In this document: positions 1 to 37,218 of the stretch, in pieces | How positions within the stretch are numbered: position 1 is the first letter of the stretch | Layout: every line of letters begins with the position of its first letter | Assembly (NCBI GenBank): GCA_017935945.1 | Contig: JAGBGN010000013.1 | Span: forward strand, 1 to 37,218 | DNA from: Candidatus Methanomethylophilaceae archaeon | GTDB taxonomy: Archaea; Thermoplasmatota; Thermoplasmata; Methanomassiliicoccales; Methanomethylophilaceae | DNA: 37,218 bases | Reading direction: 5' to 3' | Made by a program: the position numbers and the translations under genes | The notes under the pieces: generated by a model | Told to the model about the DNA's origin: nothing | The model's input: only the letters and a program-made list of their open reading frames with translations | Databases searched by the model: none

Positions 1-2634
1 GATCGACTCCTCGGACATACACCTCTTGGTCAGATCGGGAACGGTGAGCTTTCCTTCGCGAAGCATCTCCAGACCGAAGGACATCACATCCCTCTTCCAC
101 TGTGCCGAGGTGTAGAGCACCAACTTGGTAGGCTCGATACCCGCGATCTTCCTGATCTCGGTGATGTCGGACATGACGTCACGGATGAATGTCTCCCCGT
201 ACTCCGCAGCCATGGACACCTTGCTGGAATCGGGCTCGGGAAGCTGTCCAGCTGATACGAGTCCCTCGAATCCTGCGATCTCCCAGAGTTCCTCTGCGGT
301 ATGAGGTGTGATGGGCATCATGCACTGGATCCAGATGGAGAGGGCCTCCATGACGGTCTCCTTGCAACATCCTCCACGCCTGGTGTACCACCTCATGTCG
401 TTGAGCATGTCGAAATAGACAATGGTGGCCATCTGCCTGAGATCGTTCTTCTCCATGACCTTGCGGATGGATGCGATGTTGCTGTGGAACCTGGAGAGGA
501 GCCAATCATCGATCGTTCCCCTCTCACCCGTGAGATCGGACTCCACGAGGTCCTGGATTGCTCCCATGATCCTGTCCACCCTCTGGCGGTAGGTCATGAC
601 CGTGTCCTCACTCCACTCCACATCGACGAACATGGAGGCCACATGAGCATAGTAAAGTCTCATGGCATCGACACCGAACTTCGCTGCAGCACCGGGGATG
701 GGCTGTGCTCCTCCCTTGGATTTGGAGATCTTGTCACTGTTCTTTCCGGTGACGTACCAGTTGACCGTGATTCCCCTGGGCCACATCTCCTCGGGAAGGA
801 TGGCCACATGGTTGAACAGGAATGTGGGGAAGTGGACGGTCATGTGCTCCTTTCCACCAAGGTTCATGTCCAAGGGGTACCAGTACAGGACGTCCTTCCT
901 TATCTCCTCCACGATGTCGGACGTCATTCCGGTACTGTCGGACACTTCGGATGCAGTACCTTTTCCAAGAATCACATAATCGAAGAACGCCTCGGTCATC
1001 TGCTCGGGCTTGATGCGTCCGTCATTGGCATAGATTGAGATGATGTAGTAGATGGGGTAGAGTGTGGAATCCGAGATGGCCTCGATGATCCATCTGTCAT
1101 CGTAAGGGAACTTGGTACCGAGCCAGTTACCCTGTCTGACACATGCCCTCTCCCTGAACCAGTCCAGGACGCCGTGAACATTCTCGGAGTATTCCGAAGG
1201 GTTGATGTCCATGGTCCTGCAGTGTTCTGAAGCCCTCTCGGTGAGATCCTTGTCCGCATAGTTGATGAACCACTGGTCATCGATCCTCTTGATATGGACC
1301 CTCTTTCCACATCTGCAGACGACCTCTTCGGTGAGATCGAAGAACAGTTCCGCTTCCCCTGCATCGATCATGGCCTGCTTCATCTTGTCCTTGGCTTCCT
1401 CGACACGCATACCAGCGAACTCACCACAGATGGGTTTCATCCTACCCATGTGGTAACCGTCCTTGTAAACCTGTTTCTTCGCATCAACGAGCTTGGGATC
1501 ACCGGGCCTCTCAATTCCAAGACGGTCGATCATGTCCTTGGCGGGGAAGTCCCCGTAACCCTTCATCTCGATGATGGATATCGGGACCACGCTGTCGATG
1601 AGCTCCTGGGAGAGTCCGTATTTGTCCTTCAGCTCAGGGTTCTTCTTGACCTCCTCGAGAGAGATCCAATCATCCGGTGCGTCCGACGGAACGGATGTGA
1701 CCAATCCTGTACCGACATCGGGGTCGCAGAACGTAGCAGGGAACACTGGGATCTCCCTGTGGATCATGGGTGCCTCGCACATCCATCCGATCATGTCCGA
1801 ACCGGGTATGCTTCCAGTAACCTCGACACCGTCCTTCTGGAGCTGGAGCTTCTCGGCAGCCTGAGGGGAAACAATCCAGGTCTCTCCATCCTTGGTGACC
1901 CTCTTGTACTCGACCTCGGGATTCACCCAGAAGCATACCTGACCGTAGACGGTCTCAGGTCTGAGTGTAGCTGCAATCAGGAACTCGTCCCCGTGCTTGA
2001 ACTTGAGGAGGGTGTACTCCTGCGTCTCCGCCTTTCCACCCTTGGATATGTCCGTCTCCGAGGGATCGACGGCGACGGGTCCGCAACCAGGACAAACAGA
2101 CGCATAATAGGGTTTCTGGATGAGCAATCCTGCCTCTTTCAATTTCATGAACTGCCACTGGATGAACTTTCCATAATCGGCATAGAGTGTGCAGGTGAAC
2201 CTCCTCCAATCGGCAAGGAAACCGAATCTCTTCCAGTACTCGTTCTGATACACGCCGTTGAAGAACTCGACAACGGACATGGGATCGTTGAGTTCATCGA
2301 TCTTGGCCTCTGGGCATCCGTTCCTGAGGAGGTAATCGATGGTTTTCTCATCCTTCCTTCCGATCTTGGTAGCCAAGCTGATACCGCCGTTACCGGTAGC
2401 ATGAGTTCCGACAGGGAACATGACGTTGTATCCTGTCATGCGCTTGTACCTGCCGATGGCATCGACATATGTGTATCCCCTCAGATGTCCGACATGAAGG
2501 TATCCGGTGACTCCAGGGTATGCGAATATCGACATGAATTTCGGTTTTCCTTCCTGTCTTTCCGCCTTGTTGAGTCCCGCATCTATCCAACGGGCCTGCC
2601 ATTTCTCTTCCATCTTGCCATAATCGAATGCCAT
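1..2634 (-). CDS. leuS: Leucyl-tRNA synthetase, archaeal/eukaryotic type (3' end outside window)
   Basis: Charges tRNA-Leu with leucine in the cytoplasm. The frame runs open from an ATG at 2634 to the window edge: 878 codons are visible and the C-terminal end is missing, against roughly 950 residues for archaeal LeuRS. The class I HIGH signature appears as HVGH at residues 47-50 inside PGVTGYLHVGHLRG, which is typical of archaeal/eukaryotic LeuRS. The KMSKS loop is KISKS at about 635-639. The long stretch between them contains the CP1 editing domain, and an anticodon-binding region follows the KMSKS loop. A TATA-like AAAGTATATG lies about 50 bp upstream on the minus strand. It is divergent from the RHH/FtsZ-like pair. 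A tRNA-Leu gene lies 4 kb away, which is probably coincidental. Confidence 0.96.
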   Translation of the reverse strand, partial: MAFDYGKMEEKWQARWIDAGLNKAERQEGKPKFMSIFAYPGVTGYLHVGHLRGYTYVDAIGRYKRMTGYNVMFPVGTHATGNGGISLATKIGRKDEKTIDYLLRNGCPEAKIDELNDPMSVVEFFNGVYQNEYWKRFGFLADWRRFTCTLYADYGKFIQWQFMKLKEAGLLIQKPYYASVCPGCGPVAVDPSETDISKGGKAETQEYTLLKFKHGDEFLIAATLRPETVYGQVCFWVNPEVEYKRVTKDGETWIVSPQAAEKLQLQKDGVEVTGSIPGSDMIGWMCEAPMIHREIPVFPATFCDPDVGTGLVTSVPSDAPDDWISLEEVKKNPELKDKYGLSQELIDSVVPISIIEMKGYGDFPAKDMIDRLGIERPGDPKLVDAKKQVYKDGYHMGRMKPICGEFAGMRVEEAKDKMKQAMIDAGEAELFFDLTEEVVCRCGKRVHIKRIDDQWFINYADKDLTERASEHCRTMDINPSEYSENVHGVLDWFRERACVRQGNWLGTKFPYDDRWIIEAISDSTLYPIYYIISIYANDGRIKPEQMTEAFFDYVILGKGTASEVSDSTGMTSDIVEEIRKDVLYWYPLDMNLGGKEHMTVHFPTFLFNHVAILPEEMWPRGITVNWYVTGKNSDKISKSKGGAQPIPGAAAKFGVDAMRLYYAHVASMFVDVEWSEDTVMTYRQRVDRIMGAIQDLVESDLTGERGTIDDWLLSRFHSNIASIRKVMEKNDLRQMATIVYFDMLNDMRWYTRRGGCCKETVMEALSIWIQCMMPITPHTAEELWEIAGFEGLVSAGQLPEPDSSKVSMAAEYGETFIRDVMSDITEIRKIAGIEPTKLVLYTSAQWKRDVMSFGLEMLREGKLTVPDLTKRCMSEESI

Positions 2635-2751
2635 ATTGATCCCTTGTTTAAACTGGTACGCGGGTATGGGGCATCCATTCATATACTTTGTTTGTTATTG
2701 CTATACCTATAATAAGGAAGGAGAATCGGGACATTTGGTTCCCAGTATCTC

Positions 2752-2796
2752 CTGTCCGACAGTTTGTCCTCCATCTGTCTGACAAGCTTTTTATAC
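2752..2796 (+). promoter_or_regulatory. Promoter with paired palindromic operator-like repeats upstream of the RHH gene
   Basis: Two copies of CTGTCYGACA begin at 2752 and 2775, 23 bp apart. Each contains the palindrome TGTCNGACA. They lie immediately upstream of a TATA-like TTTTTATAC at 2788-2796. Two short palindromes about two helical turns apart are what a ribbon-helix-helix tetramer usually binds. I infer autoregulation by the downstream protein; this is not demonstrated. Confidence 0.55.
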
Positions 2797-2870
2797 ATGT
2801 AGGACAATGTCATACGTAGCAAGAAAACGAAGGGATGGGACTCTACGGTAACTTGCACGGAAGGATGAAT

Positions 2871-3230
2871 ATGTCTGACGACGGAACCAAAGTCACGATC
2901 AGGATGGGACCTGAGGAAATCCAGGCAATGGAGGACTTCATGGCTGAGAACGACATCGGTAACAGATCAGATTTCATCCGTGCCGCAATCATGGGATACA
3001 TTGCCTCACAGAAGACAAGTATCCCTGGTTCGGAAAATGGCGGGATCTTCGTCCGCTTCAGCGACCTGCATATGGATGCTCTCGGAAACCTCGTCAAGTC
3101 AGGTATGTGCCTGGATGCAGAGGAGTTCATCAGGAGATGTGTCTTGGAGAAGATAGTACCCAAGAACGTCGAAGAAGAAGCATTCGAGAATGCCTTCAGG
3201 CTTGCTCAGCAGAGTGCTGCCCTCAAGTGA
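2871..3230 (+). CDS. Tandem ribbon-helix-helix DNA-binding protein
   Basis: A 119-residue putative transcription regulator. Residues 7-46 form a classical RHH module: a short strand KVTIRM, then two helices with FIRAAI in the second. Residues 58-98 repeat the pattern (GIFVRF, then EEFIRRC), so one chain may supply both halves of an RHH dimer. I chose ATG 2871 because GGAAGG lies about 6 nt upstream. In-frame ATGs at 2835 and 2865 are alternatives. It lies 85 bp upstream of an FtsZ-like gene on the same strand. In haloarchaea, RHH proteins of the CdrS/CdrL type are encoded with and regulate ftsZ2, so a cell-division regulator is a reasonable inference here. The paired palindromes at 2752-2784 are candidate binding sites. 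Confidence 0.85.
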   Translation: MSDDGTKVTIRMGPEEIQAMEDFMAENDIGNRSDFIRAAIMGYIASQKTSIPGSENGGIFVRFSDLHMDALGNLVKSGMCLDAEEFIRRCVLEKIVPKNVEEEAFENAFRLAQQSAALK

Positions 3231-3237
3231 AGAATCC

Positions 3238-3281
3238 GGCCTCATCGGTCAGATGGGAGGCTTCGGCCGACCGATGATGCC
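3238..3281 (+). promoter_or_regulatory. Intercistronic hairpin between RHH and FtsZ-like genes
   Basis: Arms 3238-3250 and 3269-3281 pair at 12 of 13 positions around an 18-nt loop. No T-run follows, so it looks less like a terminator than an attenuator, an RNA-processing element or an operator. Confidence 0.4.
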
Positions 3282-3315
3282 AAGCCAAACACCTTAGAAC
3301 AACGGGGATGCACAT

Positions 3316-4014
3316 ATGGTGTACAACAGCAATGACATTGAGATCGCTATGGAACCGCGTATCGCGGTTGTTGGTGTCGGTGGTGCAGGATGCAACGTCG
3401 TCAGCCAGTTCTATGATTCGATGTGTGCAGTGGACACCATCGCGATCAACACAGACAAGGATGCCCTCCACAACACTTCTGCAGACAGTAAGATTTACAT
3501 CTGCAAGGAAGTTCTGAAGGGAGAGGGCGCGCGCGGAGATGCCGTCATAGGTAAGAAGTGTGCAGACATCCACAAGGATGAGATCAAGGCAGCCCTTGCC
3601 GGACATGACTTCGTTTTCGTCATTGCCGGACTTGGTGGTGGAACCGGTACCGGAGCAGCATCCGTCGTTATCGAAGCTGCACAGTCTCAGGGAATTACCA
3701 CATTTGCAGTTGCAATCTCCCCCTTCTCCTTCGAAGGATCCAGGAAGGAGGTTGCAAAGATCGGATACTCCCACATCAAGAGCGTCTGTCGTAACTCGAT
3801 ACTCGTCGAGAACGACCTCGTATGTGAGAGGATGCCCGACCTCAACATCAACAGAGCATTCGCAGAGGTCAACAGGAGCATCATGAAGCACGTCATGGAA
3901 TGTGTCAAGATCGTCGAGAACACATTCGTCGAGGAAATGATGAAGCCCAAGACCCAGGAAGAGATGAAGGCAATCGAGGACGCTTTCCCTATCGGAATGC
4001 TCATCAGTACCTAA
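3316..4014 (+). CDS. Short FtsZ-like GTPase lacking T7 loop and C-terminal domain
   Basis: A 232-residue tubulin/FtsZ-superfamily protein. It keeps the full nucleotide-binding domain: GVGGAGCN at 20-27, INTDKDAL at 44-51, the tubulin signature GGGTGTG at 107-113, PFSFEG at 136-141, and a helix-7-like stretch around 178-200. Canonical FtsZ then has the T7 catalytic loop (NxDxxD) and a C-terminal domain, for about 350-390 residues in total. Here the chain ends about 30 residues after helix 7 with no such loop. Strong hairpins follow the TAA stop, so the gene really ends here. The start ATG 3316 has GGGGATG upstream; ATG 3352 (MEPRIAVVG) is an alternative. It could bind GTP and contact one face of an FtsZ filament but cannot complete a normal active site. 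Probable partner: the RHH regulator upstream. Confidence 0.88.
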   Translation: MVYNSNDIEIAMEPRIAVVGVGGAGCNVVSQFYDSMCAVDTIAINTDKDALHNTSADSKIYICKEVLKGEGARGDAVIGKKCADIHKDEIKAALAGHDFVFVIAGLGGGTGTGAASVVIEAAQSQGITTFAVAISPFSFEGSRKEVAKIGYSHIKSVCRNSILVENDLVCERMPDLNINRAFAEVNRSIMKHVMECVKIVENTFVEEMMKPKTQEEMKAIEDAFPIGMLIST

Positions 4015-4035
4015 TCGTCACGATTATCTCCCCTA

Positions 4036-4058
4036 GCGGGCAGGCGCTGCCTGTCCGC
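4036..4058 (+). terminator. Terminator hairpin after the FtsZ-like gene
   Basis: Arms 4036-4045 (GCGGGCAGGC) and 4049-4058 (GCCTGTCCGC) pair at 9 of 10 positions around a 3-nt loop. The T-rich stretch AGTTTTC follows shortly after. Confidence 0.65.
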
Positions 4059-4075
4059 AAACTAGTTTTCTCCTT

Positions 4076-4090
4076 GGGGGTTAAACCCCC
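4076..4090. terminator. Short G5/C5 hairpin in the convergent gap
   Basis: GGGGG, TTAAA, CCCCC: a 5-bp stem between two stronger hairpins. Probably an accessory structure in the transcription-end region shared by the FtsZ-like gene and iorBA. Confidence 0.35.
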
Positions 4091-4114
4091 GGCACACTCC
4101 ATGCCATAAATTCC

Positions 4115-4136
4115 AGGGACCGAAATATCGGTCCCT
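4115..4136. terminator. Perfect 9-bp hairpin, probable bidirectional terminator
   Basis: AGGGACCGA at 4115-4123 and TCGGTCCCT at 4128-4136 pair perfectly around a 4-nt loop. A pyrimidine tract with CTTTCTTT follows on the plus strand. Confidence 0.6.
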
Positions 4137-4170
4137 CCCCTTTCTTTATTAATCATTGAGAAAAATGGTA

Positions 4171-4188
4171 GTCGGACAACCGTCCGAC
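4171..4188 (-). terminator. Terminator of the iorAB transcript
   Basis: GTCGGAC, AACC, GTCCGAC: a perfect 7-bp stem just past the iorB stop. On the minus strand it is followed by a T5 run (CCATTTTTCTC). Confidence 0.65.
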
Positions 4189-4198
4189 ATACCAATAA

Positions 4199-4792
4199 TC
4201 AGTTTTTGTAAAGTGATTGGTAGCCCATCTCGAACGCCTTGACATTCAGATCCCTGAACTTCTCAGGAACCTGAGCGATGAGTGCATCGAGGAGAACGTC
4301 CTTGGGTATCGGGAATCCGTTCATGGCGGCAACCGCACCGATCATGACAGCGTTTGCTGCAACAGCCTTTCCGGCCTCGATGGCGATCTGAGTCGCATCG
4401 ATGGTAACAAGATTACCATTGACCTTCAACACCGAATCCTTGAGGGAATCGATATCGGGATATTCCTCGAAACCCGCGGCGACCATGGAAGGAAGGACAG
4501 GATCCAGGTTCATCAGAATCATCGATCCGTTATTGGCAAGATGGATGTTCCTGCAAGTTTCAGAAGGCTCGAAACCCATGATGAGGTCGGCAGAACCAAC
4601 AGCTTCCAAGGGACTGATGACATCATCACCGAATCTCAAAGTGGAAAGAACACTGCCACCCCTCTGAGCCATTCCATGTACTTCCGACATAGCGACCTTG
4701 TAACCCATGTTCATAGCTGCATTACCGAGGACCATGGATGCAAGGAGAACACCCTGTCCACCGACACCGACGATCTGAACCGTGTACTTCAT
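4199..4792 (-). CDS. iorB: Indolepyruvate:ferredoxin oxidoreductase, beta subunit
   Basis: A 197-residue beta (gamma-domain-like) subunit of the cytoplasmic IOR complex. IOR interconverts aryl pyruvates (indolepyruvate, phenylpyruvate, 4-hydroxyphenylpyruvate) and aryl-acetyl-CoA, using ferredoxin and CoA. The N-terminal VGGQGVLLASMVLGNAA and the following MAQRGGSV motif are hallmarks of the pyruvate:ferredoxin oxidoreductase gamma-type domain. Length is normal for the family. Its ATG overlaps the iorA stop by 4 nt (ATGA), so the two are translationally coupled. A hairpin with a T-run follows the stop. In methanogens IOR can run in the carboxylating direction to make aromatic amino acids from aryl acids. 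The aryl-CoA ligase gene at 15913-17214 supplies the matching activation step. Confidence 0.95.
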   Translation of the reverse strand: MKYTVQIVGVGGQGVLLASMVLGNAAMNMGYKVAMSEVHGMAQRGGSVLSTLRFGDDVISPLEAVGSADLIMGFEPSETCRNIHLANNGSMILMNLDPVLPSMVAAGFEEYPDIDSLKDSVLKVNGNLVTIDATQIAIEAGKAVAANAVMIGAVAAMNGFPIPKDVLLDALIAQVPEKFRDLNVKAFEMGYQSLYKN

Positions 4793-6606
4793 TTCCTCAC
4801 CTCAATAGCCTTCTTGGGACATACGTTGGCACACATACCACAACCGATGCACTGACTCGGATCGACGGAAAGGCTTCCATCGGACTTCTTGATGAGTGCA
4901 GGGCATGCGATGGACCTCAGACAATTGTAACACTGTATGCACTTGTCCTGGTCGATGACCGCCATCGCCGGAACGAGAAGCCTGCGCTTCTTCAACTCAA
5001 GGGGACAGGGACATTTCGATATGACGACAGCGACCCCGTCGAAAGCAATGGCATCCTTCATGACAGCTGTCGCGGCTTTGACGTCATAGGGATCCACTGT
5101 ACGGACGAACTTGGCACCGACACCCTTGACCAGTCCCTCGATATCGATGGGTTCGGTGGTTATGCCTCCGAATTCCCTTCCGGTACCGGGGTTGGGCTGA
5201 TGACCTGTCATAGCGGTCGTACGGTTGTCGAGGATCACCATGACGATCTTGTGGTTGTTGAACAGGGCATTTACCAGAGGGGGGACACCGGAGTGGAAGA
5301 ATGTGGAATCTCCCATGAATGCAATCGCCTTCTGGTCTGTGGAAGCAGCGAATCCACCGGCGGCACCTGCACCTCCACCCATACATATGATGAAGTCCGC
5401 GACCTGGAACGGAGGCTGCACACCGAGGGTGTAGCATCCGATATCGGAACAGTATACGACATCCATGTTGCCGACAGCCTTCTTCGTTGCGGAGAACAGA
5501 CCCCTGTGGGGACATCCGGCACAGAGTGTCGGAGGCCTGCTGGGGAGCTTCTCGGTGGTACGTGGAAGGGGCTCGGAGAATTCCTGAACCTGCACCAAAG
5601 ACCTGATACCGTTCAGTGTATCGGGGGAGTATTCACCTGCACGGGGAAGGTGTCCGCTCCTCTTTCCATAGACGGGGACGGACAATCCGTTCTGAGCACA
5701 GATCCTGAGGACCTGGTCCTCAAGGAAGGGTTCAAGCTCCTCGACGACGATGACATACTTCTTGCCCTTGATGAAATCGGCGATCTTCTTCTCGGGAAGA
5801 GGATTGGTGAATCCGAGCTTGAGTATGGATGCTCCATCGATGAACTCACGGACGTAAGTGTAGGACACACCGGATGTTATTATACCGATATCTCCGGAAC
5901 CCTCGATGTAGTTGAGGGGGGACTCCTCGGACATTTCTGCAGCCTTGCGGTACAGCTCTAGGAGCCTGGACCTATTGACCCTGGCATGTGCGGGGATGTT
6001 GACGAACTTAACAACATCCCTCTCGAAATGACCCTTGGAAACAGGAGTCGAGCATTTGTTGAATTCAACGACTCCGCGTGCATGATTGACCCTTGTGGTG
6101 GTCCTGTATATCAGGGGCAAGGTAAGCTCCTCAGAGACCCTGTATGCCTCGGACACCATGTCCTTTGCCTCCTGGGGTGTGGATGGCTCCATCATGGGGA
6201 GGAGTGCGAGGGTCGAGAAGTAACGATTGTCCTGCTCGTTCTGTGAACTGTGTGCAGAGGGATCGTCTGCGGAAAGGACCAGCATACCGCCGGTGATTCC
6301 GGAGTATGCAAGGGTCAGAAGCGGATCGGAAGCGACGTTCAGACCCACATGCTTCATGAAAGCGAAGGACCTCAATCCGGAAGATGCAGCCGCAGCTGAA
6401 ACCTCGAGAGCGACCTTCTCATTGGTGGAAAACTCGAAGTACATCCCAGCATCGGTGGAGATATTCTCCAGGATGTTACCTATCTCCGATGAGGGCGTAC
6501 CAGGGTATGTGGAGGCGAATCCGACACCAGACTCGATGAGACCCCTGACGATGGCCTCATTACCGAGCAGGAGTTGTTTTCCTCCATCTCCAAGTAAATT
6601 CGACAT
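4789..6606 (-). CDS. iorA: Indolepyruvate:ferredoxin oxidoreductase, alpha subunit
   Basis: The 605-residue catalytic subunit. The N-terminal pyrimidine-binding domain carries TYPGTPSSEIG near residue 35. The thiamine diphosphate-binding core shows GDSTFFHSGV followed by ILDNRTTAMTGHQPNPG. The C-terminal about 60 residues are a 2[4Fe-4S] ferredoxin domain. One motif is C-x2-C-x2-C-x4-C-P; the other is the standard C-x2-C-x2-C-x3-C-P. An upstream GTG at 6654 keeps the frame open, but ATG 6606 is preferred. It has GAGGT about 8 nt upstream, and a TATA-like element (CATTATAG) lies about 40 bp upstream. It is first in a two-gene operon, overlapping iorB by 4 nt. Confidence 0.95.
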   Translation of the reverse strand: MSNLLGDGGKQLLLGNEAIVRGLIESGVGFASTYPGTPSSEIGNILENISTDAGMYFEFSTNEKVALEVSAAAASSGLRSFAFMKHVGLNVASDPLLTLAYSGITGGMLVLSADDPSAHSSQNEQDNRYFSTLALLPMMEPSTPQEAKDMVSEAYRVSEELTLPLIYRTTTRVNHARGVVEFNKCSTPVSKGHFERDVVKFVNIPAHARVNRSRLLELYRKAAEMSEESPLNYIEGSGDIGIITSGVSYTYVREFIDGASILKLGFTNPLPEKKIADFIKGKKYVIVVEELEPFLEDQVLRICAQNGLSVPVYGKRSGHLPRAGEYSPDTLNGIRSLVQVQEFSEPLPRTTEKLPSRPPTLCAGCPHRGLFSATKKAVGNMDVVYCSDIGCYTLGVQPPFQVADFIICMGGGAGAAGGFAASTDQKAIAFMGDSTFFHSGVPPLVNALFNNHKIVMVILDNRTTAMTGHQPNPGTGREFGGITTEPIDIEGLVKGVGAKFVRTVDPYDVKAATAVMKDAIAFDGVAVVISKCPCPLELKKRRLLVPAMAVIDQDKCIQCYNCLRSIACPALIKKSDGSLSVDPSQCIGCGMCANVCPKKAIEVRK

Positions 6607-6734
6607 TAGTAAACCTCTGAAACCCGGTATGGGGTTACCATCTATAATGTTCACGCCAGATTGGAGCCGACACCATACTTCGTATCACCGACATCCGATG
6701 GTTTCGGTCCGGGTATCTCCCCGAACACGATAAT

Positions 6735-6742
6735 CTAATATG
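6735..6742 (+). promoter_or_regulatory. TATA-like box for the tRNA gene
   Basis: CTAATATG is centred about 27 bp upstream of the first tRNA base, the usual archaeal TATA-to-start spacing. Confidence 0.5.
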
Positions 6743-6764
6743 TGATGCGGTGATTGAGGCTTGA

Positions 6765-6851
6765 GCTGGGGTTGCCGAGCCTGGTCAAAGACGCAGGACT
6801 TAGGATCCTGTCCTTAGTGGTTCGAGGGTTCAAATCCCTCCCCCAGCACCA
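6765..6851 (+). tRNA. tRNA-Leu (anticodon UAG)
   Basis: An 87-nt class II tRNA. The acceptor stem GCTGGGG pairs with CCCCAGC. The anticodon stem CAGGA/TCCTG encloses loop CTTAGGA with anticodon TAG, which reads CUN leucine codons. A long variable arm marks tRNA-Leu. The T arm is GAGGG, TTCAAAT, CCCTC. The discriminator base is A, and the 3' CCA is encoded in the DNA. No intron is visible. Confidence 0.96.
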
Positions 6852-6924
6852 TCGATTCTTCTACGTTGAATCCATGACGAATGGTCGGTAATTTTAGAGA
6901 ACAGAAGAAAAGTAAGGGGTTTAT

Positions 6925-6940
6925 GGTGCCCTAGGGCACC
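6925..6940 (-). terminator. Terminator of gdhA
   Basis: GGTGCCCTAGGGCACC is a perfect 16-nt palindrome 9 bp beyond the gdhA stop. On the minus strand a pyrimidine-rich stretch with TTACTTTTCTTCTG follows. Confidence 0.65.
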
Positions 6941-6949
6941 GGTTGATGA

Positions 6950-8525
<1,576 letters not shown>

Positions 8526-8541
8526 GGCCCCCGGAGGGGCC
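8526..8541 (-). terminator. Terminator of carAB
   Basis: GGCCCC, CGGA, GGGGCC: a 6-bp G+C stem 7 bp past the carB stop. It is followed on the minus strand by AACAAACGTTTTT. Confidence 0.6.
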
Positions 8542-8547
8542 CTGGTT

Positions 8548-11500
8548 TCACTGGAAGGTGTGGAACTCCCTCATGGCCCTGACACCGATTTCGCCGGACT
8601 TGGCCACCCTTATGGAGCCGACAGCGATCTCTGCACCCTGGATCGTGGTCATGAAGGGGATCTCGAGCTCGACCGCGAGTCTGCGCATGGTGTATCCGTC
8701 CCTGAGGGCACCGGATTTCAGCGAAGGGGTGTTGATGATCAGGTTGATCTTTCCATCCCTCATGAGTCCGACCGCGTTGGGCTTCTGGTTCTCATCGAGC
8801 TTGAAGACGGTTGTCGTCTCGACACCGTGCTCCCTGAGGTAGGTGGAAGTTCCCTTTGTGGCATAGATGGTGAATCCCATCTCCTTGAGTTCCTTAGCGG
8901 GACCGACGATCCTCTCCTTGTCGGCATCGTTGACGGTTATGTACACTCCACCCTCTGTGGGGAGCTTGTTTCCGGCAGCGATCAGTGCCTTGTAGCATGC
9001 CCTGTCGAAGTCCTCGTCAATTCCCATGACCTCTCCGGTGGACTTCATCTCAGGTGTCAGGATCGAATCCACTCCGGGGAGCTTGAGGAAGGGGAACACG
9101 GATGCCTTGATGGCATAGTGGTCGATGGTCCTGTATCCCTTGAGTCCGAAATCCTTGAGGGTCTTACCGAGCATGATCTTGGTTCCGATCTTGGCAAGGG
9201 GGACTCCGGTGGCCTTCGATATGAAGGGGATGGTCCTGGATGCACGGGGGTTGGCCTCGATCATGTAGACCTGCCCGTCCTTGACGGCGAGCTGGACGTT
9301 CATCAGACCGTGGATGTCCAAAGCAAGTGCGACCCTGGTGGTGATGTCCACGACCTCATCGATGATATCCTGACCGATTGTGAACGGGGGCATGACCATG
9401 GTGGCATCTCCGGAGTGGCAACCTGCGTACTCCACATGCTCCATGATTCCGCCGACGTAGACATCGGTTCCATCACAGACGGCATCGATATCCAGCTCGA
9501 TCGCCTCGGTGAGGTACTTGTCGATGAGGATGGGGTGGTTCCTGGAAACCTTGACCGCTGTGTCGACGTATGTCTTCAGCTCATCGGTGGAGTAGACGAT
9601 TTCCATTGCCCTTCCTCCGAGGACGTAGGAGGGTCTGACGAGGACGGGGTAACCGATATCCTCTGCGATGGCCTTGGCCTCCTCGAAGGAGTATCCGGTT
9701 CCGGACCTGGGCTGTTTGATGTTCAGGTCATCCATCAGCTTGGAGAACCTGCGCCTGTCCTCTGCAACATCCATCTTGTCGGGACTGGTTCCGAGGACCT
9801 TGGTCTTGGTTCCTGCCAGAGCCTTCTCGAGATCGACCGCGAGGTTGACGGAGGTCTGACCTCCGTACTGGACGATCACACCATCCGCATCCTCGGCCTC
9901 GATGACGTTCAGGACATCCTCGAGGTTGAGGGGCTCGAAGTAGAGCCTGTCGGAGATGTCGTAATCCGTGGACACGGTCTCGGGGTTGTTGTTGATGATG
10001 ATGGCCTTGACGCCCTCCTCCTGGAGAGCCATTACACCGTGGACACAGCAGTAATCGAACTCTATTCCCTGTCCGATCCTGATGGGTCCTCCTCCGACGA
10101 TGACGACCTTCTTGTCATCGGTCTTCTCGGACTCGCTGTGACGTCCGTATGTGGAGTAGAAGTAGGGTGTCTGTGCGGGGATCTCTCCTGCACATGTGTC
10201 CACCATCTTGTAGATGGGGACGAGTGCCTGGGATTTCCTCATGTCGCGTATCTCCAGGGGCGTCTTACCACTGATCTCGGAGATGGCTTCATCGGAGAAT
10301 CCCATGTACTTCGCTTCCTTGAGTACCTCAGGTGTGAGGTCGGATGCGATCTTGGCCTCCATGTCGATGATGTTCTTGAGCTTCTGCACGAAGAAGGTGT
10401 CCCACTGGGCCATTTCACTGACGGCCTCTACGGACATGCCCCTCCTGAGTGCCTCTCCCATTACGAATATGCGCTTGTCGGTGGCCTCACGGAGTTCCTT
10501 CTCTATGTCGCCATCCGCGATCTCCACCCTGTCGAGTCCCTTGACTCCGATCTCCAGGGACCTCAGTCCCTTGAGCAGGGATTCCTCGAAGGTCCTACCG
10601 ATTGCCATGACCTCTCCGGTGGACTTCATCTGTGTTCCGAGATGGCGGTCGACGGTACGGAACTTGTCGAAGGGCCAGCGGGGAATCTTGATGACGACGT
10701 AGTCGACAGAAGGCTCGAAAGCCGCAGAGGTGGTTCCGGTGATCTTGTTGGGAATCTCATCCAGTGTGTAACCGACTGCGATCTTGGTGGACACCCTAGC
10801 GATCGGGTAACCGGTGGCTTTGGATGCCAGTGCGGATGAACGAGATACACGGGGGTTGACCTCGATCAACCTGTAGTCCCCGTTCTCGGGGTTGAAAGCG
10901 AACTGGACATTGCATCCTCCCTCGATGTTGAGGGCACGGATGACCTTGAGGGCGGCAGTCTTGAGGCGCTGGTGGTCCTGTGCTGAAAGGGTGAGGCAGG
11001 GTGCACAGACGATACTCTCACCGGTATGGATTCCCATCGCATCGAGGTTCTCCATGTTACAGATGAGGATGGCGTTGTCATCGGAATCCCTCATGACCTC
11101 ATACTCGTACTCCTTCCATCCGAGGACGCTCTCCTCGATGAGGACCTGGTGGATACGGGAGTATGCCAATCCACGTGCACAGATCTCCTCGAGCTCCGCC
11201 TCGTTGTACGCGATACCTCCGCCGGTTCCTCCAAGTGTGTAGGCGGGTCTGATGAGCACAGGGTACCTTCCGATGATCTCGACTGCCTCTTTGGCCTCGG
11301 GGATGCTGTTGACACTCCTGGAGATGGGGACGGGCTCTCCGATCCTCTCCATGGTCTCCTTGAACAGCTCCCTGTCCTCGGACATGGCGATTGCATCGGG
11401 CTGTGTTCCCACGAGGACGGCACCGAGCCTGTCCAGCTCACCGGAATCAGCGAGCTCCGAGCAGATGTTGAGTGCTGTCTGTCCACCCATTCCGGAGACG

Positions 11501-11751
11501 ACTCCGTCGACACCCTCCTTCTCTATGATCTTGGCCACATTCTCGGCCAGGAGAGGCTCGATGTAGACGGCATCAGCTGTATCGGCATCGGTCTGGATGG
11601 TTGCAGGGTTTGAATTGACGAGGACGGTCTTGTATCCCTCCTCCCTGAGTGAACGGCACGCCTGTGAACCAGAGAAATCGAACTCGGCCGCCTGACCGAT
11701 GACGATGGGTCCGGATCCAATGACCAGGAGTTTCTTGTAATCCTTTCTCAA
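8548..11751 (-). CDS. carB: Carbamoyl phosphate synthase, large subunit
   Basis: A 1067-residue synthetase subunit, full length for the family. It makes carbamoyl phosphate from bicarbonate, ammonia and 2 ATP for pyrimidine and arginine synthesis. It starts IGSGPIVIGQAAEFD and has two homologous ATP-grasp halves. The second half begins with GGGPIRIGQGIEFDYCC near residue 555. A C-terminal MGS-like allosteric domain occupies about 930-1067. The start codon is TTG at 11751, inside a TTGA overlap with the carA stop. A strong GGGGTGA Shine-Dalgarno lies just upstream, and no ATG is near. The small subunit CarA encoded just upstream seems to lack glutaminase activity (see that entry), so the ammonia for this subunit probably comes from solution. 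Confidence 0.97.
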   Translation of the reverse strand: MRKDYKKLLVIGSGPIVIGQAAEFDFSGSQACRSLREEGYKTVLVNSNPATIQTDADTADAVYIEPLLAENVAKIIEKEGVDGVVSGMGGQTALNICSELADSGELDRLGAVLVGTQPDAIAMSEDRELFKETMERIGEPVPISRSVNSIPEAKEAVEIIGRYPVLIRPAYTLGGTGGGIAYNEAELEEICARGLAYSRIHQVLIEESVLGWKEYEYEVMRDSDDNAILICNMENLDAMGIHTGESIVCAPCLTLSAQDHQRLKTAALKVIRALNIEGGCNVQFAFNPENGDYRLIEVNPRVSRSSALASKATGYPIARVSTKIAVGYTLDEIPNKITGTTSAAFEPSVDYVVIKIPRWPFDKFRTVDRHLGTQMKSTGEVMAIGRTFEESLLKGLRSLEIGVKGLDRVEIADGDIEKELREATDKRIFVMGEALRRGMSVEAVSEMAQWDTFFVQKLKNIIDMEAKIASDLTPEVLKEAKYMGFSDEAISEISGKTPLEIRDMRKSQALVPIYKMVDTCAGEIPAQTPYFYSTYGRHSESEKTDDKKVVIVGGGPIRIGQGIEFDYCCVHGVMALQEEGVKAIIINNNPETVSTDYDISDRLYFEPLNLEDVLNVIEAEDADGVIVQYGGQTSVNLAVDLEKALAGTKTKVLGTSPDKMDVAEDRRRFSKLMDDLNIKQPRSGTGYSFEEAKAIAEDIGYPVLVRPSYVLGGRAMEIVYSTDELKTYVDTAVKVSRNHPILIDKYLTEAIELDIDAVCDGTDVYVGGIMEHVEYAGCHSGDATMVMPPFTIGQDIIDEVVDITTRVALALDIHGLMNVQLAVKDGQVYMIEANPRASRTIPFISKATGVPLAKIGTKIMLGKTLKDFGLKGYRTIDHYAIKASVFPFLKLPGVDSILTPEMKSTGEVMGIDEDFDRACYKALIAAGNKLPTEGGVYITVNDADKERIVGPAKELKEMGFTIYATKGTSTYLREHGVETTTVFKLDENQKPNAVGLMRDGKINLIINTPSLKSGALRDGYTMRRLAVELEIPFMTTIQGAEIAVGSIRVAKSGEIGVRAMREFHTFQ

Positions 11752-12884
11752 AACTTCACCCCCTCGATCATTGAGGCGAACTTATCGAAAACCGCCTCCT
11801 CATCCCATGCACCGGGGGATGCCATGGGGTGGTACTGTGTGGCGAATATCGGGAGCTCGCCGTGCTCCACCCCCTCGACGGTGTTGTCGAAGAGATTGAC
11901 CTGATTGACAACCAGACCGGTACCCTCGAGGCTTCCCTCATCGATTGAGTAACCATGGTTCTGGGTCGTGATGTGGACGCGTCCGTTGCACCTGACGGGC
12001 TGGTTGCCTCCACGGTGACCGAACTTGAGCTTGTACGTCTTGGCACCCATTGCGAGGGCCGTGACCTGGGCACCGAGACCGATTCCGAAGATGGGCATCT
12101 TGTCTGACAGTTCCCTGATGGCGGGGACGACTGTCTCCATGATGGCAGGGTGGGCAGGATTTCCAGGACCGTTGGAGACGACGAGTCCGCTGATTCCAGA
12201 ACTCCTGATGGTGTCGGCGCTGGTGTCGTAGGGGAACGTGACGACGTTGAACCTCTCAGCCAGTGCCTTGGCGATCCAGGATTCTGCTCCACAGTCCAGG
12301 AGCCCTACGGTGACATCCTTCGATGAGTCCGTACGGGTGACCTCCTTGCAGGACACCTTCGCCACGAGGTTCTCCTCATCGGATGCGGGAGATGCCTTGA
12401 GGTCGGCGACGACCTTGTCGACATCCGCATCTGCCGATACGATAGCTCCCTTCATGGTGCCGTTGTTACGAATCTTGATGACCAACTCACGGGTATCGAT
12501 TCCCGAAATACCGGGGACTCCGTTGTTCTTGAGGTACTCGTCGATGCAACCACCGCTGTACATGGGCGAGGGGTCCTTGCAGAACTCCCTGACGACTACG
12601 GCCCTGACGTGGATGCCTGGCGACTTCGTGTAATCGTCGACAATACCGTAGTTACCGATGAGCGGGTATGTCATGACGAGGATCTGTCCCTCGTAGGATG
12701 GGTCAGTGAGCCCCTCCTGATAACCGCTCATGTTTGTTTCAAAAACAACCTCTCCGACTGCATCGGCGCATGCACCGAACAGTTCTCCTTCGAATAAAGT
12801 CCCGTCTTCCAGAACAAGATATCCTTGTGCCATCGGGGAATTCTCAGATTCACGTACCATATATAATCCCTTTGTAATCGCCAT
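11748..12884 (-). CDS. carA: Carbamoyl phosphate synthase small subunit with degenerate glutaminase site
   Basis: A 378-residue protein with normal CarA architecture: an N-terminal CarA domain (about 20-150) and a C-terminal class I glutamine amidotransferase domain (about 190-375). The fold markers SNGPGNP, AKTYKLKFGHRGGNQPV and TTQNHGYSID are intact. The catalytic triad is not. The nucleophile motif GICLGHQ reads GIGLGAQ, with Gly269 in place of Cys (codon 12078-12080) and Ala272 in place of His. The HPE motif reads HPM (His352 kept, Glu replaced by Met354). Glutamine hydrolysis should therefore be impossible. The subunit probably survives as a structural partner of CarB in an ammonia-dependent enzyme, as Cys-to-Ser did in vertebrate CPS I. 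ATG 12884 has GGAGTG close upstream; ATG 12860 and 12833 are alternatives. It overlaps carB by 4 nt. Confidence 0.93.
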   Translation of the reverse strand: MAITKGLYMVRESENSPMAQGYLVLEDGTLFEGELFGACADAVGEVVFETNMSGYQEGLTDPSYEGQILVMTYPLIGNYGIVDDYTKSPGIHVRAVVVREFCKDPSPMYSGGCIDEYLKNNGVPGISGIDTRELVIKIRNNGTMKGAIVSADADVDKVVADLKASPASDEENLVAKVSCKEVTRTDSSKDVTVGLLDCGAESWIAKALAERFNVVTFPYDTSADTIRSSGISGLVVSNGPGNPAHPAIMETVVPAIRELSDKMPIFGIGLGAQVTALAMGAKTYKLKFGHRGGNQPVRCNGRVHITTQNHGYSIDEGSLEGTGLVVNQVNLFDNTVEGVEHGELPIFATQYHPMASPGAWDEEAVFDKFASMIEGVKF

Positions 12885-12970
12885 TACACTCCAATTTCAG
12901 TCATGTCTGATAATGGACAAACCCTCCGCAATTGTACTTTCTCAACCCGCCATAGTTTGAGGTAACATTC

Positions 12971-12978
12971 TATAAAAG
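12971..12978 (+). promoter_or_regulatory. TATA box of pelA, leaderless start
   Basis: TATAAAAG begins 26 bp before the pelA ATG, so transcription should start at or within 1-2 nt of the initiator codon. Confidence 0.6.
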
Positions 12979-12996
12979 AAGGGGGATGCCCCATAC

Positions 12997-14037
12997 ATGC
13001 GCATACTGAAGGAGGATGCATCGTCCGGAAACGTCAAGGTCCAGATAGAGACCGATGAGGACCTCTGGCACCTGTACAACGTTATCGAGGAGGGTGACCT
13101 CGTCACCGCCTCCACCACCAGACGTGAGGAGAAGGCGGCTGACAAACTCCGTGCCGAGAGGGCTGAGAAGAAGAGGATGACCCTGGGCATACGTATCGAG
13201 AAGATAGAGTTCTCCGAGGACGACCTCAGGTTGAAACTCCTCGGGACCATCGAGACTGGCCCCCAGGACATCGGGCAGCACCACACGCTGATATTCGAGA
13301 ACGGCGACAACCTGGACATCGGCAAACACCATTGGCGTGACACCCAGGTTGAGAGGCTGAGGAGAGCAGTCAGTGAATCGAAGAAACCGAGGATCGTCTT
13401 CGTGTCCCTGGATCAGGATGAGGCCACTGTTGCCGTTCTCAGGCAGTTCGGTCTGAAGGAGGTTACCACGGTACGCTCTGGAAGATCCGGGAAGCAGTAT
13501 GCGGAGAAACCCCAGGCGGATGGCTACCATGAGGAGATTGCCTCGAAGGTCGTACCCCTCATGGAACCGAACATGCCCCTGGTCCTTCTCGGTCCCGGGT
13601 TCGAGAAGGAGACGCTGGCTGAGAACCTCAAGAGGATGCACCCGAACGTGTTCGGTAGGATCCATGTCCACCACACCGGCCATTCCGGCATGGTTGGGAT
13701 CAATGAGCTGATGAAAGCGGGGATGGGTGCCGATGTGCTCAGGGAATCCGCTGTGGGTACCGAGATCGAGGCTGTGGAGCACCTCATGTCGGAGATATCC
13801 AAGAACGGCCTTGGCACCTACGGACCCAACGAGGTGATGGATGCCGCCGTTTCCGGAGCAGTGGAAACCCTCCTCATATTGGATACCAAACTGAGGGAGC
13901 AGGACCTGGACGACATCGTCAGGGCTGTGGAGTCACAGAAGGGTAACGTGCTGGTCGTGTCCAGCCATCATGACGGTGGAAAGGCACTGGCATCCCTGGG
14001 CGGCATGGGAGCCATACTCAGATACAAACTGGGCTAA
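12997..14037 (+). CDS. pelA: Pelota, mRNA surveillance / ribosome rescue factor
   Basis: A 346-residue archaeal Pelota (Dom34 family), a paralogue of release factor aRF1 that enters the empty A site of stalled ribosomes and works with ABCE1 to split them. The order is typical: an N-terminal Sm-like domain (MRILKEDASSGNVKVQIETD onward), a central domain around 130-260, and a C-terminal eL30-like domain ending in LASLGGMGAILRY. As expected for Pelota, there is no GGQ motif, which separates it from aRF1. The TATA box spacing predicts a leaderless mRNA. It is divergent from carA with a 112-bp shared promoter region. Confidence 0.96.
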   Translation: MRILKEDASSGNVKVQIETDEDLWHLYNVIEEGDLVTASTTRREEKAADKLRAERAEKKRMTLGIRIEKIEFSEDDLRLKLLGTIETGPQDIGQHHTLIFENGDNLDIGKHHWRDTQVERLRRAVSESKKPRIVFVSLDQDEATVAVLRQFGLKEVTTVRSGRSGKQYAEKPQADGYHEEIASKVVPLMEPNMPLVLLGPGFEKETLAENLKRMHPNVFGRIHVHHTGHSGMVGINELMKAGMGADVLRESAVGTEIEAVEHLMSEISKNGLGTYGPNEVMDAAVSGAVETLLILDTKLREQDLDDIVRAVESQKGNVLVVSSHHDGGKALASLGGMGAILRYKLG

Positions 14038-14129
14038 TCGTCGGAAATACACCCTTTAGCGTACTTTAAATATTCACGTGTTAATACGCTTCCAGCACTC
14101 TGCCACCCCATGCACGGGTGGAGGTGAGG

Positions 14130-14144
14130 ATGGGAATCGGATGA
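14130..14144 (+). promoter_or_regulatory. Four-codon mini-ORF overlapping the next start codon
   Basis: GGAGGTGA sits 2-4 nt before an ATG at 14130. That ATG opens a Met-Gly-Ile-Gly-stop frame. Its TGA (14142-14144) overlaps the ATG (14141) of the NifV-like gene as ATGA. The strong Shine-Dalgarno is better placed for the mini-ORF than for the main start, so termination-reinitiation coupling is possible. Confidence 0.4.
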
Positions 14145-15385
14145 AGAATATCAATGAGGTAGTCGAGGGACTCGCTAGACCCCTCAACATTTGTGACACC
14201 ACACTCCTGGACAGCGAGAAGGCACCTGGAGTCGTGCTTTCGAACATCGAGAAATACAGGATGGCCCAGCTTCTTGACGAGGCCGGAATACCCCAGATCG
14301 AGGTCGGCTCCCCACTGATGGGAATAGAATCGAAGAAGGCCATCAGGCACATAGCACGCATGGGCCTCGGGACCACCGTGTCCTCCTGGAACAGGGCAGT
14401 GGTTTCCGATATCGATGCCAGTCTCGATTGTGACGTGGATGCGGTCACCATATCCATCCCCGTCTCCGACATCCAGATCGAGAAGAAGTACAGGAACGAC
14501 CGCGATCTGATTCTTGACATGGTCTACGAGGCCGTGGCACACGCCGCATCCCATGGACTCTACGTCTCCTGCTGTGCAGAGGATGCATCCCGTGCCGACC
14601 TCAGCTACCTCATCGACTTCGCAAAGGTCTCCAAGGAATGTGGGGCACAGCGTGTCGAATACTGCGACACGATCGGTATCGAGGACCCGTTCACCGCATT
14701 CGACAGACTGAAGACGCTCAAACAGATCGTGAACGTGGACTACGCCTACAGCGCACGCAACGACATGGGAATGGCCACGGCCAACAGTATCGCCGCCATA
14801 AAGGCCGGATGCAGGTTCGTCTCCGCATCCTCCATGGGAATCAGCGATGGAGCCGGTAAAGCTGCCATCGAAGAGGTTGCTATCGCCGCAAAGCACACCC
14901 TCAACATCGATTCCGGATTGGATTCCGCCAAATTCCGTGAAATCGCCGAAGCCATCAGTTTCGCCACTGGAAACGTCATCCCGTCCTCCAAACCCGTCAT
15001 CGGAGAGGACATATTCTCGTTCGAGTCTGTGTTCATCATCGATGGTGTCCTGAAGAACGGAAACATCGGAGAGGCATTCGATGCGTCCGAGGTTGGAGCC
15101 CAGAGGAAGGCCCTGGTCGGAAAGAACTCCACCAGCAACACCATCATCTGGGAGATGTCCCAGATGGGAATCAACCTCGAAAGGGAGCAGGCGGAAGTCC
15201 TCCTCGATATGGTCAGGAAGGCTTCCATCCAGACCCGTCGCTGCATGAGTCAGAAGGAACTGTACCTCCTCTACGAGGACATGATGTCCGGAAACGACAT
15301 CTTCGACGAGAACGAGCTCCCTCCCACACCCAGGGATCCCGTCGAGCCCGTCGCCGAGGAACAGGTTCCGGAACAGAGTGAATGA
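14141..15385 (+). CDS. NifV/isopropylmalate synthase-like protein lacking catalytic Arg and metal His residues
   Basis: A 414-residue protein with the fold signature of the DRE-TIM metallolyase family (homocitrate, citramalate and 2-isopropylmalate synthases). It keeps the domain order and landmarks: ICDTTLLDSEKAPGV at 17-31, VEYCDTIGIEDP at 172-183, and NDMGMATANSIAA at 207-219. However, the family motif DTTLRDGEQ reads DTTLLDSEK, so the enolate-stabilising Arg is Leu23. The HxHND metal site reads SARND, so both His ligands are replaced (Ser204, Arg206). Normal condensation of acetyl-CoA with a 2-oxo acid seems unlikely. The frame is intact and codon use is ordinary, so it is not a decaying pseudogene. 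ATG 14141 is favoured over an upstream GTG at 14078. Function is unknown; a binding or regulatory role, or a new reaction, is possible. Confidence 0.85.
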   Translation: MKNINEVVEGLARPLNICDTTLLDSEKAPGVVLSNIEKYRMAQLLDEAGIPQIEVGSPLMGIESKKAIRHIARMGLGTTVSSWNRAVVSDIDASLDCDVDAVTISIPVSDIQIEKKYRNDRDLILDMVYEAVAHAASHGLYVSCCAEDASRADLSYLIDFAKVSKECGAQRVEYCDTIGIEDPFTAFDRLKTLKQIVNVDYAYSARNDMGMATANSIAAIKAGCRFVSASSMGISDGAGKAAIEEVAIAAKHTLNIDSGLDSAKFREIAEAISFATGNVIPSSKPVIGEDIFSFESVFIIDGVLKNGNIGEAFDASEVGAQRKALVGKNSTSNTIIWEMSQMGINLEREQAEVLLDMVRKASIQTRRCMSQKELYLLYEDMMSGNDIFDENELPPTPRDPVEPVAEEQVPEQSE

Positions 15386-15395
15386 ATGTCACCAA

Positions 15396-15417
15396 GCCCG
15401 TCGGTCACCCGGCGGGC
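15396..15417 (+). terminator. Terminator after the NifV-like gene
   Basis: GCCCGTCGG, TCAC, CCGGCGGGC: a 9-bp stem including one T-G pair. It is followed 18 nt later by T6 at 15436-15441. Confidence 0.65.
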
Positions 15418-15497
15418 ACAAATTCCTTAACAACGTTTTTTCCAGAACATATGCTCTGGACATTTTCGGATATATTCCCTATAACCAATTCATTACC

Positions 15498-15839
15498 ATG
15501 GAAGGAGACCTCGTAGTCCACAAGATACTCAGCGAGAAACATGCGGTCAGCATAATCCTGTTCCTGTACGTATTCGGACCCAGGACACGTACGGAGATCT
15601 ACAACGCCATTTCATCGAGCCCCAACATGCCGAAGAAACTGGAACTCTTGGAGAAATACGGCCTGATTAAGACCGTGGAATCCGAATACAGCAACAAGAA
15701 GATGACATCCCTTGCAGACCTGGGTAACAAGTTCGCGGCATCCCTCATCGAACTGGAGGAACGTAGCGGCGGTGACATAAACGAGTACAGAATGGCGAAG
15801 ATCAAAGCAATGATGCCCGAATGGGGCAGAATAGTCTGA
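15498..15839 (+). CDS. Winged-helix transcriptional regulator
   Basis: A 113-residue single-domain DNA-binding protein. Residues 1-75 look like a winged helix: ILSEKHAVSIILFLYVFG (helix 1), RTRTEIYNAI (helix 2), PNMPKKLELLEKYGLI (recognition helix), then a wing from TVESEY to MTSLADLG. This matches small archaeal HTH proteins of the MarR/ArsR-like fold. No ligand domain is apparent. The frame extends upstream to 15378, but TATA-like GATATATT at 15469-15476 puts transcription start close to ATG 15498, so I chose the shorter, probably leaderless form. Targets are unknown. Confidence 0.8.
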   Translation: MEGDLVVHKILSEKHAVSIILFLYVFGPRTRTEIYNAISSSPNMPKKLELLEKYGLIKTVESEYSNKKMTSLADLGNKFAASLIELEERSGGDINEYRMAKIKAMMPEWGRIV

Positions 15840-15912
15840 AATGTTTTACGAAAAGGCACAGGTGGGTGTGGAACCTGTCCGATGAGACGATGCCATCGGA
15901 CAGGATCCCGAT

Positions 15913-17214
15913 TCAATCGTATGACCTGTTGTCGGTCACGTGCTTACCCTTGCCCTCGAATCTAGGGAGGGTGTTGGGTAGGACAAGCTTCACCTCGGCT
16001 TTGATGTTGAGGACATCCTTCAACCTACGGGAAAGCTCATTCGTCATGCGTCCGATGGAGACGGTATCCTCGGTGAGGGACTCCTCGTTGAACTCGACCT
16101 CCACGACCATGCGGTCCATGTAGTTCTCATTGTCGAGTGTGATATGATAGAACGTGGACAGATAGGACATCTCACCGATGACGCTCTCGATCTGGGACGG
16201 GAACACGTTGACACCACGGACAACGAGCATGTCATCGGTCCTGCCGGATATCCTCATGAGCCTGGGGTGCGTCCTGCCGCAGGAACAGGGTGTCCAATCC
16301 AATGCGGAGATGTCACCGATCTTGTACCTTATGAGGGGGAATGCCTCCTTCTGGAGCATGGTGACGACGATCTCTCCGCGCTCACCATCCTTGCAGGGCT
16401 CCCCGTTCTCATCGAGGATCTCCATGTAGCAGAGGTCCGCCCAGATGTGCAGGCCGTTCTGCTTCTCGCATTCGAGGAACATGGGGCCGTAGAGCTCGCT
16501 CGCACCATAGCAGTTGTGGACACGTATGCCTGTACGCTTCTGGAGCTTCTCCCTCATGCTCTCCGACCATGGTTCCCCACCGGCTATGGCCAACCTGACA
16601 TTGGTGTCGTCACGTATGCTGATGCCCATCTGGTCACAGACATCCGCGATGTGGAAGAGGTAGGAGGGTGTACCGGCCAATGCCGTAACTGGTAGGTCCT
16701 GCATGAGCTGGATCTGCCTGGACGTGTTACCTGTCCCTGTGGGAAGGACAGTGGCACCGATCCTCTCGGCTCCATAGTGGACACCGAGACCGCCGGTGAA
16801 AAGACCGTAGCCGTGACAGTTCTGGAGCATGTCCTTGTTGCTCATACCGAAGGATGTCATCCCCCTGGCGAGGGATTCCGTCCAGGTGTCCATGTCACGT
16901 TTGGTGTATCCGACGACGGTTGGCCTGCCGGTGGTACCTGAGGAGACGTGTATCCTCACGAGATCATCGTAGGGTCTGACGAACAATCCATCAGGGTAGT
17001 AGTCACGAAGGTCGGACTTCCTCATGAACGGGACTTTCCTGAACTTCTCGAAACTATCAATATCTTCAGGGGAGATCCCTGCTGCATCCATCCTATCCTT
17101 GAAGAAGGGGGATGCTTCATACATCTCCTTCACTTTCTCCCTGAGGAGCTTCAACTGGAGTTTCTCCAGCTCCTCGCGGGGCATCGTCTCAATCTCTTCA
17201 TTCCAGAATGCCAT
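15913..17214 (-). CDS. paaK: Phenylacetate/aryl-acetate CoA ligase (AMP-forming)
   Basis: A 433-residue cytoplasmic adenylate-forming enzyme that makes aryl-acetyl-CoA from an aryl acetate, ATP and CoA. The AMP-binding P-loop is VSSGTTGRPTVVGYT. The acceptor motif NCYGASELYGP and the hinge region SGRTDDMLVVRGVNVFPSQIE are typical of PaaK. The length matches the family (about 430). A PaaK C-terminal domain follows the hinge. ATG 17214 is preferred over ATG 17226 because GGTGTGA lies 6 nt upstream. In methanogens such a ligase paired with IOR (here 4199-6606) allows uptake of phenylacetate or indoleacetate into aromatic amino acids. The exact substrate cannot be read from sequence. Confidence 0.93.
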   Translation of the reverse strand: MAFWNEEIETMPREELEKLQLKLLREKVKEMYEASPFFKDRMDAAGISPEDIDSFEKFRKVPFMRKSDLRDYYPDGLFVRPYDDLVRIHVSSGTTGRPTVVGYTKRDMDTWTESLARGMTSFGMSNKDMLQNCHGYGLFTGGLGVHYGAERIGATVLPTGTGNTSRQIQLMQDLPVTALAGTPSYLFHIADVCDQMGISIRDDTNVRLAIAGGEPWSESMREKLQKRTGIRVHNCYGASELYGPMFLECEKQNGLHIWADLCYMEILDENGEPCKDGERGEIVVTMLQKEAFPLIRYKIGDISALDWTPCSCGRTHPRLMRISGRTDDMLVVRGVNVFPSQIESVIGEMSYLSTFYHITLDNENYMDRMVVEVEFNEESLTEDTVSIGRMTNELSRRLKDVLNIKAEVKLVLPNTLPRFEGKGKHVTDNRSYD

Positions 17215-17299
17215 CGTCACACCCATTGTCCCGTGCTATCAATGCTCACGGTATTGAAGGGTATGTTGTCACGTACTTAAACCCATCTAAAGCGATGGT

Positions 17300-18325
17300 T
17301 CATTCCTCGTGGAATGTGACCTTGTTACCGGGAGAATGACCATCCCTGCAGCATAGACGGTCCCTCGACCATTCCAAGCGCATCTCGAAATCACAGTCCC
17401 TCTCGAAACAGTTGCGGTTGCAGTACCTGCAGTTGAACTCCTTGCAGGGGATTGCGTTCAAGGATATCTCGAAGGATTCATCGAACTTCCTACGAATGGC
17501 CTCATCCAGCTCCTGTTTCTCTATCTCAAGGTCATCTATATCCATCCTACGGGGGAACACGACGTTGAGGTTGAGATGTATCTTGGGACCGTACTTCACC
17601 ACCCTGAGGTCGTATACATCGATCCAGTCATCATGCCTGTATTCCTCCAACAAGGATACGACATCGTCCAGTAGTTCGAAGTCCGCACGATCCATCGCAT
17701 CATCGATACATTGCCTCATGACGTTTATTCCGGTGACCATTATGATCAACCCGAAGAGGATGGCTATCGAGGAATCCAACCAACGGGCATCGTATCCCAT
17801 CAGGGTGGCGATGTAGACTACGAAAAGACCTATGATTATGCCTACGGAGGAGTAGGTATCAGAACAGAGGTGCTTTCCGCTAGCTACCAGTGCCGGGGAA
17901 CGGTTCTTCCTTCCACGACGGATGGCTATGCGCCCGACCGCATAGTTCGCAAGCGCTGCAAAAGCAACTATCAACAATCCCACATCGAGGTCCCTGATCT
18001 CCCCTGGATGCAATAGCGAATCCACTGATTCCATTATGATCAGCGCACCGGCGACGATGATCATGACGCCCTCGACGGTTGCGGAGATTACCTCTATCTT
18101 CCCATGTCCGAACGGATGGGTCCTGTCAGCCGGTTGGGCCGACAGGTACAATGCGAACAATCCCACGAAAGCCGCCACGACATTGACGATGGATTCCAAT
18201 GCATCGGTGAGGATTGCAACGGATCCCGTCAGGTAGTATGCAACAAACTTGACGGCCATCAGGGACACGCCAAGTACCGCGATGATTTTCTGGAAATCAT
18301 AGTTCTCCTTGACGGCGGAATCCAT
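17300..18325 (-). CDS. Cation diffusion facilitator transporter with Cys-rich tail
   Basis: A 341-residue CDF-family divalent metal/proton antiporter. The first ~210 residues hold six membrane segments. The transport-site pattern is present: TDALES in helix 2 (from residue 40) and HLCSD in helix 5 (His152, Asp156). HPFGHGKIE follows the first loop, as in many bacterial CDFs. Residues about 215-290 form the cytoplasmic ferredoxin-like C-terminal domain. A tail of about 45 residues then adds seven cysteines (294, 299, 302, 306, 311, 325, 326) plus His330. This looks like an extra metal-binding module and is unusual for the family. The metal (Zn, Fe, Mn, Co or Ni) is not predictable. TATA-like GATATATAC is centred about 26 bp upstream, so it is probably leaderless. 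Confidence 0.93.
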   Translation of the reverse strand: MDSAVKENYDFQKIIAVLGVSLMAVKFVAYYLTGSVAILTDALESIVNVVAAFVGLFALYLSAQPADRTHPFGHGKIEVISATVEGVMIIVAGALIIMESVDSLLHPGEIRDLDVGLLIVAFAALANYAVGRIAIRRGRKNRSPALVASGKHLCSDTYSSVGIIIGLFVVYIATLMGYDARWLDSSIAILFGLIIMVTGINVMRQCIDDAMDRADFELLDDVVSLLEEYRHDDWIDVYDLRVVKYGPKIHLNLNVVFPRRMDIDDLEIEKQELDEAIRRKFDESFEISLNAIPCKEFNCRYCNRNCFERDCDFEMRLEWSRDRLCCRDGHSPGNKVTFHEE

Positions 18326-18432
18326 GTAAATTATCAGGTATTAAACGTATATATCGGTTTTCTGGAGACTGTTGTCATCCCGGAGTCGATTCGCCTTGTA
18401 ACGGAATGGACACGAAATCATCAGGACATCGG

Positions 18433-19827
18433 TTAAGCATCAGCACTCTGCGCCTTACCCCTCATCATCGATAGCACGGCACCGACAACGCAGAGCACCA
18501 TGCAGGTGGCGAATGTCGTATCCATGACATCGACGAACAATCCGAATGTATCCGGAGCCAGATTGTCCGTGGACCCCATCATGACCGAGATGAAGCACAT
18601 GGCGATCCCCATGCTCACCATCATACCGGTCTGCCTCATGACCGATACCACTGCGGATGCCTCCCCGGTCTCCCTCGGACCGACAGAGGACATGATGACA
18701 GAGGTGTTGGGTGCTGAGAACATGGAATAACCGAATCCCACAACGACCATAGCCACGATGACACGGTAGATGGACATGTCCAGGCCCAATGTCATGAAGA
18801 CAGCCAGTCCTGCTGCGATGAGCACCATCCCTGCGGTCGGCAGTATGCGCTTATCGGACATATGGTCCGAGAGCCTACCGAAGACAGGTGTCCCCACAGC
18901 CTGGATGGCCGGTTGTACCAACATCAGAGCCCCGGCTTCGGATGCGGACATGGCACCGATTGATTGAAGATACAGGGCGAGGAAGAACGAAAGGGAATAC
19001 GATGCGACGTAGCTCATGAACGTGGCCAGGCATGAACCCGTGAACATCCTGTTACGGAACAAGCCGACATTGAGCAACCTGGATACCGAGACGGTCTGTG
19101 ACCTGACGAACAGGATCAGGAACACCAATCCTGCCAGAATGGAGACGAAAGCCCAGGCCTCCGGTACGTTTATCACACCCATCATCGTGAAAGTGATGGC
19201 GACCGCGTACAGAACCGCGCCCCATCTGTCGAATGTTCCACCGTTGTCGGGAGCGATCTCGAAGGGACAGCGGGATACGAGGAACATCGCCAATATTCCT
19301 ATGGGGAGGACGATCAGGAACAACGAACGCCAACCGAGTATGTCGTTCAACAGACCTCCAAGGGGCGGACCTATCGCCAGACCGATGTAGACGCACATGG
19401 TCTGCAACCCTATGGCCCCACCGCGCATCTCCCTTGGGAATGCATCGGTGATCAATGACATGCTCGTGCACGATATCGCAGCGGCACCCGCACCCATCAC
19501 GATCCTGGATAGCAGGAGTGCGGAATACATAGGCGAGATGGCCGCGATGATGCATCCCGACAATGTGATGGCGATTCCAACTATGAACATACGTCTCCTG
19601 CCGATCATGTCTCCCACCTTTGCTAGAGGGACCATGAAAATGACAGAGGACAACAGGAACATCGTGTTGACATAACCCAGTGAATGGGACCCTTGATCGA
19701 ACTCATCCCCTATACTCACCAACGATAGGTTGGCCATCGTGCTGAGCAACGGTGTGATGAATGCGGCTGTACAACATGCCACAAGTAGAGTCCTACGTTC
19801 TTTTTCACCGATCATGTCATCATTCAT
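18433..19827 (-). CDS. MFS multidrug-type exporter (EmrB/QacA-like)
   Basis: A 464-residue integral membrane protein of the drug:H+ antiporter group. It has many hydrophobic helices, probably 14 by length. The loop 2-3 MFS signature appears as GDMIGRRRMFIVG, and helix 5 has GPPLGGLLND, the motif C typical of exporters. The start is ambiguous because the frame stays open through the divergent cobA promoter. ATG 19827 (MNDDMIGEK) fits the first membrane helix and the minus-strand TATA at about 19915; ATG 19815 is an alternative. The substrate is unknown. Confidence 0.9.
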   Translation of the reverse strand: MNDDMIGEKERRTLLVACCTAAFITPLLSTMANLSLVSIGDEFDQGSHSLGYVNTMFLLSSVIFMVPLAKVGDMIGRRRMFIVGIAITLSGCIIAAISPMYSALLLSRIVMGAGAAAISCTSMSLITDAFPREMRGGAIGLQTMCVYIGLAIGPPLGGLLNDILGWRSLFLIVLPIGILAMFLVSRCPFEIAPDNGGTFDRWGAVLYAVAITFTMMGVINVPEAWAFVSILAGLVFLILFVRSQTVSVSRLLNVGLFRNRMFTGSCLATFMSYVASYSLSFFLALYLQSIGAMSASEAGALMLVQPAIQAVGTPVFGRLSDHMSDKRILPTAGMVLIAAGLAVFMTLGLDMSIYRVIVAMVVVGFGYSMFSAPNTSVIMSSVGPRETGEASAVVSVMRQTGMMVSMGIAMCFISVMMGSTDNLAPDTFGLFVDVMDTTFATCMVLCVVGAVLSMMRGKAQSADA

Positions 19828-19908
19828 TCCATTGACAGGATGGGTGTCTGAATCGGATTCGGAACGGAACTGCGGATCACCCACACTGACCTGATGCATC
19901 CAATGCGT

Positions 19909-19920
19909 CCTGATATAAAC
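19909..19920. promoter_or_regulatory. Shared divergent TATA element, MFS exporter / corrinoid adenosyltransferase
   Basis: GATATAAAC on the plus strand reads GTTTATATC on the minus strand, so the same A+T core may serve both divergent genes (starts at 19948 plus and 19827 minus). Confidence 0.4.
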
Positions 19921-19947
19921 GTGGTGCGCAGATACGTTCATGATACC

Positions 19948-20496
19948 ATGTCCGGATGCGATGAGAATATCAAGAAGAAGCTGGGACTTGTACACGTGTA
20001 CACAGGGAACGGCAAGGGAAAGACGACAGCCGCAATGGGATTGGGATTCCGTGCCTCCGGGAGGGGACTGAACGTCATAATGCTGCAGTTCCTGAAACCT
20101 GCCAAGGGATATGGTGAACACCTTGCATCCGAGAAATTGGAGAACTTCACCATCGAACCCATGGGTCCAGACCACATGTGCGGAAAAGAGATCACCCGTG
20201 AAGAGGATATCCGCCTCACGATGAAAGGTATCGAGAGGTCGAGGGAGGTTCTCGAATCCGGCGAATACGACCTCGTAATCCTGGATGAGATTGTCAACTC
20301 CCTGAGATTGGAGCTCCTGAAACCATCGGAAGTTATCGAACTGCTCGAATCACGTGCACCCAACACGGAAGTCGTGCTCACTGGAAGGGGGGTGCCTCCC
20401 GAGATCGTGGAGTATGCGGACCTTGTCACCGAGATGACATTGATCAAACACCCCTTCGACAAGGGGATCGGAGCACGCAAGGGAATCGAATACTGA
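19948..20496 (+). CDS. cobA: Cob(I)alamin adenosyltransferase, CobA/BtuR type
   Basis: A 182-residue enzyme that transfers the 5'-deoxyadenosyl group from ATP to cob(I)alamin or a cob(I)amide in corrinoid synthesis and salvage. The modified P-loop GNGKGKTTAAMG follows VHVYT, as in all CobA/CobO proteins. The later motifs VILDEIVNSLRLELL and VLTGRGVPPEIVEYADLVTEM are family hallmarks. An upstream in-frame ATG at 19894 would run over the promoter. ATG 19948 fits the TATA at 19911-19919 with a leader of only about 7 nt. Corrinoids are essential for methyl transfer in methanogens. Confidence 0.94.
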   Translation: MSGCDENIKKKLGLVHVYTGNGKGKTTAAMGLGFRASGRGLNVIMLQFLKPAKGYGEHLASEKLENFTIEPMGPDHMCGKEITREEDIRLTMKGIERSREVLESGEYDLVILDEIVNSLRLELLKPSEVIELLESRAPNTEVVLTGRGVPPEIVEYADLVTEMTLIKHPFDKGIGARKGIEY

Positions 20497-20554
20497 GTTC
20501 GGATCAATTCCTACCAACAAAGTATGATAACTAGAAGTACCATACGGGGACACC

Positions 20555-21463
20555 ATGGCAATCTACGACAGCATCGAACAGACCATCGGTGACACGCCCC
20601 TGGTACGTCTGAACAGGATCAATCCTCCGGGAACCGACATCTTCGTCAAAATCGAAAGGACGAATCCCGGGGGATCCATCAAAGACCGTGCGGTGCTCTC
20701 AATCATCAAGGATGCCGAGGCCCGTGGTGTTCTGAAAAAAGGGGGAACAATAGTCGAGCCCACTTCAGGCAACACCGGCATAGCCATAGCCATGCTATCT
20801 GCAGCACGCGGATACAAGGCCGTCCTCGTCATGCCCGACACCATGTCCAAGGAGAGGATCCTGGGCATGAAGGCGTATGGTGCCGAGGTAGTCCTCTCAC
20901 CGGGCGCAGAGGGGATGAAGGGTGCTGTCGAACTTGCCGAGAGGATAGCATCCGAAAGGGATGGATTCATCTGCGACCAGTTCGGAAACCCCGAGAACAT
21001 CGCGGCCCATCGCACCGGTACCGGGATGGAGATCCTGAGGGACCTCCCGGATGTCGATTACGTGTTCGCTGGATTCGGAACCGGAGGAACCGTCTCCGGG
21101 ATAGGCAAGATATTCAAGGATACTGGTTCGAAGGCCAAAGTCATCGGTGTCGAACCCGCAGAAAGCCCGCTGGTGAGCGAGGGCAGAGCTGGACCCCATG
21201 CCATACAGGGGATCGGTTCCAACTTCATCCCGGATAACCTGGACAGGGATGCCATCGACGACATAGTCACCGTGAAGGGGGATGATGCGATAAGGACCTG
21301 TGTTCAACTCGCAAGGATGGAGGGCATCCTCTGTGGCATCTCGTCCGGTGCATCCGTCTTCGCTGCCATCGAGAGGAGTAGGGCCGAACCTGGCAAGAAG
21401 ATCGTTGCGATACTTCCCGATGGCGGGGAGAAGTACATGAGTCTCGGAATCTTCGACGAATGA
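20555..21463 (+). CDS. cysK: Cysteine synthase (O-acetylserine sulfhydrylase)
   Basis: A 302-residue PLP enzyme of fold type II. The PLP lysine lies in GGSIKDRA (about residues 41-48). The substrate loop is PTSGNTG, the phosphate-binding loop is GTGGTVSG, and the C-terminal ISSGAS is conserved. The length equals bacterial CysK. It replaces the acetyl group of O-acetylserine with sulfide to give cysteine. Given the next gene, activity on O-acetylhomoserine is also possible. It is first in a tight cluster with metA (9-bp gap) and ridA. Confidence 0.94.
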   Translation: MAIYDSIEQTIGDTPLVRLNRINPPGTDIFVKIERTNPGGSIKDRAVLSIIKDAEARGVLKKGGTIVEPTSGNTGIAIAMLSAARGYKAVLVMPDTMSKERILGMKAYGAEVVLSPGAEGMKGAVELAERIASERDGFICDQFGNPENIAAHRTGTGMEILRDLPDVDYVFAGFGTGGTVSGIGKIFKDTGSKAKVIGVEPAESPLVSEGRAGPHAIQGIGSNFIPDNLDRDAIDDIVTVKGDDAIRTCVQLARMEGILCGISSGASVFAAIERSRAEPGKKIVAILPDGGEKYMSLGIFDE

Positions 21464-21472
21464 GGTATCCAC

Positions 21473-22399
21473 GTGCCCGTCAAAATCCCTGATGATCTTC
21501 CCGCAGCATCGATTCTCGAGTCAGAGAACATATTCGTGATGACCGAGAAACGTGCTGACACCCAGGATATCCGTCCCCTGAAGATATTGATCCTCAACCT
21601 CATGCCCACCAAGGTCGAGACCGAGACCCAACTACTGCGTCTGCTCAGTAACAGCCCCATACAGACGGATGTAGAGTTCCTGCAGATGGCAACACACGTG
21701 TCCAAGAACACATCCGCCGAGTACCTCAAAAGGTTCTACAGGAAGTTCGATGACGTCCGTGACAGGAAATTTGATGGGATGATTATAACCGGAGCGCCCG
21801 TGGAGTGCATAGATTTCACCGATGTCGACTACTGGGACGAACTGTGTGAGATCATGGATTGGACACTGACCAATGTATGCTCCACCATGTACATCTGCTG
21901 GGGATCGATGGCGGGGTTGAACTACCATTACGGCATCCCCAAGTACTGCCTCAGTTCGAAGTTGTCCGGCATATTCGAACACAGAAAACTGGATGATAAG
22001 GAACCGATACTGAGGGGTTTCGATGATGTCTTCTTCATGCCCCAGTCCAGACACACCGAGGTCAGGGCGGAGGACATCAAGAAGAACCCGCGCCTCCACA
22101 TCCTGGCCACATCCGATGATTCCGGGGTCGGAATAGTAGTTTCGGAACGCAATCAGGTGTTCATAACAGGACATTTCGAATACGACCGGGGCACGTTGGC
22201 TTACGAATACGAGAGGGACCTGAATGCAGGCATGAATCCCCATATCCCCGACAACTACTTCGAGGATGATGACCCGCACAAGGACCCGATAGTCAGATGG
22301 AGGGGACATGCCACCATGTTCTTCACCAACTGGCTCAACTACAACGTCTATCAGGAGACGCCGTTCGACATAGATGAGATCGGGAGGGACAGGATATGA
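21473..22399 (+). CDS. metA: Homoserine O-acetyltransferase, MetA family
   Basis: A 308-residue cytoplasmic enzyme that activates homoserine for methionine or homocysteine synthesis. The catalytic Cys142 lies in [10 protein letters not shown]. The His and Glu of the triad lie in [15 protein letters not shown]. Residue 111, which sets the acyl donor in this family, is Glu ([10 protein letters not shown]). Gly at this place gives succinyl-CoA specificity, as in E. coli; Glu gives acetyl-CoA, as in Bacillus cereus. I therefore call an acetyltransferase despite the common name homoserine O-succinyltransferase. The start codon is GTG, with GAGGT 6 nt upstream and the usual [12 protein letters not shown]-terminus. 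It overlaps ridA by 4 nt. Confidence 0.94.
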
Positions 22400-22770
22400 T
22401 TCAGAAAATCGAGACAATGGAAGCGCCGGCAGCCGTAGGGCCGTATTCACAGGCCATCATACACAACGGGACCGTGTTCGTTTCAGGACAGATACCAGTG
22501 GATCCATCCACTGGTGTTATCCCTGACGATGTGGCCGAACAGACACGTCAGGCACTTACCAACCTGGGAAAGGTCCTGGATGCAGCAGGATCGGGATTGG
22601 ACAAGACTCTGAGGGTCACGGTGTTCACAACCGAGATGGAGTCATTCTCCCGCATAAACGAGGTGTATTCCGAATTCTTCAAGGAACCGTATCCATCCAG
22701 ATCCTGTGTGGGCGCATCATCTCTCCCGAAAGGGGTGAAAATCGAGATCGATGCGATAGCATACATCTGA
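22396..22770 (+). CDS. ridA: RidA family enamine/imine deaminase
   Basis: A 124-residue YjgF/YER057c/UK114 family protein, usually a trimer. It hydrolyses reactive enamines and imines released by PLP enzymes such as threonine dehydratase or cystathionine lyases. GPYSQAI near residue 16, SGQIPVDP near 33, and the catalytic Arg in [14 protein letters not shown] near 103 are all present. Its ATG overlaps the metA stop (ATGA), and cysK is upstream, so the cluster pairs PLP sulfur chemistry with damage control. Confidence 0.94.
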
Positions 22771-22783
22771 TCGGATCCGTTCA

Positions 22784-22834
22784 CCGGGGATGCGCAGGGT
22801 ATCGGAAATCATCACTGACGATACCGCTCCCCGG
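22784..22834. terminator. Long two-part hairpin between convergent ridA and radical SAM genes
   Basis: Outer stem CCGGGG (22784-22789) pairs with CCCCGG (22829-22834). Inner stem GGTATCG pairs with CGATACC around a 14-nt loop. No T-run follows, but the position between two convergent stops suggests a bidirectional terminator. Confidence 0.45.
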
Positions 22835-22886
22835 ATTATCCCCATCATCCTACAATGTCGGACATGTGTTTCGCGGATCCGTACGA

Positions 22887-24020
22887 TCACTGGACGATGG
22901 TCTTGGGATTGACCAGTTTACCGATGATGGCATCCCTGACGAAAGGATTGTATCCGTTCATATCGGGTTTGGTGTCCAGGATGCCCTGTATCTCATCTGC
23001 GATATGGGTGAATACCTCTTTGAATATCCTGCAGGAATCTCCACCGTTGTCCTCCACACACCCCTCGTGATAGGCATCCATGCTGCAACCTCCGTTGCAG
23101 AACCTGTAGATCTCACATGAGGCACATTTCTCGCGTCTTTTGATGGACGATAGTAGGATCCTCCTGAAACCCTCGGATTGGAAAGCTTCGGATATGGATC
23201 CGACCTCGTTTATGTTGCCCATGCAGTACTCCTGGGGACATGCCTTCGCACAGGGATAGATCGTACCATCGGGATTCACCGAGATCCACTTGGTCAGACA
23301 GGAAGTGTGAGCACAATCGGAGGGTGTGGGCTCACCCAGGTAGTTGAGGATGTACAGGTAGTGGGGGATCAGCGGAACCTCGGACTCCGAATCATGGAGC
23401 CATTCATCGAAGGCCTCTATGCTTCCCTTGATGTACTCATCGGCATCGGGAACGGTCCCGTTGCATGAAGCGCAACCTGCGGGTATGACCGGTGAGAACG
23501 ATACATTGGTTCCACGGTCACGGAAGTAACGGTACAGCTCCAACTGCTTAGATGCCGTCTCAGACGAGATCGTGCAGCTGACGGAGTACTTGTCCTCCTT
23601 GTCGGAGAGGTATCCGAGTGTCTTCTCGACATCGCCTTCCCTGAGAACGTTGTTGTACGGCCCCTCATAGGATACTCCGACGTTGATCGCCTTCGTTCTG
23701 CAGTAGGACATGAGCCTGCGATTGATGTTGAGTCCATTGGTCTGGATCGTGTTGCCGTATCTGAATGACTGCTTACCGAAGTACTTCTCCTCAAGCTCTA
23801 TGGCTTTCTTGTAGAACGACAGTGGGACGGTCAAGGGCTCGCCACCGTGCCAAATGAACCAGGCAGACTCGTATTCCTCGGAGACCTTGCGTATAAGGTT
23901 CTCCAAAGTCGCATAATCCATCTCACCTGGAACACGTTCCTCGGGGGTGTGATAGCAATGCCTACAGCTGATGTTACAGAAAAGAGTGGGTTTTACGACC
24001 ACTGAAATGTAGGGTTTCAT
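22887..24020 (-). CDS. Radical SAM/SPASM peptide maturase
   Basis: A 377-residue radical S-adenosylmethionine enzyme. The [4Fe-4S]-SAM motif C-x3-C-x2-C is at Cys15, 19 and 22 (FCNISCRHCY), and the SAM-binding GGEP is at 59-62. From about 236 to 330 a SPASM-type domain carries at least ten cysteines, including C241, C257, C266, C299, C302, C308 and C312 with the FCNGGCSMDA signature. This layout matches anaerobic sulfatase maturases and RiPP maturases. No sulfatase gene is in the window. The gene directly upstream encodes a Cys-rich precursor-like peptide, so I infer that this enzyme installs thioether, epimer or similar modifications on it. ATG 24020 (MKPYISVVV) is chosen; the longer frame to 24185 crosses the precursor gene. 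Confidence 0.93.
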   Translation of the reverse strand: MKPYISVVVKPTLFCNISCRHCYHTPEERVPGEMDYATLENLIRKVSEEYESAWFIWHGGEPLTVPLSFYKKAIELEEKYFGKQSFRYGNTIQTNGLNINRRLMSYCRTKAINVGVSYEGPYNNVLREGDVEKTLGYLSDKEDKYSVSCTISSETASKQLELYRYFRDRGTNVSFSPVIPAGCASCNGTVPDADEYIKGSIEAFDEWLHDSESEVPLIPHYLYILNYLGEPTPSDCAHTSCLTKWISVNPDGTIYPCAKACPQEYCMGNINEVGSISEAFQSEGFRRILLSSIKRREKCASCEIYRFCNGGCSMDAYHEGCVEDNGGDSCRIFKEVFTHIADEIQGILDTKPDMNGYNPFVRDAIIGKLVNPKTIVQ

Positions 24021-24031
24021 GGTAATAAGTT

Positions 24032-24059
24032 CCCGTCGCGGACGATGCACCGCGACGGG
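24032..24059 (-). promoter_or_regulatory. Perfect hairpin between precursor peptide and maturase genes
   Basis: CCCGTCGCGG (24032-24041) and CCGCGACGGG (24050-24059) form a perfect 10-bp stem with an 8-nt loop. It lies 8 bp past the precursor stop and 11 bp before the maturase ATG. It has no U-tract. A structure here would let short precursor transcripts outnumber full-length ones, or protect the precursor 3' end. Confidence 0.55.
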
Positions 24060-24067
24060 TGACAGAC

Positions 24068-24364
24068 TCAGAAGGGCCAGTATGTCCAGACGCCGTTGAA
24101 TCCGTTGGTTGCGTAACAGCAACAGGCGCAACAGACGACGATACAGCCGCCGAGACAGACGTACCACTTGGCGGTTGCGCAGCAACCACTGTCATTGCAA
24201 CATCCGTAGTCGCACTTGGATGCTCCGTCGTGGCTACCCTTGTCGTAACGCTCGGCGTGCTCGGACGGGGGAAGTCCCTCCATGGACAGCGCAATGAATG
24301 CTGCAGGGGACTGGCTCTCATAAAGTGCGGTCAATTTGTCTACTGATTCTGCATCGTATGACAT
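24068..24364 (-). CDS. Cys-rich RiPP precursor-like peptide
   Basis: A 98-residue peptide in two distinct halves. Residues 1-50 are a Cys-free, acidic, leader-like part (MSYDAESVDKLTALYES at the start). Residues 51-98 hold 12 cysteines (51, 55, 56, 61, 62, 70, 74, 78, 79, 81, 82, 83), two of the groups being VCCACCC-like clusters. The tail is aromatic and Gly-rich, ending NGVWTYWPF. ATG 24364 has GGTGAG 5 nt upstream. A minus-strand TATA-like GTTAAATA at 24421-24428 predicts a ~35-nt leader. The radical SAM/SPASM gene follows directly. I infer a ribosomally made, post-translationally modified peptide. Alternatives: a small metal-binding protein, or a Cys-rich membrane peptide, since residues 67-84 are quite hydrophobic. 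I recognise no named family. Confidence 0.75.
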   Translation of the reverse strand: MSYDAESVDKLTALYESQSPAAFIALSMEGLPPSEHAERYDKGSHDGASKCDYGCCNDSGCCATAKWYVCLGGCIVVCCACCCYATNGFNGVWTYWPF

Positions 24365-24526
24365 GATTCTCACCTAAACGGTCGTTACTCGACCCAATAC
24401 TCGGCCGTACCCTTTGCGCATATTTAACTATAACCTAAGCCCAGTGGATACCCAGACTTCGAGATGGTGGAAAAAAGTTCCAGTCCGCCACGGTCAACAG
24501 TTTATAGATGGGTGACATAACCTCCG
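24365..24526. promoter_or_regulatory. Divergent promoter region, precursor peptide / DUF5685-like gene
   Basis: The minus-strand TATA-like GTTAAATA (24421-24428) serves the precursor. Plus-strand TTTATAG (24501-24507), 20-26 bp before ATG 24527, serves the DUF5685-like gene, apparently as a leaderless message. A shared 160-bp promoter region suggests coordinated control. Confidence 0.5.
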
Positions 24527-25441
24527 ATGATGTTCGGATACACCATGCCAGCATACGGAAGGCTATCACCGGCAGACATGCGCCTCTATAGGAAATACTA
24601 CTGCGAGGGATGCCATCAGCTCAGGGATGGTTTCGGCCTCAGAGGTGCTACCACCGTCAACTACGACATGACGTTCAACACCATTCTCCTGAACGCCATC
24701 GCCGGGGATGTGCTCGATTTCGAGGGCACTACCAAGAAGATCTGTGTTCTGCAGAGGTCCCAGGCAGATTCCGAACTCATGCGCGCCATGGCAGCCTATA
24801 CGCTCATCCTCACCAAATGGGAACTGTTCGATGATAAAACCGACAAACCCTCGGTGAAGACCAACATCATCTCATCCGTCCTCAAAAATGCCATCGACAA
24901 GGCCGTCGACATGTATCCCGACTACGACACGATGGTCGGTGAGGGGTTCGCCGCACTCCGCGACCTGGAACTGGCGGGATGCAAGGATGCAAGGATGATG
25001 GGGAACACATTCGGTCGCGGATTGGTGGGAGCATTGGCCGACATAGCCGGCGATAGGAACAGTCCCGAACTGGAGAACGTCTTCGTGGAGCTGTCCACGA
25101 TAGTCTACATCATGGATGCGGTCGACGACCTTGACGATGATTTCATGGATGGTACCTACAACCCGTTCCTGCCGGATAAAGGGTTCAAAAACGGGAAGGA
25201 CCTGATATCCAAAGAACTGTACAGCATCTCGGATTCCATGAACACCACAATCGGATCCCTGCAGGGGTCCTACTCGATGATCAGGGACAGCATGCGCACC
25301 AATGTGAGTCTCTGCGATAACATCGTCTACTACGGGATACCCGAATCCGCGAGGAACGTTCTGACGGGTACCGCCAAGGCCAAGGCGAGCATCAAGAACG
25401 TACTGTCCAATCGCAAGGAACGCAGATCAGACAGGGCCTGA
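24527..25441 (+). CDS. DUF5685-like helical protein with two Asp-rich motifs
   Basis: A 304-residue, mostly alpha-helical soluble protein. The N-terminus MFGYTMPAYG, then LYRKYYCEGC (Cys26, Cys29), matches what I recall of the uncharacterised DUF5685 family, common in anaerobic Firmicutes. Two Asp-rich motifs stand out: DDKTD at 102-106 (a DDxxD), and DAVDDLDDDFMDGTYNP at 197-213. Their type and order resemble class I isoprenoid synthases; the second recalls the Asp-rich, Gly, Tyr, Pro pattern of squalene/phytoene synthases. That link is inference from motifs only. The TATA spacing predicts a leaderless start at 24527 or 24530. It is divergent from the Cys-rich precursor and overlaps the small Cys-rich gene by 15 bp at its 3' end. 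A role in the same peptide system is plausible but unproven. Confidence 0.8.
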   Translation: MMFGYTMPAYGRLSPADMRLYRKYYCEGCHQLRDGFGLRGATTVNYDMTFNTILLNAIAGDVLDFEGTTKKICVLQRSQADSELMRAMAAYTLILTKWELFDDKTDKPSVKTNIISSVLKNAIDKAVDMYPDYDTMVGEGFAALRDLELAGCKDARMMGNTFGRGLVGALADIAGDRNSPELENVFVELSTIVYIMDAVDDLDDDFMDGTYNPFLPDKGFKNGKDLISKELYSISDSMNTTIGSLQGSYSMIRDSMRTNVSLCDNIVYYGIPESARNVLTGTAKAKASIKNVLSNRKERRSDRA

Positions 25442-25663
25442 TGGATCGTACCTGTCACAGACCTCCAGGTCCATGACCTCCGCCCCAGTGACCGTGCATG
25501 TTCCAGAACTGTAGTGGTTGCAGTTCCCACAACTACCGGGACGATACCTGTCGCAGGTGGAATCATTGTCTGTCGGGACGTTCTCGATCGTACACACCCA
25601 TGATTCTCCGGCATGACGACAGTATCTGCATGTCCTGCATTTACGGTAGTTCTCGTTGGTCAT
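25427..25663 (-). CDS. Small protein with duplicated four-Cys motif
   Basis: A 78-residue protein with nine cysteines. Two tandem copies of C-x2-C-x7/8-C-x12-C-D-R-Y are visible: Cys12/15/24/37 and Cys45/48/56/69, each ending in DRY, plus Cys9. Such spacing suggests two small Zn or Fe-S knots. ATG 25663 is chosen because GAGGGGGTG lies immediately upstream; ATG 25693 would add ten residues. Its 3' end overlaps the convergent DUF5685-like gene by 15 bp. I recognise no named family. It might belong to the Cys-peptide locus, for example as a redox or metal-handling partner. Confidence 0.7.
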   Translation of the reverse strand: MTNENYRKCRTCRYCRHAGESWVCTIENVPTDNDSTCDRYRPGSCGNCNHYSSGTCTVTGAEVMDLEVCDRYDPSGPV

Positions 25664-25735
25664 CACCCCCTCATCCCGCAGATACGCCATAACCTTTGCC
25701 CCAACTGTAAAATACGGTCCCAATGATTGAGTCGC

Positions 25736-26302
25736 ATGGCTACGGTGAAGGTGGGATACATGGGCATACCCGGTTCCAATTCGGAACAGGCTGCCCTGGA
25801 GTTCTCCGAAAAGATGGGTTGGGATCAAATCGAGCTTCTACCCCTTGTGGATTCCAAAGGGGTCATCGGAGGCATGGACTCCGGTGATTGCGATTACGGT
25901 GTAGTCGCCGTCGCCAACATAAACGCCGGACCCGTCGGTGAAACCCAGGATGCCCTTTCTGGAAGGGACGACATATCGATGATACTCGAACAGTGGGTCC
26001 CCATCCACCATTGTGTCTTCACCAAATCCGCCGATTCCCAGATTGACAGGATCGCCTCACACATACAGGCCATCCTGCAGACCAAGGGGAATCTCGCAAG
26101 ACTGTTCCCTTCCGCTGAGTTGATGGAGGTGGAGGACACCGCGATCGCGGCCAGGTACCTGTCAGACGGCACGCTCCCCGAAAACACGGCCGTCATCTGC
26201 CGCAGGAACGCTGGTGAGATGTTCGGACTGCATCTCCTCCATGAGAACATCGAGGACCGTAGCGACAACATGACCCTCTTCCACCTGCTCAGGAAGGATT
26301 GA
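25736..26302 (+). CDS. Prephenate dehydratase-like protein with altered TRF motif
   Basis: A 188-residue protein covering one PheA dehydratase domain and no ACT domain. Recognisable landmarks are GYMGIPGSNSEQAA (7-20), DYGVVAVANINAGPVGET (53-70) and IEDRSDNMTLF (172-182). In active enzymes the last motif is TRF, and the Arg contributes to catalysis; here it is T-L-F (Leu181). The usual P-x-E-N in the second motif reads V-A-N, so the substrate pocket has changed too. It may be a non-dehydratase aromatic acid-binding protein. ATG 25736 follows TATA-like GTAAAATAC (25707-25715) with leaderless spacing. It lies 2 bp upstream of the coiled-coil gene. Confidence 0.75.
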   Translation: MATVKVGYMGIPGSNSEQAALEFSEKMGWDQIELLPLVDSKGVIGGMDSGDCDYGVVAVANINAGPVGETQDALSGRDDISMILEQWVPIHHCVFTKSADSQIDRIASHIQAILQTKGNLARLFPSAELMEVEDTAIAARYLSDGTLPENTAVICRRNAGEMFGLHLLHENIEDRSDNMTLFHLLRKD

Positions 26303-26304
26303 CG

Positions 26305-26844
26305 ATGTCAATATCCGATGACATAGAGTCCGAAGCCCGTACCCTCGACGACATGGTCTCCGAACTGAACAGGGAGGCCATGAAATACCGCGAGAACAGG
26401 GACAGGTTCCACCAGCAGGCCTCGGTACTCGCCGACAAGAGGAACCACCTCCAGGACAAGGCGAGGAAGCTTGTATCCGAGGCTAACCTTGTGAAGCAGC
26501 GCAGGGACGATTTCAACCTCTCGGCAAGGGAGGCCAAGGAGAAACGCGAAGAGTGGAACGACAAGGTCATGATCATGAAACAGCGTGGTGGTCTCGGCGA
26601 CATGGGTGAGGCCAAGGCTCAAGCCCAGAACTACCACCAGAAAGTCGTGAAGTACTCTGCCAGCGGACAGGCGGCCCATGAGAAGATGATGCAGCTCCGG
26701 GAGGAGGCCGACAGGCTAAGGGAGGAGGCACAGGTCTGCCATGACCAGTATCTGACCTGCAAAAGGGCCGCGGATGCTGAGCACGAGAAGTACATCCGCA
26801 CCATCAGGAAGATAGATAGGGTACGCAATGAACTTCCTGACTGA
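26305..26844 (+). CDS. Coiled-coil protein, COG1340-like
   Basis: A 179-residue, highly charged, almost entirely helical protein. Heptad-like patterns run from about residue 5 to 175, broken by a Gly-rich hinge (RGGLGDMG) near 95. It resembles the uncharacterised archaeal coiled-coil proteins of COG1340, which are usually longer (about 280-300), so this would be a short member. There is no enzymatic motif, signal peptide or membrane segment. ATG 26305 has AAGGA upstream. It follows the dehydratase-like gene after 2 bp, so the two are cotranscribed. It is convergent with the GNAT gene; the two stop codons are separated by a single base. Confidence 0.75.
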   Translation: MSISDDIESEARTLDDMVSELNREAMKYRENRDRFHQQASVLADKRNHLQDKARKLVSEANLVKQRRDDFNLSAREAKEKREEWNDKVMIMKQRGGLGDMGEAKAQAQNYHQKVVKYSASGQAAHEKMMQLREEADRLREEAQVCHDQYLTCKRAADAEHEKYIRTIRKIDRVRNELPD

Positions 26845-26845
26845 T

Positions 26846-27382
26846 TCAGAAACGGGAAGGACGGTCCACGGACATCATCCTGTACATGCACGGGCGACCG
26901 GTCTTCGGATTGTCCCGTACGAACCTTCCGATCTCATGGAACCCCGATTTCTCCAGACACCTTCCAGATGCTTCATTCTCGATTTCATGTCTGGCTTGAA
27001 TCCTTCTGTACGGAGTGTTCGTGAATATGTATCCCGTGACCGCACGTATAGCCTCCGTCATGTACCCTTTATCCCAGTAATCCTGGGCAAGACAGTAGCC
27101 CAGTTCGCAATATCCCGACTCGGGATGCTGTCTGACTGCGGTTACGCTACCGATCGGTACGTATTCACCACGCAGCGTTATACACCAGTCAAGTGAACCG
27201 CGGCTGTACTCCCTCACCCATTCCGTCAATACCTTACGCGTATGCTCCACATCGGGATGCACATCCCATGTCAGGAAATGCGTGACCTCGGGATCGGACA
27301 TCCAGTTGCAATAACACGCCTCCGCATCAGATACAGCGAACCTGCGGAGGTACAACCTGTCGGTGACTATGGGTTGGGTCAT
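26846..27382 (-). CDS. GNAT N-acetyltransferase, RimJ/RimL type
   Basis: A 178-residue acetyl-CoA-dependent N-acetyltransferase. It begins TDRLYLRRFAVSDAEACYCN, as RimJ/RimL proteins do. The acetyl-CoA loop is QDYWDKGYMTEAIRAVTGYIF. The C-terminal part ENEASGRCLEKSGFHEIG is the usual family ending. The substrate could be a protein N-terminus, an amino acid or a small amine. Its ATG overlaps the stop of the hydrolase gene (ATGA), and it is last in a three-gene operon. Confidence 0.88.
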   Translation of the reverse strand: MTQPIVTDRLYLRRFAVSDAEACYCNWMSDPEVTHFLTWDVHPDVEHTRKVLTEWVREYSRGSLDWCITLRGEYVPIGSVTAVRQHPESGYCELGYCLAQDYWDKGYMTEAIRAVTGYIFTNTPYRRIQARHEIENEASGRCLEKSGFHEIGRFVRDNPKTGRPCMYRMMSVDRPSRF

Positions 27383-27894
27383 CAACGTACCACATCCACC
27401 TGGATCGATTCCATCAGGTCCAGGGCCTTCTCCCCTGCAACACGGTCGTATGAAGCCACACAATCCGCCCTGACCTCGATCCTGGCATCCGGACATGCCG
27501 TACGGGCCATGACAGCATTGGATAGGACACACACGTTCGTGGCTACTCCGCACAACTCAATCTCATCGTAACCATCCAACACCTTGAGGAGTCTGGAACA
27601 GCCGAAGGTGTCTTTCTCCAGGATCATAGCATGATCGATGTAATCTGCCACGTGCCCGTAGATCAACTCCCCTCCGGTACCACGGATGCAGTGCCTGACG
27701 GGGAGCCGCTCACCTTCGAAGGTGGAAAGATAGTCCTCACCGTGTACATCCATCGTGAAAATAATGTCCCATCCCGATTCGAGGGCGAGATCCAACCTGG
27801 AACAAATTGCAGATTCTATCGAGCGGGCATCATCGCTACCCAAAGAACCGGTGACGAAATCCACCTGATAATCCACGATGATGATGACCTTCAT
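27382..27894 (-). CDS. Isochorismatase-superfamily cysteine hydrolase (nicotinamidase-like)
   Basis: A 170-residue hydrolase. The catalytic triad is visible: Asp8 in IVDYQVDF, Lys in LEKDTFG near 94, and the nucleophile Cys in GVATNVCVLSNA near 122. The metal-site region DVHGEDY and the following PVRHCIRGTGG resemble nicotinamidases, one His being replaced. Likely reaction: amide hydrolysis of nicotinamide or a similar compound; the substrate is not certain. It lies 15 bp after the zinc-ribbon gene and overlaps the GNAT gene by 3-4 nt. Confidence 0.87.
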   Translation of the reverse strand: MKVIIIVDYQVDFVTGSLGSDDARSIESAICSRLDLALESGWDIIFTMDVHGEDYLSTFEGERLPVRHCIRGTGGELIYGHVADYIDHAMILEKDTFGCSRLLKVLDGYDEIELCGVATNVCVLSNAVMARTACPDARIEVRADCVASYDRVAGEKALDLMESIQVDVVR

Positions 27895-27909
27895 CAGGCG
27901 GATTATGAT

Positions 27910-28437
27910 TCACACCTTTATGTCCCTATTGGGGATGTGGCTGCGGATAGCCGTGTAGACCAGATTGTATGGGATCCCCATCTCGATGGATATCGCCACG
28001 CAGGACATCCCATGGCGGTAGCACTCTATGACGCGCTTGAACTTCTCCTCATCCAATGCGTTCTCGTTCCGGTCCACTTTGCCATCCGACGAGGAGTTGT
28101 CCAGATTCCAATCCCTGGACGAGCATGACGGGCACCTTTTGGGGACCCTGCTGCCCTTGACCACCCAGGTCTCGTTACAACGTTTGCACGTATAGGAGTT
28201 CGGGGGCACATTCCATTGGTGTGAACCGCATTCCGGGCACCTCTTGGGTGATCCGTTGTGGGAGTTCCACGTATGGTTGCACCTGGTGCATGTGACAGTC
28301 AACTCCGGCATATCCCACTTGATGGAACGACAGCGAGGACACCTTTTGGGAGGTTCCTCCCTGCGTGGCACCCATGTATAGGTACAACGTGAACATTTCA
28401 AGAGCGGATATGGACCAGGAATCAATTTAACACCCAA
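27910..28437 (-). CDS. Three tandem zinc ribbons plus C-terminal HTH protein
   Basis: A 175-residue protein. Three near-identical zinc ribbons follow each other, each C-x2-C-x3-W ... PKRCPxC-x4-W, with Cys15/18/33/36, Cys50/53/67/70 and Cys84/87/102/105. A Ser/Asp-rich linker leads to a helix-turn-helix at about 129-168 (EEKFKRVIECYRHGMSC, then GIPYNLVYTAI). Nucleic-acid binding is likely; a specific role is not known. The only upstream starts in frame are TTG codons. TTG 28437 lies about 26 bp from TATA-like TTTAATAC, which predicts a leaderless message starting on TTG. It is first in an operon with the hydrolase and acetyltransferase. Confidence 0.8.
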   Translation of the reverse strand: MGVKLIPGPYPLLKCSRCTYTWVPRREEPPKRCPRCRSIKWDMPELTVTCTRCNHTWNSHNGSPKRCPECGSHQWNVPPNSYTCKRCNETWVVKGSRVPKRCPSCSSRDWNLDNSSSDGKVDRNENALDEEKFKRVIECYRHGMSCVAISIEMGIPYNLVYTAIRSHIPNRDIKV

Positions 28438-28623
28438 TAGTACGTTCTGCTTTTCATAGTATTAAAGCATAATCAGTGAATGGACTTATTGTGATGTTGT
28501 CCGTAACTTCCAATTGGAATATTATGTTATGAAAGAAATAAATATTTTTGAGCATGCTCAAATTACAAAAATTATAAATATAAGTGGTCTTAACAACTTC
28601 GTTAAGCCCAGTGCTGGACGATG
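28438..28623. promoter_or_regulatory. AT-rich gap with two perfect palindromes
   Basis: No gene is seen. TTCCAATTGGAA (28508-28519) and TTTGAGCATGCTCAAA (28547-28562) are perfect palindromes, probably operator sites. A plus-strand TATA-like ATTATAAATAT lies at about 28571-28581. It is followed by the small hairpin CTTAAC/GTTAAG (28589-28606). It would drive a transcript antisense to the end of the reductase gene. Confidence 0.4.
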
Positions 28624-29664
28624 TTACCACCCCCGTTTAAATCCTATCCAGCACGAGAAGTAGATGTTGGCCCACTTTGGATGCCTAATCATTGCCATAA
28701 GTCCACGGGCGAGGGAATAACCCTTCCTAAACGGTTCCATAGCTGTGGATATCTCTTCATCGCCCCATTCGGAGAACGATTTGTGTGCCTCCATGAAATG
28801 GGGATCGAACATCAGATCCCTGTCGACCCACCTCTGATAACGTCCGACATCACCGGATGACAGGGCCTCGGCTGCCTTACGACCAGACACGAGTGCCGCC
28901 CCAATACCTCCGAAGCACAATGGGTTCGCCAAGCAGGCGGCATCCCCCACGAGTATGCACGAACCATCCACCACGGAAGGTGGAATGCCGATGACCATGT
29001 TGCGGGCACCGGTCTCCACAGCACCTTCGACGGAACCGCAGCCCTTTATGTATCCAACCGAAAGCATACCATCGGAGGAAGGGAACTCCCACTTGTACGC
29101 ACCAGGGTATTCGCCACCGACCTCGAACCTGAGGGAACCGTCACCGGTACCGGGCACGATGTTGTTCACTATGGGCAGTACCTCCTGGGGCACATGACCG
29201 AACACATCCCTGCGAACAACAGAATGAGCACCATCAGCACCCACCAGCTTGTTACAACGTATGGAAGATCCATCGGACAATCCGACGATGAATCCATCCC
29301 CATCACGTGTCACCCCACGTGCTGTGGCATGAACGAAATCAGCGGAACAACCATCACGTATATTGGAGATCAAGGATGGACGATCCACAATCTGACCGCT
29401 CACCGGGATGTTTATCTCGATATCTCCGGGAAATGCGATGCAGATGCGGTCCACACGACGGATGACACCAGAGGGTTCGAATCCGGCCATGTTGAACATC
29501 CTGTCACTAACAGCCTCCCCACATATGCGATGGTACCTGTTGAATGGTCCATCAGACAACCTCTCCAGGACCACAACGTCCTCTTCTCCGAGACGAGACA
29601 GGTGATTGGCGGCGGACACTCCCGAAAGCCCGGCACCTACAACCAGGATATCGCATTCCCTCAT
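28624..29664 (-). CDS. Geranylgeranyl reductase-family flavoprotein
   Basis: A 346-residue FAD enzyme. Family members saturate the geranylgeranyl chains of archaeal ether lipids, including di-geranylgeranylglycerophospholipid. The Rossmann motif is VVGAGLSGVSAANHL near residue 7. A CGEAVSDR motif near 48 corresponds to the conserved Cys-Gly region of this family. The second FAD motif is LVGDAACLANPLCFGGIGAAL near 240. It is shorter than classical GGR (about 390-400), mainly at the C-terminus. ATG 29664 is preferred (CAGGT upstream) over a TTG at 29709. It lies 41 bp downstream of cardiolipin synthase, forming a membrane-lipid operon. Confidence 0.88.
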   Translation of the reverse strand: MRECDILVVGAGLSGVSAANHLSRLGEEDVVVLERLSDGPFNRYHRICGEAVSDRMFNMAGFEPSGVIRRVDRICIAFPGDIEINIPVSGQIVDRPSLISNIRDGCSADFVHATARGVTRDGDGFIVGLSDGSSIRCNKLVGADGAHSVVRRDVFGHVPQEVLPIVNNIVPGTGDGSLRFEVGGEYPGAYKWEFPSSDGMLSVGYIKGCGSVEGAVETGARNMVIGIPPSVVDGSCILVGDAACLANPLCFGGIGAALVSGRKAAEALSSGDVGRYQRWVDRDLMFDPHFMEAHKSFSEWGDEEISTAMEPFRKGYSLARGLMAMIRHPKWANIYFSCWIGFKRGW

Positions 29665-29705
29665 GACCTGGAGATTGTGACCGCCGTGATATAATTTGTC
29701 CAGGT

Positions 29706-31187
29706 TCAACTCAGGAACCTGAACATACGGGAAACCGCAAGCCTCATGCGCTCCACCAACCGGTTTGACAGGTACTGCTCATGTGTGTAGGGTGTGCTGT
29801 CATCCACATCCTTCAGGAACTGATCCGCATACCATGTGCATACCGAACTGGAATACACCATCAGATTGGATTCGAAGTTCAGGGACAGGGAGCGGTAGTC
29901 GAGATTGGCAGATCCGATTGAGACACAGACATCATCGACGAGCACCATCTTCTGGTGTATGAAGCCGTTGTTGTAACGATAGACCTTGACTCCGGAACCC
30001 AATAGCTTGTTGGCATAGGTCTGATTGTTCCAGAACATGAATATGTGGTCCTTCTTGTTAGGAATGAGGATCCTCACATCAACGCCCAAACGTGCACTGT
30101 TGGAGAGCGCGGTCATGATGGAATCATCGGGTATCAGGTACGGTGTGGTCAGGTACAACCTGTTGCGGGCAGAGGTTATCATGGCCAGATACTGTAGCTG
30201 CACGGGATTGTCGGGATACGTGTCCGGACCGCCGCATACCAGTTGCAGACGGTCACCGTCATCGTATTCGCTCATGTTCTGAGCGAGGTAATCCGAGACG
30301 GGCCTCAACGGATCCTTCTTGCATGCATACTGCCAGTCTGCGGAAAACCTGACGATCAGGGGCAGGACTCCCGGACCCTCGATACGTACGGATGCATCCC
30401 TCCAATGTCCCAGCGGCCCCTCCCCCTGGTACTCATCGCCGATGTTCATCCCCCCGCAGTAACCGACCTCGCCATCGATGATCGCTATCTTTCTGTGATT
30501 CCTGTTGTTCTTCTTGGGATTCAGGAACAGGATCACCCCAGAATGGAACATGGCATAATGTCCTCCGGCTTTGACGAAGTTGCGTATGCCCATCTTCGGA
30601 CCCTTGCCTATGCCGAAAGCATCGGTGAGAAGACGGACCTCGACACCTTCGCGGACCTTCTGGGTCAGGATCTCCATGAGTTCATTACCCCTGCGATCGT
30701 CACGGATTATGTAGTACTCCATCAGAATGGTCTTACGTGCCCTGCGGAGATCGTCGTACATGGCATCCATCTTGTCCCTACCCTCGGTGAACGGGAGGAT
30801 GTGGTTGCCGTACGAGTATGACCAACCACCGGCATCGGCCACGGTCTTGGCCAACCTCATGGTGGTATCATCGAACACCTTCGCGGCCATATCCTCCTGC
30901 AACATATCGCGGTGGTAATCGTTCACGGCCATCAGTTCGCGGTCCGTTATGTTCTTCGGCATGAACTGACGCCGTGTGTACAGGGAACGCCCCAGATACA
31001 TGTAGAGTATGAAACCGACCGGAGGCAGGCATATCAGCAGGATTATCCAAGAGATGAATGTACGCGGATCGTAACGTTCCAGGTACAGGAGTAAAATCAA
31101 TGCGAGAACATCAACTGCCACTATCAGGAGAATCCAATCCGCGATGAGATCGATTATGAACCATGACGGGTTTTGTGTGATGTTCAT
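29706..31187 (-). CDS. cls: Cardiolipin synthase, phospholipase D superfamily
   Basis: A 493-residue membrane enzyme. Two N-terminal membrane helices (about 10-35 and 43-66) precede two PLD catalytic modules. HKD motif 1 is HRKIAIID followed by GG. HKD motif 2 is HQKMVLVD followed by GSANLDYRS. Bacterial Cls condenses two phosphatidylglycerols; archaeal homologues such as that of Methanospirillum hungatei act on archaetidyl lipids to make ether-lipid cardiolipins. A minus-strand TATA-like AGTTAAATAC centred about 28 bp upstream predicts a leaderless start at ATG 31187. A geranylgeranyl reductase-family gene follows, so the operon appears to remodel membrane lipids. Confidence 0.93.
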   Translation of the reverse strand: MNITQNPSWFIIDLIADWILLIVAVDVLALILLLYLERYDPRTFISWIILLICLPPVGFILYMYLGRSLYTRRQFMPKNITDRELMAVNDYHRDMLQEDMAAKVFDDTTMRLAKTVADAGGWSYSYGNHILPFTEGRDKMDAMYDDLRRARKTILMEYYIIRDDRRGNELMEILTQKVREGVEVRLLTDAFGIGKGPKMGIRNFVKAGGHYAMFHSGVILFLNPKKNNRNHRKIAIIDGEVGYCGGMNIGDEYQGEGPLGHWRDASVRIEGPGVLPLIVRFSADWQYACKKDPLRPVSDYLAQNMSEYDDGDRLQLVCGGPDTYPDNPVQLQYLAMITSARNRLYLTTPYLIPDDSIMTALSNSARLGVDVRILIPNKKDHIFMFWNNQTYANKLLGSGVKVYRYNNGFIHQKMVLVDDVCVSIGSANLDYRSLSLNFESNLMVYSSSVCTWYADQFLKDVDDSTPYTHEQYLSNRLVERMRLAVSRMFRFLS

Positions 31188-31335
31188 CTTGTTACACTTC
31201 CATCGTCATGGTATTTAACTAAGTCGAATGAAACAACAGTTGCACAATGCGATATGCAGCCATTGTGTCTGATGTGAGACATACAGTCTAGAAACCGTTT
31301 TAAAAGCGTTACACCTGCCAGCCGACAGTGTAATC

Positions 31336-32574
31336 ATGAAATTGAAAGAATTATACGATAAATGGGAGTCCACCAGCCTGGTCCTCCGCATCCTGTGCGG
31401 ACTGGCGATCGGTCTCGTGCTGGCACTCGTCATACCGGGACTTCCCCTGATCCCCCTTCTGGGTACGCTGTTCGTCGGTGCCCTCAAGGCGATGGCTCCC
31501 CTGCTCGTGTTGTTCCTTGTCATAGCGGCATTGTCCCGTTCCGGCAAGAACCTCGGAAGCAGATTCAAGTTCGTCATATCCCTCTACCTCGGAAGCACGA
31601 TCATCGCTACCATCGTGGCCACGATCCTGAGCTTCGCGTTCCCCGTCACAGTGACACTCACGGGAGATGTCACAGATATGGCTGCAACCGGCAGTCTGGA
31701 GGAACTCGTGACGAAACTGCTCACCGGAATGGTGTCCAACCCCGTCACCGCGATCACAGAAGGAAACTACCTGTGCATCCTCTTCTGGGGAGTCGTTGCC
31801 GGACTCGTCATGAGGGCCATCGCATCCGAGACCACCCTCAAGGTCGTGGATGACGTGTCCTCCATAGTCACCCGCATCATCCGCATCATCATCAGCTTCG
31901 CACCGTTCGGTATCCTCGGACTCATCTACGATGCGGTTTCCTCCAACGGTATGGATATATTCTACGAATATGGCGCACTTATCGCCATCCTCGTTGCCTC
32001 GATGCTCATCGTGATCCTGGTCACCAACCCCATCCTCGGTGGACTCTTCATGCGCAGGAACCCCTATCCCCTGCAGTTCAAATGCCTCAAGGAAAGTGCT
32101 GTCACCGCATTCTTCACCAGGAGTTCCGCCGCGAACATCCCCGTCAACATGTCACTCTGTGAGAAGATGGGTCTGGACAAGGACTTCTATTCCGTGTCCA
32201 TCCCCCTCGGTGCCACCATCAACATGAACGGAGCAGCCATCACCATCACCGTGATGACCCTTGCAGCCGTGCACACCATGGGTGTCGAAGTCTCGATCGG
32301 AACGGCAATCGTCCTCTGCCTCGTTTCGGTTATCGCAGCCTGTGGTGCATCCGGTGTCGCCGGAGGTTCACTGCTCCTGATCCCTCTCGCCTGTTCCATG
32401 TTCGGAATCGGAGAGGACATCTCCATGCAGCTCGTCGCTATCGGATTCATCATCGGAGTCATCCAGGATTCCCTTGAGACAGCCCTCAACTCCTCTGCGG
32501 ACGTCTACTTCACTGCAGTGGCTGATATGAAGGACAGGAAGGACAAGGGATTGGATTCCGAGCTTAACCTCTGA
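31336..32574 (+). CDS. sstT: Serine/threonine:Na+ symporter, SstT-like
   Basis: A 412-residue membrane transporter of the dicarboxylate/amino acid:cation symporter family. It has about eight membrane helices plus two re-entrant hairpins. The signatures TRSSAANIPVNM (first hairpin) and GATINMNGAAITITVM (Na+/substrate site, helix 7) are those of SstT rather than GltP. ACGASGVAGGSLLLIPLAC marks the second hairpin. It probably imports serine and threonine. TATA-like TTTTAAAAG at about 31298 predicts a leader of about 8 nt. The strong similarity to bacterial SstT motifs suggests gene exchange with gut bacteria. Confidence 0.93.
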   Translation: MKLKELYDKWESTSLVLRILCGLAIGLVLALVIPGLPLIPLLGTLFVGALKAMAPLLVLFLVIAALSRSGKNLGSRFKFVISLYLGSTIIATIVATILSFAFPVTVTLTGDVTDMAATGSLEELVTKLLTGMVSNPVTAITEGNYLCILFWGVVAGLVMRAIASETTLKVVDDVSSIVTRIIRIIISFAPFGILGLIYDAVSSNGMDIFYEYGALIAILVASMLIVILVTNPILGGLFMRRNPYPLQFKCLKESAVTAFFTRSSAANIPVNMSLCEKMGLDKDFYSVSIPLGATINMNGAAITITVMTLAAVHTMGVEVSIGTAIVLCLVSVIAACGASGVAGGSLLLIPLACSMFGIGEDISMQLVAIGFIIGVIQDSLETALNSSADVYFTAVADMKDRKDKGLDSELNL

Positions 32575-32583
32575 ACAACCATT

Positions 32584-32599
32584 CCGTCCGAAAGGACGG
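32584..32599 (+). terminator. Hairpin after sstT
   Basis: CCGTCC, GAAA, GGACGG: a 6-bp stem closed by a GNRA tetraloop, 9 bp beyond the sstT stop. Confidence 0.55.
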
Positions 32600-32643
32600 A
32601 CAAACCCCTTCACACTTATACCCCCAGGATTTTCCCCACCGTC

Positions 32644-33198
32644 ATGAAGGAATCTCTCGGACCAGCTTCCACGGTCTATCCGGAACCCGTGTTCATAATC
32701 GGAACCTACAACGACGACGGTACACCCAATGCCATGAATGCGGCTTGGGGTGGTATCGCAAATGAGAACAGGATAATGATCTGCGTGGACAAGGGTCACA
32801 GGACCGCACACAACCTCGTCAAACGTGGTGCATTCACAGTATCGATGGCGGATGAGGACACTGTCGTCGCATGCGACTACGTCGGCATAGTCTCGGGAAA
32901 CGACGAACCCGACAAGTTCGCCAAAGCCGGATTCCATGCAACCCGCAGTGACAAGGTCGATGCTCCCCTGATCGATGAGTTGAAGATGTGCCTTGAATGC
33001 AGGGTCATCTCCTATGATGACGACGAGATGCTGATCGGAGAGATAGTCGACATCAAGGCCGACCCAGATGTGCTCACCGATGGCAAGGTCGATCCGGCTA
33101 AACTCAAACCCATCACGTACGACCCGGTCAACCGCAGGTACTATGGTTTCGGGAACCAGGTGGGCAGAGCATTCTACGATGGCAAGGCCCTCAGGTGA
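32644..33198 (+). CDS. Flavin reductase-like / flavoredoxin family protein
   Basis: A 184-residue FMN-binding split-barrel protein. YPEPVFIIGTYNDDGTPNAM at the N-terminus and the RTAHNLVKRGAFTVSMA region are typical of the flavin reductase-like domain (flavoredoxin group). Likely a small electron carrier or flavin reductase in the cytoplasm; the partner is unknown. TATA-like CTTATA at 32615-32620, about 26 bp before the ATG, predicts a leaderless message. Confidence 0.88.
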   Translation: MKESLGPASTVYPEPVFIIGTYNDDGTPNAMNAAWGGIANENRIMICVDKGHRTAHNLVKRGAFTVSMADEDTVVACDYVGIVSGNDEPDKFAKAGFHATRSDKVDAPLIDELKMCLECRVISYDDDEMLIGEIVDIKADPDVLTDGKVDPAKLKPITYDPVNRRYYGFGNQVGRAFYDGKALR

Positions 33199-33344
33199 AC
33201 CGATCACGCATCATCCAAACCTTTTCCAACCTTTCCCAACCCATGATGTCCACATCCGACCGTTAGATTCACATTCAAGAAACCTATACGCCGTGGCATG
33301 TTCAAAACAATCAATGTTTTCACCGGCACCATGGAGGTGTCCGA

Positions 33345-34139
33345 ATGACCAGGGTCGCACTCGTCGGTGCATGCGGAAGGATGGGTAGCCTCATCATCCG
33401 CCGTGTCCTCGCCACCGAGGGCATGGAGGTATCTGCAGCATTCGACCTCGTGAACATCGGAAAGGACATCGGCGAAGTCGTCGGCGTCGGCAAACTCGAT
33501 GTCCCCGTATCCGATTCCAAGGACCTTGCAGCTGTCCTGAAGGAGAGCAAGACCGATGTCCTCGTCGATTTCACCATCGCCGCAGCGACTGCCGTCAACG
33601 CACCCATCGCAGCCGAAGCGGGAGTCAACCTCATCATCGGTACAACGGGACTCACCGCAGAGCAGAAGACCAACATCACCGAAGCCGTCATCAAGAACAA
33701 CGTGGCAGCAGTCATCTCATCCAACTACTCCATCGGAGTCGGCGTGTTCTTCAAGCTCATCAGGGACGCCACCAGGTACCTCGGAGAGGACTACGACGTC
33801 GAGATCCTCGAGGCCCACCACAACCAGAAGAAGGATGCCCCCAGCGGTACCGCAGTCACAGCGGCCGAGATCATCAGCAAGGAGCTCGGCGGAAGGGAGT
33901 ACGCCTACGGACGCGAGGGAATCTGCCCCCGCGGAAAGGAAATCGGAATCCACGCCATCAGGGGCGGTGACATCGTCGGTGACCACACCGTCATGTACAT
34001 CGGAAACTCCGAGAGGATCGAAATCCGTCACCAGGCACACTCCAGGGAGATCTTCGTGGGTGGAGCCGTCCTCGCAGCAGGATGGGTCGTCAACCAGAAG
34101 AAGGGTGTCGTCTACGAGATGGCCGACGTCCTGAACTGA
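33345..34139 (+). CDS. dapB: 4-hydroxy-tetrahydrodipicolinate reductase
   Basis: A 264-residue cytoplasmic NAD(P)H enzyme of lysine biosynthesis. The N-terminal Rossmann motif is VGACGRMGSLI (residues 7-17). The catalytic/substrate signature EAHHNQKKDAPSGTA is near 165. GTTG near residue 105 and SSNYSIGVGVF near 125 are also conserved. The length is standard. The start has a strong GGAGGTG Shine-Dalgarno. No other lysine genes are in the window, so it stands alone, with a hairpin 8 bp past the stop. Confidence 0.96.
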   Translation: MTRVALVGACGRMGSLIIRRVLATEGMEVSAAFDLVNIGKDIGEVVGVGKLDVPVSDSKDLAAVLKESKTDVLVDFTIAAATAVNAPIAAEAGVNLIIGTTGLTAEQKTNITEAVIKNNVAAVISSNYSIGVGVFFKLIRDATRYLGEDYDVEILEAHHNQKKDAPSGTAVTAAEIISKELGGREYAYGREGICPRGKEIGIHAIRGGDIVGDHTVMYIGNSERIEIRHQAHSREIFVGGAVLAAGWVVNQKKGVVYEMADVLN

Positions 34140-34147
34140 TCCAAACA

Positions 34148-34168
34148 CCCCGGTCTTTCCGACCGGGG
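34148..34168 (+). terminator. Hairpin after dapB
   Basis: CCCCGGTC, TTTCC, GACCGGGG: a perfect 8-bp stem 8 bp after the dapB stop. No strong T-run follows. Confidence 0.55.
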
Positions 34169-34263
34169 CCCAAACCCTCATAATCCATGTTTCCGATGAC
34201 CGATTTTCCGTCAATAACCATCGTTCGGACTGTTTTATCCCCCATGTCGTCGAATCATCACTC

Positions 34264-34635
34264 ATGTCAAAATTCGTGGTGAAGAAGACGAAGAACGACG
34301 GATACATGTTCACACTGCATGACGATGAGGGTGAGGTCCTGGGCAGATCCCAGGTCTACAGATCCATAATGAGTGCCGAGAACGGCATCCAGTCGGTGAA
34401 GAAGAACCTCTCATCGGACATACTGAACCTTGTCTCCGAGGAACATGAACCTGTGAAGAACCCCAGATGGGAAATATACAAGGACACTGCAGGGGAGTTC
34501 CGTTTCAGGCTCAGGGCCTCCAACGGGGAGATAGTCCTATCCTCTAACGCGTATCCCCATGAGGTCCTGTGCATGGACGGCATATCCCGTGCAAGGGGAT
34601 GCGCTGAGAATGCGAGGATGCTCCACCATAGCTGA
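34264..34635 (+). CDS. YegP-like DUF1508 protein, two repeats
   Basis: A 123-residue protein with two copies of the YegP/DUF1508 fold: about 1-55 (GYMFTLHDDEGEVLGRSQVY) and about 66-118 (EFRFRLRASNGEIVLSSNAY). The function of the family is not established. TATA-like TTTTATCC about 28 bp upstream suggests a leaderless message. There are no membrane or signal segments. Confidence 0.88.
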   Translation: MSKFVVKKTKNDGYMFTLHDDEGEVLGRSQVYRSIMSAENGIQSVKKNLSSDILNLVSEEHEPVKNPRWEIYKDTAGEFRFRLRASNGEIVLSSNAYPHEVLCMDGISRARGCAENARMLHHS

Positions 34636-34747
34636 AACCATAGGGCCCTGTGGATCGGGGCCCTGCCATCCCACACAGTATATCATCGATGACGGGATGG
34701 GATGCCCGGTGATGTAAACGATCTACAGTCAACTAACTTACCTGGCC

Positions 34748-35176
34748 ATGAGAATAGCCTATGAGGCGCACCATGGTGTTATGGACAGGAGCGGTGCCCC
34801 GTACATCTTCCATCCCTATGCGGTTGCCGACAGGATGGATGATGAGATCTCCACCGCCGTGGCACTTTTGCATGATGTAGTCGAGGATACCGACATCTCT
34901 TTCGAAGATCTGCATGAGATGGGGATCCCCGATACGGTGATCGGTCCTCTCAAGTTGCTGACCCATGACGATGACACCCCGTACATGGACTACATCAGAG
35001 GAATATCCAAGGATCCTGTAGCCACGAAGGTCAAACTCTCCGATCTGGCCCACAACATGGATACATCCCGCTTCTGCAGACCGATGACGGAAAAGGAAAT
35101 CACCAGGATGGGGAAATACGAGGATGCCAAGGCATTGTTGCTTTCCGCTCAGAAATCGATGATGGATGAAATGTGA
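34748..35176 (+). CDS. HD-domain phosphohydrolase, small alarmone hydrolase-like
   Basis: A 142-residue stand-alone HD domain of the RelA/SpoT hydrolase type. The motifs are in order: SGAPYIFHPYAVA (metal His), VALLHDVVEDT (HD plus ED), and VKLSDLAHNMD. It has no synthetase, TGS or ACT domain. Related small proteins (MESH1/SAH) hydrolyse (p)ppGpp or other pyrophosphorylated nucleotides; the substrate here is not certain. At 142 residues it is somewhat shorter than MESH1 (about 180), mainly at the N-terminus. A TATA-like GATGTAAAC lies about 35 bp upstream. Confidence 0.83.
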   Translation: MRIAYEAHHGVMDRSGAPYIFHPYAVADRMDDEISTAVALLHDVVEDTDISFEDLHEMGIPDTVIGPLKLLTHDDDTPYMDYIRGISKDPVATKVKLSDLAHNMDTSRFCRPMTEKEITRMGKYEDAKALLLSAQKSMMDEM

Positions 35177-35379
35177 TGTGGATCGAAAAATGCCGATGAT
35201 GAACGGTTCCGGCCTATTGTGTCTACATGATACCTGGCAATCGTTGTTTGTGATGAGGAGTGATTGTTTTCATCACCGGCATTCTCCAAACCCAGATATT
35301 CAAACTTAAAGGTTGTGAATATTGGATGGATGGAGTATCCATAAATTACTTTCCTACCATCGGACCCTGAAGAGAAGGT

Positions 35380-36309
35380 TCATTGTTCCTTGATGTCAGA
35401 TGATAGGATCTCTGCTTTCCTTCCAAGGATGTCATCAGTCACGATGGTGGAAATCAATGCCTCCATACCAAGTCTGTCGATGGTCGATGCAAGACGCTCC
35501 TTGGCATACGCGTTCTCCTTATACCACAATATGATCTTCTCGATCATATCCGGAACCTCTGACTCGGATACGGTTCCAGGCAAGGGTGTACCGATACGCT
35601 TCTTCTTACCCCAGGTCCCACCCACATAGACACGACATGCGGATTCGGAATCCCTCACCAATGCTTTGAATGGACACTTGCCGACGCATATCCCGCAGCC
35701 GATGCACCGATCCTTGTCGATGGATGGGCCACCATCTGCCACCGATACAGCCCCAACTGGACATGCCTCCGATACGATGCACCTGGAACATCCCCTGCAG
35801 GATCCCCTATCCAGTGTCACAGTCCTGCAACCTTCGATACCCACATCGTTGAGACTGGGTTTCATGCAACTGTTGGGACATCCACCCACACCGATCTTGA
35901 ACTTGTGGGGCAGTCTCACATCCCTCATACCCAGGTAGAATCTCTCGTGGATTGTTCTGGACAGTGCACGGGTATCGATGTTACCGAAGACGCATGTATC
36001 CCCTTTGCAGGCCGTTACAGGACGGATCTTGGCTCCGGTTCCACCGAACATCAGACCATGGTCCTCCACGAACCTCTCCGCTTCGGGGATCCGATTATAT
36101 GGGATGCCTACTATCTCCGCAGATTGACGGGATGTGAACACCACATTTCCGTTGCCGAACCTCTCCGCACATTCCGCTACATGACGGAGATCATCCGAAG
36201 TGAACAGACCTCCGGCAGACACTACCCTACCTGAGAAACAACCAGTACCCCTGTTCTGGAGGAAACCCCTGCCCTTGACACTCGTAATCTGTTCCTTCGT
36301 CAGTTCCAT
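35380..36309 (-). CDS. Small siroheme/Fe-S sulfite reductase-like protein
   Basis: A 309-residue protein combining half of a nitrite/sulfite reductase with a ferredoxin. The N-terminal ferredoxin-like half-domain spans about 10-85. The siroheme/[4Fe-4S] ligand pair is Cys101-x4-Cys106 and Cys144-x3-Cys148 (GGCPNSCMKP); the first spacing is one residue shorter than the common C-x5-C. Two ferredoxin clusters follow: Cys171/174/177/183, with an unusual x5 gap before the last Cys, and Cys202/205/208/212 with standard spacing. This fits the small Dsr-like proteins of methanogens and AsrC-type enzymes. Sulfite or another small oxyanion is a likely substrate; physiology is unknown. The TATA-like palindrome GTATATACC at 36331-36339 predicts a leaderless ATG at 36309. 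Confidence 0.88.
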   Translation of the reverse strand: MELTKEQITSVKGRGFLQNRGTGCFSGRVVSAGGLFTSDDLRHVAECAERFGNGNVVFTSRQSAEIVGIPYNRIPEAERFVEDHGLMFGGTGAKIRPVTACKGDTCVFGNIDTRALSRTIHERFYLGMRDVRLPHKFKIGVGGCPNSCMKPSLNDVGIEGCRTVTLDRGSCRGCSRCIVSEACPVGAVSVADGGPSIDKDRCIGCGICVGKCPFKALVRDSESACRVYVGGTWGKKKRIGTPLPGTVSESEVPDMIEKIILWYKENAYAKERLASTIDRLGMEALISTIVTDDILGRKAEILSSDIKEQ

Positions 36310-36845
36310 ATCTTTTCAATAATAATTGAGGTATATACCACTATTCTCATTCATTTTCAAATTAACACTTGGTTTGTTATCTTCCAGTACCGAGACAGCT
36401 CACAGCACCTTGATATCAAGAAATAGATGATGTGGACACAATCGGCTTGCACCAACATCCTTTGAACATCAAATGCCGAAAACCCATGATGATACCTGAA
36501 CTACATGGAAACCTGGACATGATCTGATATACAAAATGAACAGGAACCGAATTCCGAATCGGCGAATCCATTCTCCGACTCGAACATTTGAGTGCTGGAT
36601 AAAAGGAAGTGGCGAACGGGAGGGAGTTCACATGACTGATGGCCAGCATGTCCCTACGATTCGTCATAATTGTCCATTTTTTCACGTTTTGCTTCCTATG
36701 GAAAACACCATTTCCAAGCCATAAAGTCGTGGCGGAATTCCATGGAATCCTGTACTCATGCTTTCCAAACCACTTTCGAAAGTCATCAACCAAACCATTT
36801 CCCAAACCCCTTAAGGAATCCTCTAAGGAAGAGGAGGTAAGCGCA
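36310..36845. other. 536-bp gap without a recognisable gene
   Basis: It holds the promoter of the sulfite reductase-like gene at the left (TATA 36331-36339). At the right is the 5' region of the next gene, with perfect palindromes ATTCCATGGAAT (36736-36747) and CTTTCGAAAG (36774-36783). A loose CAAACC(A/C) motif repeats three to four times at about 36768-36810. Short frames in 36416-36724 show no coding character. No tRNA, rRNA or known RNA gene was seen. Confidence 0.5.
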
Positions 36846-37218
36846 ATGAGTACAGAAAACAAATCAAGCAATGTACAGAACGTGATAGCGAATGCCTTCG
36901 GCAATGTAGCACAGGCACCCACCGATAACCCTCCGATCAAGGAGAATGTCATGTCCTTCAGGAAGAACAAGGTCTATCTCAGCCTCGACCTCAAATCATA
37001 CTACGACAGCAAGAAGGGTGCTTACACCGAACTCACACCCAGACTCACCAGCTCCGCGGATGGCGTTTTCTACAACCTTCCTTCCGATTCCGAGTTCCTC
37101 AAGGATTACGGGGAGTTCATCTTGAAACTTGCTGACACCCTCGACGGCATCATGATCGACAACTCCGTCATCAACGACGATGTCGGAAACGCGAAGAGGA
37201 TACTCCAGAGATTCGTCA
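36846..37218 (+). CDS. Unrecognised protein, C-terminus outside window
   Basis: 124 codons are visible from ATG 36846, which has a strong GAGGAGGT Shine-Dalgarno about 7 nt upstream. I do not recognise the family. The first ~30 residues are polar and probably flexible (MSTENKSSNVQNVIANAFGN). From about 37 on, alternating strands and helices appear (KVYLSLDLKSYYDSKKGAY, then EFILKLADTLDGIMIDNSV). There is no signal peptide or membrane helix in the visible part. Codon use matches the neighbours, so it is very likely a real gene. Confidence 0.7.
   Translation, partial: MSTENKSSNVQNVIANAFGNVAQAPTDNPPIKENVMSFRKNKVYLSLDLKSYYDSKKGAYTELTPRLTSSADGVFYNLPSDSEFLKDYGEFILKLADTLDGIMIDNSVINDDVGNAKRILQRFV

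Follow-up and report, generated by a model that had tools for sequence, protein, structure and literature searches.

What does the four-gene locus at positions 22887-25663 of the window make, and what part does a DUF5685 protein play in it? The window is the whole stretch of DNA that was analysed, 37,218 nt of contig JAGBGN010000013.1 from a Candidatus Methanomethylophilaceae archaeon (assembly GCA_017935945.1). A sequence-only reading had placed four ORFs in this interval, and all of them were found there as genuine genes, encoding a SPASM radical SAM enzyme (P0001), a 98-residue peptide (P0002), a DUF5685 protein (P0003) and a Cys-motif protein (P0004) (Table 1). They are not chance ORFs, because the peptide is present in 47 of 60 sampled genomes of the family and the median pairwise dN/dS is 0.23 for the peptide, 0.26 for P0004, 0.22 for DUF5685 and 0.16 for the radical SAM enzyme, with every usable pair below 1. 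The DUF5685 gene diverges from the peptide gene across 162 bp; a shared promoter had been proposed for the two, of which the divergence stands and the sharing does not, the gap being better read as holding two divergent promoters. The small Cys-rich protein said to overlap the 3' end of the DUF5685 gene is P0004, and the overlap amounts to 15 nt on opposite strands.

Table 1. Coding and non-coding features of the locus, in window coordinates
Feature	Position	Strand	Basis
P0001, predicted radical SAM/SPASM peptide maturase, 377 aa from the ATG at 24020	22887..24020	-	Pfam, invariant Cys, PDB relatives
Stem-loop separating the peptide gene from the maturase gene; stem of 10 bp, CCCGTCGCGG/CCGCGACGGG; loop with GCATCGT	24032..24059	-	folding, covariation
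P0002, predicted precursor/substrate peptide, 98 aa	24068..24364	-	family alignments, dN/dS 0.23
Shine-Dalgarno GGTGA of the peptide gene	24370..24374	-	sequence; conserved in relatives
Inverted repeat GGTCG-agtaa-CGACC, immediately upstream of the peptide Shine-Dalgarno	24380..24394	-	shuffle test
TATA-like box, the peptide gene's own	~24421-24427		sequence
P0003, DUF5685 protein, conserved start MFGYT at 24530	24527..25441	+	Pfam PF18937, AF2, Foldseek
P0004, small Cys-motif protein	25427..25663	-	family alignment

The stem-loop has an MFE of -22.3 (z -3.9), and in 11 relatives its GCATCGT loop is kept together with 97% of the pairs, with compensatory changes at 5 of the 10 pairs against at most one in slid controls. 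Elsewhere in the genome GCATCGT lies within coding genes and without hairpins, the exception being a second hairpin in the window. The position of the GGTGA favours the ATG as the start of P0002 over the GTG at 24373. The inverted repeat keeps its position in relatives while its sequence changes (mean best stem 5.0 versus 3.28 after shuffling, 0/500); the regions upstream of DUF5685 and P0004, which served as controls, gave a null result, and RNAalifold on a MAFFT alignment of the 5' upstream regions found no pairs and did not recover the repeat.

That these genes form one conserved system, as had been suggested, is borne out by the survey of the 60 Methanomethylophilaceae genomes. DUF5685 occurs in 51 of them and no genome has the peptide without it; the four seemingly peptide-less DUF5685 genomes comprise one with a diverged peptide (G032) and three with contig ends. 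The order peptide, radical SAM enzyme, DUF5685 is fixed in every sufficiently long locus examined in the family, the three genes are gained and lost jointly, and one genome (G053) carries two copies of the triad, both complete. Moreover, the three proteins have correlated pairwise distances (r 0.87-0.92), as co-inheritance predicts. P0004 is single-copy in the source genome and is found in most, not all, loci of the family. Within the phylum sample the P0001-type enzyme is restricted to Methanomethylophilaceae. A conserved short peptide gene standing beside a predicted modifying enzyme and inherited with it agrees with a RiPP system in the broad sense.

The residue counts of P0002 agree with the description given earlier, namely no Cys in residues 1-50 and 12 Cys inside residues 51-83. 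The peptide consists of a helical N-terminal part with L-x3-Y-x2-Q-S, a cluster of C51, C55, C56 and C62, and a C-terminal GFxGxWTYWPF; the AF2 model places a hydrophobic Cys-rich helix at 65-85, with low confidence elsewhere (pLDDT 59). Twelve is not a conserved number, since 45 relatives carry 8-14 Cys. Invariant in 45/45 are C51, C55, C56, C82, Y84 and the C-terminal W-P, which is followed by F, N or Y. Most of the mid-segment Cys are replaced by V, L, G or A in relatives, and a core made up of indispensable cross-linking Cys is therefore not supported. In addition, a hydrophobic 17-residue tail segment (KD of at least 1.98) is present in 38/38 peptides of the family, and the 12-Cys core is probably a membrane-inserted hydrophobic helix between two small Cys clusters. 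These 38 peptides had no convincing family in NCBIfam or Pfam, P0002 itself matching no NCBIfam model; no relatives were found in the plasmids searched, and the phage matches were those of chance. P0004, with two CxxC-type modules (C9, C12, C15, C24, C37 and C45, C48, C56, C69), likewise had no Pfam or NCBIfam match over cut-off.

The enzyme P0001 has the features that had been claimed for it, a C-x3-C-x2-C motif (C15, C19 and C22, numbered from the ATG) and a SPASM tail, and passes the Pfam cut-offs of both Radical_SAM (34.8 bits) and SPASM (34.2 bits). Its putative auxiliary cluster ligands are C236/C241/C257/C312 (Aux I) and C299/C302/C308/C330 (Aux II), and the ligand Cys are invariant in 36/36 relatives. 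It is the sole SPASM protein found in the source genome. Among NCBIfam models the best-scoring are RiPP maturases and anSME, with DynA at 165 bits (cut-off 450), TIGR03942 at 151 (cut-off 349) and TIGR04083 third at 120 (cut-off 300). P0001 is far under the cut-offs of the named RiPP maturases DynA, DarE, TIGR04083, SCIFF TIGR03974, PapB, Clo7bot and CcpM. As a candidate defence component it was rejected, PADLOC giving weak viperin matches and no defence system.

The assignment of P0003 as DUF5685-like was well founded, as it matches PF18937 over its full length (E 2e-42, 145.9 bits against a cut-off of 26.7). Two Asp-rich motifs, D101-D102-x2-D105 and D196-x3-D200-x3-D204...N211-P212, had been noticed ahead of the structure search. 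Every Asp in both motifs is invariant in 34/34 archaeal sequences, and so are Y24-C25-x2-C28-H29 and C72. The AF2 model (pLDDT 85.9, pTM 0.85) was compared with the PDB by Foldseek, and the best 50 matches are all isoprenoid synthases or prenyltransferases, weak but consistent (TM about 0.5 at best, E 0.015-0.3). Judged from this model, DUF5685 quite likely has an isoprenoid-synthase fold. Profile-profile comparison with archaeal GGPP/polyprenyl synthases (hhalign) was not significant, although short local alignments still register each Asp-rich motif with its counterpart, and sequence searches of the PDB with DUF5685 profiles gave nothing meaningful. Given the weak Foldseek values and the non-significant hhalign result, catalysis by DUF5685 is to be treated as a candidate activity. 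Against a viral fold library the model gave scattered weak matches, a few of them UbiA/terpenoid synthases, and neither P0003 nor the bacterial DUF5685 proteins had relatives in the viral contigs searched. The source genome also encodes two ordinary polyprenyl synthases.

The clostridial members of the family that were aligned share the YCxxC and Asp-rich motifs. In a small survey of nine bacterial loci, two of which lie on unverified 'phage' contigs and one on a contig that may be a contaminant, Cys-rich tails accompany DUF5685 in two forms. All five clostridial loci have a Cys-rich C-terminus on a neighbouring J-domain protein (PF00226), ending in LLCNCCCFRPY, LLCNCCCCGGGF, MCGSNLCLPLCCLYSLCPGGYCFFC, GCSCCDMCTAMMCMDMCCGCGRGGC and ACIFCCHEGC, whereas all four actinobacterial DUF5685 proteins carry it fused, their final 40 residues containing 7-15 Cys. 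DnaK is co-encoded with DUF5685 and the J-domain protein in one locus, and in one of the bacterial loci (L089) no radical SAM enzyme is annotated next to DUF5685. The fold and this link to Cys tails are the most informative clue to the function of DUF5685, for which the sequence-only reading had offered none.

Taken together, we tentatively favour, at a little under an even chance for the whole, a membrane-associated Cys-rich peptide that is modified by the radical SAM enzyme and on whose tail DUF5685 acts. The locus would make and mature this small peptide within the cell, with P0002 as the substrate and its N-terminal helical part (L-x3-Y-x2-Q-S) as the likely recognition segment. It is very likely that the radical SAM enzyme modifies P0002; with its three predicted Fe-S clusters it would probably introduce a radical cross-link, or some different modification, into the tail. 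The bond could be a thioether from Cys or a cyclophane involving the aromatic residues of the C-terminus; the thioether or epimer formation named in the sequence-only reading is a candidate chemistry for this locus. DUF5685, as a predicted all-alpha protein of isoprenoid-synthase fold, rather probably acts on the Cys-rich C-terminal tail. In the most attractive version it would bind a prenyl diphosphate through the two Asp-rich motifs and prenylate tail Cys, the prenyl group anchoring the product in the membrane; that DUF5685 is such an S-prenyltransferase is a candidate role which we hold to be possible and on the doubtful side.

An ordinary Cys-rich RiPP is a rather unlikely alternative, in which P0002 has a leader and a core, the radical SAM enzyme forms thioethers of the ranthipeptide or sactipeptide type, DUF5685 and P0004 have auxiliary roles such as immunity or recognition, and the product is finished by a protease and an exporter encoded elsewhere. 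The small Cys-rich peptide gene directly upstream of a SPASM enzyme that scores highest against RiPP maturases and anSME would fit it, as would the hairpin between the two genes, which suits a precursor that is made, as is common, in larger amounts than its enzyme. However, no leader protease or exporter is conserved within +/-6 kb of the loci (trans-acting ones are possible), and this speaks against a conventional secreted product; RiPP cores diversify, yet the C-terminal half of P0002 is constrained like the leader (dN/dS 0.23 versus 0.21) and kept family-wide. The replaceable mid-segment Cys and the scores under every NCBIfam maturase cut-off count against it too. The idea that P0001 is an anaerobic sulfatase maturase, with incidental peptide pairing, is prompted by its closest PDB relatives (anSME 4k36/4k37, E 1e-26) and the TIGR03942 score, but that score is under cut-off, 36/36 relatives have Ala or Gly where anSME has its catalytic Asp, after YPC, no sulfatase (PF00884) was found in the 99% complete source genome, and the pairing with the peptide is fixed across the family. 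It is accordingly given hardly any credence. With the pairing conserved and no sulfatase found, both conditions that the sequence-only reading had set for its own refutation fail.

Two other explanations concern DUF5685. In metal or Fe-S handling, the Cys tails of P0002, of the J-domain proteins and of actinobacterial DUF5685 would bind metal or Fe-S, which C25/C28/C72 of DUF5685 would load or use, with P0004 as another metal protein. The invariant C25, C28, C72 and H29 would equally suit metal binding, P0004 has its two Cys modules, J-domain proteins may serve Fe-S assembly (e.g. HscB), and cysteine-synthase-like and homoserine-transsuccinylase-like genes adjoin many loci. Nevertheless this gives no role to the invariant Asp-rich motifs or the isoprenoid-synthase-like fold, and the tail is strongly hydrophobic with many Cys exchanged for aliphatic residues; we consider it unlikely. 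Less likely again is that DUF5685 is an inactive isoprenoid-synthase-like chaperone which, like Rab escort protein, shields or escorts hydrophobic Cys tails while the radical SAM enzyme alone modifies the peptide. The low significance of the fold resemblance and the J-domain proteins co-encoded in clostridia, with DnaK in one locus, are in its favour, whereas Asp motifs invariant in 34/34 archaeal sequences suit catalysis and not escort.

To our knowledge radical SAM peptide systems have been little described in gut methanogens; in the literature searched no paper ties them to Methanomethylophilaceae, and no functional hypothesis for DUF5685 was found. The pairing of an isoprenoid-synthase-like fold with hydrophobic Cys tails, which recurs in Clostridia, Actinobacteria and one archaeal family, provides a testable proposal for the whole DUF5685 family, which could reveal protein prenylation, or other modification of Cys strings, in prokaryotes. 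In its broadest form, which is slightly more doubtful than the prenyl transfer proposed above, DUF5685 would represent a class of enzymes of isoprenoid-synthase fold, overlooked so far, that S-prenylate proteins or modify Cys tails in some other prenyl-dependent way, with J-domain Cys strings as targets in Clostridia, its own tail in Actinobacteria and a small membrane peptide, together with a radical SAM enzyme, in Methanomethylophilaceae. If true, this would be a prokaryotic parallel to the eukaryotic cysteine string proteins and would add a new class of doubly modified peptides.

Among known systems, anSME aligns with P0001 in domain plan, RS cluster and both sets of auxiliary-cluster ligands, but P0001 is without the catalytic Asp and has a peptide partner in place of a sulfatase. 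The SPASM maturases that form cyclophanes or ethers, DynA and DarE among them (NF041298, NF038005, TIGR04261), resemble it in their short peptide substrate, which for P0001 is a predicted one; DynA gives the top NCBIfam score, and P0002 has an invariant aromatic C-terminus. The differences are the wide shortfall from the 450-bit cut-off, a hydrophobic, Cys-rich peptide and no conserved exporter or protease nearby. TIGR04083, a methanogen peptide-modifying radical SAM family, is also of SPASM type, but again P0001 is under cut-off and P0002 is not represented in NCBIfam. Polyprenyl synthases and prenyltransferases (Rv0562, MoeN5, FPP synthase) have the all-alpha fold and two Asp-rich motifs in the same order as the predicted model of P0003, which differs by its extra invariant Cys and has no significant sequence or profile similarity to them. 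The eukaryotic cysteine string protein (DNAJC5) combines a J-domain with a Cys string that is lipidated, and the J-domain neighbours of clostridial DUF5685 have the same plan, a resemblance of architecture only. The DUF5685 proteins of Clostridia and Actinobacteria belong to the same Pfam family as P0003 and are likewise tied to Cys-rich C-terminal tails; the sampled bacteria carry this tail either as part of a J-domain protein or as an extension of DUF5685 itself, whereas the archaea have it on a free peptide associated with a radical SAM enzyme.

The four open reading frames that the sequence-only reading had joined into a candidate RiPP locus at 22887-25663 are all present as it described them. 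An alternative GTG start three codons upstream would extend the peptide to 101 aa, although the ATG is favoured because a Shine-Dalgarno sequence (GGTGA) occupies 24370-24374. The radical SAM gene follows the peptide gene after 47 bp, the gene encoding the DUF5685 protein diverges from the peptide gene across 162 bp, and the small Cys-motif protein gene overlaps the 3' end of the DUF5685 gene by 15 nt in antisense. Values of dN/dS were below 1 in all usable pairs (medians 0.16-0.26 across the four genes) and all four frames are therefore coding. In L033, L037, L039, L041 and L044 the P0004 frame remains open far beyond its usual stop, antisense to DUF5685.

Features of the peptide-maturase-DUF5685 locus
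Feature	Position	Strand	Remarks
Radical SAM/SPASM maturase (P0001)	22887-24020	-	
Hairpin	24032-24059	-	in the peptide-maturase gap; loop GCATCGT invariant; window's closer relatives
Cys-rich peptide gene (P0002)	24068-24364	-	ATG at 24364; 98 aa
Inverted repeat	24380-24394	-	immediately 5' of peptide Shine-Dalgarno sequence; position family-wide, sequence varies
DUF5685 protein (P0003)	24527-25441	+	PF18937
Small Cys-motif protein (P0004)	25427-25663	-	

The archaeal radical SAM-peptide system is real and conserved. Relatives of the peptide occur in 47 of 60 sampled Methanomethylophilaceae genomes (a 48th match, in G074, lies in an unrelated frame and was not counted) and DUF5685 in 51 of the same 60, none of which has the peptide without DUF5685. 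Four genomes have DUF5685 without a peptide match; in three of these a contig end truncates the locus, and the fourth (G032) turned out to encode divergent forms of both peptide and maturase. The peptide and DUF5685 are both missing from nine genomes, two of which are more than 95% complete. The peptide-maturase pairing, whose conservation had been left to be checked, recurs in the identical gene arrangement in all 46 named loci found via the maturase, as far as the contigs reach, the long and diverged peptides of two loci (L071 and L073) being recognized only from the frame upstream of the maturase. One genome (G053) holds two complete copies. Protein distances within the triad of peptide, maturase and DUF5685 are correlated (0.87-0.92), as common ancestry alone would also make them. 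Cysteine-synthase-like and homoserine-transsuccinylase-like genes (20555-22399, +) converge on the maturase, with the same neighbours in about half of the named loci, and a gene at 27910-28437 (-) encodes three tandem C4 zinc-ribbon-like repeats (CSRCTYTWVPR..., CTRCNHTWNS..., CKRCNETWVV...).

The maturase is recognized by Pfam as Radical_SAM and SPASM. Its three RS cysteines and eight further cysteines are invariant in 36 of 36 maturases; the eight align with both auxiliary clusters of the anaerobic sulfatase-maturating enzyme (anSME) and, from this alignment and the known cluster ligands of anSME, presumably bind Aux I and II. A sulfatase maturase acting on a sulfatase elsewhere was the alternative raised beforehand, and it fails: the catalytic Asp of anSME is replaced by Ala or Gly, and no sulfatase was found in the genome. 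Since P0001 is moreover the sole SPASM protein found there, is confined to Methanomethylophilaceae among 145 phylum genomes (E <= 1e-40) and scores highest among NCBIfam maturase models with DynA, at 165 against a cut-off of 450 bits, this putative peptide-modifying enzyme is placed by sequence in a separate SPASM clade with a fixed peptide partner.

Across 45 peptide sequences no change is seen at Y15, Q18, C51, C55, C56, C82, Y84, W96 or P97, and C62 and C83 are almost invariant. The twelve cysteines are probably not a set of cross-link sites, as Cys 61, 70, 74, 78 and 79 are often replaced by Y, G, L, V or A in relatives. A 17-residue segment has a Kyte-Doolittle mean of at least 1.98 in all 38 peptides scored, AlphaFold places a helix at 65-85 (pLDDT about 83 mid-helix, low confidence outside), and the distant peptides L113-L117 run from CYxCCGxxC through an aliphatic helix to CC[AS]Y and a terminal WPF. 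We read the C-terminal half as a membrane-inserting tail flanked by two Cys clusters, a reading that is partly Cys-dependent because the median segment hydropathy drops to 1.28 when Cys is scored as Ser.

The hairpin behind the peptide gene, which in the window's closer relatives has 97% of cells paired and compensatory changes in 5 of 10 pairs (0 or 1 in slid controls), may determine the ratio of peptide to enzyme. Another perfect 10-bp hairpin whose loop contains GCATCGT (CCTGTCCGAT..ATCGGACAGG, about 15870-15910, -) stands at the 3' end of the minus-strand gene spanning 15913-17226. The mean stem of the upstream inverted repeat is 5.0 against 3.28 in shuffles (0/500), the control regions upstream of DUF5685 and P0004 showing no such excess. 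Many relatives also have GTAC half-sites (GGTAC...GTACC) farther upstream, which together with the repeat suggest an operator or a 5'UTR hairpin. Rfam gave no family match for the RNA features of the locus.

Two Asp-rich motifs resembling those of squalene/phytoene synthases were noted in DUF5685 ahead of any structure result. Its AlphaFold model (pLDDT 85.9, pTM 0.85) is entirely helical, and all top 50 Foldseek matches in the PDB are isoprenoid synthases or prenyltransferases, one a UbiA homologue. The best match has E 0.015, probability 1.00 and TM of about 0.5; because no match reaches significance at 0.001, and because profile-profile comparison failed as well, an isoprenoid-synthase fold is likely rather than proven. 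Invariant residues are D101, D102, D105, D196, D200, D204, N211, P212, Y24-C25-x2-C28-H29 and C72. Two ordinary polyprenyl synthases are encoded in the same genome, and DUF5685 is therefore not the house enzyme.

Cys-rich tails also accompany DUF5685 in bacteria. A J-domain protein (PF00226) with such a C-terminal tail directly follows clostridial-type DUF5685 in 5 of 5 genes sampled, the one in the annotated locus L089 having 7 Cys among the final 25 residues against 0-1 in 18 neighbours, and in four Actinobacteria DUF5685 itself ends with 7-15 Cys in its last 40 residues. This makes the archaeal peptide, the clostridial J-domain tail and the actinobacterial fused tail three arrangements of one association, in a small bacterial sample that includes two unverified gut 'phage' contigs and L078. 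The former (L093 and L094; MT835850.1 and MT835652.1), titled 'Bacteriophage sp.', carry bacterial household genes, in L094 a folylpolyglutamate-synthase-like gene adjoining DUF5685, and look like mislabelled bacterial contigs. L078/L120 (G081:C12:172000-187500), from another family of the same order, has clostridial-type DUF5685, the J-domain gene and DnaK on a 765-kb contig that may reflect contamination or transfer. On a Nocardia plasmid (L095:7122-7862) the protein encoded after DUF5685 also looks all-alpha, contains a YLDALRDWPSD motif and may likewise be isoprenoid-synthase-like.

The radical SAM enzyme would modify the peptide tail, and DUF5685 would act on Cys-rich hydrophobic tails, its most attractive role being prenyl transfer from a prenyl diphosphate held at the Asp motifs. 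In protein farnesyltransferase zinc activates the acceptor thiol; C25, C28 and C72 of DUF5685 could carry a metal doing the same. No conserved protease or exporter was seen near the locus, which fits a product retained in the cell or membrane.

No paper was found combining Methanomassiliicoccales, RiPP and radical SAM, or Methanomethylophilaceae and radical SAM, in a search mostly outside subscription journals and preprints, and the archaeal system is apparently undescribed so far. In the same search DUF5685 appeared in one paper, as one item of a domain list (PMC9403866); as constant partner of the pair it here receives its first functional hypothesis. The radical SAM-peptide pair is a variant of an already known kind of system. 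The DUF5685 part may be categorically new, and its clostridial partners recall the J-domain and Cys-string plan of eukaryotic cysteine string proteins.
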